Assembly (NCBI RefSeq): GCF_001441165.1
Contig: NZ_CP013126.1
Coordinates: forward strand, 2,075,551-2,139,550
Source of the DNA: Acidipropionibacterium acidipropionici
Lineage (GTDB): Bacteria; Actinomycetota; Actinomycetes; Propionibacteriales; Propionibacteriaceae
Direction of reading: 5' to 3'
DNA length: 64,000 nt
Of this stretch, positions 1-64,000 are shown piece after piece. The first letter of the stretch is position 1. Every line of letters starts with the position of its first letter. The notes below the pieces were generated by a model. That model searched no databases. It saw nothing but the letters and a program-made list of their open reading frames with translations, and was not told the origin of the DNA. The translations under genes and the position numbers were made by a program.

Positions 1-134
1 CCGATGAGGGCGTGGAGGACGGTTCAGCCATGCCCCGAAAATTACCAGTAGAGCGGGGTGCCCCGCCCCTCGGCGGATCGGGCCCCGGGTTCTGAGGGGA
101 GGGCGGGCGCCTCTCCAGTAGGATTGCGGGCATC

Positions 135-1616
<1,482 letters not shown>

Positions 1617-1670
1617 CCCTGGCGGGACCCGGGCCCCGGGCCCCGTGACTCAGGTGTGTGGCGAGTCTCG

Positions 1671-1886
1671 GAGCGCGGTCGCGGACCCGACCCGCAGCGG
1701 CCGGCCGGCGACGCTCACCTGATCCTGGCGGCAGCCGACGCATGAGGGGTCAGCGAGCCTTGGTCCTGAGCGCGGTCGCAGACCGGACCCGCAGCGGCCG
1801 GCCGGCGACGCTCACCTGATTCTGGCGGCAGCCGACGCATGAGGGGTCAGCGAGCGCTTGCGCGAGCGAAGGGGATTCCTCCCCTT
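1671..1886. repeat. Family C tandem repeat (97-bp unit) with terminal hairpin module
   Basis: A unit of about 97 bp beginning GAGCGCGGTCGC occurs at 1671 and again at 1768, nearly identical. The second copy runs into GGTCAGCGAGCGC, TGCGCGAGCG and then the hairpin AAGGGGA-TTCC-TCCCCTT (1869-1886). The same closing module, after a different tandem unit, recurs at 53961-54251. The region is non-coding as far as I can tell. The hairpin could terminate gltX transcription. Confidence 0.75.
1869..1886 (+). terminator. Short hairpin after gltX and the family C repeat
   Basis: A 7-bp perfect stem (1869-1875 with 1880-1886) and a 4-nt TTCC loop are followed by a modestly T-rich CAATTT. It lies about 250 bp after the gltX stop, so it may be a repeat-borne structure and not a dedicated terminator. 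Confidence 0.4.
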
Positions 1887-2363
1887 CAATTTGGCGTCAG
1901 CCAGCGTGTGTGAGAGACTGTTCGGGTTGCTCCGAACGGGCCTCGCTGTGCCACCGGGTGATTCTGTGGAAACACCCGCGACATGACGTCGCCCCGACCA
2001 CCAGCTCCGGGTGGTGCCGCCGTCGTGGCGGATCCTCCCGAGGTCCTGGCCCACGGTCTGGTGACCGTGCCTCGGAGGAAGCACAAATGCACAGTGTTCC
2101 CCGGTAAATGTCCTTCCTGGATTCTTCTGGTGAGCTCGGTGTCGTGCGGCCTCTGATGCGCGACACGCCCGACCTCGGGGGTCGGTGGTAGGAGCCGAAG
2201 GAGCCCTGTGGGTTACCTGGTGCGAGGCCTTGTCGGCCCGGCGCCGGGCCGATCCATGTGGATCTGACAATGCGGGGTCCGGCGCCAGCCGGGTCCCATG
2301 CCGGAACCCTCTGGGCGTGCCGGAGAAATCCGGGCGCGGCAGGGACGAGTAGAAGGAACAACT
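1887..2363 (+). other. Leader/promoter region of the S10 operon
   Basis: No convincing gene is seen in these 477 bp. They hold the perfect 16-bp palindrome GGCCCGGCGCCGGGCC (2235-2250) and a GGAGGAAG at 2074-2081 followed by a 6-codon ORF (ATG at 2087, peptide MHSVPR). The S10 promoter must lie here, but I cannot assign -35 and -10 boxes with confidence. A long ribosomal-operon leader regulated by an RNA structure is possible. Confidence 0.4.
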
Positions 2364-2675
2364 GTGGCGGGACAAAAGATCCGCATCAGGCTGCGGGCCT
2401 ACGACCACGAGGTCATCGACTCGTCGGCGCGCAAAATCGTCGACACGGTGACCCGTACGGGGGCGAAGGTTGCAGGCCCGGTGCCGCTTCCGACCGAGAA
2501 GAACGTGTTCTGTGTGATCCGTTCACCCCACAAGTACAAGGACAGCCGCGAGCACTTCGAGATGCGCACCCACAAGCGGCTCATCGACATCCTCGACCCG
2601 ACTCCGAAGACGGTTGACTCGCTGATGCGTCTCGACCTTCCGGCCGGCGTCGACATCGAGATCAAGCTTCCGTGA
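2364..2675 (+). CDS. rpsJ: 30S ribosomal protein S10
   Basis: First gene of the S10 operon. S10 sits in the head of the 30S subunit and also acts with NusB in antitermination. The start chosen is GTG at 2364, because AGAAGGA lies 7 bp upstream and the resulting 103-residue protein ([19 protein letters not shown]...) has the normal length. A longer reading from 2298 would add an unsupported tail. The protein ends IEIKLP, typical for S10. rplC follows almost directly. Confidence 0.97.
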
Positions 2676-2686
2676 GGTTGAGCAGC

Positions 2687-3358
2687 ATGACCAATGAACG
2701 CACTGTGAAGGGCGTGCTGGGCACCAAGCTCGGCATGACCCAGCTGTGGGACGAGAACAATCGCATCGTCCCCGTGACTGTGATCCAGGCCGGGCCCTGT
2801 GTGGTGACCCAGGTGCGCACCCCCGAGACCGACGGCTACTCCGCCGTCCAGCTCGGTTTCGGAGCCGTCAAGGCCAAGAACGTGACCAAGCCGGAGGCCG
2901 GCCACTTCGAGCGTGCCGGGGTCACCCCCCGCAGGCACCTCGTCGAGCTGCGCACCGCCGACGCCTCCGAGTACACCCTCGGCCAGGAGATCACCGCCGA
3001 CGTCTTCGAGACCGCTGAGGTCGTCGACGTCACCGGGACCACCAAGGGCCATGGAACCGCCGGCGTCATGAAGCGCCACGGTTTCAAGGGTCTGCGCGCC
3101 ACCCACGGCGTGCACCGCAAGCACCGCTCCCCGGGCTCCATCGGTGGATGCTCCACCCCCGGCAAGGTGCTCAAGGGTATGAGGATGGCCGGCCGGATGG
3201 GCAATGACCGGGTCACCGTCCAGAACCTGCCGATCCACTCGGTTGACGCCGAGCGCGGGATCATCCTGGTCCGGGGCGCCGTTCCCGGCCCGAAGGGCTC
3301 CCTCCTCGTCGTCCGCAGCGCTGCCAAGCAGGCCGCCAAGAATGGGGATGCCGCATGA
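2687..3358 (+). CDS. rplC: 50S ribosomal protein L3
   Basis: L3 is an early assembly protein near the peptidyl transferase centre. The protein has 223 residues, with the family signature region (MKRHGFKG... [12 protein letters not shown]) in the middle. ATG 2687 is preferred over an in-frame GTG at 2672 because GTGAGG lies 9 bp upstream of it and the product then begins [19 protein letters not shown], where L3 proteins begin. The stop overlaps the rplD start by 4 bp, so the two are probably translationally coupled. Confidence 0.96.
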
Positions 3359-4248
3359 GCGAGAACAAGACCATTGACGTGCTGACCGCGAAGGGCAAGA
3401 AGTCCGGCTCCGTCGAGCTGCCGGGCGATGTCTTCGACGTGGCCACCAACGTCCCTCTGATCCACCAGGTGGTTGTGGCCCAGCAGGCCGCCGCCCGTCA
3501 GGGCACCCACTCCACCAAGACCCGCGGTGAGGTCGCCGGCGGCGGCAAGAAGCCGTGGCGCCAGAAGGGCACCGGCCGTGCCCGACAGGGTTCCACCCGC
3601 TCCCCGCAGTGGGTCGGCGGTGGCACCGTGTTCGGCCCCCAGCCGCGTTCCTACGCCCAGCGCACCCCCAAGAAGATGGTGGCCGCCGCCCTGCGCGGTG
3701 CCCTGTCCGACCGGGCCCGCGACGGGCAGATCTTCGTGCTGGCCTCCCTCGTCGAGAGCGACAAGCCGTCGACCAAGGCCGCCAAGTCGGTGCTGTCGAA
3801 CCTCGGAGACCTCAAGAAGGTCCTCGTCGTCCTGGACCGCTCCGATGAGATCTCCTGGCTGTCGGTGCGCAACCTGGCCGAGGTGCATGTCATCGCCGCC
3901 GACCAGCTCAACGCCTACGACGTCCTCAAGGCCGACCAGCTCGTCTTCACCCGCGCCGCCCTGGCGGCCTTCGTGGGCGAGGACGCTGCCGAGGCCGAGG
4001 TCCCCGAGACCGACGAGGCCGACCTGCACCCCTTCGGTGCCGACTCCTTCCGCGGCGACAACCCGCCCGAGGGATTCGACATCAAGGGCAACGAGAGCTC
4101 GATGAAGTTCCACACCCCGGAGTCGCCCTGGTACGGACGCACGATCGCCGAGGTCTGGTTCGCCACCACCCAGGCCGCCGAGGCCGCGGGATTCGTCAAC
4201 GCCGTCAAGTCCGACAAGGGCTCTGCTGCTGAGGAGGACGCCAAGTGA
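3355..4248 (+). CDS. rplD: 50S ribosomal protein L4 with C-terminal extension
   Basis: L4 lines the peptide exit tunnel and in enterobacteria autoregulates the S10 operon. Residues 1 to about 220 are ordinary L4, including the tunnel loop with [18 protein letters not shown]. At 297 residues the protein is 75-90 residues longer than usual. After a short acidic linker, residues about 225-281 form a compact module containing [29 protein letters not shown] and AAEAAGF. It resembles a small C-terminal module (GNxxSxxYHxPxSxxYxxTxAEVWF) that I recall from other actinobacterial proteins; its function is unknown to me. It overlaps rplC and rplW by 4 bp each. Confidence 0.96.
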
Positions 4249-4553
4249 GCGATCTCAAGATCCGCGACCCGCGCGACATCATCCTGGCGCCGGTCGTCTC
4301 CGAGAAGAGCTACGGCCTGCTCGACCAGAACGCCTACACGTTCCTGGTGAAGCCGACCGCCAACAAGACCGAGATCAAGATCGCCATCGAGCAGATCTTC
4401 GACGTCAAGGTCACCGCCGTGAACACGATGAACCGCAAGGGCAAGACGCGCCGCACCCGTGCCGGGGTCGGCAAGCGCAAGGACACCAAGCGCGCCATCG
4501 TGACCGTGGCCGAGGGAGATCGCATCGATATCTTCGCCGGCCAGGGCGAGTGA
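4245..4553 (+). CDS. rplW: 50S ribosomal protein L23
   Basis: L23 sits at the exit of the peptide tunnel and docks trigger factor and SRP. The 102-residue protein starts at a GTG that overlaps the rplD stop by 4 bp (GTGA). It carries the family pattern PVVSEKSY near the N-terminus and the basic loop RKGKTRRTR. rplB follows after 33 bp with its own AAGGA ribosome binding site. Confidence 0.96.
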
Positions 4554-4586
4554 GCCCGAGGCTAGGAAGACAAGGAACGAAGATCC

Positions 4587-5423
<837 letters not shown>

Positions 5424-5438
5424 TTGGGAGTCTGAGGA

Positions 5439-5720
5439 ATGCCACGCAGTCTGAAGAAGGGCCCCTTCGTCGATGAGCATCTGGCCAAGAAGGTCGATGC
5501 GCAGAACGAGGCGGGTACGCACAACGTCATCAAGACCTGGTCGCGTCGTTCGATGGTGACCCCCGACATGATCGGGCACACCATCGGCGTTCACGACGGT
5601 CGCAAGCATGTTCCGGTCTTCGTCACCGAGGCCATGGTCGGTCACAAGCTCGGGGAGTTCGCCCCGACTCGTACCTTCCGCGGTCACGTGAAGGACGACA
5701 AGAAGGCGCGCAGGCGCTGA
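5439..5720 (+). CDS. rpsS: 30S ribosomal protein S19
   Basis: S19 lies in the 30S head and contacts the A-site tRNA region with S13. The 93 residues begin [14 protein letters not shown] and contain the family signature region [20 protein letters not shown] precedes the ATG. It sits between rplB and rplV in the standard order. Confidence 0.97.
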
Positions 5721-5738
5721 CGAGAGGGAAGCTGATTC

Positions 5739-6203
5739 ATGAGCAACACTGAGAATGAGCCCAGCCGTCGCCGCGCCGCGCTGCTCGGTGACCGGCCTGG
5801 CTCCTTCGCCATCGCCCGTCACGTCCGCATGAGCGCGAGCAAGTGCCGTCGTGTGGTGGACCTGGTTCGCGGGATCGACGCCTCCGAGGCGCTCGACATC
5901 CTGAAGTTCCAGCCCCAGGCGGCAGCCGAGCCGGTGCGCAAGGTGGTGGCCTCCGCGGTCGCCAATGCCGAGCAGACCGAGGGCCTTCGTGGCGACGACC
6001 TGTACATCTCACAGGCCTTCGTCGACGAGGGCATCACGATGCGGCGGATCCGCCCCCGTGCCAAGGGGTCGGCCAGCCGGATCCTCAAGCGAGGCGCCCA
6101 CATCACTGTGGTCGTCGAGCCCAAGGACGCCCGTCCCGAGCCCAAGAAGGCCAAGAAGGGCCGTCCGACCAACGTCAAGACCGAGACCGAGAAGGGAGCC
6201 TGA
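5739..6203 (+). CDS. rplV: 50S ribosomal protein L22
   Basis: L22 spans the 50S and its hairpin lines the exit tunnel. The protein has 154 residues against roughly 110 in E. coli. The core ([14 protein letters not shown] ... [25 protein letters not shown]) is intact. The extra length is an N-terminal tail of about 25 residues and a Lys-rich C-terminal tail, as in many actinobacteria. Only 3 bp separate it from rpsC. Confidence 0.96.
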
Positions 6204-6206
6204 CAC

Positions 6207-7025
6207 ATGGGCCAGAAGATCAACCCCCATGGTTTCCGTCTCGGTGTGACGACCGATCACAAGACCCGCTGGTACGCCGAGAAGCAGTACGCCGAGCTCG
6301 TGGGTGAGGACGACAAGATCCGCGGTTGGCTCAAGAAGAATCTTGAGCGCGCGGGCCTCTCGTCCATCGAGATCGAGCGTCGCTCCGAGCGAGTGACCAT
6401 CTTCCTGTACGCCGCACGTCCGGGCATCGTCATCGGGCGCAACGGAGCCGAGGCCGAGCGCGTGCGCGGCGAGCTGGAGAAGCTCACCGGCAAGCAGATC
6501 CAGCTGAACATCCTCGAGGTCAAGAACCCCGAGACCGATGCGCAGCTGGTGGCCCAGGGCATCGCCGAGCAGCTCGCTGCCCGCGTCGCCTTCCGTCGCG
6601 CCATGCGCAAGGCCCAGCAGTCCGCCATGCGTTCGGGTGCCAAGGGCATCCGGATCAAGTGCTCCGGACGTCTGGGCGGCGCTGAGATGAGCCGTTCCGA
6701 GGGTTACCGCGAGGGCCGCGTGCCGCTGCACACCCTGCGCGCCGACATCGACTACGGCTTCTTCGAGGCCCGCACCACCTATGGACGCATCGGCGTCAAG
6801 GTGTGGATCTACAAGGGCGACGTCACCGGGACCCGCGCCGAGCGCGCAGCTCAGAAGGCTGCCCGCCAGGCCGCTCAGGGATCCGGTCGTGGCCGTGGCG
6901 GTAACCGCCGTGGCCGCGGAGACCGTCCCGACCGTGGTGGCCGTCGCCGCGCCGAGGCCGCCAAGGCGCCCGCCGAGGCCCAGGCCGGCAAGGCGTCGAG
7001 CCAGCCCGAGAACGCAGGAGCCTGA
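6207..7025 (+). CDS. rpsC: 30S ribosomal protein S3
   Basis: S3 lies at the mRNA entry channel. The 272-residue protein has the type II KH domain with a GRNG loop (about residues 76-79, [15 protein letters not shown]) and the C-terminal S3 domain ([21 protein letters not shown]). Beyond about residue 218 comes an Arg/Gly-rich basic tail ([20 protein letters not shown]) that ends in an Ala/Glu segment, a common actinobacterial extension. rplP starts 1 bp after the stop. Confidence 0.96.
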
Positions 7026-7026
7026 C

Positions 7027-7446
7027 ATGTTGATTCCTCGTCGAGTGAAGTACCGCAAGCAGCACCACCCCGGCCGTCGTGGCATGGCCAAGGGTGGCAC
7101 CGAGCTGGCCTTCGGGGACTTCGGAATCCAGGCGCTCGAGCCCGCCTACCTGACCAACCGTCAGATCGAGGCCGCTCGTATCGCCATGACCCGTTACATC
7201 AAGCGTGGCGGAAAGGTGTGGATCAACGTCTACCCCGACCGCCCGATGACCAAGCACCCCGCCGAGTCCCGGATGGGTTCCGGCAAGGGCACGCCCGAGT
7301 GGTGGATCGCCAACATCAAGCCGGGCCGGGTGCTCTTCGAGCTCGCCGGTGTGCCGGAGGAGGTGGCCCGTGAGGCCATGCGCCTGGCCATCCACAAGCT
7401 GCCGATGAAGGCCCGTTTCATCTCTCGTGAAGGTGGTGAGAACTGA
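7027..7446 (+). CDS. rplP: 50S ribosomal protein L16
   Basis: L16 helps position A-site tRNA in the 50S. The start is ATG 7027, giving 139 residues beginning [19 protein letters not shown], the canonical L16 N-terminus; an upstream in-frame ATG at 6781 lies inside rpsC and is rejected. The motif [12 protein letters not shown] is present. The stop shares one base with the rpmC start. Confidence 0.96.
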
Positions 7447-7685
7447 TGGCGAAGCTGAAAGCTGCTGATCTGCGCGCCCTGTCGGGCGACGAGCTCCGCG
7501 CCAAGGTGACCGAGCTGAAGGAGGAGCTCTTCGGACTCCGCTTCCAGTCGGCCACCGGTCAGCTGGAGAACAGCGCCAGGCTGCGCGAGGTCCGCAAGGA
7601 CATCGCCCGGGTCTACACGGTGCTCCAGGAGCGCAACCTCAACATCGTCGACGATCCTGATGCCCCGAAGGAGGCCGCTGAATGA
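7446..7685 (+). CDS. rpmC: 50S ribosomal protein L29
   Basis: L29 is a small two-helix protein at the tunnel exit next to L23. The 79 residues include the family pattern [19 protein letters not shown] and the RDIARV-type second helix ([11 protein letters not shown]). It overlaps rplP by 1 bp and rpsQ by 4 bp, which implies tight translational coupling. Confidence 0.96.
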
Positions 7686-7957
7686 GCGAGAACACCGCTG
7701 AGGAGCGGACCACCCGCCGCAAGGTGCGTGAGGGTCTGGTCGTCTCCGACAAGATGGACAAGACGATCGTGGTGGCCGTCGAGGACCGGGTCAAGCACCC
7801 CCTCTACGGCAAGGTCATGACCAAGACCATCCGTCTGAAGGCCCATGACGAGAAGAACGAGGCCGGCCAGGGCGACCGCGTGAGGGTCATGGAGACCCGT
7901 CCGCTGTCGGCCACCAAGCGCTGGCGTCTGCTCGAGATCGTCGAGAAGGCCAAGTGA
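7682..7957 (+). CDS. rpsQ: 30S ribosomal protein S17
   Basis: S17 is a primary 16S rRNA-binding protein with an OB fold. The 91 residues contain [23 protein letters not shown] and the C-terminal signature [18 protein letters not shown]. It is the last gene of this S10 block. In most actinobacteria rplN follows closely; here about 9.9 kb of other genes intervene. Confidence 0.96.
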
Positions 7958-7983
7958 TCGGGGCCTGATCCTCGGATCAGGTT

Positions 7984-8040
7984 CGCCACACTGCAGCAGG
8001 GCCCGCCCCCATTGGGGGCGGGCCCTGCTGCAGTGTGGCG
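7984..8040. terminator. 27-bp perfect hairpin after rpsQ
   Basis: Two perfectly complementary 27-nt arms (7984-8010 and 8014-8040) flank a 3-nt ATT loop. The right arm has no T-run after it. The structure lies between the convergent rpsQ and GH2 genes and would be symmetrical for both strands. It is much longer and more perfect than a typical Rho-independent terminator. Confidence 0.75.
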
Positions 8041-8048
8041 AGGGAGAT

Positions 8049-8113
8049 GAGTTCTGCCATGAGGGAGCCGCGGAGTGGATAGTGCATCTCACGGCTCTGG
8101 GGTGGCAGGACTC
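8049..8113. repeat. Family A 65-bp palindromic element, copy A1
   Basis: The ends are inverted (GAGTTCTGCCA ... TGGCAGGACTC) and the centre reads GGATAGT. Outer stem and inner stem can pair to give a single hairpin or cruciform. It is followed by exactly 26 bp and then copy A2. Confidence 0.85.
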
Positions 8114-8139
8114 GGACCCTCCCAGGTCGGGGCTCCAAC

Positions 8140-8204
8140 GAGTTCTGCCAAGAGGGAGTCGCGGAGTGGATAGTGCATCTCACGGCTCTGGGGTGGCAGG
8201 ACTC
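8140..8204. repeat. Family A 65-bp palindromic element, copy A2
   Basis: Nearly identical to A1 over all 65 bp, with ends GAGTTCTGCCA and TGGCAGGACTC and the GGATAGT centre. The 26-bp spacers on its two sides differ at only a few positions, so A1-A3 probably arose by duplication of a 91-bp unit. Confidence 0.85.
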
Positions 8205-8230
8205 GGACCCTCCCACGTCGTGGCTCCAAC

Positions 8231-8295
8231 GAGTTCTGCCATGAGGGAGCCGCGGAGGCCATAGTGCGCTCCGCGGTTCTCAGGTGGCAGAACTC
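8231..8295. repeat. Family A 65-bp palindromic element, copy A3
   Basis: The ends are GAGTTCTGCCA and TGGCAGAACTC, and the inner stem CCGCGGAG/CTCCGCGG closes a loop containing ATAGT. The inner bases differ from A1 and A2 while pairing is kept. Its right edge overlaps the GH2 stop codon (TCA, 8294-8296). Confidence 0.85.
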
Positions 8296-10168
8296 ATTCC
8301 TCCTCGTAGGCCGCCGGGCGCAGCTGGGCGGCCCGGACGGCACCGACGTCGAGTTTCTCGGAGCGGTCGAAGCGGTAGATGCCGTTGCGTTCCTGGAAGA
8401 CGTCGGTCAATTGGGTGTAGCAGTAGCCGAACATCTGGGGATCGGCGAGCAGGACGCCGGTGAGCCCGGCGAACCGGTCATGGAAGTCGGCCTCCGAGGC
8501 GACGCGGGGCCCGTACCCCCAGGATTCGTACTGGTCGTCGCCGCGGGCCTGGGCCGCGGCCTCGGGATCCCACCAGATGCCGCCGAACTCGCTGATGAAG
8601 TAGGGCTGGCCGGTGTACGGCAGCGACCACGTCGTACCGTCGCCGGGATTGGCGAAGGGCCGGCCCTCGGCCAGACCGGAGACCAGTTCGGCGAACCGCG
8701 CCGGATCCTGCTCGTAGAGGTGGGCGTCCCAGACGTCGGTGCGCGGGTCCCGGTGGGAGTAGCCGCTGGAGTCCAGCACCGGGCGGGTGCCGTCCGCCAG
8801 CCGGGCGGCCGAGACCATCGCGGCCATGACGTCGTCCAGGTCGGTGAAGCGGTCGGTGAGCTCCTGGAAGGTCTCATTGAGCGGGCACCAGCCCACGATG
8901 GACGGGTGCGAGCGGTCCCGCTCCAGCTCCTCGGCCCACTGCGCCGCGAAGGTCGACGTCGGGTGCTGGTGGTCGCCGCGAGGGCCGCCAGTGTTGGCGC
9001 CCCAGTCGGGAAATTCGCCCCACACGAGGTATCCGAGCCGGTCCGCGTGGTACAGGTAGCGCTCCTCGAAGACCTTCTGGTGGAGGCGGGCGCCGTTGAA
9101 CCCGGCCCTCATGCCGAGCTCGATGTCGGCGCACAGGGCCTGGTCGTTGGGGGCCGTCATGAGGGACTGGGGCCAGTACCCCTGGTCCAGGACCAGACGC
9201 TGGAAGACCGGTTCGCCGTTGAGCAGCAGCTGGCGGTCCCGCACACTCACCGAGCGCAGCCCGGCGTAGCTGGCGAGGCGGTCGACGACGTGGCCGCCCT
9301 CGTCCCGCAGTTCCAGGTGGAGCCCGTAGAGATCGGGGTGGTCCGGGGCCCAGGGCCGCACCTGGTCGGGGGGAACGGGCAGCCAGAGGGCGGGTTCGCG
9401 ATCCAGGTCGGCGCGCGTGACGGCCCGGGTCACCCGATCGCCCCGGGGCGAGGTGAGCTCGGCCCGCACCGTCCAGCCGGCCCTATTGGCGGTCAGCGGC
9501 ACGGACACCCGGAAACCTGCGGCGGCGAGGTCGGGGACGATGTGGGGGCGCCCCATCCGGGTGGAAGGCACCGGCTCGGCCCACACGGTCTGCCAGATGC
9601 CGGTGGTGCGGGTGTAGAAGCAGCCGTCGTTGGCGTACTCGGTGGACTGCTTGCCGCGGGCCTGGGCGCCCTTCCGGGAGTCCCTGGCGCGGACGACGAG
9701 GGTCACCGTCCCGCCGGGCTCGCAGACTCCATGCAGGTCTGCGGTGAAGGGGGTGAACCCTCCGCGGTGCCGGGCCACCTCGACCCCGTCGGCCCACACC
9801 GTGGCGTCGTGATCGACGGCCTCGAAGTGGACCAGGACGTGGACGTCGTCGTCGGCCGATCCCCAGGACTCGGGGATCGTCACCGTGCGGCGGTACCAGA
9901 CGGCAGCCATGAAGTCGGTGTCCTCGACCCCCGACAGCCGGGACTCGGGGGCGAAGGGGACGATGATCGAGCCGGCCAGGTCGCGGCCCGGCACGCCCCG
10001 CTCACGCCCGGAATCGCCCCGGTCGATCTCGAACTGCCAGGCCCCGTTGAGATTCATCCAGTTCTGGCGCGCGGCCCCGGGACGGGGATACTCCGGGCGG
10101 GGGACCGGTTCGTCGCCGGGGGTGATCCCGACGGGCTCGAGGTCGTGGGCAAGGGCATCATTCATCAT
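8294..10168 (-). CDS. Glycoside hydrolase family 2 protein (beta-galactosidase/glucuronidase type)
   Basis: A probable cytoplasmic exo-beta-glycosidase; the sugar specificity cannot be read from sequence. The 624-residue protein has the GH2 order: a jelly-roll sugar-binding domain (WMNLNGAWQFEID ... VWYRRTVTIP), an immunoglobulin-like domain and a C-terminal TIM barrel. The acid/base is probably Glu432 in GWCPLNETF and the nucleophile Glu527 in FISEFGG. No signal peptide is seen. The start is ATG 10168 (a second ATG follows at 10165) because AGGTGGAG lies 9 bp upstream; an in-frame ATG at 10258 lies across the promoter. The gene has its own promoter with a LacI-type operator and belongs with the adjacent regulator and sugar ABC transporter. 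Its stop overlaps a family A repeat. Confidence 0.88.
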   Translation of the reverse strand: MMNDALAHDLEPVGITPGDEPVPRPEYPRPGAARQNWMNLNGAWQFEIDRGDSGRERGVPGRDLAGSIIVPFAPESRLSGVEDTDFMAAVWYRRTVTIPESWGSADDDVHVLVHFEAVDHDATVWADGVEVARHRGGFTPFTADLHGVCEPGGTVTLVVRARDSRKGAQARGKQSTEYANDGCFYTRTTGIWQTVWAEPVPSTRMGRPHIVPDLAAAGFRVSVPLTANRAGWTVRAELTSPRGDRVTRAVTRADLDREPALWLPVPPDQVRPWAPDHPDLYGLHLELRDEGGHVVDRLASYAGLRSVSVRDRQLLLNGEPVFQRLVLDQGYWPQSLMTAPNDQALCADIELGMRAGFNGARLHQKVFEERYLYHADRLGYLVWGEFPDWGANTGGPRGDHQHPTSTFAAQWAEELERDRSHPSIVGWCPLNETFQELTDRFTDLDDVMAAMVSAARLADGTRPVLDSSGYSHRDPRTDVWDAHLYEQDPARFAELVSGLAEGRPFANPGDGTTWSLPYTGQPYFISEFGGIWWDPEAAAQARGDDQYESWGYGPRVASEADFHDRFAGLTGVLLADPQMFGYCYTQLTDVFQERNGIYRFDRSEKLDVGAVRAAQLRPAAYEEE

Positions 10169-10220
10169 TGAGATCGGCTCCACCTGGTCGTGCGCGGGTC
10201 CGGTTCGGATCCCCGGACAT

Positions 10221-10238
10221 TGATACAACGTTGTAGCA
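10221..10238. promoter_or_regulatory. LacI-type operator on the GH2 promoter
   Basis: The 18-bp palindrome TGATACAACGTTGTAGCA matches the one at 11468-11485 except at two positions. On the minus strand it covers the -10 (TACAAC, 10235-10230) of a promoter whose -35 is TTGCAC (10258-10253) with a 17-bp spacer. A bound repressor would block RNA polymerase. Confidence 0.8.
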
Positions 10239-10271
10239 TGTGCGTCCCGGCGGTGCAATATCCGGGGGGGC

Positions 10272-11360
10272 TCAGGTACTGGCCCGCACGACGATCCGGT
10301 AGGGGATCGAGAGGTCCTCGAGCTGATCGGGATGCAACGGGGAGCCGTCGATCCGGGCGATGAGCCTGTCCAGGGCCTCGCCGGCCAGGGCGCCGATGTC
10401 GGGGGAGACGGTGGTGAGCGAGGGGCTGGCGTAGGCGGCGTCGTCGACGTCGTCCCATCCGGTCACCGCCACATCGGCGGGGACCCGCAGCCCGGCGGCG
10501 CGCATCGCGGCCATCGCCCCCAGGGCCAGCATGTCGTTGGCGCAGACCAGGGCGTCGGCCTTCCTCAACACGGACAGGGCACCGGTGGCCGCTCGGTACC
10601 CGGCCCTCCTGGTGAAGCTCTCCACCGGGATGAGACGCTCGGGAACGGGCTCCAGGCCGGCCTCGGCCAGGCCCTCCACGAATCCGTGGAGTCGCGGCTC
10701 GGCCGATCGGTGGGCGCCGCTCGGCTCGCAGCCGAGGAAGGCCGGACGGCGGCGTCCGGTCGAGAGGAGGTATCCGGTGATGTCCCGGGCCGCGCGGACG
10801 TTGTCGATGGCGACGTGGTCGGTCGACAGCGGGGCGGTGGCTCCGGCGGGGCGTTCCCCGAGGAGCACGGTGGGGGTCCCCTCGCGGGACTGGTCGGCGT
10901 CCGAGAGGGTGAGGCCCAGCGGGCTGAAGATGAGCCCGTCGAGCAGCTGGACGCCGAAACCGCGGGCCACCGAGCGCTCCAGCTCGACGTCGCCGGAGGT
11001 CTCGGCGATGAGCACCCGGTAGGAGCGCTTCTGGGCGAGATCCATGACCTCGTGGGCCAGTCGCGAGAAATAGGGGGACTGGATGTCGGGGACGGCCAGG
11101 CCGATGATCCCGGTGCGACCGCGGCGCAGCTGGCGGCCCGCCATGCTCGGCTGGTAACCGAGCTCGGTGATCACCCTGCGGACCCGGTCCCGGGTCTCAT
11201 CGCCGACCCGCCCGGTGTTGTTGACGACGTTGGAGACGGTCTTCCAGGAGACCCCGGCCGCCGCCGCGACGTCCTTGACGGTCGGGGCGTGGGGCCTGCT
11301 GGGACGCCGCGCACCGGAACTCGGGGTCGGGGATCCTGCCGGTGTTCTGTGCGGGCTCAA
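10272..11360 (-). CDS. LacI family transcriptional regulator
   Basis: A sugar-responsive repressor, probably of the GH2 gene and the ABC transporter on either side. The N-terminal helix-turn-helix reads TVKDVAAAAGVSWKTVSNVVNN, with the hinge helix GYQPSMAGRQLRRG. It is followed by a periplasmic-binding-protein-like effector domain (IIGLAVPDIQSPYFS ... VAVTGWDDVDDAAYASPSLTTV). I prefer the TTG start at 11360 (362 residues) because AGGAGG lies about 8 bp upstream. ATG 11417 and GTG 11369 are in-frame alternatives and would add an unconserved tail. The effector is unknown, presumably a glycoside or its breakdown product. No obvious operator copy is seen on its own start. Confidence 0.9.
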   Translation of the reverse strand: MSPHRTPAGSPTPSSGARRPSRPHAPTVKDVAAAAGVSWKTVSNVVNNTGRVGDETRDRVRRVITELGYQPSMAGRQLRRGRTGIIGLAVPDIQSPYFSRLAHEVMDLAQKRSYRVLIAETSGDVELERSVARGFGVQLLDGLIFSPLGLTLSDADQSREGTPTVLLGERPAGATAPLSTDHVAIDNVRAARDITGYLLSTGRRRPAFLGCEPSGAHRSAEPRLHGFVEGLAEAGLEPVPERLIPVESFTRRAGYRAATGALSVLRKADALVCANDMLALGAMAAMRAAGLRVPADVAVTGWDDVDDAAYASPSLTTVSPDIGALAGEALDRLIARIDGSPLHPDQLEDLSIPYRIVVRAST

Positions 11361-11429
11361 GCGGCACACCTCCTGCTGTCCTGATCGTCCTGGGCGGAGA
11401 CCGCCCGAGTATCCCATCGTCGGGGGCTG

Positions 11430-11458
11430 TTGACAGCCTCTCAGGTCGTCGTTACTGT
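11430..11458 (+). promoter_or_regulatory. Sigma-70-type promoter of the sugar ABC operon
   Basis: TTGACA (11430-11435) and TACTGT (11453-11458) are separated by 17 bp. Transcription would start about 11465, immediately before or within the operator at 11468-11485. Confidence 0.75.
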
Positions 11459-11467
11459 AACAGCATC

Positions 11468-11485
11468 TGATGCAACGTTGTATCA
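11468..11485. promoter_or_regulatory. LacI-type operator on the sugar ABC operon promoter
   Basis: The 18-bp palindrome TGATGCAACGTTGTATCA is almost the same as the site on the GH2 promoter. The shared consensus is TGATACAACGTTGTATCA with the central CAACGTTG usual for LacI-family sites. It covers the expected transcription start. Confidence 0.82.
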
Positions 11486-11503
11486 GTCGGAAGGTCAATG
11501 GTG

Positions 11504-12919
11504 ATGGCGACACACACACGAAGCAGCGGAGCCGGCGCTCAGCGCCCGCCCGCCCAGGGGCCCGGCCCGGGCTCGCAGACCCCACCCGCCTCGTCGCCGA
11601 GGAGGCTGTCACGCAGGTCGGTCCTCAGAGGGACCGCCGCGCTCGGGGGCGCCGCGGCGCTCACCGGCGGACTGACCGCCTGCTCGGGATCGGGGACATT
11701 CGCGACCGGCGGGAGGACGCCGGTGCGGATCTGGGATCTGTTCACCGGGGCCGACGGGGAACGCATGCAGACCATGCAGGCGGCATGCATGAAGGCCCAC
11801 AAGGACGTCTCGATCGAGTCCACGACGCTGAGCTGGGGCTCCGCCTATTACACGAAACTGGCCATGGCGTCCTCGGGCGGCCGGCCCCCGGAGGCGGCGG
11901 TGATGCACATGTCACGGCTCGCCGGATACGCGCCGGGCGGCCTGCTGGAGCCCTTCGACCTCGATCGGCTGGCGGCCTACGGCGTCACGAGGAAGGACTT
12001 CGCCCCGGCCGTCTGGGAGAGGGCGACCTACAAGGGAGAGCTCTTCGCCCTGCCCCTGGACACCCACCCGTTCATCACCTTCTACTCGCCCAAGGTGGCC
12101 CGGAAGGCCGGGCTGCTCGACAGCTCGGGGAAGATGCGCAGTCTGGACTCCAAGGACGCCTTCCTCGACGCGGGGCGCTCGATGGCCAGGGCCACCGGCA
12201 AGTACGGCATGTCCTTCGGATACCTGCTCGACACCGCCCAGTCCTGGCGCCTGTTCTGGGGTCTCTACGGGCAGACCGGCGGTCAGTACCGGATGGTCCC
12301 CGGCTCCAGCGCCCAGCTGGACGAGTCTGCGGCGATCGAGGTGCTCTCCTTCATCCAGGAGGTGCTCAACGGGAAGATCGCGTCCAGGAACGCCGACTAC
12401 GCCGGGGCCATCGCGGCCTTCTCCAGCGGGAAGGCGGGGATGATCCTGTCGGGGGAGTGGGAGATCGTCGGCTTCAAGGCGTCGATGCCCGACGTCGCCG
12501 CCATGCCCTTCCCGAAGATCTTCGACAAGCCGGCCAACTACGCCGACTCGCACGCCTTCGTCCTGCCCAAGCAGGATTACCCGGATGAGAAGCGGCGGGA
12601 GGCCACCTACAAGGTGCTCGCCGACCTGGTGAAGAACCGAAGCCTCACCTGGGCCGAGGGCGGCCACATCCCGGCGTACATGCCGGTGCTGGCCACCGGC
12701 GCCTACCGGAAGCTGTCGCCGCAGCGCGACTACGCCGCGGCCTCCAAGATCGTGACCCTGGACCCGAAGGTCTGGTTCGCCGGCGCCGGTTCGGACTTCC
12801 AGGCCCGGATGTGCGACGAGATGGCGCCCACCCTCCAGGGGCAGAAGACGGCCAAGCAGGGGGTCGAGGCGATGCTGTCCCAGCTCGACCGCCTTCTGGC
12901 GGCCCCCCAGCCGATGTGA
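11504..12919 (+). CDS. Sugar ABC transporter substrate-binding lipoprotein (Tat type)
   Basis: The extracellular sugar-capturing component of a carbohydrate importer (family 1 solute-binding protein). The 471-residue protein begins with a long Pro/Ser-rich tail, then a twin-arginine signal (SRRSVLRGTAALGG, about residues 40-55) and a lipobox LTAC at about residues 57-61. It is therefore probably exported folded by Tat and lipidated at the cysteine. Later segments (AGMILSGEWEIVGF and similar) fit this class. ATG 11504 is chosen because GGAAGG lies 9 bp upstream; ATG 11498 is too close. Two permease genes follow; no ATPase gene is present, so a shared MsmK-type ATPase encoded elsewhere is likely. 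Confidence 0.9.
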   Translation: MATHTRSSGAGAQRPPAQGPGPGSQTPPASSPRRLSRRSVLRGTAALGGAAALTGGLTACSGSGTFATGGRTPVRIWDLFTGADGERMQTMQAACMKAHKDVSIESTTLSWGSAYYTKLAMASSGGRPPEAAVMHMSRLAGYAPGGLLEPFDLDRLAAYGVTRKDFAPAVWERATYKGELFALPLDTHPFITFYSPKVARKAGLLDSSGKMRSLDSKDAFLDAGRSMARATGKYGMSFGYLLDTAQSWRLFWGLYGQTGGQYRMVPGSSAQLDESAAIEVLSFIQEVLNGKIASRNADYAGAIAAFSSGKAGMILSGEWEIVGFKASMPDVAAMPFPKIFDKPANYADSHAFVLPKQDYPDEKRREATYKVLADLVKNRSLTWAEGGHIPAYMPVLATGAYRKLSPQRDYAAASKIVTLDPKVWFAGAGSDFQARMCDEMAPTLQGQKTAKQGVEAMLSQLDRLLAAPQPM

Positions 12920-13011
12920 GGCCGCGATGACTCACAACCTTGACGCGATGCGCATAACAGGCGCGGTCGCCATGACACAGAACTTCGCAACGACGCAGGA
13001 GTGGAGGCGCC

Positions 13012-13968
13012 ATGAGCACAGTGACTGAGGCGGCCGGCCGACGGACCGGAACCGCCCGCAGAAGGACAGGCGGCGCGACCACCGGGCCCTCCATCCCCGC
13101 GGGAAGGCGGCCGGTGGACTGGTCCGGCCCGGGCTTCGTCATCCCCTTCGTGGTGCTGGGGCTGATCTTCTTCGTGTGGCCGGTGATCTCGGGATTCGTC
13201 CTGAGTTTCACCAACCACAGCCTCACCGGCCTGGGCAATACCTTCGCCGGTCTGTCCAACTACGGCGAGGCCCTCACCGACCCGCAGGTCTGGGAGACCT
13301 TCGGGCAGACGGTGATGTTCACCGTCATCTCCACCATCCCGCTGGTGCTGATCGGGCTCATCATGGCCCTTCTGGTCAACACTGGCGTGTGGGGCCAGTG
13401 GTTCTGGAGGCTGTCCTTCTTCGCCTCCTACCTGCTGCCCTCGGCCGTGGTGGCGTCGGTCTTCGTGTGGATCTTCGCCTCCGACATCGGGCTGGCCGAC
13501 TCCTGGACAGCCGCTCTGGGGATGGATCCGGTGGGCTGGCTCACCAAGGAGTCGACCGCGCTGTGGACCATCGCCGGGGTCACCGTCTGGTGGACGGTCG
13601 GATTCAACTTCCTGCTGTTCTCCTCGGCCCTGCAGGGGATCCCGCTGGCCATGTACGAGGCCTCGATGTTCGACGGCGCCGGCGCCTGGCGGCGTCTGTT
13701 CTCCATCACGCTGCCCCAGCTCAAGAGCATCACCGGGGTCATCGTCGCCCTTCAGCTGCTCGCATCGCTGAAGGTCTTCGACCAGATCTACATGATGACC
13801 GCCGGGGGCCCGAACGGATCGACCAGATCGATCCTCGAGTACATCTACGACACCGGCTTCACGAACTACCGGATGGGCTACGCGTCGGCCATCTCCTACG
13901 TGTTCTTCGCGATCATCCTCATCCTGTCGCTGTTCACCTACCTGCCCGGAAGGAGGGGTCAGCGATGA
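13012..13968 (+). CDS. Sugar ABC transporter permease, MalF-like
   Basis: An inner-membrane permease of the carbohydrate importer. The 318 residues have a cytoplasmic N-terminal tail of about 40 residues and then six transmembrane segments, beginning GFVIPFVVLGLIFFVWPVIS. The EAA loop that contacts the ATPase reads YEASMFDGAGAWRRLFSITLP. GGAGG precedes the ATG. It overlaps the next permease by 4 bp. The specific sugar is unknown. Confidence 0.92.
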   Translation: MSTVTEAAGRRTGTARRRTGGATTGPSIPAGRRPVDWSGPGFVIPFVVLGLIFFVWPVISGFVLSFTNHSLTGLGNTFAGLSNYGEALTDPQVWETFGQTVMFTVISTIPLVLIGLIMALLVNTGVWGQWFWRLSFFASYLLPSAVVASVFVWIFASDIGLADSWTAALGMDPVGWLTKESTALWTIAGVTVWWTVGFNFLLFSSALQGIPLAMYEASMFDGAGAWRRLFSITLPQLKSITGVIVALQLLASLKVFDQIYMMTAGGPNGSTRSILEYIYDTGFTNYRMGYASAISYVFFAIILILSLFTYLPGRRGQR

Positions 13969-14903
13969 GCACCGCCGCAACGGAGCTGTCCGCACCCGCC
14001 ACCACACGCATCTCCGCGAGAGCGGCCGAAAGGGCCGTGCGCAAGGAGGAGAACCGCATCAAGCGGCGCCTCATGCTCGGGGACTCCAAGGCCCCCCGGG
14101 TCGTGGTCTTCGCGATCCTGCTGGTGATGTCGGTGGCATGGCTCATCCCGATCCTGTGGGCCATCGACACCTCCCTCAAGACCGAGCCGGACGCCGAGGC
14201 CTCGGCCTCCTGGATCCCGCGGCACGGGTTCACCCTGAGCGCCTACGTCGACCAGTTCGCCAACGGCCACATCGGGCGCTGGATGCTCAACTCACTGGGC
14301 ATCGCCCTGGCGGTGATGGTGATCACGGTCATCGTCTCCGCGATGGCCGCCTACGCCTTCTCCTGCACCCGGTTCCGCGGCCGAAACGGTCTCTTCGCCG
14401 TGACCATCGCGGCCATCATGGTGCCCTCGCAGATCCTGATCGTGCCGCAGTTCCAGCAGATGCAGACCCTCCACCTGGTCGACACCGCAGCGGCGGTGGT
14501 CTTCCCGCAGGTGGTCCAACCGGTGATGATCCTGGTGCTCAAGAGCTTCATGGATCAGCTGCCGCGAGAGCTGCTGGACGCCGCCCGGATCGACGGCGCG
14601 AGCGCCTGGCGGGTGTTCTGGTCGGTGGTGATGCCACTGTCCCGCTCGATCATCTCGGCGGTGGCGATCTTCGTGTTCATCGGGGCCTGGAACAACTTCC
14701 TGTGGCCCTTCATCATCACGAACAACCCGTCGCTGATGACCCTTCCGGTCGGGCTGTCGACCATCAAGAACGCCTACGGCGTCCAGTACGTCTCCGGGAT
14801 GGCCTCAGCCATGATCGCGTCGATCCCGCTGCTGGTGATCTTCATGCTCTTCCAGCGCAAGATCGTGGCGAGCGTCGCGATGACCGGCATGGCCACCACC
14901 TGA
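13965..14903 (+). CDS. Sugar ABC transporter permease, MalG-like
   Basis: The partner permease of the same importer. The 312-residue protein begins MSTAATELSAPATT at an ATG overlapping the previous stop (ATGA), with AGGAGG 9 bp upstream. It has six transmembrane segments and the EAA loop LLDAARIDGASAWRVFWSVVMP. The last genes of the regulon end here; family A repeats start 20 bp after the stop. Confidence 0.93.
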   Translation: MSTAATELSAPATTRISARAAERAVRKEENRIKRRLMLGDSKAPRVVVFAILLVMSVAWLIPILWAIDTSLKTEPDAEASASWIPRHGFTLSAYVDQFANGHIGRWMLNSLGIALAVMVITVIVSAMAAYAFSCTRFRGRNGLFAVTIAAIMVPSQILIVPQFQQMQTLHLVDTAAAVVFPQVVQPVMILVLKSFMDQLPRELLDAARIDGASAWRVFWSVVMPLSRSIISAVAIFVFIGAWNNFLWPFIITNNPSLMTLPVGLSTIKNAYGVQYVSGMASAMIASIPLLVIFMLFQRKIVASVAMTGMATT

Positions 14904-14923
14904 GGACCCGCCGGGGGAGGGAC

Positions 14924-14988
14924 GAGTTCTGCCATGACAGCGCCGCGGAAGGGATAGTCCCCTTCGCCCCGATGTCGTGGCAGAACTC
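14924..14988. repeat. Family A 65-bp palindromic element, copy A4
   Basis: The ends are GAGTTCTGCCA and TGGCAGAACTC, and the inner hairpin AAGGG-GATAGTC-CCCTT closes around the ATAGT centre. Exactly 26 bp separate it from A5. Confidence 0.85.
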
Positions 14989-15014
14989 GCAACCCCCCAT
15001 GGTGAGGCCCCGAC

Positions 15015-15079
15015 GAGTTCTGCCACCGCAGGCCCGTGGATCGGGTAATCCGCTCCGCGGTGCTGTGGTGGCAGAAATC
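15015..15079. repeat. Family A 65-bp palindromic element, copy A5
   Basis: The left end is GAGTTCTGCCA and the right end TGGCAGAAATC, one mismatch from perfect. The centre GGGTAATCC departs from the GGATAGT consensus. It ends 32 bp before the UvrA-like start and so lies in that gene's promoter or leader. Confidence 0.8.
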
Positions 15080-15111
15080 GTCGCCATGGTGGCGCGGAGC
15101 AGGATGGAGGC

Positions 15112-17598
15112 ATGACCCAGGAACCGCAGCAGTCACGACCCCACGGCCCCGACCGCATCAGTGTCAGGGGTGCGCGGGTCCACAACCTGCACGGGATCGA
15201 CGTCGACATCCCGCTGAACCGGATGGTCGGGATCGCCGGGGTCTCGGGATCGGGGAAATCCTCCCTGGCCCTGGGAGTGCTCTACGCGGAGGGCTCCAGG
15301 CGGTACCTGGAGGCCCTGTCGACCTACACCAGACGCCGGCTCACCCAGGCCTCGCGGGCCGGGGTCGACTCGGTGGAGCATGTGCCGGCCGCCCTGGCCC
15401 TGCGGCAGCGCCCGGGGATCCCCGGCGTCCGCAGCACCTTCGGCACCTCGACCGAACTGCTCAACAGCCTGAGACTGGTCTTCTCCCGGCTGGCCCGCCA
15501 CCGCTGCCCGAACGGCCACTACCTGGAACCGACCACCGACGTCGCCCTGGACCGCCCGCTGACCTGCCCGACCTGCCGGGCCACGTTCCGGGCCCCCGGC
15601 GCCGAGTCCCTGGCCTTCAACTCCGCCGGGGCCTGCCCGCGCTGCTCGGGCACCGGGGTGGTCCGCGACGTCGACGACGCCACCCTGGTGCCCGACGAGT
15701 CGCTGACCATCGAGGACGGCGCCGTCGAATCCTGGAAGATCATGGGCTCGACGCCGAATCCCCGGGTCGTCGCCGAACTCGGGGTGCGCACCGACGTCCC
15801 CTTCGCCGAGCTGTCGGCCGAGGAGAGGCGGATCGTGTTCGACGGGCCTCAGGTCAAGAGGCACATCATGGTGCCCTCGAAGAACGGCAGGATCTTCGAC
15901 CTCAACTGGACCTACCGCAACGCGCGGGTCGCCGTCCGCGAGGCCCTGGCCGGAGCGAAATCCGAGAAGGGGCTGGCCAGGATCAACCGCTTCCTGTCGG
16001 TGCAGACCTGCCCCGACTGCGGCGGGTCCCGGCTCTCTCAGGCCGCCCGGGCGCCGCTGGTCGACGGGCAGGACCTCGCCTCGGCGTCCGCCATGACCCT
16101 CCAGGAACTCGTCGACTGGCTGCCCGGAGTCGTCGACACCGTGCCTGCCGACATGACCGCGATGGCGCGCACGATCATCTCCCAGATGATCGACACCGCC
16201 GGACGACTGCTCGAACTGGGCCTGGGCTACCTCTCCCTGGACCGCGCCTCGGCCACCCTGTCGACCGGGGAGAGGCAGCGAGTCCAGCTGGCCAGAGCCG
16301 TCCGCAACCGCACCACCGGCGTCCTCTACGTCCTCGACGAACCCTCGATCGGCCTGCACCCCTCCAATGTCGACGGGCTGCTCGGCGTCATCGACGACCT
16401 GCTCGCCGACGGGAACTCGGTGGTGGTCGTCGATCACGACGTCGCCCTGCTGCGCCGGGCGGACCACCTCATCGAGATCGGCCCGGGCTCGGGCGCCGAC
16501 GGCGGCACCGTGGTGACCGCCGGCACCGTCGCCGAGGTGATCGAGGACCCGCACTCACTGATCGGGCCCTTCCTGTCCGGGCGCTCCCGGGTGGCCATGG
16601 ATGCCCCCGGCACCGATCCCCGCGGGGTGATCCGGATGACCACCGGCCCGATCCACACTGTGGGGCCGCTGGAGGTCGAGATCCCGCGCGGCCGGCTCAC
16701 CGTGGTCACCGGGGTGTCGGGATCGGGCAAGACGACGATGGTGCTCGAATCTCTTGTGCCCGGCCTGGAGGCGCTGGTCGAGGGCTCCCCGCTGCCCGAC
16801 CCGGTGCGCAGCATAGAGGCCGACGGGCTACGGCGCGTGCACCTCATCGACTCCACCCCGATCGGGATCAATGTGCGCTCCACCGTCGCCACCTACTCCG
16901 GAGTGATGGACGAGCTGCGCAAGGCCTGGGCCGCCACCGACGACGCCAGAAGCGCCGGCCACGGGGCCGGGGACTTCTCCTACAACACCGGAGAGCTGCG
17001 CTGCCCCACCTGCTCGGGCACCGGGGAGATCTCCCTGGACGTGCAGTTCCTGCCCGACGTCGACATCGTCTGCCCCGACTGCGGCGGGACCCGGTTCGCA
17101 CCCGAGGCCGGGCGGATCCGCCGCAACGGCGTCTCCCTGCCCGAACTGCTCGGACGATCGGTCGCCCGGGCCCTCGACGACGTCGGCGACATCCCCGCGG
17201 TGCGGCGCCGGTTGCGCACCCTGGTGGATCTGGGCCTGGGCTACCTCACCCTGGGGGAGTCGACGCCGGCGCTGTCGGGAGGGGAGGCGCAGCGCCTCAA
17301 GCTGGCCTCCCAGATGGCCCGCGACCAGGCCGACGCCGTCTTCGTCTTCGACGAGCCCACCGTCGGCCTGCACCCCCTCGACGTGGAGACCCTGCTGCGG
17401 GTGCTGGGCAGGCTGCTGGGCCATGGCGCGACGGTCGTCGTCATCGAGCACGACCTCGACGTCATCGGGCACGCCGATCACATCATTGACATGGGGCCAG
17501 GCGGGGGAGCCGCGGGCGGGCGGATCGTGGCCACCGGCACACCCGCCGAGATCGCCGCCGAGCCCGGCTCTTTGACCGGCCGCTACCTGGCCCGATGA
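15112..17598 (+). CDS. UvrA-like ABC ATPase (UvrA2 class)
   Basis: A duplicated ABC ATPase related to the DNA-damage sensor UvrA. At 828 residues it is about 110-130 shorter than UvrA1. The first Walker A is GVSGSGKS (43-50), the second GVSGSGKT (about 535-542). Signature motifs are LSTGERQR and LSGGEAQR. Cys-pair zinc sites ([26 protein letters not shown]) are present. The shorter length fits the UvrA2 class, which lacks the UvrB-binding domain and has been linked to drug tolerance; that role is family knowledge and not shown here. ATG 15112 has GGATGGAGG just upstream. The gene stands alone between the sugar regulon and the spc block. Confidence 0.88.
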
Positions 17599-17878
17599 GC
17601 CGCCCGGGCGCCCCCACCGGGGATGCCGGCCCCGATTTCCCCGGATATCACCTCATGGGGTACGCTGTCCAAGTTGCCTTGTGACCGAGCCCTCGTGGAA
17701 GGACGCGGATGTTCCGACATCCACGCCTCGACCGAGTGGGACCCTTCGCGGGCAATGCTGCGTGTCCGACGGGGTCCTGCCCCGCCAGGTACGGGCCGCC
17801 TCCTGGCAAAATCCAGGGGGTTCGTGTTCAACAGTCCCGCCAGGCCCTCACGGGGAACCAGGGGACGGAGGAGAAGAC
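17599..17878 (+). other. Upstream region of the spc ribosomal block
   Basis: No gene is seen in these 280 bp. A TACGCT hexamer (17661-17666) could be a -10 box, but no good -35 accompanies it. The leader would be about 200 nt long. An upstream in-frame ATG (17681) extends the rplN reading but encodes no ribosomal sequence. Confidence 0.35.
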
Positions 17879-18247
17879 ATGATCCAGCAGGAGACGCGAC
17901 TCAAGGTCGCCGACAACACGGGTGCCAAGGAGCTTCTGTGCATCCGTGTTCTCGGGGGGACCAAGCGTCGCTACGCCGGGCTCGGTGACACCATCGTGTG
18001 CACCGTCAAGGACGCCATTCCCGGTGGCAACGTCAAGCGCGGCGAGGTCGTCAAGGCCGTCGTCGTGCGCACCGTCAAGCAGCACCGTCGTCCCGATGGC
18101 TCGTACATCAAGTTCGACGAGAACGCCGCCGTCATCCTGTCCGGCGACGGACAGCCCCGCGGCACCCGCATCTTCGGGCCCATCGCCCGTGAGCTGCGTG
18201 ACAAGAAGTTCATGCGCATCATCTCGCTCGCCCCGGAGGTGATCTGA
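17879..18247 (+). CDS. rplN: 50S ribosomal protein L14
   Basis: L14 lies at the subunit interface and binds the silencing factor RsfS in other bacteria. The 122 residues begin [20 protein letters not shown], the canonical start, with GGAGGAGAAG upstream. Here it starts a transcription unit, because the usual upstream neighbour rpsQ is about 9.9 kb away. rplX begins directly after the stop. Confidence 0.97.
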
Positions 18248-18616
18248 GTGAAGTCCCTCAAGATCAAGAAGGGTGACCGCGTCAAGGTCATCGCCGGAAA
18301 CGACAAGGGCACCATCGGTGAGGTGCTCTCCGTGGACCCGGCCCGCGAGCGGGTCGTCGTCCAGGGCGTCAACATCCGCAAGCACCACCGCCGTGACACC
18401 CCGAATCCCGACGGCTCCGCCAACAAGGGCGGGATCATCAGCTCCGAGGCCCCGATCCACGTGTCGAACGTCCAGCTCGTCACCAAGGTCGACGGCGAGG
18501 ACGTGGTGACCCGCGCCGGCTACCGTCGCGTCGATGTCACCAAGCGCCGCCCCGACGGTTCCGAGTACGCCGCCCAGCGCAGCGTCCGCTACCTCAAGAA
18601 GGGAGAGGCCAAGTGA
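18248..18616 (+). CDS. rplX: 50S ribosomal protein L24
   Basis: L24 is an assembly initiator for the 50S subunit. The 122 residues start at a GTG immediately after the rplN stop. The KOW motif is at the N-terminus ([22 protein letters not shown]), followed by [10 protein letters not shown]. It overlaps rplE by 4 bp. Confidence 0.96.
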
Positions 18617-19245
18617 GCGCCGAAGCCCCCGAGACCACCTACGAAGGCCCGCGGCTCAAGAAGCAGTACCGCGACGAGATCGTGCCGGCCCTCCAGGAGG
18701 AGTTCCACTACGCCAACCCGATGCTCATCCCCGGCCTGGTCAAGGTCGTCGTGAACATGGGCGTCGGCGACGCGGCCCACGACTCGAAGGTCATGGACGG
18801 AGCGATCCGCGACATCACCGCGATCACCGGCCAGAAGCCCCAGGTCACCAAGGCCCGCAAGTCCATCGCCCAGTTCAAGCTGCGCGAGGGCCAGCCGATC
18901 GGCTGCCACGTCACCCTCCGCGGGGACCGCATGTGGGAGTTCGCCGACCGCCTGCTGACTCTGGCACTGCCGCGAATCCGCGACTTCCGCGGTCTCAACG
19001 GCAACCAGTTCGACGGCCAGGGCAACTACACCTTCGGTCTGTCCGAGCAGGTCATGTTCCTGGAGATCGATCAGGACAACATCGACCGCGTGCGCGGCAT
19101 GGACATCACCTTCGTCACCACGGCGAAGAGCGACGAGGAGGGCAAGGCCCTGCTCAAGCACCTCGGCTTCCCGTTCAAGGCCAAGGACGATCCGAAGGTC
19201 AAGGTCAAGCGCGGCCCGGCCTACTACGCCAAGAAGAAGAAGTGA
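18613..19245 (+). CDS. rplE: 50S ribosomal protein L5
   Basis: L5 binds 5S rRNA in the central protuberance. The 210-residue protein carries the conserved [33 protein letters not shown] and the C-terminal [20 protein letters not shown]. It has about 20 extra N-terminal residues over E. coli L5. GTG overlaps the rplX stop. Confidence 0.96.
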
Positions 19246-19259
19246 GGCAGGAGTAACCG

Positions 19260-19445
19260 ATGGCCAAGACAGCTCTGAAGGTCAAGGCGGCTCGCAAGCC
19301 GAAGTTCGAGGTGCGCGGTTACACCCGCTGCCAGCGTTGCGGAAGGCCTCACTCGGTCTACCGCAAGTTCAAGCTGTGCAGGATCTGCCTGCGTGAGATG
19401 GCTCACGCCGGCGAGCTCCCGGGCGTGACCAAGTCCTCCTGGTGA
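19260..19445 (+). CDS. rpsZ: 30S ribosomal protein S14, zinc-binding type Z
   Basis: S14 is in the 30S head. This is the short zinc type with 61 residues and ligands Cys24, Cys27, Cys40 and Cys43 (CQRC and CRIC). The C-terminus [10 protein letters not shown] is typical. Zinc-independent paralogues, often controlled by Zur, are not in this window. rpsH follows after about 205 bp. Confidence 0.97.
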
Positions 19446-19452
19446 TCCGCGA

Positions 19453-19482
19453 CCCGTCGGCCGGCCTCCGTCGGCCGACGGG
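19453..19482. terminator. Hairpin between rpsZ and rpsH
   Basis: The arms CCCGTCGGCC (19453-19462) and GGCCGACGGG (19473-19482) are perfectly complementary, with a 10-nt loop and no T-run. It could be an attenuator or RNA-processing site within the spc transcript. Confidence 0.45.
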
Positions 19483-19650
19483 ATGTCGAATCCTGCGGCA
19501 CGGCCGCACGGATCTCGGGTGCCACGGCGCCCACGGGCCACGACGGCCCTGGCGGGGGATGCCCCGCCGCCCACAATTCTGACAACACAGCAGGTCCCGG
19601 AACGGGTCATCCGAATCGGGAAACCGTTGTGAGAAAGAGGCCAACCAGCC

Positions 19651-20058
19651 ATGACCATGACTGATCCGATCGCAGACATGCTGACCCGTCTGCGTAACGC
19701 CAACCGGGCGTTCCATGACTCGACGACCATGCCCCACTCGAAGATCAAGGCGGGAATCGCCGAGATCCTCAAGGCGGAGGGCTACATCGCCGGGTTCGAG
19801 GTCAACGAGCCCGCCGAGGGTGAGGTCGGCAAGACCCTCACCATCGAGCTCAAGTACGGCGAGGACCGCAAGCGTTCGATCGTCGGCGTCCGTCGCATCA
19901 GCAAGCCCGGACTTCGCGTCTACGCGAAGTCCACCGCACTGCCGAAGGTTCTCGGCGGCCTGGGGATCGCCATCATCTCGACCTCCCAGGGCCTCCTGAC
20001 CGACAAGCAGGCGCACGAGAAGTCCGTGGGCGGGGAAGTCCTCGCCTACGTCTGGTGA
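19651..20058 (+). CDS. rpsH: 30S ribosomal protein S8
   Basis: S8 binds 16S rRNA and, in E. coli, represses the spc operon. The 135 residues begin [18 protein letters not shown], with the C-terminal signature [37 protein letters not shown] is about 10 bp upstream of ATG 19651; ATG 19657 is a possible alternative. Confidence 0.96.
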
Positions 20059-20089
20059 CCGGTCCGAGACAGTAGTAAGGAGTTAAGTA

Positions 20090-20632
20090 ATGTCGCGTAT
20101 TGGCAGGCTCCCCATCACCGTCCCGTCCGGTGTTGAGGTGAAGCTCGATGGGCAGGACGTCGAGGTGAAGGGTCCCAAGGGGACTCTCAGCCTCTCCGTC
20201 GCCGAACCCATCTCGGTGAGCAGGAACGATGAGGGCCAGGTCGTGGTCTCCCGTCCGAACGACGAGCGTGAGAACCGCTCGCTGCACGGGCTGACCCGCA
20301 CCCTCATCAACAACATGGTGATCGGCGTCACCCAGGGATACGAGAAGAAGCTCGAGATCCAGGGTGTCGGCTACCGAGTCATCTCCAAGGGCCCCAAGCA
20401 GCTCGAGTTCAACCTGGGCTTCTCCCACCCGGTGTTCGTTGACGCCCCCGAGGGCATCACCTTCGCCGTGGAGAACCCCACGAAGTTCTCGGTGCAGGGC
20501 ATTGACAAGCAGGTCGTCGGCGAGACCGCGGCCAAGATCCGCAAGATCCGCAAGCCCGAGCCGTACAAGGGCAAGGGCGTGCGCTACGCCGACGAGAACG
20601 TCCGCCGCAAGGTCGGAAAGGCAGGTAAGTGA
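20090..20632 (+). CDS. rplF: 50S ribosomal protein L6
   Basis: L6 lies near the sarcin-ricin loop and GTPase-associated centre. The 180 residues show the duplicated L6 fold and the signature [14 protein letters not shown] near the C-terminus. AAGGAG lies upstream of the ATG. The stop shares one base with the rplR start. Confidence 0.97.
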
Positions 20633-21015
20633 TGGCTGTCGCACTCAAGAGTGGCAAGAACCTGGCCTCGAAGACCGCATCGCGTCATCGTCGTCAGCTG
20701 CGTGGCCGCAAGAACGTCTTCGGCTCGGTCGAGCGCCCCCGCATGGTGGTCACCCGGTCCGCCAAGCACGTGTTCGTCCAGGTGATCGACGACACCGCCG
20801 GTCACACCCTGGTCTCGGCCTCCTCCATGGAGCCCGAGCTGCGGGGCATGGAGGCCGACAAGACCGCCAAGGCCGCACGCGTGGGCACCCTCGTCGGTGA
20901 GCGCGCCAAGGCCGCGGGGATCGAGAAGGTCGTCTTCGACCGCGCCGGCAACAAGTACCACGGCAGGATCGCTGCGCTGGCCGATGCGGCCCGCGAGGCC
21001 GGTCTGGACTTCTGA
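20632..21015 (+). CDS. rplR: 50S ribosomal protein L18
   Basis: L18 binds 5S rRNA with L5. The 127 residues include RLVVTRS-like [18 protein letters not shown] and the C-terminal [29 protein letters not shown] 20632 is preferred to the in-frame GTG at 20629. It sits in canonical order before rpsE. Confidence 0.96.
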
Positions 21016-21038
21016 CCACGAAAGGTAAGTGAGTAGCG

Positions 21039-21683
21039 ATGAGTGGAACCCAGCGCCGCGGTGGCGGTGCAGGTGGCGAGCGTCGCGGCCGCGACGACCG
21101 TCGTGGCCAGAACGATCGTGACAAGAATCAGTACCTGGAGCGCGTGGTTGCGATCAACCGCGTCGCCAAGGTCGTCCAGGGCGGACGCCGCTTCAGCTTC
21201 ACCGCGCTGGTCGTGGTGGGCGACGGCGAGGGCACCGTGGGCGTCGGATACGGCAAGGCCAAGGAGGTGCCCGCGGCGATCGCCAAGGGTGTCGAGGAGG
21301 CCAAGAAGCACTTCTTCAAGGTGCCGCGCATCGGCCGCACCATCACCCACCCGGTGATCGGTGAGAAGGCCGCAGGCGTGGTCCTGCTGCGCCCCGCCTC
21401 CCCCGGTACCGGCGTCATCGCCGGTGGCTCGGCCCGCGCCGTGCTGGAGTGCGCCGGAGTCGGCGATGTGCTGGCCAAGTCCCTCGGCTCCTCGAACGCG
21501 ATCAACGTGGTGCACGCCACGGTGGCCGCGCTCCAGCAGCTGGAGGAGCCCGAGGAGGTCGCCCGCCGTCGTGGCATGTCCGTCGAGGACGTCGCCCCGA
21601 AGGCCATGCTGGCCGCCCGCAAGGCTGCCGATGAGGCTGCCGCCCAGGCCAAGTCCGAGGAGAAGTCGGGGGCCAGGGCATGA
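21039..21683 (+). CDS. rpsE: 30S ribosomal protein S5
   Basis: S5 contributes to decoding fidelity. The 214-residue protein has an Arg/Gly-rich N-terminal tail of about 35 residues, then the double-stranded RNA-binding-like domain ([19 protein letters not shown]) and the C-terminal domain with [18 protein letters not shown] lies upstream of the ATG. It overlaps rpmD by 4 bp. Confidence 0.96.
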
Positions 21684-21862
21684 GCAGCATCAAGGTGACG
21701 CAGATCAAGTCTGCGAACCGCGCCAAGGCGAATCAGAAGGAGTCGCTGCGCAGCCTGGGGCTCAAGCGCATCGGTGACAGCGTGGTGAGGGAGGACCGCC
21801 CCGAGTTCCGGGGTATGGCCAACACCGTGCGTCACCTCGTGACCGTCGAAGAGGTGGACTGA
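21680..21862 (+). CDS. rpmD: 50S ribosomal protein L30
   Basis: A small 50S protein of 60 residues. The signature is [21 protein letters not shown]. The start overlaps the rpsE stop by 4 bp and rplO begins 1 bp after its stop. Confidence 0.96.
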
Positions 21863-21863
21863 T

Positions 21864-22304
21864 ATGGCAATCAAGCTTCATGACCTGAGGCCCGCCCCCG
21901 GAGCCAAGACCGCCCGTACCCGTGTGGGTCGTGGCGAGGGCTCCAAGGGCAAGACCGCGGGACGCGGCACCAAGGGAACCGGGGCTCGTAAGAACGTGCC
22001 CGAGGGCTTCCAGGGTGGCCAGATGCCGATTCACATGCAGCTCCCGAAGCTGCGCGGCTTCAAGAACCCGTTCCGCACCGAGTACCAGGTGGTCAACCTG
22101 GACAAGCTCACCGCCCTGTTCCCCGAGGGTGGCGCGGTGAGCGTCGAGGATCTGGTCGCCAAGGGCGCCGTCCGCGACAATGAGCTGGTCAAGGTGCTCG
22201 GCGGCGGCGAGGTGAGCGTCAAGCTCGACCTGGTCGTCGACGCCTGGTCGGGCTCGGCCAAGGAGAAGATCGAGAAGGCCGGAGGCTCCCTGACCGCTCG
22301 CTGA
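21864..22304 (+). CDS. rplO: 50S ribosomal protein L15
   Basis: L15 is a late assembly protein of the 50S. The 146 residues show the Gly-rich N-terminal arm ([21 protein letters not shown]) and the C-terminal [25 protein letters not shown]. It is the last gene of the spc block here; secY, usually next, is 7.3 kb away beyond a peptide transporter operon. Confidence 0.97.
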
Positions 22305-22349
22305 GCGGCCGCGGACCACGGCATTGCGCCCCTCGCGGGGCGTCAATGA

Positions 22350-22391
22350 GATGGCGGTGATGAACCCGAAATCGGGTTCATCACCGCCATC
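22350..22391 (+). terminator. Rho-independent terminator after rplO
   Basis: Arms of 20 nt (22350-22369 and 22372-22391) are perfectly complementary around a GAAATC turn, followed by the T-rich TTGCTGTTT. It closes the spc transcript and separates it from the peptide transporter operon. Confidence 0.88.
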
Positions 22392-22628
22392 TTGCTGTTT
22401 CTCGCCGGATTCCGGAGGGGTGACAGGTCCGAAGGTTGCGAATTGGTTTCGATCGGCTCCATCGCCCGAAAGCACGTGTAACATCAGGGCAGCCGAGGGG
22501 AGTGCAGCGATTTTCGCGGGCGCCCCACGGGCCCGGGAGGGGCGGGTTCCGCCCGTTCTTCCGGCCGGATCGGCCGACTTCCTCGTTGGCCGACGCCGTG
22601 GGCCCGTCCCAGCCAGGAAAGGACGCTC
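22392..22628 (+). other. Upstream region of the peptide transporter operon
   Basis: These 237 bp contain no gene. A TGTAACAT extended -10-like sequence near 22480 is the best promoter candidate but lacks a matching -35. The ribosome binding site AGGAAAGGA lies just before the GTG at 22629. Confidence 0.35.
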
Positions 22629-23612
22629 GTGCTCAGATATGTGGTGCGCCGCCTCGTCAACTACGCGATCCTGCTGTTCATCGCGGTGTCCCTGGCCTAT
22701 CTGGTGGCCTCGGCGACACTGGATCCGCGGCTCGCATATGACTGGCAGAACCCGAACCTCAACCGGGCCTCGGTCTACGCGAAGCTCACCCAGTACAACA
22801 TCAACCCGCTGACCAGCGTCTGGGAGAGGTACGGACACTGGCTCAACATGGTGTTCCTGCACTGGGACTGGGGATTCACCCCCAAGAGCGAGTCGGTGAA
22901 CGTACTGCTGGGCACCAGGGTTGGCGTCTCGCTGCGGCTCATCGTCCTGGGCACTCTCATCGGCATGGTCGGCGGGGTGGCCGTCGGCGCCTGGTCGGCT
23001 GTCCGCCAGTACCGCTGGAGCGACCGAATCGTGTCCTTCCTGTGCCTGTTGTTCGTCTCGATGCCCGTCATGGTGCTCGCCGTGCTGCTCCAGATGGGAG
23101 CCACCAGGATCAATCAGGCGACCGGCGCCGACGTCTTCCAGTTCATCGGTGAATCGGGCAGCCATGGGGACTACTTCGGCGCGGCATTCCTCAATCGACT
23201 ACAGCATCTGCTGTTACCGACGATCTCCTTGTCGGTGATGGGAATCGCCAGCTACTCGCGGTATCAGCGCAATCTCATGCTGGACACCCTGGGCGCCGAT
23301 TATGTGCGGACCGCCCGGGCCAAGGGGCTTCGCAAGAGCAAGGCCATCCGGCACCACGCGCTGCGCAATGCCATCATCCCGATGGCCACCTACTTCGCCT
23401 TCGGCGTCGCCACCGTGTTCACCGGTGCCGCGATCACCGAGAAGGTCTACGGCTGGCACGGGATGGGCTCCTACTCCGTCGATTCCATCACCGGGCAGGA
23501 CATCAACGGCACAGTCGGCATCGTGGCCTTCTCGGGAGTGTGCACGCTGGCCGGTGCGCTGCTCTCCGACATTCTGATCGCCATCATCGATCCGCGCGTG
23601 CGGGCCCGCTGA
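22629..23612 (+). CDS. Peptide ABC transporter permease, DppB/OppB type
   Basis: The first permease of an oligopeptide or dipeptide importer in the cytoplasmic membrane. The 327 residues begin LRYVVRRLVNYAILLFIAV, the typical amphipathic N-terminus and first membrane helix. The ATPase-contact EAA loop is DYVRTARAKGLRKSKAIRHHALRNA. It starts at a GTG with AGGAAAGGA upstream. oppC-like, fused oppDF-like and binding-protein genes follow in order. Confidence 0.93.
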   Translation: MLRYVVRRLVNYAILLFIAVSLAYLVASATLDPRLAYDWQNPNLNRASVYAKLTQYNINPLTSVWERYGHWLNMVFLHWDWGFTPKSESVNVLLGTRVGVSLRLIVLGTLIGMVGGVAVGAWSAVRQYRWSDRIVSFLCLLFVSMPVMVLAVLLQMGATRINQATGADVFQFIGESGSHGDYFGAAFLNRLQHLLLPTISLSVMGIASYSRYQRNLMLDTLGADYVRTARAKGLRKSKAIRHHALRNAIIPMATYFAFGVATVFTGAAITEKVYGWHGMGSYSVDSITGQDINGTVGIVAFSGVCTLAGALLSDILIAIIDPRVRAR

Positions 23613-23622
23613 GGAGGACGAG

Positions 23623-24615
23623 ATGACCGAACCGAATTTCACCTCCACGCCGGCCGCTGAGCGTCCCAACGACGCCGTCGACGTCGCCCCGCTGACCGAA
23701 CCCGTGCTCGACCCCTCCCAGGAACCCCAGGGAGTGACCAGGAGCGGCAAACACCTGTCGCGCTGGCAACTGATCCTGCGCCGTTTCTGGCGGTCCAAGG
23801 GAGCCCGGGTGGGCGTCGTCGGGCTGGCGCTGATCCTCATCCTCGCCCTGGTGGGGCCGTTCATCGCCAACTGGGACTACTTCTACTCCGATGACATGGC
23901 GTTCCTGTCCCCGCCCGACTCGGTGCACTGGTTGGGCACCAACCAGGGCGGATTCGACGTCTTCGCGATGACCATCGAGGGGCTGCGCAAGTCTCTGCTC
24001 ATCGGCTTCGCGGTGGCCGCCATCATCGAGGTGCTGGCCGCCCTCATCGGGGCGGCGGCCGCCTACTTCGGCAAGACCGTCGAGAAAGTCCTGCTCTGGT
24101 TCACCGACCTGCTCCTGGTGATCCCCTCCTTCCTGCTGATCGCGATCATCTCCCAGCACACCGGCGGGAGGAAGAGCTCCACCTGGCTGCTGATCCTGCT
24201 GCTGGCCGCCTTCTCCTGGATGCTGTCGGCCCGTGTGGTGCGGGCCATGACGCTGTCGGTGGTGAGCCTGGACTACGTCACCGCCGCCAAGTTCATGTCG
24301 GTGCCGTCCTTCGTGGTGATCGTCAAGCACGTGATCCCCAACATCGCCTCCTACCTCATCATCGACTTCACCCTCGGCGTCGTGAGTGCCGTGATGAGCG
24401 AGACCGCGCTGTCCTTCTTCGGTTTCGGTGTGCAGAAGCCCGAGACCTCCCTGGGCACCCTGCTGGCCGACGGGATGACCTCGGCCACCACCTCCCCGTG
24501 GATCTTCCTGACCCCGGCCACAGTGCTGGTGATCACCCTGTTGAGCGTGAACTTCATCGGCGACGCCCTGCGCGACGCCATCGACCCGTCGTCCAAGTCA
24601 GGTGGTCAGGCATGA
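23623..24615 (+). CDS. Peptide ABC transporter permease, DppC/OppC type
   Basis: The second permease of the importer. The 330-residue protein has a cytoplasmic N-terminal tail of about 50 residues, including the OppC_N region (LILRRFWRSKGARVGVVGLALILIL), and about six membrane helices. The EAA region is YVTAAKFMSVPSFVVIVKHVIPN. GAGGAGGA precedes the ATG. Its stop overlaps the ATPase start by 4 bp. Confidence 0.93.
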   Translation: MTEPNFTSTPAAERPNDAVDVAPLTEPVLDPSQEPQGVTRSGKHLSRWQLILRRFWRSKGARVGVVGLALILILALVGPFIANWDYFYSDDMAFLSPPDSVHWLGTNQGGFDVFAMTIEGLRKSLLIGFAVAAIIEVLAALIGAAAAYFGKTVEKVLLWFTDLLLVIPSFLLIAIISQHTGGRKSSTWLLILLLAAFSWMLSARVVRAMTLSVVSLDYVTAAKFMSVPSFVVIVKHVIPNIASYLIIDFTLGVVSAVMSETALSFFGFGVQKPETSLGTLLADGMTSATTSPWIFLTPATVLVITLLSVNFIGDALRDAIDPSSKSGGQA

Positions 24616-26726
24616 GCCGCAAGTCCAGCGCGCCGGTCTTCGAGTCCAACGCCCTTCCTGAGCGTCAGGACGGGACGCCGGTACTGCAGATCCGGGACCT
24701 CAACGTCCGCTTCCCCTCCGAGGACGGCGTCGTGCACGCCGTGCGGGGAGTCGATCTCACCGTCCACGCCGGCGAGGTCGTCGGCCTGGTGGGGGAGTCC
24801 GGATCCGGCAAGTCGGTGACCTCCATGTCCGTGATGGGCCTGCTGGACGACACCGCGGAGGTGCAGGGATCGATCAAGCTCCACGGCACCGAGCTGCTCG
24901 GGCGCTCCGACGACTGGATGAGCCGGATCCGCGGCAAGAAGGTCGCCATGGTGTTCCAGGACCCGCTCAGCGCCCTGACCCCGGTGTACACGGTCGGCGA
25001 CCAGATCGTCGAGGCCCTCCAGGTCCACGGGAAGTACTCCGACCGGCAGGCCTGGGACCGGGCCCTGGAACTGCTGCGGATGGTGGGCATCCCCAATCCC
25101 GAGGTGCGCATCAAGAGCTTCCCCCACGAGTTCTCCGGAGGTATGCGCCAGCGGGTCGTGATCGCCATGGCCATCGCCAACGACCCGGATCTCATCATCG
25201 CCGACGAGCCGACCACGGCCCTCGACGTCACCATCCAGGCCCAGATCCTCGACCTGCTGAGGGTGGCCCAGCGCGAGACCCATGCCGGGGTCATCATGAT
25301 CACCCACGACCTGGGCGTAGTGGCCGGCCTGGCCGACCGCGTCGCGGTGATGTACGCCGGGCGGATCATCGAGCGCTCCAGCGTCGAGGACGCCTTCTAC
25401 CACTCCCGGCACCCCTACACGATCGGCCTCCTGGGCTCCCTGCCCAGGCCCGACCTGGACAAGGACGAGCCGCTGACGCCGGTGGAGGGCAATCCGCCCT
25501 CGCTGCTGGCGCTGCCCCCGGGCTGCCCCTTCTCCCCGCGCTGCCCGATGGTCACCGCCGAGTGCGTGGCCGCCGAGCCGGCACTGGTGCCCACCGACCG
25601 GCCCGACCACAACGCCGCCTGCATCCGGCACTCCGAGCTGGCCGGCAAGAAGTACGCCGACGTCTACCCCCGGGCCGACGTGCCCCCGGCGGCCGAGGAG
25701 CGCAGCCGCAGCGACGAGGTGATCCTGCACGTCGAGAACCTCGTGAAGACCTACCCCCTCATGAAGGGGGCGGTCTTCAAGCGCCGGGTCGGCACCGTGC
25801 ATGCCGTCGACCACATCTCCTTCGACATCCGGACCGGGGAGACCCTGGGCCTGGTGGGGGAGTCGGGCTGCGGCAAGACCACCACCATCATGTCGGTGCT
25901 GGAACTCGCCGCCCCCGAGGAGGGCAAGGTCGTGGTGCTCGGACACGACACCGCGGACCTGGCAAGGGCGGATCGCCGGAAGGTCCGGCAGGACCTGCAG
26001 GTCGTCTTCCAGGACCCGATGGCCTCCCTGGACCCGCGGCTGCCGATCTACGACATCATCGCCGAGCCGCTGAAGTACAACGGGTACCCGAAGGCCGACA
26101 TTCCGGGCCGGGTCGAGGAGTTGATGGATCTCGTGGGCCTGGAACCCGCCCACGCGAATCGGTATCCCCGAAATTTCTCCGGGGGCCAGAAACAGCGGGT
26201 GGGAATCGCCCGCGCGCTGGCTCTGGAACCGAAACTCCTGGTGCTCGACGAACCGGTCTCCGCGCTGGATGTGTCCATCCAGGCCGGGGTGCTCAATCTG
26301 TTGGAGAAACTGCGGATCGAGATGGGGCTGTCCTACCTCTTCGTCGCCCACGACCTGTCGGTGGTGAGGCACATCACCCACCGGGTGGCCGTGATGTATC
26401 TGGGCCACATTGTGGAACTCGGGCCGGTCTCCGACGTCTTCGACAATCCCGAGCATCCATACACTCAGGCGCTGCTGTCGGCGATTCCGGTGCCCGATCC
26501 CGCCAAGGAGAAGAGCCGGAGCCGGATTCTGCTCGAGGGGGACCTGCCCTCTCCCGCCAACCCGCCGAAGGGCTGCCCCTTCCACACCCGGTGCCCGAAG
26601 TTCAAGACACTGGATGACTCCGACAAGGCCCGTTGCACCGGCGAGGAGCCGCTCCTGGCCGCCACACCCGGCCACCAGGACCGGGAGGTGGCCTGCCACT
26701 TCCCCGAGGCCGTCGACGTCTTCTGA
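24612..26726 (+). CDS. Peptide ABC transporter, fused double ATPase (DppD-DppF type)
   Basis: Energises the peptide importer. OppD-like and OppF-like halves are fused in one 704-residue chain. The first half has Walker A GESGSGKS (about residue 60), signature FSGGMRQR and a Cys-rich C-terminal oligopeptide extension (CPFSPRCPM). The second half has Walker A GESGCGKT (about 414), signature FSGGQKQR and the same extension (CPFHTRCPKF). ATG 24612 overlaps the oppC-like stop. A fusion replaces the two separate subunits usual in enterobacteria and is common in actinobacteria. Confidence 0.93.
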   Translation: MSRKSSAPVFESNALPERQDGTPVLQIRDLNVRFPSEDGVVHAVRGVDLTVHAGEVVGLVGESGSGKSVTSMSVMGLLDDTAEVQGSIKLHGTELLGRSDDWMSRIRGKKVAMVFQDPLSALTPVYTVGDQIVEALQVHGKYSDRQAWDRALELLRMVGIPNPEVRIKSFPHEFSGGMRQRVVIAMAIANDPDLIIADEPTTALDVTIQAQILDLLRVAQRETHAGVIMITHDLGVVAGLADRVAVMYAGRIIERSSVEDAFYHSRHPYTIGLLGSLPRPDLDKDEPLTPVEGNPPSLLALPPGCPFSPRCPMVTAECVAAEPALVPTDRPDHNAACIRHSELAGKKYADVYPRADVPPAAEERSRSDEVILHVENLVKTYPLMKGAVFKRRVGTVHAVDHISFDIRTGETLGLVGESGCGKTTTIMSVLELAAPEEGKVVVLGHDTADLARADRRKVRQDLQVVFQDPMASLDPRLPIYDIIAEPLKYNGYPKADIPGRVEELMDLVGLEPAHANRYPRNFSGGQKQRVGIARALALEPKLLVLDEPVSALDVSIQAGVLNLLEKLRIEMGLSYLFVAHDLSVVRHITHRVAVMYLGHIVELGPVSDVFDNPEHPYTQALLSAIPVPDPAKEKSRSRILLEGDLPSPANPPKGCPFHTRCPKFKTLDDSDKARCTGEEPLLAATPGHQDREVACHFPEAVDVF

Positions 26727-26883
26727 GACGCGAAGGTCGCGGGCCGGTCAAGAATGAGTCACGGAACCATAACGATTGGCCTACGAACGTGAGACGGCCG
26801 GTCACATCCCGGTCCGATCATGACAGGCTCAGCTCAGCCACATGGTGCGGGCGACTTGGCCCGTGATGAATCGGAGGTCTCTG

Positions 26884-28608
26884 GTGCGCAAAGCGGCAAT
26901 CAACGCCATCGCCCTACTGGCGGTGGGGTCCCTGGCCCTGACGGGTTGCGGGCAGAAGAATCAGAACACGGGAGAGAAGCAGGCGGGCGCCACGAGCAGC
27001 GCCAATCTGAAGCTGTCGGACATGAATCCGCAGTCCCGCGACAAGGTGAAGGACGGCGGCTCGCTGAGGTACTCCATCAGCCTCCTCCCGCCGAACTGGA
27101 ACCCCCTCTCGGTGGACGGCAACGGCGTCGACAATTTGACGATCGCCCATTTCACCCTGCCGACCAACTTCGACTTCGACGAGAACGCGAAGCCGACCGT
27201 CAACAAGGACTACATGGAGTCCTACGACGTCAAGAAGGCCGCCGACAACGGCGGCAAGCTGCAGGTGACCCTGCACCTCAACCCCGACGCCAAGTGGAAC
27301 TCCGGGCGCACGATCGACTACACCGACTACCTCGCCACTTGGAAGGCCAACAACGGCACGAACCCGGCCTTCAAGCCCGCCACCACCGACGGCTTCAACC
27401 AGATCGAGAAGATCGAGAAGGGCGCCAAGGCCACCGACGTCGTCGTGACCTTCAAGTCCTCCTACCCGGACTGGACCAACGTCCTCGGCGCCTCTCCCTC
27501 GGTGCTGCCGAAGGAGGCCGTGACCGATCCGAAGGTCTACAACGAGGGGATGGGCAGCGCCAACTTCCACCCCGAGTGGCACACCGGCCCCTTCACCCTG
27601 GACAAGATCGATCAGGCACAGAAGACCATCACCCTCAAGCGCAATGACAAGTGGTGGGGCGACAAGGCCAAGCTCGACACCGTCTCCTTCCGTGAGCTCG
27701 ACGAGTCGGCGCAGACCAAGGCCTTCGCCAACAAGGAGATCGACGTCGTCGACACCATCATCACCAAGGACGGCTACAGCACCGCCAAGCAGCGCTCGGA
27801 CGCGGCGCTGCGCGAGGCCGGGCACCTGCAGTGGAGGCACTTCACCTTCAACTCGAAGGCCGGCGTGCTCGCCGACAAGAAGGTGCGCCAGGCCGTCGTC
27901 AAGGGCATCAACCGCGAGGCCATCGCCAGGTCCGACCTGGCCGGCCTGCCGGTCAATCCCAAGGACGTCATGCTGGGCAACCACTTCTTCATGCCCGGTC
28001 AGCCCGGATACAAGGACAACTCGACCAAGTACGATCCCGCCGCTGCCAAGAAGGAGCTCGACGCGGCCGGCTGGAAGATGAGCGGCGACTACCGGGTCAA
28101 GGACGGCAAGCAGCTGGCCTTCAACTACTCGATGCTGACCGGCGTGCCGACCTCTGAGAACGAGGGCGCCCTGCTGCAGCAGAACATGAAGGCGATCGGC
28201 ATCAAGGTGAACCTGGTCAACACGGCCTCGGACACCTACCAGAAGGTGCTGCAGAACCACAGCTTCGACACCATCTCGTTCACCTGGCAGGGCACCGACT
28301 GGCCGATGAACAACGTCCGCCAGATCTACGGCGCAGCCTCCGAGGGCTCCAAGCAGCCCAGCGAGTCGAACTACGCGCAGATCGTCGATCCGGCGATCGA
28401 GAAGCTCATCCCGCAGATCGACACCGAGGAGGATCAGACCAAGCGTCAGGACCTCACCAACCAGGCCGACAAGATCATCTGGGACAACGTCCACACGCTG
28501 CCGCTGTATCGGCGCGTGATGTTCACCGCGGTCCCGAAGAACCTCGCCAACTACGGCGCGGCGACCTTCCAGTCGTACCGTCCCGAGGACATCGGCTTCA
28601 CGAAGTGA
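26884..28608 (+). CDS. Peptide ABC transporter substrate-binding lipoprotein (family 5)
   Basis: The extracellular peptide-binding component. The 574 residues start at GTG 26884, with GGAGG 6 bp upstream, giving a clean lipoprotein signal (VRKAAINAIALLAVGSLALTGC) whose lipobox cysteine is near residue 23. ATG 26866 and 26842 are in-frame alternatives. The family 5 body includes LRYSISLLPPNWNPLS and HFTFNSKAGVLADKKVRQAVVKGINREAIA. It is last in the operon, 157 bp after the ATPase, and is followed by a strong terminator. Confidence 0.92.
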   Translation: MRKAAINAIALLAVGSLALTGCGQKNQNTGEKQAGATSSANLKLSDMNPQSRDKVKDGGSLRYSISLLPPNWNPLSVDGNGVDNLTIAHFTLPTNFDFDENAKPTVNKDYMESYDVKKAADNGGKLQVTLHLNPDAKWNSGRTIDYTDYLATWKANNGTNPAFKPATTDGFNQIEKIEKGAKATDVVVTFKSSYPDWTNVLGASPSVLPKEAVTDPKVYNEGMGSANFHPEWHTGPFTLDKIDQAQKTITLKRNDKWWGDKAKLDTVSFRELDESAQTKAFANKEIDVVDTIITKDGYSTAKQRSDAALREAGHLQWRHFTFNSKAGVLADKKVRQAVVKGINREAIARSDLAGLPVNPKDVMLGNHFFMPGQPGYKDNSTKYDPAAAKKELDAAGWKMSGDYRVKDGKQLAFNYSMLTGVPTSENEGALLQQNMKAIGIKVNLVNTASDTYQKVLQNHSFDTISFTWQGTDWPMNNVRQIYGAASEGSKQPSESNYAQIVDPAIEKLIPQIDTEEDQTKRQDLTNQADKIIWDNVHTLPLYRRVMFTAVPKNLANYGAATFQSYRPEDIGFTK

Positions 28609-28635
28609 TCCGATTCTGGTGATCTGATCCCGTGG

Positions 28636-28673
28636 GACAGGGGCGGTCCGGCTTCGGCCGGGCCGCCCCTGTC
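28636..28673 (+). terminator. Terminator of the peptide transporter operon
   Basis: A 17-bp stem (28636-28652 with 28657-28673) has one T-G wobble and a TTCG tetraloop, which is very stable. There is little T-run afterward. Confidence 0.82.
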
Positions 28674-28728
28674 ACCGTTCAGCACTGTGATGTTCCGCCC
28701 AGCCGGGTCCGTCGGCGCGGCTGCAGGG

Positions 28729-28799
28729 TCCCTGATGTGGCGTGAGGCGGCGCCGAACCGTCGCGTGATCCGCGGGCGCCAGTGGGCGCCACATTGGGT
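28729..28799. repeat. Family B inverted-end element, copy B1
   Basis: The right end CGCCACATTGGG is intact and the left end CCCTGATGTGGCG is slightly degenerate. The GC-rich interior is variable. It lies between the peptide-binding protein and the convergent PH-domain gene. Confidence 0.7.
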
Positions 28800-28841
28800 A
28801 CTGAATCACTGGGTACTGGGGATCGGGGAGGGGCGCGGAGA

Positions 28842-29441
28842 TCAGGCGAGGAAGGACAGCCCGACAAGCACCACGGTGATGATGATGGTCGTCCAGTTCG
28901 GACGCACTCGCACCGAGTCGCTGCGGATCCTGTCGTCGGAGGTCCGCTGCACCTGCTCGATCTCGATCAGCCGGGCCGCCGAGAAGGAGTCCAGGCTGGT
29001 GCGCACCGCCTGATCGCCCGCGTCGGGCACCACCGGCACCTCGGGGGCGCTGCGGGCGAACTTCTGGATCGACCCGCGGGCCGGCGCCGCCCAGGCCCGT
29101 ACCGCGCGGGTTCTGGGGGCGTGGCCGTCCGCCGATGCGTCGGCGGCGATCGTGAGGGTCAGCCCCCAGCGGCCCGAGACACCCTCCAGGCTCGCCCACC
29201 CGACATCCCAGACCCGCAGCTGGTTGATCACATGGACGCCGTCGTTGTCGATCCTGATCGAGGCCAGACCCCAGAACAACCAGGCCAGCCAGACGAAGAG
29301 CATCACGAAGGGGGCGTGCAGCAGGGCCTGGATCAGGCCGGTCACCGTGGCGTCCCAGACCAGCAGTCCGAGCGCCGCCGCCCCCAGCACCGCCGTCCCG
29401 ATCCTGCCCCCGCGCGAGGTGATGACAACCGGTGGGCGCAT
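28842..29441 (-). CDS. PH-domain membrane protein
   Basis: A protein of 199 residues with unknown role. Two hydrophobic helices lie near residues 14-60 (GTAVLGAAALGLLVW and APFVMLFVWLAWLFWG), followed by a bacterial PH-like region (IRIDNDGVHVINQLRVWDVGWASLEGVSGRWGLTLTI), the pattern of actinobacterial bPH_6 proteins. A C-terminal membrane helix follows (TTIIITVVLVGLSFLA). It is divergent from secY. Function is not inferred beyond the fold. Confidence 0.7.
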   Translation of the reverse strand: MRPPVVITSRGGRIGTAVLGAAALGLLVWDATVTGLIQALLHAPFVMLFVWLAWLFWGLASIRIDNDGVHVINQLRVWDVGWASLEGVSGRWGLTLTIAADASADGHAPRTRAVRAWAAPARGSIQKFARSAPEVPVVPDAGDQAVRTSLDSFSAARLIEIEQVQRTSDDRIRSDSVRVRPNWTTIIITVVLVGLSFLA

Positions 29442-29588
29442 ACTGACTCCTGATCCTGGGATGGCCTATTCGCGACGAGTTGATAGGCTACCCGCGCTGT
29501 GTCCTTGCCCCGATTCGGCATCCCCGGACGACGATCCGGAGGCCGGACCGTCTGCTGGGCGTGTAAATCGACCATTGAGAGAGCCCGA

Positions 29589-30910
<1,322 letters not shown>

Positions 30911-30914
<4 letters not shown>

Positions 30915-31480
30915 GACTTCTCATCATCGGAGCGCCCGGAGCGGGCAAGGGCACCCAGGCGACCGCGATCGCCGAGCACTACGGCATCCCGGCGGTCTCC
31001 ACGGGCGACATCTTCCGCGCGAACATCAAGGGCGGCACGGAGCTCGGCAAGAAGGTCAAGGCGATCATGGACGCCGGCGAGCTGGTCCCCGACCAGGTGA
31101 CCGACGAGATCGTGGCCGACCGCCTCGGAGCCGATGACGCGGCCTCCGGCTTCCTGCTCGACGGCTACCCCCGCAACCTTCATCAGGTGGAGGCACTGGA
31201 CAGCTATCTGAAGGCCGAGGGGCTGAGCCTCGACGCCGTGGTGAGCCTGGAGGTCGATCCCGAGCTGCTCACCGACAGGCTGCTCAAGCGGGCGGAGATC
31301 GAGGGCCGTGCCGACGACAACGAGGAGACCATCCGCAACCGGATGTCGGTGTACATCTCCCAGACCGAGCCGCTGATCGACCACTACCGTCAGGCCGGGC
31401 TCCTGGTACCGGTCGACGGCGTCGGGGAGATCTCGCAGGTGCGCGACCGCATCTTCTCGGCTCTGGATGCCAGGGCCTGA
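30911..31480 (+). CDS. adk: Adenylate kinase
   Basis: Catalyses ATP + AMP to 2 ADP in the cytoplasm. The 189-residue protein has the P-loop GAPGAGKGT at residues 7-15 and the AMP-binding [10 protein letters not shown]. It is the short form without a zinc-binding LID insertion, usual in actinobacteria. It overlaps secY by 4 bp and map by 1 bp. Confidence 0.97.
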
Positions 31481-32319
31481 TGCTGGGACGCAACCGGATC
31501 CAGATCAAGACCCCTGAGCAGATCCGCACCATGAGGCGCGCGGGTCTGGTGGTCGCCGAGGGACTGGCGGCGATGGGCGCCGCGGCGGTGCCGGGTGCCA
31601 CCACCGCCGATCTCGACAGGATCGGCCGCGAGGTGCTGGCCCGCAACAACGCCAGTTCCAACTTCCTCAACTACGGGGCCGACTGGGGCATCCCGCCCTA
31701 CCCGGGGGTCGCGTGCATCAGCGTCAACGAGGTGATCGTGCACGGCATCCCGGATGCCCGGGAGCTGCACGAGGGCGACACCGTGTCGGTGGACTACGGC
31801 GCGATCGTCGACGGATGGCACGGCGACGGGGCGCGGACCTTCCTGGTCGGCGATGTCTCCGATGAGGTGAGAGAGCTGTCGGAGGCCACCCGGGAGTCGA
31901 TGTGGGCCGGTATCGCCACCATCGCCGCCGGAGCCCGGATCGGCGATGTGTCCGCCGCCGTGCAGATCTCCCTGGAGTCCCACGAGCGGAGCTACGGCAT
32001 CATTCGCGAGTACACCGGCCACGGGATCGGAACCGAGATGCACATGGATCCCGACGTCCCGAACTGGGGCCGGGCCCACCGCGGCCCGCGGATCACCACC
32101 GGAATGTGCCTGTGCGTCGAGCCGATGGCCACTCTCGGATCCGAGGACACCGCCACCTTGGACGACGAGTGGACGGTGCGCACCGTCGACGGGTCCTGGG
32201 CCAGCCACTGGGAGAACACCGTGGCCGTGACCGACACCGGCCTGTGGGTGCTCACCGAGCCCGACGGCGGGAAGGCCGAGCTGGAGGCCAGGGGAGTCCC
32301 CTTCGGCCCGATCGACTGA
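31480..32319 (+). CDS. map: Methionine aminopeptidase, type I
   Basis: Removes the initiator methionine from nascent proteins. The 279 residues have the five metal ligands of the family: two Asp in VSVDYGAIVDGWHGDGARTF, His in GHGIGTEMHMDP, Glu in CVEPMATLGS and Glu in HWENTVAVTD. The ATG shares one base with the adk stop. A strong terminator follows, ending the secY-adk-map transcript. Confidence 0.97.
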   Translation: MLGRNRIQIKTPEQIRTMRRAGLVVAEGLAAMGAAAVPGATTADLDRIGREVLARNNASSNFLNYGADWGIPPYPGVACISVNEVIVHGIPDARELHEGDTVSVDYGAIVDGWHGDGARTFLVGDVSDEVRELSEATRESMWAGIATIAAGARIGDVSAAVQISLESHERSYGIIREYTGHGIGTEMHMDPDVPNWGRAHRGPRITTGMCLCVEPMATLGSEDTATLDDEWTVRTVDGSWASHWENTVAVTDTGLWVLTEPDGGKAELEARGVPFGPID

Positions 32320-32335
32320 ATCACAGCTGGATCTG

Positions 32336-32370
32336 AGAGGACGGCGCCCCGTTGTGGGGCGCCGTCCTCT
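32336..32370 (+). terminator. Terminator after map
   Basis: A 15-bp perfect stem (32336-32350 with 32356-32370) with a GTTGT loop, followed by GCTGT. It lies 16 bp after the map stop. Confidence 0.85.
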
Positions 32371-32414
32371 GCTGTACCCGGGCCCGGCGGGTCTTCCCAT
32401 GCCCGGGCGGGAAC

Positions 32415-32479
32415 GAGTTCTGCCATCAGGCGGGAGCCAGGTGGATATTCCACCTCCCGACGCTGTGGTGGCAGATCTC
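32415..32479. repeat. Family A 65-bp palindromic element, copy A6
   Basis: The ends are GAGTTCTGCCA and TGGCAGATCTC. The inner hairpin GGTGG-ATATT-CCACC pairs with bases different from other copies. Exactly 26 bp separate it from A7. Confidence 0.85.
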
Positions 32480-32505
32480 ATGGACGGGCGGCCCGGGGCT
32501 GAGAC

Positions 32506-32570
32506 GAGGTCTGCCCTGACAGCGGCGCCGAGTGGATAGTGCGGGTCGCCGCAGTGTGGTGGCAGATCTC
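32506..32570. repeat. Family A 65-bp palindromic element, copy A7
   Basis: The ends are GAGGTCTGCCC and TGGCAGATCTC with a GGATAGT centre. It is more diverged than the others but keeps the exact 65-bp length. It lies 128 bp before the DUF559 gene. Confidence 0.8.
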
Positions 32571-32697
32571 ATTCGTGGGCGGCTCGGACGCATCCGAGTT
32601 CCGACGGTTGTCCACAGGCGCCGCAACTGCCCGAGAAACTGTCCACAGAAGTTGGCGCTGCCGACAGATAGGGGTGTTCGGCAGCGATAACTGGGGT

Positions 32698-33576
32698 ATG
32701 AAGACCTTCTCCATCCCACCTCACCTGTCTCCGGGCGGGGTCGTCTCGACCAGGGTTCTGCGACGCGCCGGCTACTCCTACCGTGACATCCGGCTGCTTC
32801 ACCTCTCCGGGGACCTTCCCGAGCACCTCAGGGAGGGCTGGTGGGCGACATCGGGGGCCGATACTGACGTCGTCTCGGCCGTGCGGGCGGGCGGCGTGCT
32901 CACCTGCGTCTCCGCCCTGGCGCGACTGGGCGTGTACAGGCCGCTGAACGACGACTGCCTTCATGTGCGTGCGAGCAGGGGGCGCGTGGAAGGAAACACG
33001 CTCAAGAACTGCTCGCCGGGCCGTCGACCGGCCCCTGTGGTGGCCGTCGACCACCCTCTGGTGGCGGCGCGGGCCGCCATCGGCTGTCTGGACGTCGAGA
33101 ACGCCGTGGCGGTCCTCGACTCGATGGTCAACCTGCACATCGTCACCGCGGCCGAGCTGGGTGAGGCCCTGGCCGACACCGCCCGGGGACGAGACCTGCT
33201 GAGACGGCGCGGCCTCGCCGACTCCGGACAGGAGTCGCTGGTGCGGGTGAGACTGAGGGCCCTGGGCCTGACGGTGCGCTCCCAGATCCACATCACCGGG
33301 GTCGGCAAGGTGGACCTGGTGGTGGGCGAGCGGCTCGTGGTGGAGGTGGACTCGAAGGCGCATCACACCCGGCTCGAGAACTACCGCAACGACCGGCGCA
33401 GGGACCGGGCGCTGGTGGCCATGGGATACCGGGTGCTCCGCATCACCTGGGAGGAGGTGATGTTCGGGTGGGAGGAGGTGGAGCAGCAGATCCTGGCGAT
33501 CGTGCGCCGGGGCGATCACCGGTGGCCGCGCAATCGTCCTGGGACCGGGCGGGGCGGGGCGCGCGTTGCAGGATGA
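32698..33576 (+). CDS. DUF559 (Vsr-like fold) endonuclease-domain protein
   Basis: A protein of 292 residues of the actinobacterial type with an N-terminal AbiEi-like helix-turn-helix region (VSTRVLRRAGYSYRDIRLLHLSG ... GGVLTCVSALARLGVY) and a C-terminal DUF559 domain (VGKVDLVVGERLVVEVDSKAHH ... DRALVAMGYRVLRITWEEV). The E-x-D and K pattern fits a PD-(D/E)XK-type nuclease fold. Whether it cuts DNA is unknown. ATG 32698 is chosen because an upstream in-frame ATG (32539) lies in a repeat. A role in defence or mismatch repair is speculative. Confidence 0.72.
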   Translation: MKTFSIPPHLSPGGVVSTRVLRRAGYSYRDIRLLHLSGDLPEHLREGWWATSGADTDVVSAVRAGGVLTCVSALARLGVYRPLNDDCLHVRASRGRVEGNTLKNCSPGRRPAPVVAVDHPLVAARAAIGCLDVENAVAVLDSMVNLHIVTAAELGEALADTARGRDLLRRRGLADSGQESLVRVRLRALGLTVRSQIHITGVGKVDLVVGERLVVEVDSKAHHTRLENYRNDRRRDRALVAMGYRVLRITWEEVMFGWEEVEQQILAIVRRGDHRWPRNRPGTGRGGARVAG

Positions 33577-33625
33577 TCGCCGGTGGTGACGGGACGGGGA
33601 TCCTCGTCGGGCTAGCCTCGAAGGT

Positions 33626-33997
33626 GTGAACGAGCTCCCCCCATCCTCGAAGTACGTCGCCCGGGCCGCCGAACCTGTCACCGACGCCGACCGCGCGGAC
33701 CTCAACACCTGGCTCAATGACGCCTACTCGGACGGGAAGATCGACGAGTCCACCTTCCGGGAGGGTCTCGACACCGTCTACAGCGCCGCGACTCTGGGGG
33801 ATCTGGTGCCGGTGGTCGCAGGTCTGCCCACCCGGCAGACATACGCCGAACCGGCGCTGGGCACGGAGAGCAGCACGGCGCCCGGTGAGCTGACGCCGCA
33901 TCGGGCTCTGGCGCCGTCGACGACACTGTGGCTGGCGGTCGGCGGGGGAGCCCTGGTCCTGCTGCTCCTGATCCTCGCGGTCGTCCTGATCTTCTGA
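33626..33997 (+). CDS. DUF1707 domain membrane protein
   Basis: A protein of 123 residues. The N-terminal DUF1707 (SHOCT-like) region reads ADRADLNTWLNDAYSDGKID and ESTFREGLDTVYSAATLGDL. One C-terminal transmembrane helix follows (LWLAVGGGALVLLLLILAVVLIF). It starts at GTG 33626. The family is widespread in actinobacteria and of unknown function. It lies between the DUF559 gene and infA. Confidence 0.75.
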   Translation: MNELPPSSKYVARAAEPVTDADRADLNTWLNDAYSDGKIDESTFREGLDTVYSAATLGDLVPVVAGLPTRQTYAEPALGTESSTAPGELTPHRALAPSTTLWLAVGGGALVLLLLILAVVLIF

Positions 33998-34089
33998 GTG
34001 ATCGTCCCGGCGCCCCGGGGCAGCCGTCGCCCGGTGGGGGCAGCGAGCCCTGGTGAGCGTGGGGGCGGTCGTCCGCCCCTCTGTCCAAC

Positions 34090-34118
34090 TTGTACCTGTT
34101 GGACGGGTCGCGTAGCAT
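34090..34118 (+). promoter_or_regulatory. Putative promoter of the infA-alpha block
   Basis: TTGTAC (34090-34095) and TAGCAT (34113-34118) are spaced by 17 bp and lie 74 bp upstream of the infA ATG. Confidence 0.55.
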
Positions 34119-34191
34119 GGCTCGTCGGTCACGTCTACTCAGTGACCTGTCGCGCCCGAACGGGCTGACACCGATTGACAGATTGGACGCA

Positions 34192-34413
34192 ATGGCCAAG
34201 AAAGAGGGAGCACTCGAGCTCGAGGGCACCGTGGTGGAGGCTCTGCCGAACGCCATGTTCCGTGTCGAGCTCAAGAACGGGCACCGTGTCCTTGCCACGA
34301 TTAGCGGCAAGATGCGACAGCACTACATCCGGATCCTTCCTTCGGACCGGGTGGTTGTCGAGCTGTCCCCCTACGACCTGACCCGCGGACGTATCGTCTT
34401 CCGGCATCGCTGA
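34192..34413 (+). CDS. infA: Translation initiation factor IF-1
   Basis: An OB-fold factor that occupies the A site in 30S initiation. The 73 residues begin [22 protein letters not shown] and end with the signature [17 protein letters not shown] 34192 is chosen; an in-frame ATG at 34090 lies in the promoter. rpmJ follows 101 bp downstream. Confidence 0.97.
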
Positions 34414-34514
34414 GTCCCAGTGACCGCGCGCCCAGCGCGTCAAGGCGTCGCCGGACGACGACGTCAACCCACCCAGGTTCCCCTCGGGGGACCGTTACGC
34501 GAAAGAGAAGCTCG

Positions 34515-34628
34515 ATGAAGGTCAAGCCGAGCGTCAAGAAGATGTGCGACAAGTGCAAGATCATTCGTCGCCACGGTCGTGTGATGGTCATCTGCGAGAA
34601 CCCGCGCCACAAGCAGCGCCAGGGCTGA
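34515..34628 (+). CDS. rpmJ: 50S ribosomal protein L36
   Basis: The smallest 50S protein with 37 residues, [20 protein letters not shown] and onward. The zinc ligands are Cys11, Cys14, Cys27 and His32, so this is the zinc-binding form. AAAGAGAAG precedes the ATG. It sits in the standard place between infA and rpsM. Confidence 0.96.
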
Positions 34629-35051
34629 GCCCTCGCCGCGGACGGGATCGCAGGCCATCACGGGGGATATCCGATATCCCCCGGGCCGGCAGGAATGCAG
34701 GGGTTCGGCCCCTGAGGTCCACCGTCAGCCCCACCAGCCAGGCGGGGGCGGTGACACCACAACAGAACAACAACTCAACACAGCTGAATTCGACAACCGA
34801 AGACAGCCCTCCCGGGCCCACTCCAAGGCCCGGGGACACCGTGGAAGCACGTCCCGGAACCCCGCTCGAAACCATCGAGCACGGATCCGGGCCCACACAC
34901 CCCCGGACGAAGGCCGGGGCCCCGTCGGATGAGCAGATCTCATCCAGCGTCGAGGGACCAGGAGGAGACTCCGGGTTCCGGAATGACGGGGACGCTCCAC
35001 GCCGGATACCTTCGCGGCCCTGCGGGGCCGAGAACCAGAAAGGGATGCCAC
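34629..35051 (+). promoter_or_regulatory. Long leader between rpmJ and rpsM
   Basis: These 423 bp have no convincing gene. They hold a 10-bp perfect hairpin (CGGGGGATAT at 34661-34670 with ATATCCCCCG at 34674-34683), then a strongly A/C-rich, low-structure stretch around 34750-34815 that differs from the GC-rich surroundings, then a GGCCCTGCGGGGCC hairpin just before the rpsM ribosome binding site. An attenuator or S4-type autoregulatory leader for the alpha operon is plausible but unproven. Confidence 0.4.
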
Positions 35052-35426
35052 ATGGCACGCCTCATCGGAGTCGACCTGCCGCGCGACAAGCGCCTCGAGG
35101 TCGCCCTGACCTACATCTACGGAATCGGTCGCACCCGCGCCGCCGAGACCCTCGCGGGCACCGGCATCAGTGGTGACCTGCGGGTCAACGAGCTGACCGA
35201 CGAGCAGCTCGTGGCTCTGCGAGATTTCATCGAGGCCAACTACCACACCGAGGGCGACCTTCGCCGCGAGGTGACCGCCGATATCCGTCGCAAGATCGAG
35301 ATCGGCACCTACCAGGGTCGTCGTCACCGCAGCGGCCTGCCGGTGCGTGGTCAGCGCACCCGCACCAATGCCCGTACCCGCAAGGGCAAGAAGAAGGCTG
35401 TGGCCGGCAAGAAGAAGGCCAAGTGA
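35052..35426 (+). CDS. rpsM: 30S ribosomal protein S13
   Basis: S13 contacts the P-site tRNA and 50S bridge B1. The 124 residues begin [25 protein letters not shown] and have the C-terminal signature [30 protein letters not shown] precedes ATG 35052. It begins the alpha block. Confidence 0.97.
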
Positions 35427-35515
35427 CCTACGTTCGCGTAGTCGCTTGATTCTCGTCACCGCGAACCTATTTCTTCAACGCTGAGACCACACTGACTTCA
35501 GGAGATACGAAACAC

Positions 35516-35923
35516 ATGGCTACTGCAGGCCGAAAGGGCGCCCCCAAGGCAAAGGTGCGCCGCAAGGAGAAGAAGAACGTCGTCGCCGGCCAGGCGCACA
35601 TCAAGAGCACGTTCAACAACACGATCATCGCCATCACCGACCCCGCCGGTCAGGTGATCGCGTGGGCCTCCGCCGGCACCGTCGGCTTCAAGGGCTCCCG
35701 CAAGTCCACCCCGTTCGCCGCCCAGATGGCCGCTGAGGCCGCCGGACGCCGTGCCATGGAGCACGGGCTGAAGCGGGTCGACGTCTTCGTCAAGGGGCCC
35801 GGATCGGGCCGCGAGACCGCCATCCGTTCGCTCGGGGCCATCGGCCTGGAGATCGGCCCGATCTCCGACGTCACCCCCGTTCCGCACAACGGATGCCGCC
35901 CGCCGAAGCGCCGCCGCGTCTGA
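35516..35923 (+). CDS. rpsK: 30S ribosomal protein S11
   Basis: S11 lies in the 30S platform. The 135 residues include [22 protein letters not shown] and the C-terminal [18 protein letters not shown] signature. AGGAGA lies upstream of the ATG. Confidence 0.97.
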
Positions 35924-35958
35924 TCCCCTCCGAGAGCACACCAAAGGACTGATACACA

Positions 35959-36564
35959 ATGGCCCGTTACACCGGCCCCCTGACCAAGAAGTCCCGTCGC
36001 CTCGGGACAGACCTCGTCGGAAACGACAAGTCGTTCGAGCGTCGCCCCTACCCGCCGGGCGTCCACGGCCGCGGCCGTACCAAGGACTCCGAGTACTCGC
36101 TGCAGCTGCGTGAGAAGCAGAAGGCGCGTTACGCCTACGGCGTCCTCGAGAAGCAGTTCAGCCGCTACTACGAGGAGGCTGCCCGCAGCACCGGCAAGAC
36201 CGGCGACCTGCTGCTGCAGATCCTCGAGTCCCGGCTGGACAACGTCGTGTACCGCTCCGGACTGGCCGCCACCCGCCGCCAGGCCCGTCAGCTCGTGAGC
36301 CACGGCCACTTCCTGGTCAACGGCAAGAAGGTCAACATCCCTTCCTACCGGGTGACCGCCCACGACATCATCGATGTCCGTGAGAAGTCGAAGAACCTGC
36401 ACCCGATCGTCGTCGCCCGCGAGACCTTCGAGTCCCGCGACGTCCCGGCATGGCTCGAGGTGCGCCCCAACCGCGGCCGCATCCTCGTGCACCAGCTGCC
36501 GACCCGCGAGCAGATCGTGATCGACGTCAACGAGCAGAGCATCGTCGAGCTCTACTCCAAGTGA
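35959..36564 (+). CDS. rpsD: 30S ribosomal protein S4
   Basis: S4 initiates 16S assembly, acts in mRNA helicase activity with S3 and S5, and represses the alpha operon in E. coli. The 201 residues contain the S4 RNA-binding domain (LESRLDNVVYRSGLAATRRQARQ and beyond). No Cys zinc site is seen at the N-terminus, so this is the zinc-free form. Confidence 0.97.
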   Translation: MARYTGPLTKKSRRLGTDLVGNDKSFERRPYPPGVHGRGRTKDSEYSLQLREKQKARYAYGVLEKQFSRYYEEAARSTGKTGDLLLQILESRLDNVVYRSGLAATRRQARQLVSHGHFLVNGKKVNIPSYRVTAHDIIDVREKSKNLHPIVVARETFESRDVPAWLEVRPNRGRILVHQLPTREQIVIDVNEQSIVELYSK

Positions 36565-36767
36565 TCGATCGCTGACGACCCGGTCCTCGGGGCTCCGGCC
36601 CCGGGGACCGTGTGCCGGGAGCAGCCCGGCCCCACAACTTGATATCCGCACAACGTGATATCGACAACTGAACAGGTGGCCGGACCGGCCGCCCGTCTCC
36701 CGCGGGGGAGTTCCCCGCAACCCCCGTATGCGCCGTCATATAGCGGTCGGCGCGGAAGGAACATCAC

Positions 36768-37793
36768 ATGCTCATCGCCCAGCGTCCCACGCTCACCGAA
36801 GAGGCCATCAGCGACAACCGCTCGAAGTTCGTCATCGAGCCCCTGGAGCCCGGTTTCGGGTACACCATCGGCAATGCGCTGCGCCGCACCCTGCTGTCGT
36901 CGATCCCCGGCGCCTCGGTGACCAGTATCAAGATCGAGGGGACCCAGCACGAGTTCTCCACGATCGAGGGCGTGGTCGAGGACGTCACCGAGATCATTCT
37001 GAACCTCAAGGAGCTGGTGCTGTCCTCGGAGGAGGACGAGCCGGTCGCCATGTACATGCGCAAGGCGGGTGCGGGTGAGGTCACCGCCGCCGACATCAAC
37101 CCGCCGGCCGGCGTCGTGATCCACAATCCGGAGCTGCACATCGCCACCCTCAACGAGGACGGCAAGATCGAGATGGAGCTGGTCGTCGAGCGCGGACGCG
37201 GCTACGTGTCCAGCGCCCTCAACGACAACCCGGACGCCGAGATCGGCCGGATCGCCGTCGACTCGATCTACTCCCCGGTTCTCAAGGTCACCTACAAGGT
37301 GGAGGCCACCCGCGTCGAGCAGCGCACCGACTTCGACCGCCTCATCCTGGACGTCGAGACCAAGCCCTCCATGCTGCCGCGCGACGCCGTCGCCTCGGCC
37401 GGGCGCACGCTGGTCGAGCTGTTCGGGCTGACCCGAGAGCTCAACATGGAGGCCGAGGGCATCGAGGTCGGGCCGTCCCCGGTCGACGAGCAGTACGCCG
37501 AGAACCTGTCGGTCCCGGTCGAGCAGCTCAACCTCACCGTCCGCTCCTACAACTGCCTCAAGCGCGAGGGCATCCACACCGTGGGTGAGCTCGTCTCGCG
37601 GTCCGAGCAGGATCTGCTCGACATCCGCAACTTCGGGTCCAAGTCGATCGACGAGGTCAAGGAGAAGCTGGCCGAGCTGGGTCTGAGCCTCAAGGACTCC
37701 GCCCCGGGCTTCGATCCCATCGCCGCCGCCGACCGGTACGAGGAGAACGGCGAGGACGGGGACGACGACTACGCGGAGACCGAGCAGTACTGA
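36768..37793 (+). CDS. rpoA: DNA-directed RNA polymerase subunit alpha
   Basis: The alpha subunit nucleates core RNA polymerase assembly and contacts UP elements and activators. The 341 residues show the N-terminal dimerisation domain ([19 protein letters not shown]) and the C-terminal helix-hairpin-helix domain ([17 protein letters not shown]). An acidic tail rich in Glu and Asp ends the chain. GAAGGA precedes ATG 36768. It sits between rpsD and rplQ in standard order. Confidence 0.97.
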
Positions 37794-37958
37794 TCGAAGA
37801 TCTTCCGACCCGGTGTTCCAGCCGGGGCGGCGGTCAGGGGGGTGGACCCTGACCAGGCCCCCGTCCTGAGGGACGGGGAGGGGAGAGCGCCAGCTCTCCC
37901 TCCAGCCGGACCGCGGTGAGTCCACCTGCTCACCGCACCGACACACAAGGAGACAGAC

Positions 37959-38489
37959 ATGCCGAAGCCCACGAAGGGTCCCCGCCTCGGCGGGACCCCC
38001 GCCCACGAGCGGATCATCCTGCGCAATCTCGCCAGCCAGCTCTTCGAGCACGGCCGTGTGGTGACCACCGTCACCAAGGCCAAGCGCGTCCAGCCGCTCG
38101 CCGAGAAGCTCATCAACCGGGCCAAGAACGACACCGTGGCCAACCGCCGCGAGGTCAACAAGAAGATCCTGGACAAGAGTGTCGTGTACACCCTGTTCGC
38201 CGAGATCGCCCCGACGATGGAGGGCCGCAACGGCGGCTACACCCGGGTCACCCGGATCGGCAACCGCAAGGGCGACAACGCCCCGATGGCCGTCATCGAG
38301 ATCGTGACCGACCGCATCGAGTCGGCCCCGGCCACCTCCGATGCCGCGAAGTCGGAGATCAACGCCGCTGCCGCAGCGGTCCAGGCCGCCGAGGCCGCTG
38401 CCGACGAGGTCGAGGCCGAGAAGACCGACGAGCCCGCCGCCGACGAGGCTGAGGCCGACGACAAGGCCGAGGAGAAGACCGAGGCCTGA
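37959..38489 (+). CDS. rplQ: 50S ribosomal protein L17 with acidic C-terminal tail
   Basis: L17 lies near the tunnel exit. The core (residues 1 to about 120) begins [22 protein letters not shown]. The 176-residue protein has about 55 extra C-terminal residues made almost only of Ala, Glu, Asp and Lys, common in actinobacteria. AAGGAGA precedes the ATG. truA, often next, is about 9 kb downstream and inverted. Confidence 0.96.
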
Positions 38490-38505
38490 TCTCGCTTCTC
38501 ACCGC

Positions 38506-38539
38506 AATGGCCGCCCCGGAACCTTCCGGGGCGGCCATT
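38506..38539 (+). terminator. Terminator after rplQ
   Basis: A 16-bp perfect stem (38506-38521 with 38524-38539) has a minimal CC turn and is followed by GTG. It ends the alpha block. Confidence 0.85.
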
Positions 38540-38572
38540 GTGCGTCCCGGTGAAGCTGACCTGCTACCGCAT

Positions 38573-38644
38573 TCCCAATGTGGCGCGAGATGAGCCCGGG
38601 CGCGGGTTCGGGGTCGGGTCCGCCGGTGGGCGCCACATTGGGGA
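38573..38644. repeat. Family B inverted-end element, copy B2
   Basis: The ends are TCCCAATGTGGCG and CGCCACATTGGGGA, 72 bp overall, with a GC-rich interior. It lies between the rplQ terminator and a glycosyltransferase gene. Confidence 0.85.
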
Positions 38645-38719
38645 CAGGATGCGTCCGGCGGGAGCTCCGGATGCGGGGGGCGCTGCCGGGGACGCCCGCC
38701 ACCCCCTACCCTTGGAGAG

Positions 38720-39958
38720 GTGACCAGACTTCGCATCGCCCAGCTCGCCAACTTCGTCGGGCCGGTGTCCGGTGGCATGAAGGTGGCCATCGATCACCTC
38801 GGCAAGGGATACGTTCAGGCCGGTCACGACCGCATTCTGGTGATTCCCGGCGCCCGCGACGACATCGCCGAGACCGAGAACGGCATCGTCGTCCAGGTGG
38901 CCGCTCCCAAGGTGTCCAAGGAGTACCGGATGATCGCCACTCCGTGGCGGGCGCTACGGATCCTCGACCGCTTCCGTCCCACCTCGATCGAGTCCTCCGA
39001 CAAATGGACCCTCAGCCCCGCGGCGGGATGGGCCGGACGCCGCGGCATCGGCTCGGTGCTGTTCAGCCATGAGCGCCTCGACGACATGCTGTCCCTTCTG
39101 CTGCGCCGGCAGTTCGGCGTCGAGGCGGCCGTCGGAGCCCTCAACAGGCACCTGTCCAAGGCCTTCGACGCCGTTGTCGTGACCTCCGACTACTCGGCCG
39201 GGGAGTTCGCCGACACCGGGGCCCGGCTGTACAAGGTGCCTCTGGGCGTCGATCTGGAGACCTTCACGCCCGAGGCGCGGGATCCCGGCCTGCCCACCCC
39301 GGCCGCCGACGGCGTCCTGAGGCTGTGCTACGTCGGCCGGATGTCGCACGAGAAGAGTCCCCAGCTGGCCGTGGCGGCCGCCGTCGAACTCCACCGGCGC
39401 GGTGTCCCCTTCCGCCTCGACATGTACGGCGTCGGCCCGGACATGGAGGCGATGCGCCGCCAGGCCGGCGACGCCCCGGTCGTCTTCAACGGATTCGTGG
39501 ACTCCCGGGCCGAGGTCGCCCGGAGGTTCGCCATCGCTGACATCTCGATGTCGGTGTGCCCCGCCGAAACCTTCGGCCTGGCCGTCCTGGAGGCCCTCGC
39601 ATGCGGCACGCCGGTGGTCACCTCCGATCGCGGCGGCGCCCACGAACTGGTCGATGAGACCTCGGGGGAGTCCGGGAGCCCCGATGCGATCGGACTGGCC
39701 GACGCCGTCGAGAGACTGGCGGCCAGACTCGGCCCCGACCTGCGCCTGGCAGCCCGCGCCCGCGCCGAGAAGTACACCTGGCAGGCCTCGGTGGACAGGA
39801 TGCTGGACCTTCACACCATGCTCGCCGAGACCGTCCCCTCCAAGCCCTACTGGAAGACCGCACTGCGTGACCGGGTCGAGGGACACCGCGGCACCACCGA
39901 CCCGCTCGCCCCGACGGACCACCACGCCGATTCCCACCAGGGGAAGGACCTGACATGA
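38720..39958 (+). CDS. Glycosyltransferase family 4
   Basis: A GT-B type sugar transferase of 412 residues, probably acting at the cytoplasmic face on a lipid or polysaccharide acceptor. The N-terminal acceptor domain has QLANFVGPVSGGMKVAIDHLG. The C-terminal donor domain has the family landmarks YVGRMSHEKSPQLAV and the EX7E-type PAETFGLAVLEALACGTPVV. It starts at GTG 38720. It overlaps the next gene by 4 bp, which suggests a two-gene unit. Donor and acceptor are unknown. Confidence 0.85.
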   Translation: MTRLRIAQLANFVGPVSGGMKVAIDHLGKGYVQAGHDRILVIPGARDDIAETENGIVVQVAAPKVSKEYRMIATPWRALRILDRFRPTSIESSDKWTLSPAAGWAGRRGIGSVLFSHERLDDMLSLLLRRQFGVEAAVGALNRHLSKAFDAVVVTSDYSAGEFADTGARLYKVPLGVDLETFTPEARDPGLPTPAADGVLRLCYVGRMSHEKSPQLAVAAAVELHRRGVPFRLDMYGVGPDMEAMRRQAGDAPVVFNGFVDSRAEVARRFAIADISMSVCPAETFGLAVLEALACGTPVVTSDRGGAHELVDETSGESGSPDAIGLADAVERLAARLGPDLRLAARARAEKYTWQASVDRMLDLHTMLAETVPSKPYWKTALRDRVEGHRGTTDPLAPTDHHADSHQGKDLT

Positions 39959-40602
39959 AGAGATCACTGCTGGTGCTCGCGGCCTCGGCCGCCGCGGTCG
40001 TGGGGCCGGTGATCATGGCGGCGCCGGGCCCCCACCCGGCCGGGCAGACCGTTCAGGGCCGTGACGGCCGACGGCGGCGCATCGACTCGATCGATGACGT
40101 CGTGGCCGCTGTCGAGGAGTCCGGCGCCCAGGGATGGGAGCTGGTGAACCTGGCCACCGGCATCGTCCACCGGATGTACACCCACTACTCCACCTGGCAC
40201 CTGTGGCTGACGCCGGCGCAGTCGGCGCGGCGGGGCCAGGGGCATTCCCAGCAGTACAACCTGGCGCTGGGGGCCGTGCTGCGGCGCCTCGGAGTCGACG
40301 TGGAGACGGTGCACGCGGCCCGGGTGAGGATGGAGCACCATCCCTGGTACCACACGGGCCACACCTGGCTGCGGGTCACCGTCGGCGGGAAGACCCTCGA
40401 CGTGTGCGCCTCACGGCCAGGAAACCGGGCCGGGGAGGTGGGATTCCTCCCGGTCACCGAGGTGAGGCCGCTGGGGCCGCTCACCCGCCTGGACAGCGCT
40501 CTGGCCCTGACCCCCTTCGTCGTGACCAGCGTGTGGAAGACCTGGCTCACCGGGCGCGGAGTGCAGCGCTGGCTGTACCGCCCCTTCGGTCAGAGCGCCT
40601 GA
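39955..40602 (+). CDS. Probable secreted transglutaminase-like protein, catalytic Cys not evident
   Basis: A protein of 215 residues with an N-terminal hydrophobic segment (LLVLAASAAAVVGPVIMAAPG) that looks like a signal peptide or anchor. The region GHSQQYNLALGAVLRRLGVDV followed by GHTWLRVTVGGKTLDVCAS resembles transglutaminase-like folds, where His and Asp of the triad could be in GHTW and LDV. The position expected for the nucleophile has QYN and no cysteine. The assignment is tentative. ATG overlaps the glycosyltransferase stop. Its stop directly abuts that of the convergent amidotransferase gene (TGATCA). Confidence 0.5.
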   Translation: MKRSLLVLAASAAAVVGPVIMAAPGPHPAGQTVQGRDGRRRRIDSIDDVVAAVEESGAQGWELVNLATGIVHRMYTHYSTWHLWLTPAQSARRGQGHSQQYNLALGAVLRRLGVDVETVHAARVRMEHHPWYHTGHTWLRVTVGGKTLDVCASRPGNRAGEVGFLPVTEVRPLGPLTRLDSALALTPFVVTSVWKTWLTGRGVQRWLYRPFGQSA

Positions 40603-41292
40603 TCACAGGCCGGCCAGCCAGTCCCGCGCCATCGCGCGGGCGGCCGCGGTGAGCCGCTCCCCGTGGAGCAGCGCATCCTGGCGCACCCGATCCGGGTCGA
40701 CGCCCACCGACGCCATCTCATGGGCGTGGCCGATCAGCCATCTTTCGATATGCCCGGGATCGGCCTCGACATGGAACTGCAGGCCCAGGACGGTCGGGCC
40801 CTGGCTGAAGGCCTGGTCGGGGTCGATCCGCGTGGCGGCCAGGCGCACGGCGTCGGGCGGCGTGGTGAACCGGTCCCCGTGCCAGTGCAGCACCGGTACC
40901 CCCTCCAGGTGGCGCAGCGGGCTCTCCTGCCCGGACTCGGTGAGCTCGATCGGTGCATAGCCGATCTCGGTCGACCCGCCGCTCACCAGATGGCCGCCCA
41001 TCGCCAGGGCGAGCAGCTGGGCTCCCAGGCAGATGCCCAGCACCGGGGCGCCGGCGTCGGCCCTGCGGCGCAGCAGTTCGCTCTCGGCCGTCAGCCACGG
41101 GTAGCGGGCGACGTCGTCGGCCCCGACCGGGGCGCCCAGACTCACCAGCAGATCCGGGTCCAGCCGGGCGATCGCCCCGGGGCTGTCGGCGACGTCGACA
41201 TAGCGGAGGCCGTAGCCGGCGTCGCGCAGCACGGGTTCGATCACGCCGAGGTCCTCGAAGTGGACGTGGCGCAGGGCGATGGCGGTGGGCAT
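40603..41292 (-). CDS. Class I glutamine amidotransferase-like protein
   Basis: A 229-residue protein of the GATase1 (GMP synthase-like) superfamily. The triad is visible: the nucleophile Cys in GICLGAQLLA and the His and Glu in LGLQFHVEAD. It begins PTAIALRHVHFEDLG. It is free-standing, so a stand-alone glutaminase-type activity or gamma-glutamyl metabolism is possible; the partner is unknown. It is convergent with the transglutaminase-like gene, with no gap between the stops. Confidence 0.82.
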   Translation of the reverse strand: MPTAIALRHVHFEDLGVIEPVLRDAGYGLRYVDVADSPGAIARLDPDLLVSLGAPVGADDVARYPWLTAESELLRRRADAGAPVLGICLGAQLLALAMGGHLVSGGSTEIGYAPIELTESGQESPLRHLEGVPVLHWHGDRFTTPPDAVRLAATRIDPDQAFSQGPTVLGLQFHVEADPGHIERWLIGHAHEMASVGVDPDRVRQDALLHGERLTAAARAMARDWLAGL

Positions 41293-41430
41293 GGGGTCCT
41301 CCAGGAAGCCGGTTGCCCCTACTCAACCACCCGGGCGACGTCGCCCGGTGCGAGGGCACCCCGCCGATGGCTCAACGGTGCCGACGCCGCAACGGTTCGG
41401 ATGCGGGGCTGGCGGCGTCCACAACGACAA

Positions 41431-41457
41431 CGACCCCCGTCCACAGGACGGGGGTCG
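41431..41457 (-). terminator. Terminator of the superoxide dismutase gene
   Basis: Perfect 12-bp arms (41431-41442 with 41446-41457) and an ACA loop lie 13 bp beyond the sodA stop on the minus strand. Confidence 0.8.
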
Positions 41458-41470
41458 AGAGTCTCAGAGG

Positions 41471-42091
41471 TCAGATCAGACCCGCGGTCTGAGTCCTAGC
41501 CCGGTCGAAGCGGGCGGTCGCGTCGGCCCAGTTGACGACATTCCACCAGGCGTCGACGTAGTTCGCCTTCACGTTCTGGTACTGCAGGTAGTAGGCGTGC
41601 TCCCACATGTCCAGCTGGACGATCGGGATCTGGCTCGTCGGCAGGTTGCCCTGCTGGTCGAAGAGCTGGAAGGTGTTGAGTCGCTGACCCAAGGCGTCCC
41701 AGGCGAGGATTCCCCAGCCGGAGCCCTGGAGGCCCTTGGCGGCCTCGTTGAACTGCTTCTGGAACCCCTCGAAGGAGCCGAAGTACTCGTCGATCGCCGC
41801 GGCCAGCTCGTTGCCCTCGGGGCGTCCGCCGCCGTCGGGGGACATGTTCTTCCAGAACACCGAGTGGTTGATGTGGCCGCCGAGGTTGAAGGCGAGATCC
41901 TTCTCGAGCTTGTTGATGGCGCCGAAGTCTCCCTTGGCGCGCGCCTCCTCGAGCTTCTCCAGGGCGGTGTTCGCGCCCGTCACGTAGGTCTGGTGATGCT
42001 TGTCGTGGTGAAGCTGCATGATCTGACCCGAGATATGGGGCTCGAGAGCGCTGTAGTCGTAGTCGAGATCGGGAAGGGTGTAAACAGCCAT
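41471..42091 (-). CDS. sodA: Superoxide dismutase, Fe/Mn family
   Basis: Converts superoxide to oxygen and hydrogen peroxide in the cytoplasm. The 206 residues show the metal ligands of the family: His28 in [12 protein letters not shown], His76 in [10 protein letters not shown] and Asp/His in [14 protein letters not shown] 42091 is preceded by GGAGGA. The family in propionibacteria includes cambialistic enzymes active with Fe or Mn; metal use here is not decided by sequence. The minus-strand leader has a TATACC -10-like box and two hairpins (GGCCCCGAACGGGGCC and CCGTCGG/CCGACGG). Confidence 0.95.
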
Positions 42092-42222
42092 ACTTCCTCC
42101 AAGTCGCATGTTCTACCCGTCGGCATCTCACCGACGGGCCCCGTTCGGGGCCTTGATGTGAGGTATAGCACGCCCGGGCTCCGGTTCATTCCGTGATGCG
42201 GAGATTTTTTCGGGAGACGGGC

Positions 42223-43065
42223 CTACTCCGGGCGTGTCGCGGGCAGGTCAACGGCCGGACGGGCCGGCGTCGATCGGGTGGCCGGCCCGCCACGGCTCCC
42301 CCAGGACGCCTTGCGTGCAGCCCTGCGCAGCACTCTCATGATCGGCTGGCCGAGGAGGGTGATGAGCACCACATTGGTGAGCGCCCGGCCCAGATTCCAG
42401 ACCATCGATGTGGCGATGTTGAACATCACGAAATGCTTGAGGTTGGTGCCGATCGACGCCTGCGCGGAATAGCTGATCGACGTCGACAGGCCCAGACTGA
42501 AGGGCCAGAAGGCGAAGTCCATCAACCAGCCGTAGCCGAATGCGGTGACGAACCCGTAGCCGGCCAGCATGACGGTCTCAGCCCAGCCCGACAGTCTGGG
42601 CAGCAGGCCGGCGCCGAGGCCGACGAAGCCGGCGGCGACCATCTGGTAGGGCAGCCAGGGGCCGAATCCGGCCGTGAGCACGGCCGAGGTGAGGAAGGTG
42701 GTGGCGCCCAGCAGGAATCCCATGCCGGCGCCGAAGACCCGTCCCCCCAGGATGATGAGCAGGAAGATGAACTCGATTCCCGCGGTGCCGGCGCTCAGTG
42801 GTCGCAGGGCGGCCCCGCATGCGGTGAGGACGCCGAGCATCGCCAGGGCCTTGGCGTCGATACCGGCCGATCCGAGGTCCGAGAGCAGGATGACGACCCC
42901 GAGCGCCAGCACCCCGGCCAGCAGGAAGGGCGCCCGCGACTCGTAGTCGGCCTGGGTGCCGGGGTTCAGCAGGAGCGGCCAGGTGAAGGCCAGCAGGCCG
43001 AGCACGGCGGTCAGCACCAGGATGATCCGGGAACTGGTCGGGGTGGCCAGGGCGGTGACTCTCAT
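42223..43065 (-). CDS. ECF transporter substrate-binding (S) component, probably for a corrinoid
   Basis: An integral membrane protein of 280 residues with about six to seven hydrophobic helices (IILVLTAVLGLLAFTWPLLL and onward) and a basic C-terminal tail. The pattern GFGPWLPYQMVAAGFVGLGAGLLP is typical of ECF S components. The ATG overlaps the ATPase stop by 4 bp. Operon order and the upstream cobalamin riboswitch suggest that it binds cobalamin or a precursor. The ligand is inferred from regulation, not from residues. Confidence 0.82.
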   Translation of the reverse strand: MRVTALATPTSSRIILVLTAVLGLLAFTWPLLLNPGTQADYESRAPFLLAGVLALGVVILLSDLGSAGIDAKALAMLGVLTACGAALRPLSAGTAGIEFIFLLIILGGRVFGAGMGFLLGATTFLTSAVLTAGFGPWLPYQMVAAGFVGLGAGLLPRLSGWAETVMLAGYGFVTAFGYGWLMDFAFWPFSLGLSTSISYSAQASIGTNLKHFVMFNIATSMVWNLGRALTNVVLITLLGQPIMRVLRRAARKASWGSRGGPATRSTPARPAVDLPATRPE

Positions 43066-44774
43066 CGGCTGCCCCCCTCCGCCGGCTCCTTGAGGGCACG
43101 CGCCACCTCGTCGGGGGTGAGGACGTCGGCCGGGTGGAAGACCTTCGCCATCTGCGGGGAGAAGGCCGGCGAGGAGGTGCAGACGGACCGGGTGGTGCCG
43201 TCGGCGACGATCTGGCCGTCGGCCATCACCACGGTGCGGTCGCTGGAGGCCGCGGCGAACTCGACGTCGTGGGTGCTGATGAGCACGGCGGCGGGGCTCC
43301 CGGGCAGGCCGGGTCCCGAGCCGTCGGCGATGCCACGCACGATGCGCGCCAGCTGGGCCTTCATGGCGTAGTCCAGGCCGCGGGTCGGCTCGTCCAGCAG
43401 CACCACCGTGGGTCGGGCCGCCAGCTGGATGGCCAGCACCAGGGCGAGCCGCTGGCCCTCCGACAGGTCCCGGGGGTCGCGGTCGGCCGGCAGGCCGGCG
43501 CCGAGCCTGTCGAGGATGGACGCCGTTGTTCCGGGGGCCACCTCGGACTCCCGGTCGGCCTGCTCGCACTCGTCGCCGACGCTGGGCAGGTAGAGCAGGT
43601 CGGCGGCCGCCTGGGGCACCAGGCTCACCAGTCGGCGGGCCTGCTCGGGGGAGGCGGTGCGCGGGTCCGACCACTCCTGTGCTCCGGATGCCGGGCGCGC
43701 CGCCGGGGCGGGGTTCGACCTCACCCGCACCGAGCCGGAGCTGCGGGTCGCCCCCTGCACGGCCCACATCAGGGAGGATTTCCCGGCCCCGTTGCGTCCC
43801 ATCAGGGCGGTGACGGTTCCGGACTGCAGCGCCAGGTCCACATGATCGACGGCGTCCAGGTCGCCGTAGGAGACGCAGAGGTCCTCCAGCTCGGCGACGT
43901 CGTCGTCCGGATCCGCGCTCCAGCTGAGGGCCTCGCTGGGTTCGGGGGCGCTGCGCGCCGGAATCCGCTCCTCGTCGTGCACCCGGCGACGGGCCCGCCG
44001 CACCGACAGGGGCACCGAGTCCCAGCCGAGGAGGCGCGACAGCTGCGCCAAGGGAGGGGTGACGTCGGCCTTCAGAAGTACCTCGGAGGGGTCCCCCTGG
44101 ACGGCCGAGCCGTCGCCGGGCAGCCAGATGACCGTGTCGGCGGCGTGCATCACCCGTTCGAGTCGGTGCTCGGCCAGCACCACCGTGAGCCCGACGTCGT
44201 CGACCAGTGTGGTGATGGAGGCCAGGACGTCCTGGGCGGCGGTCGGGTCCAGGGCGCTGGTCGGCTCGTCCAGCACCAGGATGCGGGGCTGGGCGGCCAG
44301 CACGGAGGCGATCGCGACCCGCTGCTGCTGGCCTCCCGACAGGTCCAGCAGGGGGCGGGAGCGGAGGTCGGCGATGCTCAGCAGGTCCAGGGTCTCCTCG
44401 ACCCGCTTGCGCATGATCGACGGCGAGATGCCCAGCTGCTCCATGCCGTAGGCGATCTCGTCCTCGACAGTGTCGGTGACGAAACCCGCCATCGGATTCT
44501 GGCCGACCACACCCACCACATCGGCCAGATCCCGGGGGCGGTGGCCGCGGGTGTCGCGGCCGGCGACGGTCACGGTGCCCTCCAGGCGGCCGCCGGAGAA
44601 GTGCGGCACCAGGCCGTTGAGGGCGCCCAGCAGGGTGGATTTCCCGGCACCTGTGCGCCCGATCACCAGGGCCAGGTCTCCCTCCTGGACGGCCAGGTCC
44701 AGATGGGACAGGACGGGCGCCTCGGCGTCGGGGAGGGTGATGGAGACGTCGTCGAGGCGGATCGCCGGGGTCAT
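43062..44774 (-). CDS. ECF transporter ATPase, fused A-A' (CbiO-type pair)
   Basis: The energising component of the transporter, 570 residues with two ABC ATPase halves. The first half has Walker A GRTGAGKST, signature LSGGQQQR and Walker B ILVLDEPTSALDP. The second half has Walker A GRNGAGKSS, a diverged signature (LSEGQRLA) and VVLLDEPTRGLD. The halves are joined by an acidic linker of about 60 residues. ATG 44774 overlaps the T-component stop and the protein stop overlaps the S-component start, so the three are coupled. Confidence 0.9.
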   Translation of the reverse strand: MTPAIRLDDVSITLPDAEAPVLSHLDLAVQEGDLALVIGRTGAGKSTLLGALNGLVPHFSGGRLEGTVTVAGRDTRGHRPRDLADVVGVVGQNPMAGFVTDTVEDEIAYGMEQLGISPSIMRKRVEETLDLLSIADLRSRPLLDLSGGQQQRVAIASVLAAQPRILVLDEPTSALDPTAAQDVLASITTLVDDVGLTVVLAEHRLERVMHAADTVIWLPGDGSAVQGDPSEVLLKADVTPPLAQLSRLLGWDSVPLSVRRARRRVHDEERIPARSAPEPSEALSWSADPDDDVAELEDLCVSYGDLDAVDHVDLALQSGTVTALMGRNGAGKSSLMWAVQGATRSSGSVRVRSNPAPAARPASGAQEWSDPRTASPEQARRLVSLVPQAAADLLYLPSVGDECEQADRESEVAPGTTASILDRLGAGLPADRDPRDLSEGQRLALVLAIQLAARPTVVLLDEPTRGLDYAMKAQLARIVRGIADGSGPGLPGSPAAVLISTHDVEFAAASSDRTVVMADGQIVADGTTRSVCTSSPAFSPQMAKVFHPADVLTPDEVARALKEPAEGGSR

Positions 44775-46084
44775 CGGCCTCTCCGATCGGGGTGATTGGG
44801 CCGCGGCTGGGCCGGAAGATCCCGCTGCCGTGGCTGTGCCGGAAGATCCCGCTGCCGCGGCTGGGCCGCACGGGCCCGCCGTGGTGGGGAGGTGAGGAAT
44901 GCGGGTGCGGCGACCAGGGCCGCGATGCCCAGCATGAGCGGGTGCAGCACCGGCCACTCCAGCGGGCTGGTCGACGGGTTGACGGCGGCCGGGGCGAGGC
45001 TGTTGAGAGCAGCGGTGCAGATCACCACCAACAGCCCGCAGCCGATCACCGCGATCGACCGTGGGGTCCACCGGTGCGGCCGGTAGCGGGTGACCCGCAG
45101 GCGTCGTCCCGAGGACCGCAGGCCGGCGACCGCACCGATGGCGCTCAGACCGAGCACCACCGCGCCGACCAGCTGTGCCGACAGGCGCGGCGCCGACGCC
45201 CACCGCGGATCGGTGAGGAGCAGATAGACGCCGATGACCAGGCCGCACATCGACGCCACCAGCCCGGTGGCGGTGCCGGGGCGGACCCTGCGGTTGTCGC
45301 GGGTCCGCCCGAATCCCCGCGACTCCATCGCCCGGGACAGGTCCATCGAGGACTCCACGGCGTCCTGGAGTACGGGGATGAGGATGCTGGTGAGGGCCCG
45401 CAGGCCCTTGGCGCGTCCGCCGCGCAGCCGACGCGCCCGCCGGACCCGGGCCACCGAGACGATGAGTTGGGGGAAGACCGACAGAGCGATGACGACGGCC
45501 ACCGAGATGTCGTGGAGGGCGGCCGGCACGGATTTGAGGACGCCGCGGGGATCGGCGAGAGTGTTGGCGGCCCCGAAACAGGCCAGCATGGTGGCCAGGC
45601 GCAGGGCGTCGTAGCCGGTGGTGGCCAGCCCCTCGGCGGTCACCGGGCCGCCGAGGGTGACGCCCAGCGGCAGTGGGATCCGGGGCAGCCGGACCAGGAC
45701 GGTGCCGGTGTCCGAACCGCCCAGCAGGATCTGGAAGACCATCCGGATGATGATCACCGACAGCGCCAGGGTGATGTAGGTGCCGGCCGAACGGGCCCAG
45801 GGGGCGTCGCTGCGCCGGTTGGCGACCACGAGTGCCAGGGCGGCGATCACCAGGACAATGAGCAGTGGACTGGTGGTCATGCTCACCGCGGCGCCGGTGG
45901 CCAGCGCCCAGGCCCACCAGGCCACCGGATGGGTGGGCGCCCCGCCGGCCGTGCGTGCCGGCCTGTTCGTGCCCCCGGCGCGTCCCGGCCGGGCCTCCAG
46001 CGGTCCGGCTCCGGGGGAGGGGCGGCGTCCGGCCCCGTCATCGGTGATGACGGGGTCGGCGGGACGTTCCAGCAGCCGGGGCAC
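44771..46084 (-). CDS. ECF transporter transmembrane (T) component
   Basis: Couples the ATPases to the S component in the membrane. The 437-residue protein has a Pro-rich N-terminal tail and several membrane helices. The cytoplasmic coupling region contains SRAMESRGFGRTRDNR, the usual Ala/Ser-Arg-Gly motif. It ends in a short tandem repeat (RQRDLPAQP twice), which corresponds to a 30-bp DNA repeat. It starts at GTG 46084, 8 bp after the upstream stop. It is larger than most EcfT proteins (about 250 residues), partly because of extra C-terminal membrane helices. Confidence 0.85.
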   Translation of the reverse strand: MPRLLERPADPVITDDGAGRRPSPGAGPLEARPGRAGGTNRPARTAGGAPTHPVAWWAWALATGAAVSMTTSPLLIVLVIAALALVVANRRSDAPWARSAGTYITLALSVIIIRMVFQILLGGSDTGTVLVRLPRIPLPLGVTLGGPVTAEGLATTGYDALRLATMLACFGAANTLADPRGVLKSVPAALHDISVAVVIALSVFPQLIVSVARVRRARRLRGGRAKGLRALTSILIPVLQDAVESSMDLSRAMESRGFGRTRDNRRVRPGTATGLVASMCGLVIGVYLLLTDPRWASAPRLSAQLVGAVVLGLSAIGAVAGLRSSGRRLRVTRYRPHRWTPRSIAVIGCGLLVVICTAALNSLAPAAVNPSTSPLEWPVLHPLMLGIAALVAAPAFLTSPPRRARAAQPRQRDLPAQPRQRDLPAQPRPNHPDRRGR

Positions 46085-46092
46085 CGCGCCGG

Positions 46093-46746
46093 TCAGTTCC
46101 GGCGCCGGCGGACGACGAGGTAGACGACGACGCCGATGACGATGACCGCCGCGACGATCCCGACCCCCCAGGCGGTCGAGGAGGAACTGCCGCCGGAGTC
46201 GGAGGAGGCGGCGGGGGAGGCCGATGAGGACGGCGTCGAGGAGGACGCGTCGGGCACCTCGGCGGTCAGGGACAGCGTCTTCGGGGTGCAGGACTTCTCA
46301 GAGGCCTTGTTGTAGCACCAGGCCTCGATGGATCCCTTGACCGGCTTCGACTGGTCGGCGGCCTTCTGGGAGTAGGTGAAGGTCTTGCCATCGGTGGAGG
46401 TGTAGTAGTTCCAGTACTGCCCGTTGAATTTCGCGGGGCAGGGATTCGGCTTCTTGTCGAGGGAGCAGATCATGCCCTTGGCGTCCTTGCCGACGTCGAC
46501 CCCCGCGGACTTCAGGGCCGCCTCGCCGGTGCCGAAGTCGGTGGCGCAGCTGTTGGCCACCACCGATCCGTCGGAGTAGGTGACGTAGACCCACACATTG
46601 CCGGCCTTGAGGCAGTCCTGCGGGGTGGCGGCGGGGAGTCCCTGGGCGGACGCCGAGGCGGCACCAGAGGCGAGCATCGCGGCACACAGCAGCAGTGCTG
46701 AGAACAGAGCGGCCAGACGCTGTAGGGGATGAGCTGGGCTGTGCAC
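46093..46746 (-). CDS. Secreted, membrane-anchored protein with DUF4430/SCO2322-like domain
   Basis: The first gene of the ECF operon. The 217 residues show a signal peptide (LAALFSALLLCAAMLASGAASASA), a domain of about 130 residues with WVYVTYSDGSVV, GMICSLDKKPNPC and GQYWNYYTSTDGKTFTYS, a Ser-rich spacer, a transmembrane helix and a basic VVRRRRN end. The domain resembles the actinobacterial family that includes intrinsic-factor-like DUF4430 proteins near ECF operons. An external corrinoid-capturing role is inferred. It starts at GTG 46746 with AAAGAGG about 7 bp upstream. Confidence 0.72.
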   Translation of the reverse strand: MHSPAHPLQRLAALFSALLLCAAMLASGAASASAQGLPAATPQDCLKAGNVWVYVTYSDGSVVANSCATDFGTGEAALKSAGVDVGKDAKGMICSLDKKPNPCPAKFNGQYWNYYTSTDGKTFTYSQKAADQSKPVKGSIEAWCYNKASEKSCTPKTLSLTAEVPDASSSTPSSSASPAASSDSGGSSSSTAWGVGIVAAVIVIGVVVYLVVRRRRN

Positions 46747-46863
46747 GACGTGCCTCTTTCACTGGCGGTCCCGGTCGCGATCCGCGTCCGGTCCAGCCCG
46801 CGGACCCATCCGTGACCTCGACGGAATTGGGGGGCGGTGCGAGACGTGACGTCGACGCGGCGA

Positions 46864-46998
46864 CCCCTGGGTCGGAGTCCTCGCGGGCGGTCCGGCTCCG
46901 CCGCGGTGCGGCGTCACGGTTGCGGGTCAGCTCCGGTCTTTCACCGGATTCTCCCAGGGGGCCGTACCACGATCGGTGGACCGCCCCCGGACAAGGAC
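46864..46998 (-). promoter_or_regulatory. Cobalamin-type (AdoCbl/B12) riboswitch upstream of the ECF operon
   Basis: On the minus strand the RNA contains GGGAG, GGTG and the core GCTGACCCGCAACCGTGA (core CCCGCAACCGTGA at 46926-46914). The B12-box-like GAGCCGGACCGCCC (46898-46885) follows. Its 3' half pairs perfectly over 9 bp with the upstream GGGCGGTCC (46986-46978), forming the P1 helix. Just downstream, CCCAGGGG (46871-46864) could pair with CCCCTGGG (46960-46953) inside the aptamer, giving a possible switch helix. Confidence 0.85.
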
Positions 46999-47004
46999 GC
47001 AAGC

Positions 47005-47034
47005 ATCATAGGTCCGGCGGGCCCCCTGTGTGAA
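47005..47034 (-). promoter_or_regulatory. Promoter of the ECF operon
   Basis: On the minus strand TTCACA (47034-47029) and TATGAT (47010-47005) are spaced by 18 bp. The start would be near 46998, immediately before the riboswitch. Confidence 0.7.
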
Positions 47035-47068
47035 GTGCCGTCGCCGCGGCGACCGTCGTCGGCTGCGG

Positions 47069-47659
47069 TCAGCCGGTGACGTCGAGCACCCGGAATCCCT
47101 TGGCCGAGGCCACCCGGGTCGCCGCGTACCCCTGCCCGCCGAGCCAGCGCGCCAGCGAGTCCGCTCCCAGATTGCGTCCCACGACCAGATGCGCGACGCC
47201 GTCGGCGGAGAGCCGGCCGAGCCAGGTCAGCAGCATCTCGTGGAGTGTCTCCTTGCCCACCCGGATGGGCGGGTTGGACCAGATCTCGTCGAAGCGGAGG
47301 TCCGGATCGACCTCCTCGGGGCGCGAGGCCCGCACCCGATCGCCGACCCCCAGTGAGCGCGCGTTGCGGTCGGTGAGGCTCACCGCCAGGTCATTGACGT
47401 CGACGGCGTGCACCCGGGCGCCGGGGACGGCCAGGGCCAGGGCGCAGGCGATCGGCCCGTAGCCGCAGCCCAGGTCGAGGAAGGTGCCGGGACCCGACGG
47501 CGGTTCGACGGACCTGAACAGCACAGAGGTGCCCAGATCGAGCCTGGAACCGGAGAAGACGCCGCCGGCGGTGGTGAAGGTGAGTTCCTCGTCCCAGATC
47601 CGGGCCCGGATGGTGCGGGTCTCGACCGGGCCGGTGGGGGTCTGGAAGTAATGGCTCAC
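47069..47659 (-). CDS. Class I methyltransferase, RsmC-like
   Basis: A 196-residue SAM-dependent methyltransferase. Motif I is FLDLGCGYGPIACAL and the catalytic NPP-type motif is SNPPIRVGK, characteristic of the RsmC/RlmG class of rRNA guanine-N2 methyltransferases. It is the short form without the N-terminal pseudo-domain. It lies 12 bp after truA on the same strand and probably is third in the trmB-truA operon. The exact rRNA site is not assigned. Confidence 0.82.
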   Translation of the reverse strand: MSHYFQTPTGPVETRTIRARIWDEELTFTTAGGVFSGSRLDLGTSVLFRSVEPPSGPGTFLDLGCGYGPIACALALAVPGARVHAVDVNDLAVSLTDRNARSLGVGDRVRASRPEEVDPDLRFDEIWSNPPIRVGKETLHEMLLTWLGRLSADGVAHLVVGRNLGADSLARWLGGQGYAATRVASAKGFRVLDVTG

Positions 47660-47671
47660 GGGGTCACTCTC

Positions 47672-48562
47672 TCATCGCGCGGCGTGCGTCGTGGGGGTCG
47701 TCGGGAGGTCCGGCCCGTCGCAGCCGCAGTCGGCGAGCTCGTCGGCGCTGCGCACGGCGCGGGACTGCGCTGCCCGGGCGGCCAGCCCGTCCTCGTCGGG
47801 GTAGCCGACCTCCTCCAGGGTGAGGCCGGCGGCGGGCATGACGACGACGCTGGAGGCTCTGGTCGGCGAGGCGGCGACCTCGTCGAGCCACTGCTGACGG
47901 CGTCTGGAGGCGCCGACCGCCGCGAGCGCCCCGACCAGGGAGCGGACCATGGAGTGGCAGAAGGCGTCGGCTCGGACGGTGAGCTCGATGGTGCCGGCGG
48001 GGTCGTCCAGGCGCACCGCCCGGCAGTCCATCAGGGTGCGGATGGTGGTGGCCCCCTCGCGCCGTTTGCAGAATGGCGCGAAGTCGCGCAGACCGAGCAG
48101 GGAGGCGCCGGCCGCGTTGAGCAGGTCGACGTCGAGGTGCTCGCGGACCTGCACGACGTGGCGGCGGTCCAGCGGATCGGGGTCCGAGTCGGCGTCCCAC
48201 AGCCGGTAGACGTAGCGGCGCCACAGGGCGGAGAAGCGGGCGTCGAAGGCGTCGGGTACCGCGCTGACCCGCCGGACGACGACGTCGGGCTCCAGGACGC
48301 GCCGGAGGCGGCGCGCCAGGTCGGGGCGGGGCTCGAGGGCGGCCGGCAGGTCGATGTGGGCCACCTGCCCGCGGGCGTGGACGCCGGCGTCGGTGCGCCC
48401 GGCCACGGTCAGCGGCACCGGGGGGTCGAGCCTGAGGACCCGGGGGATCCACCGCTCCAGCTCGCCCTGGACGGTGCGCCGGTCCGGCTGGGCGGCCCAG
48501 CCGGAGAAGTCGGCGCCGTCATAGGCGATGTCCAGGCGCCAGCGTCTGGTGACCTCGCTCAT
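47672..48562 (-). CDS. truA: tRNA pseudouridine(38-40) synthase TruA
   Basis: Isomerises uridines 38, 39 and 40 in tRNA anticodon arms. The 296 residues begin MSEVTRRWRLDIAYDGADFSG, with the catalytic Asp58 in VAGRTDAGVHARGQ. It has a C-terminal tail of about 30 residues. ATG 48562 overlaps the trmB stop by 4 bp. In many actinobacteria truA follows rplQ; here it is inverted and next to trmB. Confidence 0.95.
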   Translation of the reverse strand: MSEVTRRWRLDIAYDGADFSGWAAQPDRRTVQGELERWIPRVLRLDPPVPLTVAGRTDAGVHARGQVAHIDLPAALEPRPDLARRLRRVLEPDVVVRRVSAVPDAFDARFSALWRRYVYRLWDADSDPDPLDRRHVVQVREHLDVDLLNAAGASLLGLRDFAPFCKRREGATTIRTLMDCRAVRLDDPAGTIELTVRADAFCHSMVRSLVGALAAVGASRRRQQWLDEVAASPTRASSVVVMPAAGLTLEEVGYPDEDGLAARAAQSRAVRSADELADCGCDGPDLPTTPTTHAAR

Positions 48563-49506
48563 CCGGCCGTCTCCTCGGCCTCCCGGGCATTCCGGTAGAG
48601 CAGGTCGCGCACTGTGCGGCCGGCCGCGACGCCCTTCTTCTCGTAACGGGTGATCGGTCTCTCGGACCAGCGCGGCGCATAGCCCTCGGGGCCGGCGTCG
48701 ACGGGCACCAGTCCGGGTTCGCGGGTCAGGACGTCGAGCATCCAGTCCGCGTAGTCCTGCCAGTCGGTGGCCAGCCGCCACAGACCGCCGGGGCGCAGCC
48801 GTGAGGCGACCAGACGGGCGAGGTCGGGGCTGACGATTCTGCGCTTGTGGTGGCGCTTCTTGTGCCACGGATCGGCGAAAAAGGTCCACAACTCGTCGAG
48901 ATCGCCGGGCCCGAAGAGGTGCTCCAGGCCGGCGGCGGCGTCGGCGATGATGATGCGGACGTTGCGCGCCCCGGCGTGGTCGAGGCGGGTCAGGGAGGAG
49001 GCGACCGAGGGCAGGTACACCTCGAAGCCGATGAAGTCGCGCTCCGGGTGGGCCGCGGCGACCGAGGCCAGGACGTCGCCGGAGCCCGATCCGATCTCGA
49101 CGGTCAGCGGGGCACGGCGTCCGAAGATCTCGGTCGGGTCGAGCCGGGAGCCGGGGGCCACCGATGTGCTGGTGGTGTCGTGGGGCACGTCGACCAGGTA
49201 GCGGGAGCCCAGTCGGGCCATCGCATGCTCTTGGGAGGTGTTCATCCGGGGGGATCGGCGCACGAAGGAGACGACTCCCCGGTGGAGCCGGTCCCCACCC
49301 CGATGGGCGCCGGCCGAGTGGTCGCCCTCGGGGGTCGCGGGGGGGTCGTCTCCCCGGTTGGTCGGCGCGTCGGGGGTCGCGAGGGGGTCGTCTCCCCGGT
49401 TGGTCGGCGCGTCGGGGGTCGCGAGGGGGTCGTCTCCCTGCCTGGTCTGGATTGCCACGGTCGCCGATGGTAACCCGTCAGCGCCGCTCGGTGCCGGTCG
49501 AGGCAT
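48559..49506 (-). CDS. trmB: tRNA (guanine-N7)-methyltransferase TrmB with repeat-containing N-terminal tail
   Basis: Methylates G46 in tRNA. The family core starts at VVSFVRRSPRMNTSQEHA (about residue 78) and has LTVEIGSGSGDVLA (SAM motif I), DELWTFFADPWHKKRHHKRR and the C-terminal TRYEKKG. The tail of about 78 residues encodes the 14-residue unit GDDPLATPDAPTNR in 2.6 tandem copies, from a 42-bp minisatellite. ATG 49506 has GGAGAGGA upstream and overlaps the MarR gene by 29 bp; GTG 49458 is an alternative start. The true start is uncertain. Confidence 0.88.
   Translation of the reverse strand: MPRPAPSGADGLPSATVAIQTRQGDDPLATPDAPTNRGDDPLATPDAPTNRGDDPPATPEGDHSAGAHRGGDRLHRGVVSFVRRSPRMNTSQEHAMARLGSRYLVDVPHDTTSTSVAPGSRLDPTEIFGRRAPLTVEIGSGSGDVLASVAAAHPERDFIGFEVYLPSVASSLTRLDHAGARNVRIIIADAAAGLEHLFGPGDLDELWTFFADPWHKKRHHKRRIVSPDLARLVASRLRPGGLWRLATDWQDYADWMLDVLTREPGLVPVDAGPEGYAPRWSERPITRYEKKGVAAGRTVRDLLYRNAREAEETAG
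49329..49439. repeat. 42-bp minisatellite inside trmB
   Basis: The unit CGGGGGTCGCG... repeats at 49329, 49371 and 49413, the third partial. Period is 42 bp, preserving the reading frame. Copies are nearly identical, which suggests recent slippage and possible length variation between strains. Confidence 0.85.
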
Positions 49507-49963
49507 TGCGGGCGATCCTCTCCAGTGCCGGAAGCGCCTGGTGGAGGGCCTCGAGCTGCGGGTCGGTGAGACCCTCCATCAGGCAGGCGATATCACCGGC
49601 CCGCTCGGTGCGCGCCTGCTTGAGCGCCGTCCGGCCGGAGGAGGTGATGGCCACGACGAAGGCCCGGCCGTCGTCGGGGTCATCGGTGCGGCTGATGTAT
49701 CCGCGGGATTCCAGTGCGGCGACGATCCTGGTGATCGAGGGCCTGGTGACCCTTTCGATATCGGCCAGCTCGGCCGGACGCAGTGGCCCCGACCGGTCGA
49801 TGGTCGCCAGGGCCGACAGCGCACCGTAGGTCATGGTGAACGACGTCACCCGGATCCGCCGGCTGATCCGGCTGATGGCGGTCGTGAACCTTGAGGTGAA
49901 GTCCTCATCGGGGGGCGCGGAGGGGTCGTCGGGCCCCTGCGTCGGGGCGCACTCCGGGCCCAT
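49478..49963 (-). CDS. MarR family transcriptional regulator
   Basis: A winged-helix regulator of 161 residues with a typical MarR core (YGALSALATIDRSGPLRPAELADIERVTRPSITRIVAALE then GYISRTDDPDDGRAFVVAI). The wing DPDDGR is conserved. Its ATG overlaps the TGA at the end of the continuous MFS reading (TGATG), so it is the second gene of a two-gene operon behind a perfect inverted repeat at 51787-51807. Autoregulation and control of the pump are likely; the ligand is unknown. Confidence 0.9.
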   Translation of the reverse strand: MGPECAPTQGPDDPSAPPDEDFTSRFTTAISRISRRIRVTSFTMTYGALSALATIDRSGPLRPAELADIERVTRPSITRIVAALESRGYISRTDDPDDGRAFVVAITSSGRTALKQARTERAGDIACLMEGLTDPQLEALHQALPALERIARNASTGTERR

Positions 49964-51714
49964 CAGCTGCTCCGTTGCGCGATCGTGGCCTGCACACCTG
50001 TGATCGTACGCGACTCGTCATGCACGTAGCGGCTGCCCCGGACGAGGGAGGTCAGGGCGGCGACCGCCGACATGATGGCGGCGGCGGTGAAGACGACGAT
50101 GAGGCCCTAATGGAAGGGCGCTGCCATGAGGTGCGGGAAGAACTCCTTGCCGGTGAGGGCCGGGGCGTTGACGCCGGCCCGGTTGAGGACGCCGCTGGGG
50201 GCCAGCAGGGTGCCGATCGGGTTGTAGCCCAGGAAGGCCGCGAAGAGGGAGCTCACCGGAGGGGTCTGGGCGATGCGGGCGGCCACCGAGGCGGGCACCC
50301 CGTTCGAGGAGAGCCCCGAGGACAGGGCGTGCGGCAGGGAGGTGGACAGGCCGATGATCATGAGGGAGAAGAAGACGCCGATGGACAGGGAGTTGCCGGC
50401 GTTCTGGACGGTGCCGGCCATGCCGGAGGCCGAGCCGCGCTCCCTGGCGGGGACACTGTTCATGATGGCGCTGCGGTTCGGGGAGCTGAACATTCCCGAC
50501 CCGATGCCGGACAGGCCGGTGAGCAGGGCGAAGACCCAGTATGGAAAGTCCACCGGCAGCAGCATGAGGCCGACGAAGGTCGCCGCGACGATGGACAGGC
50601 CGAGGGTCGCGAAGAGCCGCGCTCCGAAGCGGTCGGAGAGTATTCCGGACAGGGGGCCCGCCACGAGGAAGCCGATGGTGATCGGCACCATGTAGATCCC
50701 GGCCCACAGCGGGGTCTGCTCGTAGGAGTAGCCGTGCAACGGCAACCAGATCCCCTGGAGCCAGATGATGAGCATGAACTGGAGGCCCCCGCGTCCGATG
50801 GCCGCCAGCAGGCTGGCGATGTTGGCCATCGTGAAGGCTCTGATGCGGAACAGCGACAGGTTGAACATGGGTGCCGCCGAGTGCAGCTCGATGATCCCGA
50901 AGACGACCAGGACGAGGGCGCCTCCGATGATGGCCGCGAGCACCGCCGGGTTGGTCCAGCCGGTCGAGGAGTCGCCATAGGGCTGGATGCCGGCCAGAAC
51001 GGCGGTGAGCCCCACCGCGAAGGTGACATTGCCCCAGACGTCGAATCGCCCGGGGTTGCGGGTGCCGGACTCGTGGAGCGACAGGTACGACCAGATCGTG
51101 CCCGCGATGCCGATCGGCACCGAGACGAAGAAGACGGCCCGCCAGTGCACCACCGCCAGCAGACCGCCGAGAATGAGCCCGAGGAAGGATCCTGCCATGC
51201 CGGCGACCTGGTTGATGCCCAGCGCCATGCCGCGTCGATCGGCCGGGAAGGTGTCGGTGATGATGGCCGTGGAGTTGGCGAAGAGCATGGACCCGCCCAC
51301 GGCCTGGACGAGCCGCCACCCGATGAGCCACATCGCCCCTTGCCCGCCGGTCCACGGGTCGAGCGCCAGAGCGACGGCGCCGATCGAGAAGACCACGAAT
51401 CCGGCGTTGTAGATCCGCACCCGTCCGAGCATGTCGCCGAGGCGCCCGAACCCGGTCACCAGCACCGCGGTGACGAGCATGTAGCCCATGATCATCCAGA
51501 GCAGGTAGCTGACATTGCCCGGCTGGAGCGGGTTGAGGTGGATGCCGCTGAAGATGGCGGGAAGGGAGATCATCACGATCGAGGCGTTGATGGTGGCCAT
51601 GAGAACGCCGAGGGTGGTGTTGCTCAGCACGATCCACTTGTACCGGGGGTGGTTCCGGGGGACGAACGACCCTCGGGACGGGGATGTCCTCGAGTCCGGT
51701 CTGGTCAATGCCAT
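49963..51714 (-). pseudogene. MFS drug transporter (DHA2 type) interrupted by an in-frame TAG
   Basis: A 14-helix major facilitator (EmrB/QacA-like) efflux pump. Landmarks are [38 protein letters not shown] and [13 protein letters not shown]. The open reading stops at a TAG (50109-50107) after residue 535, ...HLMAAPFH. In the same frame it then continues for 47 more codons, GLIVVFTAAAIMSAVAALTSLV and RGSRYVHDE, which encode the expected last membrane helix and tail, ending in a TGA at 49965-49963 that overlaps the MarR ATG. Codons 536 total 584 including stop are in one frame. A nonsense mutation, a sequencing error or stop readthrough are possible. Residues 1-535 remain open. Confidence 0.8.
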
Positions 51715-51786
51715 CTGTCCTCCGAACGCCGCGGCCCGGCCTGCGGGCCGCCAGCGCGATGACGGCGGCGACAGGTGGAGCCATTC

Positions 51787-51807
51787 AGTTAGTTACGTCA
51801 ACTAACT
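51787..51807. promoter_or_regulatory. Inverted-repeat operator upstream of the MFS-MarR operon
   Basis: AGTTAGTT (51787-51794) and AACTAACT (51800-51807) are perfect inverted repeats around ACGTC. On the minus strand a TATAGT -10-like box (51810-51805) overlaps one arm. The AT-rich palindrome is unusual in this GC-rich context and fits a MarR binding site. Confidence 0.75.
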
Positions 51808-51897
51808 ATATCCTCCGATCCGGGATCCACGGATCCGTCTCACCCACAGAACAACTCCCCGGTCGGGCGGGCCGGCATCGGCTCCGGCCCCGGCTGG

Positions 51898-51969
51898 TCC
51901 CAATGTGGCGTCCACCGGCCGTCGGCCGCGAATCCGGGCCGCGGGGGCTGATCGGTGCCACATTGGGGA
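51898..51969. repeat. Family B inverted-end element, copy B3
   Basis: The ends are TCCCAATGTGGCG and TGCCACATTGGGGA, 72 bp in total. It lies upstream of yccF, about 100 bp before its start. Confidence 0.85.
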
Positions 51970-52070
51970 CACGGGAGGCGGAGTCGCGCCCGGTTCCGGG
52001 GAGACTCGGGGGCGCCGGAGCTGGAGCGGGTCGTGGACGGGTGGTCTCATGGAGCCAGGAAAGGACGATC

Positions 52071-52481
52071 ATGCGCACCCTGCTCAACATCATCTGGCTG
52101 TTCCTCGGCGGAATCTGGCTCGGCCTGGGGTACCTGGTGGCGGGGGTGCTCGCCTGCATCCTGGTGGTGACGATCCCGGTCGGCCTGGCCTCCTTCAGGA
52201 TGGCCCGATACGTGTTGTGGCCCTTCGGCAGCGCGGTCGTGCGGCGTCCCGGCGCCGGTGCGGGCAGTGCGCTGATGAACCTCGTCTGGTTCGTCATCGC
52301 CGGCTGGTGGCTGGCGCTGCTCCACGTGATCGCGGCCGCCGCCCAGTCGATCACCGTCGTGGGGATCGCCAACGCCGTCGTGAGCCTCAAGATGATCCCG
52401 GTCTCGCTGTTCCCCTTCGGACGGATGATCGTGCCCAGGGGATCCTTGGCCCCCGGCGAGCGCCCGCTGCACTCCGTGTAG
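52071..52481 (+). CDS. YccF domain membrane protein
   Basis: A small inner membrane protein of 136 residues with two YccF repeats: LLNIIWLFLGGIWLGLGYLV and then LMNLVWFVIAGWWLALLHVI, each followed by PVGLASFRMA or VVSLKMIPVSLFPFGR. AGGAAAGGA precedes ATG 52071. The function of the family is unknown. The gene is bracketed by family B elements B3 and B4. Confidence 0.85.
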   Translation: MRTLLNIIWLFLGGIWLGLGYLVAGVLACILVVTIPVGLASFRMARYVLWPFGSAVVRRPGAGAGSALMNLVWFVIAGWWLALLHVIAAAAQSITVVGIANAVVSLKMIPVSLFPFGRMIVPRGSLAPGERPLHSV

Positions 52482-52504
52482 AACGGTTGCTGTTCCCCGT
52501 CCGG

Positions 52505-52576
52505 TCCCCAATGTGGCGTCCACCGGCTCCGACAGCGGATCCGACGGGCGGGCGCCGCTGAGCGCCACATTGGGGA
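52505..52576. repeat. Family B inverted-end element, copy B4
   Basis: Perfect 14-bp inverted ends TCCCCAATGTGGCG and CGCCACATTGGGGA, 72 bp in total. It starts 24 bp after the yccF stop. Its interior starts TCCACCGGC like B3, so B3 and B4 may be sister copies. Confidence 0.88.
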
Positions 52577-52859
52577 TTCACGTCGGGCGGGAGGCCGGGG
52601 CCCACCGATTTCGCGGCCGGCGGGTCGCTGATGTAGAGTCCTCTCTGTTGCCCTCGAGCAAACGGGAGTGAGCCGCCGCGGCTCCTCCGACTGTCCGACA
52701 CGTCGATGTCGCGATGCGGTGGCCGGATCTCCGGCGTCCGAGTCCGACGCCGTCGAGCAGGCAGGCCCGGGGCCATGAGTCAAGTGCCCGGACCATCCCG
52801 GCCCGGGTATCGAGTTGAAATCCTCCGATCCGTCGGAGGACCGAGTCGAGAAGGTACCT
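52577..52859 (+). promoter_or_regulatory. Upstream region of rplM-rpsI
   Basis: No gene is seen. A TGTAGAGT extended -10-like sequence (TAGAGT 52634-52639) is the best promoter candidate, with a weak TTCGCG -35. The leader of about 215 nt may include regulatory structure. Confidence 0.4.
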
Positions 52860-53303
52860 GTGACCACCTACAGCCCCAAGCCCGGTGAGGTCACGCGGAA
52901 CTGGTACGTCATCGACGCCGAGGACATCGTCCTGGGTCGTCTGGCGACCACCGCCGCAAACCTCCTGCGCGGCAAGCACAAGCCGCAGTACGCCCCGCAC
53001 ATCGACACCGGTGACTTCGTCGTCGTCGTCAATGCCTCGAAGATCGCCGTCACCGGCAACAAGGCGACCAAGTCGCTGCGTCACGACCACTCCGGTCGTC
53101 CCGGTGGCCTGCGCACCACCACCATCGGCGAGCTGCTGGCCAAGAACCCGCGCCGCGCCGTGGAGCGCGCCGTGTGGGGCATGATGCCCAAGAACAAGCT
53201 CTCGCGCCAGCAGATGAGCAAGCTCAAGGTCTATGGCGGGCCGGAGCACCCCCACGCTGCGCAGAAGCCGCAGCCCTTCGAGATCACCCAGATCGCTCAG
53301 TGA
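52860..53303 (+). CDS. rplM: 50S ribosomal protein L13
   Basis: An early 50S assembly protein. The 147 residues begin at GTG 52860 ([22 protein letters not shown]), with GAGAAGG 5-6 bp upstream; earlier in-frame starts add unrelated residues. Signature regions are [16 protein letters not shown] and [14 protein letters not shown]. rpsI follows 22 bp downstream. Confidence 0.96.
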
Positions 53304-53325
53304 TCGTCAGACAAGGATTGTGACT

Positions 53326-53853
53326 GTGACTGAAACCACCAATCACGACGAGAACCTCGAGTCCGAGGTCAAGCCGTTCACCGAGGGCGAGCGCGAGATC
53401 GCCTATCGCACCGATTCCAACCCGTCGGTGGCCGCGGGCGAGGCCGTCCGCCCCGCCGTCGTCGCCCCCGGTGCCGCCACCGGCCGCCGCAAGGAGGCGA
53501 TCGCCCGCGTGCGCATCGTCCCCGGCTCCGGCAAGTGGAGCATCAACGGCGGGCGCACCCTGGAGGACTACTTCCCCAACAAGGTGCACCAGCAGATCGC
53601 CTCCGAGCCTTTCGCCACCGCCGGTGTCGAGGGCTCCTATGACGTCATCGTCCGGATCACCGGCGGCGGTGTCACCGGCCAGGCCGGCGCGCTGCGTCTG
53701 GGCATCGCCCGGGCCCTCAACGCCATTGACGCCGAGGCCTCGCGTCCGGCCCTCAAGAAGGCCGGGATGCTGACCCGCGACGCCAGGATCAAGGAGCGCA
53801 AGAAGGCCGGCCTCAAGAAGGCCCGCAAGGCTCCTCAGTACAGCAAGCGCTGA
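53326..53853 (+). CDS. rpsI: 30S ribosomal protein S9 with acidic N-terminal extension
   Basis: S9 contacts the P-site tRNA anticodon through its C-terminal SKR tail (KAPQYSKR is seen). The 175-residue protein has about 45 extra acidic N-terminal residues ([21 protein letters not shown]) before the core [19 protein letters not shown] 53326 is chosen because AAGGA lies 8 bp upstream; GTG 53320 is too close. A strong terminator follows. Confidence 0.95.
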
Positions 53854-53866
53854 TACCCGCTTCGCG

Positions 53867-53906
53867 AAGAATGCGGCCGACTCCACCAGGAGTCGGCCGC
53901 ATTCTT
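53867..53906 (+). terminator. Terminator after rpsI
   Basis: An 18-bp perfect stem (53867-53884 with 53889-53906) and an ACCA loop are followed by TATT. It lies 13 bp after the rpsI stop. Confidence 0.9.
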
Positions 53907-53960
53907 TATTGAGCGTGCCGGGTCGGGTGCGCCGCAGCCGTCCGCGGTCGCAGACCGGGG

Positions 53961-54251
53961 CCGCAGCGGCGGGCCTACGACGCGGAGGTGGACAGTGCGC
54001 GCGCTGCCGCTACGAGGGGGTCAGCGGCGTCTGGCCGCGCTCACGGTCTCCAGCCGCAGCGCCGGGCCTGCGACGCGGAGGTGGACAGTGCGCGCGCTGC
54101 CGCTACGAGGGGGTCAGCGGCGTCTGGCCGCGCTCACGGTCTCCAGCCGCAGCGCCGGGCCTGCGACGCGGAGGTGGACAGTGCGCGCGCTGCCGCTACG
54201 AGGGGGTCAGCGAGCGCCTGCGCGAGCGAAGGGGGAGTCGGCTCCCCCTTC
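53961..54251. repeat. Family C tandem repeat (93-bp unit) with terminal hairpin module
   Basis: A 93-bp unit starting CCGCAGCGCCGGGCC repeats at 53961, 54054 and 54147, nearly identically. Because 93 is a multiple of three an open frame spans it, but base composition and repetition argue against a protein. The last copy passes into GGTCAGCGAGCGCC, TGCGCGAGCG and a 10-bp hairpin (54228-54237 with 54242-54251). That module matches the end of the repeat at 1671-1886. Confidence 0.8.
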
Positions 54252-54254
54252 TCA

Positions 54255-54971
54255 TCAGTAGTGCCTTGCTCCGCCCTCGACGTGGATCGTCTCCCCGGAG
54301 ACGAAGGTCGCACTCAGCAGCCACACCACGGCGTCGGCGATATCGGAGCTGGCTCCCCAGCGTCCGACGAGATTGCCGCCGGCGGCCTCCTGGAGGAACT
54401 TCTGCTTGTTGGCCCCCATCCCGTCCCAGGATCCGGAGTCGATGATCCCGGGGGAGATCGCGTTGACCCGTATCGGGGCGAGCTCCTTGGCGAGGTGGGA
54501 GGCGGCGAAGCTGACCGCGCCGTTGGTGATGCCCATCACCGAGAACCCCTTCTGCGGGTTCCAGGCCGCCACCCCGGAGAACAGGACGATGGACCCGGTG
54601 GGCGCCAGGACCGCGGCGGCGTGCTTGGCCACCATGAGCGGGCCGATGACCTTGGCCTCGAAGGCCGTGACGGTGCGGTCGTGGTCGAGCCGGTCGACGG
54701 GAACATTGTGGTGGGCGGCCGTGAGGATGACGATGTGGTCGATCTTCCCGGCGCCGGCCAGACCCGCCTCGACGCTGGCCTCATCGGTGATGTCCATTCG
54801 GACCCACTCCGCGTTCTGGATCGACGCCGCCGCGTCCGAGGCCTTCTGCTCGTCCCTGGCCCCGATGATGACGACGGCCCCGGCGCTGGCGGCGGCGCGC
54901 GCCACCGCGAGTCCGAGATCCCGGGAGCCTCCGATCACCAGGACCCTCTGGCCTGTCAGGTCTGTGCTCAT
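54255..54971 (-). CDS. SDR family oxidoreductase, catalytic Tyr/Lys not conserved
   Basis: A 238-residue Rossmann-fold protein of the short-chain dehydrogenase/reductase class. The nucleotide-binding loop is [15 protein letters not shown] and the later pattern [17 protein letters not shown] is typical. The YxxxK catalytic segment is replaced by [14 protein letters not shown], so the canonical Tyr and Lys are missing at the expected place. It may be a divergent subgroup with altered chemistry or a non-catalytic regulator. Its stop lies 4 bp from the family C hairpin. Confidence 0.8.
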
Positions 54972-55198
54972 TTTCGATTCCTTCCCTTCCGTGCGTCATT
55001 GCCGTGTGGTCTGGATGCGAGTGGTCTGGATGCGATATGGGACTCGGTGCGCGTGCGCCCGCGTCGTTGTGCCTTCAAATCTACCAATCCGTCGGCGGGC
55101 CGGAGGGTGTTCACGGCCACCCCGGAAGAAGGCCCGCCCGCTGTGAGGCCGACGGCTCCTCGCGGGCGCCCCGGGGTCATGCTCTAGAGTGGCGTTCC

Positions 55199-56551
55199 GT
55201 GGCACGACTTTTCGGAACAGATGGTGTACGCGGTGTGGCGAACCAGGATCTCACCGCCGAACTCGCCCTCGACCTCTCGGTCGCGGCAGCCCACGTGCTG
55301 GGGGAGGCCGGTGCTTTCGGGCACCGTCAGCCCACGGCTCTGGTGGCCCGCGACCCGCGCGCGTCGGGCGAGTTCCTCGAGGCGGCGGTCTGCGCCGGGC
55401 TGGCCAGCGCCGGCGTCGACGTCATGCGGGTGGGGGTGATCCCGACCCCGGCGGCGGCCTACCTCGTCAACGAGTACCGCACCGACCTGGGTGTGATGCT
55501 CTCGGCCTCCCACAACCCCATGCCCGACAACGGCATCAAGTTCTTCCAGCGCGGCGGCGTGAAGCTCGCCGACGACCTGGAGGACGCCATCGAGGCGCGC
55601 ATGGAGGAGCCGTGGCAGCGCCCCACCGGCGAGCGGGTCGGTCGGATCCGCACCTCCACCGACGCGGTGAAGACCTACATCGACCACCTCGTCGCCAGCC
55701 TGCGTCAGGACAAGACCCTGTCGGGCCTCAAGGTGGTCCTCGACTGCGCCAACGGCGCCTCCTCGAAGACCGGGCCGACCGCCTTCCGCGAGCAGGGGGC
55801 CGATGTCACGGCGATCCATGCCTCCCCCGACGGCATCAACATCAACGACGCCTGCGGGTCCACCCACCCGGAGAAGCTCCAGGCGAAGGTTGTTGAGCTC
55901 GGCGCCGATCTGGGTCTGGCCTTCGACGGTGACGCCGACCGCTGCCTGGCCGTCGACCATGAGGGCAATATCGTCGACGGCGATCAGGTGCTGGCGATCC
56001 TGGCCCTCGGGCTTCAGGAGGACCACCGCCTGGCCTCCAACACCGTCGTGGCGACCATCATGAGCAACCTGGGTCTCACCCTGGCGATGAAGGAGCATGA
56101 CATCCACGTCGACCAGACGAAGGTCGGCGACCGGTACGTGCTGGAGTCCATGAACGCCAACGGCTTCTCGCTGGGCGGCGAGCAGTCCGGCCACGTCATC
56201 ATGAGCGAGTTCGCCACCACCGGCGACGGGGTGCTCACCGGCCTGCACGTGGCCGCCCGGGTGGCCCGCACCGGCAAGACCCTCAAGGATCTGGCCTCGG
56301 TGATGAAGCGGCTGCCGCAGTCCCTGGTCAATGTGCGCGGGGTCGACAAGCTGCGCGCCGGCATGGATCCGGAGGTGAACCGGGCGGTCGCCGACGCGAA
56401 TCAGAAGCTCGGGGAGACCGGCCGTGTGGTGCTGCGCCCCTCGGGCACCGAGCCGCTGGTCCGGGTGATGGTCGAGGCCGCCACCCAGAAGGAGGCCGAC
56501 AAGATCTGTCACGACCTGGCCACCATCGTCAAGCAGCGCCTGGCGATCTGA
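55199..56551 (+). CDS. glmM: Phosphoglucosamine mutase
   Basis: Interconverts glucosamine-6-phosphate and glucosamine-1-phosphate for UDP-GlcNAc synthesis. The 450 residues begin at GTG 55199 ([14 protein letters not shown]). The phosphorylated Ser104 lies in [17 protein letters not shown], the metal loop is [13 protein letters not shown], and the C-terminal phosphate-binding [12 protein letters not shown] is present. TAGAGT (55185-55190) lies just 8 bp before the start and suggests a leaderless transcript. glmS lies 4 kb downstream. Confidence 0.96.
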
Positions 56552-56557
56552 GGCCCG

Positions 56558-57337
56558 ATGGGACTGTTCATCCGGCTGCGCCCCGACCCCGACCTGGGCT
56601 CCCTGGACACCCGGTCGGCGGACCGGGTACGGGATCTGGTGCGATCCTCGTTGGACGCGCTCGGGATCGAGGCCAGCGTCGACGGCGGCCACATCGACTC
56701 CTCCCTGGGATACCTCAGCCTGGAGCCGGTGGCCCGCGAGTGCGCCGACCAGGACCGCGGGTCCTGGCCGGTGATCGTCGACGAGGTGGTCAAGAGGATG
56801 GTCCGCTCCCTGGTGGACGGCGCCGACCAGCTGTCGGACGCCACCATCGGCCAGCACGTCGTATGGCGGCTGCTGCCCGACGCCGAGCGGATGGGCCGGT
56901 CCTTCCGCTATGTCCGTCCGGTGCAGGGGGCCGACGGCGCGGTCCCCGGGGTGTCTGTGGCCCTGGCCTGGGACGGCGAGGAGACCCTCGACGTCCTCAA
57001 TGACGCCGCCCTGTCAGAGGTCCGCGATCTCGACGTCGCCTTCCGGGCGGGCCGGGAGAACCTCGTAGAGGATCTGGCCGCAGCCCCGGTGGAGACGACG
57101 GAGCTGGCGGAGGGCGTCGTGGAGATCTCCTCGCCGTCCTGGCTGACGGCGTCCTGGGCTCTGCTTCCCGAGGAGGTGGCGGCCCGGTTCCTGCCCGGGG
57201 GCGCGCCGGTCCTGCTGGCAGCCCCGGACCATCGGCATCTGCTGGTGGGGCCGGACGCCGAGGCCGCCCGCACGGTCCTCGGGCAGGCGGCTGGGGAGAC
57301 GCCGGTGCTGCCGGTGGTCCGTCGTCCGTCGCGCTGA
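56558..57337 (+). CDS. Hypothetical protein downstream of glmM
   Basis: A soluble-looking protein of 259 residues (MGLFIRLRPDPDLGSLDTRS...) that I do not recognise. No signal peptide or membrane helix is seen. It lies 6 bp after glmM and is probably cotranscribed. Codon use and GC content match its neighbours, which supports a real gene. Confidence 0.75.
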   Translation: MGLFIRLRPDPDLGSLDTRSADRVRDLVRSSLDALGIEASVDGGHIDSSLGYLSLEPVARECADQDRGSWPVIVDEVVKRMVRSLVDGADQLSDATIGQHVVWRLLPDAERMGRSFRYVRPVQGADGAVPGVSVALAWDGEETLDVLNDAALSEVRDLDVAFRAGRENLVEDLAAAPVETTELAEGVVEISSPSWLTASWALLPEEVAARFLPGGAPVLLAAPDHRHLLVGPDAEAARTVLGQAAGETPVLPVVRRPSR

Positions 57338-57343
57338 ACCGCC

Positions 57344-57365
57344 GGGGCCGAGTTGCCGCGGCCCC
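57344..57365. terminator. Hairpin between convergent genes
   Basis: GGGGCC (57344-57349) and GGCCCC (57360-57365) form a short stem between the hypothetical gene and coaA. It could serve both directions. Confidence 0.45.
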
Positions 57366-58349
57366 TCAGATCTTGCGGATCCAGATGCTCTCGATCTCGT
57401 GGTCGTGGCCCTTGTGGAGGATCGCGGTGGCACGCCCTCGGGTGGGCAGCACGTTGTGGCGCAGGTTCGGGCCGTTGATCTGGTCCCAGATCTCCCTGGC
57501 CACCGCCACCGCCTGATCGTCGGGCAGGGCGGCGTACTCGGTGAAGTAGGAGTCCGGGTCGGTGAAGGCCGTCCGGCGCAGCGCCAGGAAGCGGCTGAGG
57601 TACCAGTCGATGATGTCGTCCTCGCGGGCGTCGACGTAGACCGAGAAGTCGAAGAAGTCCGACAGCGTGAGCCCCGTCGTGTTGTTGGAGCGCAGCCGCG
57701 GCGGCTGAAGGACGTTCAGCCCCTCGACGATGAGGATGTCCGGGTGGCGCACCACGACCTTCTCATCGGGGACGATGTCGTAGCTGATGTGGGAGTAGAC
57801 CGGTGCGGCGACCTCGGGCACCCCGGATTTCACGTCGACGACGAACTGGAGCAGCGCCTTGCGGTCGTAGGACTCCGGGAACCCCTTGCGCTCCAGAAGC
57901 CCCTTCTCCTCCAGCACCGAGTTGGGGTACAGGAACCCGTCGGTGGTGATGAGCTCCACCTCCGGGCGACGGGGGGAGCGGGCGAGCAGCTCCTTGAGCA
58001 GCCTGGCCACCGTCGACTTGCCGACCGCCACGCTGCCGGCGATCCCGATGACGAAGGGGGTGCGCCGCATGCCGTGGTCGCCCAGTCTCAGGAACGCGTC
58101 AGAGGCCTCGAACAGAGCCCCGGTGTGCATGCAGTACAGGTGGATGAGCTGGGTCAGAGGCCGGTAGATCTCCACGACGTCGCGCTGGCTCGTCGGATCC
58201 CCCAGGCCCCGGATCCTCTCCAGCGCCTCCTCGTCGATGTCGATGTCGGTGCGTTCGGCGAGGTCGGCGAAGGCGGCCCGGGACAGTTCGATGTAGGGAC
58301 CGGCCTCGGTGTTGTCGTCGTCGGCCGGGGGAATCGGGGTGAGATCCAT
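57366..58349 (-). CDS. coaA: Pantothenate kinase, type I
   Basis: Phosphorylates pantothenate in the first step of coenzyme A synthesis. The 327 residues have Walker A GIAGSVAVGKST and the family segments YDRKALLQFVVDVKSG and ILIVEGLNVLQ. The enzyme of this type is feedback-inhibited by CoA. It is convergent with the hypothetical gene after glmM. Confidence 0.95.
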   Translation of the reverse strand: MDLTPIPPADDDNTEAGPYIELSRAAFADLAERTDIDIDEEALERIRGLGDPTSQRDVVEIYRPLTQLIHLYCMHTGALFEASDAFLRLGDHGMRRTPFVIGIAGSVAVGKSTVARLLKELLARSPRRPEVELITTDGFLYPNSVLEEKGLLERKGFPESYDRKALLQFVVDVKSGVPEVAAPVYSHISYDIVPDEKVVVRHPDILIVEGLNVLQPPRLRSNNTTGLTLSDFFDFSVYVDAREDDIIDWYLSRFLALRRTAFTDPDSYFTEYAALPDDQAVAVAREIWDQINGPNLRHNVLPTRGRATAILHKGHDHEIESIWIRKI

Positions 58350-58434
58350 GTGCGCCTCGTCGTATCGGTGGGATCGCGTCGGCCAGCTTCGGCTCGCGGT
58401 CCTGTTCGGAACACGGCGACGATACCCAAAACTC

Positions 58435-59259
58435 TCACCTGCGCGCTGGGACCCGCGCCAGCAGTTCGGTGTGCACCATCGCGAAATAGGCGTCCGGGGA
58501 GGCCCCCCAGTCGAGCCAGGCGCGTCTCATCTCCTCGACGTCGGCCCGGCTGCGCCCGATCTCCACGGCCTGTCGGGTGAAGGTCTGGCCGGCCACGCGG
58601 GCGGCCTGGCTCGTCGACCACCAGTGCACTGATTCCGGATCGGTGTAGCACCAGGTCGACGCCGTCACCTGCAGATCTTCCAGCCCCGCGGCCCGTGCCC
58701 AGGATTTGAGGTGGCGTCCGGCGTCCGGTTCGGCCGCGTTGGCCCGGGCGATGGCCCGGTAGGTGTCCAGCCACATGTCCAGACCGGGGATGTCGGGGTA
58801 CCAGCTCATGGTGCGGTACTCGACGTCCCGGACGGCCACCAGGGATGCCGAGACCCTGGCCATCTCCCTCAGCGCGCCGACCGGGTCCTGAAGGTGCTGG
58901 AGCACCTGGTGGGCGTGGACGACGTCGAAGGAGGCGTCGGCGAAGGGCAGCTCGGCGACGTCGGCCGCCATGAAGTCGGTGGTCCGGTCGCCGCGGCGGG
59001 AGGCCTCATCGCGGGCGGCCTCCAGGGCCTCGAGGGAGGGATCGACGCCGACCACCCGTCCCGGCCGGACCCGCTCGGCCAGATCGAGGGCCACCGTGCC
59101 CGGCCCGCACCCGATGTCGAGCAGGCTCATGCCGGGCTCGAGCTCGGGGAGCAGGTAGCCTGCAGAGGTCGCTGCGGACCGGGTGGCGTGGGCGGCCAGG
59201 ACCGGCGCGGAATGACCGTGCGTGTACCCGGTCTCGGTGTAGCTCTGCGAGGTCTTCAC
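58435..59259 (-). CDS. Class I SAM-dependent methyltransferase
   Basis: A 274-residue methyltransferase of the UbiE/type 11 class. Motif I is LLDIGCGPGTVALDLA, followed by VVGVDPSLEALEAAR and FDVVHAHQVLQHLQDPVGALREMARV. GTG 59259 is chosen because a TACCAT -10-like box lies about 9 bp upstream and suggests leaderless expression; an in-frame start at 59364 would be longer. The substrate is unknown. Confidence 0.85.
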   Translation of the reverse strand: MKTSQSYTETGYTHGHSAPVLAAHATRSAATSAGYLLPELEPGMSLLDIGCGPGTVALDLAERVRPGRVVGVDPSLEALEAARDEASRRGDRTTDFMAADVAELPFADASFDVVHAHQVLQHLQDPVGALREMARVSASLVAVRDVEYRTMSWYPDIPGLDMWLDTYRAIARANAAEPDAGRHLKSWARAAGLEDLQVTASTWCYTDPESVHWWSTSQAARVAGQTFTRQAVEIGRSRADVEEMRRAWLDWGASPDAYFAMVHTELLARVPARR

Positions 59260-59385
59260 GGCGTCGATGGTAGGTCGTGGACGCTGCCCATCGGCGTGGT
59301 CTCGAGCACTGGGCGATCGGTGCCGTAATACCTCACGGCGCGCCCGGTTCGATGAAACGCTCACTCATACTGTACGTTTCTTGCC

Positions 59386-61233
59386 ATGTGTGGAATTGTC
59401 GGTTATTGCGGCCACCAGCAGGCCGAGCATGTCATCATCGAGGGTCTGCGGCGCCTTGAGTACCGCGGCTACGACTCCGCGGGTCTGGCCGTCGTGGCCG
59501 ACGGATCCCTTCACTGGGCCAAGAAGTCGGGCAAACTCGCCAACCTCGTCTCCGAACTGGAGAGCCATCGGTTGCCCGAGTCGACCCAGGGCATCGGACA
59601 CACCCGGTGGGCCACCCACGGTGCGCCCACCGATGCCAATGCCCATCCCCATCTGTCCGCCGACGGCAAGGTCGCCGTCGTCCACAACGGCATCATCGAG
59701 AACTTCGCCACCCTCAAGGCCGAGCTCATCGCCGAGGGCGTCACCTTCGTCTCCGACACCGACACCGAGGTGGCCGCCCACCTGATCGGCCGCGAGACCG
59801 CGAAGGGCGCGGGCCTGGCCGAGGCGATGGGGCGGGTCGCGTCCCGCCTCGCCGGAGCCTTCACCCTCGTCGCGGTGAGCGCCGATGAGCCCGACGTCGT
59901 CGTCGCGGCGCGGCGGAACTCGCCGCTGGTCGTCGGACTGGGCGAGGGCGAGAACTTCCTCGCCTCCGACGTCGCCGCCTTCATCGAGCACACCCGCGAC
60001 GCCTTGGAGCTGGGACAGGACCAGGTGGTCACCATCACCCCCGAAAGCGTCACCGTCACCGATTTCGAGGGCAGGCCCTCGGAGGCGCGTCCCTACCACG
60101 TCGACTGGGATCTGTCGGCCGCCGAGAAGCAGGGCCACGACTGGTTCATGCGCAAGGAGATCTTCGAGCAGCCCAAGGCTGTCGCCGACACCCTGCTGGG
60201 CCGCTGGTCGGACCGCGGGGAGCTGGTGCTCGACGAGCTGCGCATCTCCCCGGAGGAGCTGCGCCGCATCAACAAGATCGTCATCGTGGCCTGCGGCTCC
60301 TCCTTCTACGCCGGCATGGTGGCCAAGTACGCCATCGAGCACTGGACCCGGGTGGCCTGCGAGGTGGAGCTGGCCAGTGAGTTCCGCTACCGCGACCCGA
60401 TCATCGACCCGATGACCCTGGTGGTCACCATCTCCCAGTCCGGCGAGACGGCAGACACCCTGATGGCCATCCGTCACGCCCGCGAGCAGCAGGCCCGGGT
60501 CATCGCCATCTGCAACACCAACGGCGCCACCATCCCCCGCGAGTCCGATGCGGTGATCTACACCCACGCCGGTCCCGAGATCGGCGTGGCCTCCACCAAG
60601 GGATTCCTCACCCAGGTGGTCGCCTGCTACCTGCTCGGGCTCTACCTGGCCCAGGTCCGCGGGATGAAGTACGGCGACGAGGTGCATGCCATCGTCGACG
60701 AGCTCAACTCGATGCCCGACAAGATCCAGGCCGTTCTCGACGGCATCGAGCCGGTCTACAAGCTGGCCCGGAAGATGGCGATGAGCGAGGACGCGGTCTT
60801 CTTCCTCGGCCGTCACGTCGGATACCCGGTGGCTCTGGAGGGGGCGCTGAAGCTCAAGGAGATCGCCTACCTGCATGCCGAGGGGTTCGCCGCCGGCGAG
60901 CTCAAGCACGGCCCGATCGCCGTGATCGAGCAGGACACCCCGGTCTTCGTGGTGGTGCCGCCGGAGGGGCGCGACCAGCTTCACGACAAGGTGGTCTCCA
61001 ATATCGAGGAGATCCGCGCCCGCGGTGCCCGCACCATCGTGCTCGCAGAGGAGGGGGATGCGGCCGCCGAGAGCTTCGCCGACATGGTGATCCCGCTGCC
61101 GAAGTGCTCCACCCTGCTGCAGCCGCTGGTGGCCGCCGTGCCGCTCCAGGCCTTCGCCTGCGAGCTGGCGACCGCCAAGGGACACGATGTGGATCAGCCC
61201 CGCAACCTGGCCAAGTCGGTCACTGTGGAGTGA
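59386..61233 (+). CDS. glmS: Glutamine--fructose-6-phosphate aminotransferase (isomerising)
   Basis: Makes glucosamine-6-phosphate from fructose-6-phosphate and glutamine, the first committed step to UDP-GlcNAc. The 615 residues have the N-terminal amidotransferase domain with nucleophile Cys2 (MCGIVGYCGHQ) and two SIS sugar-isomerase domains (VACGSSFYAGMVAKY and FFLGRHVGYPVALEGALKLKEI). The C-terminus PRNLAKSVTVE is canonical. Confidence 0.97.
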   Translation: MCGIVGYCGHQQAEHVIIEGLRRLEYRGYDSAGLAVVADGSLHWAKKSGKLANLVSELESHRLPESTQGIGHTRWATHGAPTDANAHPHLSADGKVAVVHNGIIENFATLKAELIAEGVTFVSDTDTEVAAHLIGRETAKGAGLAEAMGRVASRLAGAFTLVAVSADEPDVVVAARRNSPLVVGLGEGENFLASDVAAFIEHTRDALELGQDQVVTITPESVTVTDFEGRPSEARPYHVDWDLSAAEKQGHDWFMRKEIFEQPKAVADTLLGRWSDRGELVLDELRISPEELRRINKIVIVACGSSFYAGMVAKYAIEHWTRVACEVELASEFRYRDPIIDPMTLVVTISQSGETADTLMAIRHAREQQARVIAICNTNGATIPRESDAVIYTHAGPEIGVASTKGFLTQVVACYLLGLYLAQVRGMKYGDEVHAIVDELNSMPDKIQAVLDGIEPVYKLARKMAMSEDAVFFLGRHVGYPVALEGALKLKEIAYLHAEGFAAGELKHGPIAVIEQDTPVFVVVPPEGRDQLHDKVVSNIEEIRARGARTIVLAEEGDAAAESFADMVIPLPKCSTLLQPLVAAVPLQAFACELATAKGHDVDQPRNLAKSVTVE

Positions 61234-61242
61234 GCTGTCCTG

Positions 61243-61302
61243 GCTGATCGGAACCGATCAGCACCGTGGGGCCCGTCGATCCTGATCCGGATCGGCGGGC
61301 CC
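61243..61302 (+). terminator. Two hairpins after glmS
   Basis: A 9-bp palindrome (61243-61251 with 61254-61262) is followed by a 14-bp stem with one T-G wobble (61269-61282 with 61289-61302) and TCGTGTTC. The second is the likely terminator. Confidence 0.75.
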
Positions 61303-61322
61303 TCGTGTTCGCACTGTCGTGT

Positions 61323-61394
61323 TCCCAATGTGGCGCGAGATGGCGGTTCCGGCCCGGTTCGGGGCTCGGGCGCCGCTGTGCGCCACATTGGGGT
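61323..61394. repeat. Family B inverted-end element, copy B5
   Basis: The ends are TCCCAATGTGGCG and CGCCACATTGGGG, 72 bp in total. It ends 44 bp before the acpS start. Confidence 0.88.
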
Positions 61395-61437
61395 CAGGGC
61401 AGTGGGCAGTGGGGGGCGGGGCTGGCAGGATGGCGGT

Positions 61438-61791
61438 GTGATCGTGGGAGTCGGTGTGGATGTCTGTGACGTGGGGCGGTGGCAGGCCGCGGTGGCCCGC
61501 CATCCTGGTATCGCGACCCGCGTGCTCACCCCGGCCGAGGCCGCCCGGAGACCGGAGTCGCAGGCCGCACGGTTCGCCGCCAAAGAGGCCCTGGTGAAGG
61601 CTCTGGGTGGTTCGGAGGGCCTTCGCTGGCACGATGCGGAGGTGGTCAGCGACGAGAGCGGGGCCCCATCGTTCCTGCTGCGCGGCACGGCGGCCGAAGC
61701 GGCACGGAACCGGGGGATCGACCGGATCCATCTCTCGATCAGCCACGACGGCGGCATGGCGGTCGCCTTCGTGGTCGCCGAAGGCTCCTGA
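61438..61791 (+). CDS. acpS: Holo-[acyl-carrier-protein] synthase
   Basis: Transfers 4'-phosphopantetheine from CoA to acyl carrier protein. The 117 residues have the magnesium ligands Asp8 (VGVDVCDVGRW) and Glu in FAAKEALVKALG. GTG 61438 is chosen with AGGA 7 bp upstream. It links with coaA to CoA/ACP maturation. Family B elements lie on both sides. Confidence 0.94.
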   Translation: MIVGVGVDVCDVGRWQAAVARHPGIATRVLTPAEAARRPESQAARFAAKEALVKALGGSEGLRWHDAEVVSDESGAPSFLLRGTAAEAARNRGIDRIHLSISHDGGMAVAFVVAEGS

Positions 61792-61840
61792 CCGCAGCGG
61801 GTCGCTCTCCGTCACAGGCCTCAGCCCTGGATGTGGCGGT

Positions 61841-61911
61841 TCCCAATGTGGCACGAACCGGCAGCGGGCCGGGCCGAGGGGGCCCGCCCGCCGCTGAGCG
61901 CCACATTGGGA
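61841..61911. repeat. Family B inverted-end element, copy B6
   Basis: The ends are TCCCAATGTGGCA and CGCCACATTGGGA, 71 bp in total. It starts 49 bp after the acpS stop. Confidence 0.85.
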
Positions 61912-62023
61912 ACTGGGGTGGCCCCGGACACGGGGGTGCCATCCGTCCCGGCCGGTCCGGGCGCTCAGCATAGGGTGGAGTGCACAGGCGCCCGCCCCGA
62001 CCGAGCTCGAACCGAGGAGACCG

Positions 62024-63412
62024 ATGACCACTGTCTGCACCGCCGACCAGATGCGCGCAGCCGAGCAGACCTGGTTCGACGCGCATCCCGGCAAGGACCT
62101 CATGGCGGTCGCAGCCCATGCTGTGGCCGTCGAGGTCGAACAGATGCTCGGCGCCCACGAGGGCAGGCGGGTACTGATCCTGGTGGGCGGCGGAGACAAC
62201 GGCGGGGACGGCCTCTACGCGGCCACCGAACTCGCCTCGTCGGGGCATTCGGTCGAGCTCCTCTCGGTGCTCGGCATCCCCCACGCCGAGGGGTGGCGGG
62301 CCGCCCTGGCGGCCGGGTGCCGTCAGGTCACCCCCACCGACGTCCTCCATCAGCGCTACGACCTGGCCGTCGACTCCGTGCTGGGTATCGGCGGCCGGCC
62401 GGGCATCCCCAGGGTCCTCATGCGCACCGACGAATGGCTGGTGAAGTCCGGCACGCCCGTCCTCGCGGTCGACCTGCCCTCGGGCCTGGTCGCCGACTCG
62501 GGGGAGGTGACCACCGCCGTCCACGCCGCGGTCACCATCACCTTCGCATCCCGGAAGTGGTGTCACGTCGCCCACCCGGCGGCCCGCCGCTGCGGCGACG
62601 TGGTGGTCGCCGATATCGGCGTGGACGTGCTCGACGCCGATGACCTGGTGACCCGGGAGGATCTGGCCCATCTGTGGCCGGTCCCCGGACCCCGCTCCGA
62701 CAAGTACTCCCGCGGGGTCGTCGGGCTGGACACCGGATCGGCGCAGTACTCGGGAGCGGGCGTGCTCGGGGCGCTCGGTGCGCTTCGCACCGGGCCGGGA
62801 ATGGTCCGGTGCGCCGGCCCCGACAACGTCGGGGACAGGGTCATCGCCCGGGCCCCGAGCGTCGTGGTGGGGGAGGGCCGGGTCCAGGCATGGGTGGTCG
62901 GATCGGGATGGGGATCGGCCCCCGGCAATGCGGCCCGGCTCGACCGACGTCTGGCCGACGGCGTCCCGGTGGTCGTCGACGCCGACGCACTGGCGGTGCT
63001 GCCGCGCCGGATACCGGGCAACTGCCTTCTCACACCGCACGCAGGAGAGCTGGCCCGGATGCTCGGCGTCGACCGGTCCGAGGTGGAGGCCGATCCGCGC
63101 GGTCACTGTCTGGCCGGGGCCAGAATGTTCGCCGCGACGGTGCTGCTCAAGGGATCGATCCAATGGGTCGCGACGCCCTCGGGGGACGTGGTGGCCGCCC
63201 TTCCGGGCCCGGCATGGACCGGCCAGGCCGGATCCGGCGACGTCCTGGCGGGCATGTGCGGCACTCTGCTCGCGACGGGCATGGAGGCCCGCGACGCCGC
63301 GGTGTGCGCCGCCAGCCTCCAGGCGCTGACCGCCACCCTCAATCCCGGGCCCTGGTCTCCCGATCAGCTCGCCAACAGGTTCCCCTCGACCATCGCCGAA
63401 CTGCTCGGCTGA
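62024..63412 (+). CDS. nnr: Bifunctional NAD(P)H-hydrate epimerase/dehydratase
   Basis: Repairs hydrated NAD(P)H. The 462 residues fuse an N-terminal YjeF_N epimerase (LILVGGGDNGGDGLYAATEL and VLAVDLPSGLVAD) with a C-terminal ADP-dependent dehydratase (PVVVDADALAVL, LLTPHAGELARML, and the GSGDVLAGMCG anion hole). Adjacent acpS and glmS match the usual actinobacterial order. Confidence 0.94.
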   Translation: MTTVCTADQMRAAEQTWFDAHPGKDLMAVAAHAVAVEVEQMLGAHEGRRVLILVGGGDNGGDGLYAATELASSGHSVELLSVLGIPHAEGWRAALAAGCRQVTPTDVLHQRYDLAVDSVLGIGGRPGIPRVLMRTDEWLVKSGTPVLAVDLPSGLVADSGEVTTAVHAAVTITFASRKWCHVAHPAARRCGDVVVADIGVDVLDADDLVTREDLAHLWPVPGPRSDKYSRGVVGLDTGSAQYSGAGVLGALGALRTGPGMVRCAGPDNVGDRVIARAPSVVVGEGRVQAWVVGSGWGSAPGNAARLDRRLADGVPVVVDADALAVLPRRIPGNCLLTPHAGELARMLGVDRSEVEADPRGHCLAGARMFAATVLLKGSIQWVATPSGDVVAALPGPAWTGQAGSGDVLAGMCGTLLATGMEARDAAVCAASLQALTATLNPGPWSPDQLANRFPSTIAELLG

Positions 63413-63450
63413 CGCCGGGAAAGGCCGGTGAGAGGGAGGGCGCGGCCGCC

Positions 63451-64000
63451 TCAGGCCGGCTGCTGGGACCCGGTCGCCGGCGCTCCCGCCCCGACGCCGC
63501 CGACCCGCACGGCCTCCCGGTAATGCTCGACCAGCTCTCCGCAGAGCTGGTCCCAGGTGCGGTCCTCGATCGAGGCCCGTGCCGCCCGGCCCATCGCCGC
63601 CCGCTTGTACGGGTCTCCCACCAGATCCTCGACGTGGCCGCGGAACTCGTCCATGTCTCCCGGCTCGTAGAGCCAACCCGTCCGCGACGGATCGATGAGG
63701 TCGATGGGCCCCCCGCGTCGCGGGCTGATCACCGGCAGCCCGCTCGCCTTGGCCTCCTGGACCGCCTGGCAGAAGGTCTCCAGCTCCCCGGTGGAGCAGA
63801 ACACGTCCATCGACGCCAGAGCCCGGGGCAGGTCCTCGCCGGTCAGGCCGCCGGTGAACACCGCCTCGGGGATCTCCCTCTCCAGATCCGCGCGGTCCGG
63901 GCCGTGGCCCACGATGACGATCCTCGTTCCGGGAATTCCGCGCAGGGCGACCATGTCACGGACCCTCTTCTCGGTGGCCAGCCTCCCCATATAGCCGATG
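63451..64000 (-). CDS. Glycosyltransferase family 4, N-terminus beyond the window
   Basis: The C-terminal donor domain of a GT-B glycosyltransferase. The reading runs off the right edge; residues at the edge read IGYMGRLATEKRV, an internal family motif, so the start is outside. It then shows RIVIVGHGPDRADLEREIPE, FTGGLTGEDLPRALASMDVFCSTGELETFCQAVQEAKASGLPVI, the EX7E-type region. This is similar to mannosyl- or phosphatidylinositol-mannoside-type enzymes, but the substrate is not assigned. Confidence 0.85.
   Translation of the reverse strand, partial: IGYMGRLATEKRVRDMVALRGIPGTRIVIVGHGPDRADLEREIPEAVFTGGLTGEDLPRALASMDVFCSTGELETFCQAVQEAKASGLPVISPRRGGPIDLIDPSRTGWLYEPGDMDEFRGHVEDLVGDPYKRAAMGRAARASIEDRTWDQLCGELVEHYREAVRVGGVGAGAPATGSQQPA

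Follow-up and report, generated by a model that had tools for sequence, protein, structure and literature searches.

To our knowledge, little of B12 uptake by Gram-positive bacteria has been charted, and the usual picture of an ECF importer includes no protein that binds the substrate outside the cell. Among the closest described systems is the transcobalamin-like clade of the SLBB superfamily, which we take to be Pfam DUF4430. For this clade, Burroughs et al. (2007) predicted the scavenging of B12 or its precursors (PMC1796856), describing secreted or anchored β-grasp proteins encoded in operons with a CbiO-like ATPase and a CbiQ-like protein, often with an α/α toroid on either side (PMC1796856). 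The operon analyzed here, contained in a 64,000-nucleotide stretch of the Acidipropionibacterium acidipropionici genome (hereafter, the window), resembles this arrangement and departs from it in several respects. The taxa named for the clade, besides animals, are low-GC Gram-positives, planctomycetes, and euryarchaea, whereas the present host is actinobacterial; the passages describing the clade mention neither a riboswitch nor an S component, both of which the window operon has; and the bacteria of the clade are said usually to lack key enzymes of B12 synthesis (PMC1796856), whereas several B12 pathway genes are carried in the present host genome, so that a need for B12 import is not obvious. 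In addition, the surface protein of the operon (R) belongs to a family outside PF14478, unlike the DUF4430 of the SLBB clade.

The vertebrate carriers transcobalamin, haptocorrin, and intrinsic factor share with the present system the predicted β-domain fold of R and, in bacterial fusion proteins, the toroid-plus-β plan; however, they use an endocytic receptor, whereas R is a lone membrane-anchored β-type domain encoded with an ECF importer. ECF-CbrT of Lactobacillus delbrueckii is an ECF-type ABC transporter for cobalamin and cobinamide, the cargo predicted here (PMC5997447), whereas the T, AA, and S genes of the window form one operon with a surface binder. A cobalamin riboswitch combined with an ECF module has also been described in acI Actinobacteria as a putative cobalamin transporter (PMC5301498), much like the window operon except that the account of that module mentions no surface binder. 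The window system is a variant on already predicted B12-scavenging operons, new in form.

Results

Operon organization and leader

A cobalamin-type riboswitch, R, T, fused AA, and S follow one another on the minus strand (Table 1), with a gap of 8 nt between R and T and overlaps of 4 nt each at T/AA and AA/S; all four genes lie at the coordinates and in the order that the earlier note had given, R being directly ahead of the others. EcfT and two ABC ATPase domains encoded in one operon constitute an ECF-type T-AA module, although the match of AA to ECF_ATPase_1 (TIGR04520, E 1.7e-75) is under the family cut-off. The S protein itself has no Pfam match at E ≤ 0.1 and no CbiM match; of the 18 sequences in its alignment, however, 15 match PF12822 (ECF_trnsprt), and S comes after T-AA in the relatives too. 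A search of the PDB with the S profile gave no match, linking S to no solved S structure and revealing no homology to CbrT.

Table 1 Features of the operon in the window
Feature	Position	Strand	Length	Evidence
Cobalamin-type riboswitch aptamer core	46882..46956	-		Covariance model R1, RF00174, covariation
Conserved CCGTCGAGG..CGG hairpin, aptamer-to-start-codon interval	46810..46824	-		Motif conservation in relatives
R, secreted single-anchor surface protein	46093..46746	-	217 aa	AlphaFold2 model, fold matches, family alignment
R, transcobalamin-like β-grasp domain	about 46294-46626	-		
R, anchor helix	46099-46167	-		
ECF T component (EcfT/CbiQ-like)	44771..46084	-	437 aa	PF02361 CbiQ, E 3.6e-10
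ECF fused double ATPase (A-A')	43062..44774	-	570 aa	PF00005 ABC_tran, E 2.3e-46, two stretches
ECF S component, predicted corrinoid translocator	42223..43065	-	280 aa	PF12822 matches of relatives, position after T-AA

A scan of the whole window with Rfam at the gathering cut-off listed no riboswitch, RF00174 scoring 27.5 bits at 46876-46951 (E 3.7e-5), below its gathering score of 31.5. With a covariance model (R1) built from the leaders of 23 relatives, the window being left out, the leader scores 76.7 bits (E 4.5e-13), which bears out the B12 riboswitch claimed in the earlier note; in the alignment of the 23 leaders, 10 of 18 pairs show double changes. R1 finds a riboswitch at E < 1e-8 in 53 of 80 related loci (23 of the 53 having built the model); the 80 were chosen from 358 as the most similar and are therefore biased to Propionibacteriaceae. 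Four of the leaders (L101, L109, L110, and L131) coincide by coordinates with RF00174 matches over the cut-off. All riboswitch counts given here are taken from R1 only; a motif scan allowing three mismatches returned scattered chance matches and was dropped. Judged by folding energy alone, the leader in the window does not stand out from shuffled sequences (z -0.14), which counts against the reading; the assignment is based on the covariance models. Between aptamer and start codon, the leader contains the motif CGTCG[ATC]GG, which 49 of the 53 relatives also have at no more than 120 nt from the aptamer (chance expectation in shuffled sequence, about 0.008 per locus) and which forms a 4-bp stem in 39 of the 49 by a simple test. 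This hairpin, which we call P13-like, is probably the expression platform.

Predicted fold and anchoring of R

In the AlphaFold2 model, R has an N-terminal helix (residues 7-26) and a C-terminal helix (194-216) followed by a basic tail, which fits the signal peptide and single anchor ascribed to it in the earlier note; no LPXTG motif was seen in the protein. Residues 41-160 are modeled with pLDDT of 93-98 by blocks of ten; YWxY and GxxEGW are among the conserved residues of R. The top 15 rows of the VIA-align search are transcobalamin, haptocorrin, intrinsic factor, and the bacterial structure 3u7z (Z 9.6-10.4, rmsd 2.8-4.0, 89-96 residues aligned), whereas the next fold has a Z of 5.0; where the earlier note had set beforehand a lack of likeness to cobalamin-binding domains as the finding that would count against it, the opposite was thus obtained. 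The matched part of the three vertebrate proteins is their cobalamin-binding β domain, with a sequence identity to R of 9-18%, and the best Foldseek E for R is only 1.2e-3.

No link between R and transcobalamin was found by sequence via Pfam, hmmsearch of the PDB, or phmmer. The description of R as "DUF4430/SCO2322-like" in the earlier note is supported by the predicted fold and is right only in part by sequence: no Pfam family, DUF4430 included, is matched by R over its cut-off; PF14478 has no match in R or in 19 R homologues, nor any in the genome at E ≤ 10; and SCO2322_fam (NF040672) scores 20.6 bits on R against a cut-off of 85, although it is matched at E ≤ 0.1 by all 19 homologues (best 1.6e-9). 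PF14283 matches in 4 of the 19 homologues (best 3.4e-4) were taken as low-complexity or anchor tails. The model supports R as being, at the level of predicted fold, a secreted or anchored SLBB transcobalamin-like β-grasp protein encoded beside CbiO/CbiQ-type genes.

The toroid partner

A secreted α/α toroid, the other half of transcobalamin, is encoded in 44 of 63 related operons (counts out of 63 refer to loci with at least 5.8 kb of upstream sequence) and is fused with R in one frame in 13 of the 80 loci. The model of a natural toroid-R fusion (pLDDT 93.3) has transcobalamin, haptocorrin, and intrinsic factor as its top 15 Foldseek matches, each aligned from end to end (E 1.7e-11 to 6.7e-8), and a domain placement unlike that of holo-transcobalamin (rmsd about 18). 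The toroid fold by itself is generic: intrinsic factor scores no higher than terpene cyclases and GH76 enzymes do, only 2 of 21 toroid members match Pfam Cobalamin_bind, and a PDB search with the toroid profile ranks squalene-hopene cyclase (2.4e-31) far ahead of transcobalamin (0.0084). On its own, the β domain of transcobalamin can bind both cobalamin and cobinamide, whereas α and β domains produced apart from each other associate only upon addition of cobalamin (PMC5599065). The window operon contains R without a toroid, three toroid matches lying elsewhere in the genome (1.05, 1.06, and 1.077 Mb); in G003, the closest congener in the sample, R, S, and the riboswitch are present and no toroid is matched. 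Since no toroid was detected in a total of 18 genomes that have both S and R, the idea of an obligate partner was dropped. Neither the toroid partner nor the 2007 prediction had figured in the earlier note.

This two-domain architecture bears on whether the cargo might be a building block of cobamides, such as dimethylbenzimidazole or another lower ligand, or an early precursor, instead of a corrinoid. Control by a cobalamin riboswitch would suit any B12-related cargo, and the specificity of S is not readable from its sequence. R and the toroid, however, resemble proteins that grip a whole corrinoid, the fusions repeat the two-domain plan of transcobalamin, and the system also occurs in genomes with no match for CobI/CbiL, all of which makes a building-block cargo unlikely.

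Distribution of R and replacement by DUF4430

Riboswitch and R occur together in 52 of the 63 loci, every riboswitch-bearing locus among them having R; three have R without the riboswitch, and eight have neither upstream of T (Fisher 4e-8 over the 63 loci, kinship ignored). Five Cutibacterium T-AA-S loci have neither riboswitch nor R upstream of T. Among 147 sampled family genomes, R is present in 74-79, the S/R genome counts omitting five (G018, G041, G059, G082, and G120) in which the R match was judged tail-only; 30 of 102 genomes with S have no R. All co-occurrence P values are too small, since the tests ignore shared ancestry. The 357-aa surface protein of a second ECF locus (L074:539-1612), R-like by eye with 2.9 bits to the R profile, was not counted.

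Comparing the profile of R with that of DUF4430 gives a colinear alignment (E 6.4e-5, probability 64; with the toroid profile as a control, E 0.41, probability 0.1), and the DUF4430 profile weakly reaches 3u7z and transcobalamins (0.014, 0.077, and 0.24). True DUF4430 proteins are encoded within 4 kb of an S gene in 12 of 15 genomes with both, S at E ≤ 1e-15 being not found in 36 of 51 genomes with DUF4430. Ten distant regions were selected, eight for neighboring DUF4430 and S matches, one (G205) for S alone, and one (G315) for DUF4430 alone on its contig; in each of the seven examined regions with DUF4430 near S, all actinobacterial, a true DUF4430 protein occupies the position of R behind an Rfam cobalamin or AdoCbl riboswitch.

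These patterns argue against R and its toroid or leucine-rich-repeat relatives being B12-regulated adhesins or cell-wall proteins linked to the ECF genes by co-regulation only. Long surface proteins of the LPXTG type do occur among the relatives, L204, for example, joining an R-like domain to leucine-rich repeats (by eye), and a study of the skin microbiome (PMC9600381) describes riboswitch regions of C. acnes as lying ahead of "hypothetical adhesin protein fragments". Nevertheless, R adjoins T in 53 of the 63 loci, is present in 72 of the 102 genomes with S and in only 2 of 45 without it, and has its place taken by DUF4430 proteins in the distant loci, so that a purely adhesive role appears unlikely as well.

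Discussion

A further unlikely alternative, in which the ECF complex would bring in cobalt (or nickel) to supply B12 synthesis and R would bind the metal at the surface, was set aside because the genome has its own CbiM (TIGR00123, E 1.2e-77) and CbiQ (TIGR02454, E 1.5e-46), both over the cut-off, and because, of the 72 family genomes that have both S and R, 26 show no CobI/CbiL at E ≤ 1e-20 and would need no cobalt for de novo synthesis. Some of the 26 genomes are incomplete, and two (G004 and G005) are 99-100% complete. It is true that the T component matches CbiQ, that cobalt transporters also stand under cobalamin riboswitches (PMC3766115), and that the title of 3u7z names a putative metal-binding protein; against this, S of the window operon has no CbiM match, and the fold neighbors of R are mostly cobalamin binders. 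The presence of CobI/CbiL is not clearly linked to that of S (which 55 of 82 genomes with CobI/CbiL have, P 0.59) or to that of S and R together (46 of 82, P 0.07).

Because the riboswitch, the gene order, the relatives, and the fold of R agree, we regard the operon as a dedicated corrinoid capture-and-import system, with a probability of roughly three in four. By the general logic of riboswitches, low intracellular cobalamin would leave the leader riboswitch unliganded and the operon genes on. Membrane-tethered R, as a counterpart of the β domain of transcobalamin, would then bind corrinoids outside the cell, R and toroid forming a clamp that closes over the corrinoid where a toroid is made, and R acting alone otherwise. 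The corrinoid, which may be either a finished cobamide or a precursor from late in the pathway, for instance cobinamide, may be handed by R to the S component, and binding and hydrolysis of ATP by the T-AA motor would topple S and free the corrinoid inside, import being the predicted direction. Whether this extends to a general two-piece transcobalamin of actinobacteria seems to us evenly poised; in such a scheme, a secreted toroid and an anchored β-grasp protein would clamp the corrinoid and deliver it to an ECF S component, the R domain and DUF4430 would be interchangeable, and the riboswitch-controlled toroid genes of the Cutibacterium group would belong to the same machinery.

If corrinoid capture and import is indeed the function of the operon, an ECF importer gains an extracellular receptor resembling the human B12 carriers, and the naturally split and fused versions would provide material for studying the action of the clamp. 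The poorly annotated R gene family would receive a testable role, and a function is suggested for Cutibacterium surface genes under riboswitch control, which have been described as being of unknown role (PMC9600381).

Operon structure and leader riboswitch

The anchored surface protein (R) and the T component, fused double ATPase (AA) and S component of an ECF transporter are encoded in a host genome (G000) that is a single contig of 3.65 Mb, of which the window covers 2075551-2139550, and by anatomy R-T-AA-S is one transcript unit, because the R-T gap is 8 nt and the later junctions (T/AA and AA/S) are 4-nt overlaps.

Genes of the R-T-AA-S operon in the window
Gene	Position	Strand
R	46093-46746	minus
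T	44771-46084	minus
AA	43062-44774	minus
S	42223-43065	minus

With Rfam at the gathering cut-off, no riboswitch match was obtained in the whole window; a permissive search with the cobalamin riboswitch model RF00174 gave 46876-46951 (27.5 bits, E 3.7e-5). A covariance model (R1) built from the aligned leaders of 23 relatives, the window being excluded, and searched against the window and 80 loci (the best 80 of 358 by similarity) matched the window with 76.7 bits (E 4.5e-13) and, at E <1e-8, 53 of the 80 loci, every match being on the operon strand; 23 of these 53 were the model's own input, leaving as independent matches 30 of the 57 other loci and the window. Both-sided changes occur at 10 of 18 consensus pairs of the riboswitch alignment, and the window and 49 of the 53 relatives have the motif CGTCG[ATC]GG 3' of the aptamer. 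By folding energy on its own, the window leader does not stand out.

Predicted fold of the surface protein

The earlier note had described R as DUF4430/SCO2322-like, which by sequence is right only in part. A Pfam scan of R found no family above cut-off, DUF4430 (PF14478) matched none of the 19 members of the R alignment, and a PF14478 search of the host genome gave no match; all 19 members match the NCBIfam model SCO2322_fam at E<=0.1, R itself scoring far below the model's cut-off, and no paper on SCO2322 was found in the literature covered. A colinear profile-profile match was obtained between 26 R domains and 25 true DUF4430 domains (100 columns, E 6.4e-5, probability 64), the control against the toroid profile giving E 0.41 and probability 0.1.

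By its predicted fold, R is a transcobalamin-like beta-grasp protein. In the AlphaFold2 model (24-row alignment), residues 41-160 have a pLDDT of 93-98, and Foldseek ranks 1-19 are taken by the transcobalamin, haptocorrin and intrinsic factor beta domains and the bacterial entry 3u7z, with modest E-values starting from 1.2e-3. VIA-align 2 gave Z 9.6-10.4 against 15 such entries (rmsd 2.8-4.0 over 89-96 residues), versus Z 5.0 for the next fold.

The toroid partner

Overlooked in the first reading was a partner, in the relatives a secreted protein mostly of ~310-570 residues and often encoded between riboswitch and R. Among 21 partner proteins surveyed, including five fusions with R, the Pfam matches were to squalene-cyclase C-terminal (16 proteins), prenyltransferase (14) and Cobalamin_bind (PF01122; two proteins, best 1.4e-5), and the partner is therefore an alpha/alpha toroid. 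The toroid alone is not diagnostic, because cyclases, GH76 enzymes and B12 carriers score alike in structure comparison (Z ~20-23). Toroid and R share a single open frame in 13 of the best 80 of 358 loci (by hand count, toroid first in seven and R first in six). For one such fusion (L096; 36 rows, pLDDT 93.3), the top 15 Foldseek matches are transcobalamin, haptocorrin and intrinsic factor, aligned over the full length (E 1.7e-11 to 6.7e-8), terpene cyclases ranking only after them; the domain placement is unlike that of holo-transcobalamin (rmsd ~18), which could be explained by ligand-free modelling.

Conservation within the family

Sequence of 5.8 kb or more ahead of S is available for 63 of the named loci (the best 80 of 358); of these, AA is present in 63, T in 62, the toroid in 44 and a riboswitch in 52; R lies upstream of T in 55, adjoining it in 53. 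Riboswitch and R occur jointly in 52 and are both absent upstream in eight (five Cutibacterium, P. australiense, P. acidifaciens and T. australiensis), two of which (L097 and L149) carry R beyond S on the other strand. Across 147 family genomes, S was found in 102, R in 79 (74 without tail-only matches) and the toroid in 79; R is present in 72 of 102 genomes with S versus 2 of 45 without, and the toroid in 76 of 102 versus 3 of 45. The toroid is thus common and not obligatory, since 18 genomes that have both S and R gave no match in its search; G003, the nearest congener sampled, is one of them.

In one genome of the Cutibacterium group (G035), a toroid-R fusion and a separate R are located elsewhere in the genome, with their own riboswitch. 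Its locus L204 holds two divergent R1 riboswitches, one followed by a toroid-R fusion with an LPHTGV end (50-2578, minus) and the other by an R-like domain with leucine-rich repeats and an LPSTGV end (3030-4934, plus; both arrangements read by eye). In another (G082), an R1 riboswitch (52-54 bits) is present at each of the loci L201, L202 and L203, along with an equally scoring toroid match; at L201 the riboswitch precedes a secreted toroid, followed by an SGNH-like protein with, by eye, thrombospondin type-3-like repeats at its end, an arrangement resembled by C. acnes riboswitch regions described as of unknown role (PMC9600381).

DUF4430 in place of R

A search of 296 genomes from the whole phylum found PF14478 in 51 and S in 73; 15 have both, lying <=4 kb apart on one contig in 12, in one of which (G353) DUF4430 follows S. 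Seven of ten distant regions examined show the order DUF4430-AA-S, with T recognized by profile in four and by ORF reading in L200, a toroid after S in six, and in all seven an upstream same-strand riboswitch above the Rfam cut-off (six RF00174, one RF01482 AdoCbl). Two regions, L197 and L198, have R-T-AA-S with a toroid (the R match of L198 being weak, E 2.9e-5) and R1 matches of E 6e-13 and 1e-4, respectively; the tenth, L199, a short contig, holds DUF4430 and a riboswitch only. R and DUF4430 thus interchange in related operons, which provides independent support for their remote profile match. At L196 (1448-3994) and L200 (1074-3755), a large secreted repeat protein, beta-propeller-like by eye, lies between riboswitch and DUF4430 and is perhaps a further receptor part.

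Other riboswitch-associated loci in the host genome

A second ECF T-AA-S set with a divergent S lies at 1.061-1.078 Mb (L073, 6548-17499, and L074, 1-6549). On its 5' side are two surface proteins, one of them of 357 aa, an LRR protein of 1211 aa and a toroid behind an R1 riboswitch match; on its 3' side are genes that by eye look to be of MoxR, DUF58 and von Willebrand type, and a further toroid-like protein. Two transposase-like ORFs in this second B12 region (L073, 82-1395 and 3418-4191; by eye) suggest that the region was rearranged. At L072, an R paralogue (12709-13362) directly followed by a toroid gene (13494-14579) lies downstream of a riboswitch-led Peripla_BP_2 binding protein, best matched below cut-off by the NCBIfam F420-0 transporter model and more weakly by BtuF, and of permease- and ATPase-like genes; a riboswitch match (5039-5110) precedes genes for a DUF305 protein (5189) and a polyferredoxin-like Fer4_5 protein (6066), which are not obvious B12 genes. 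At 3.447 Mb (L077, 3979-4243, minus), an RF00174 match of 72.9 bits precedes two genes resembling, by eye, those of methylmalonyl-CoA mutase subunits, so that a B12 switch probably controls a B12-dependent enzyme here.

Predicted cargo, mechanism and relation to known systems

The host genome encodes CbiM and CbiQ above cut-off and several B12 pathway genes, so that no second cobalt importer is needed, and CobI/CbiL gave no match in 26 of the 72 genomes of the family that have both S and R, some incomplete and others 98-100% complete; corrinoid is therefore most simply predicted as the ECF cargo. The isolated transcobalamin beta domain is reported to bind both cobalamin and cobinamide, and alpha and beta domains produced separately to unite only upon cobalamin addition (PMC5599065). 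This behaviour suggests a mechanism for both forms, in which R by itself would catch the ligand while tethered to the membrane, and toroid and R together would act as a clamp; the cargo would then be handed over from R to S, and S would topple with the T-AA motor, following the known ECF mechanism (in part PMC10368641).

The R family, the toroid partner and the riboswitch are described in none of the literature matches listed, most subscription papers lying outside the coverage. Burroughs et al. 2007 linked the C-terminal domain of transcobalamin with secreted, toroid-bearing bacterial proteins whose operons hold CbiO- and CbiQ-like genes, and suggested a role in scavenging B12 (PMC1796856); in acI genomes an ECF module is preceded by cobalamin riboswitches (PMC5301498), and ECF-CbrT has been proven to be an ECF transporter of B12 (PMC5997447).
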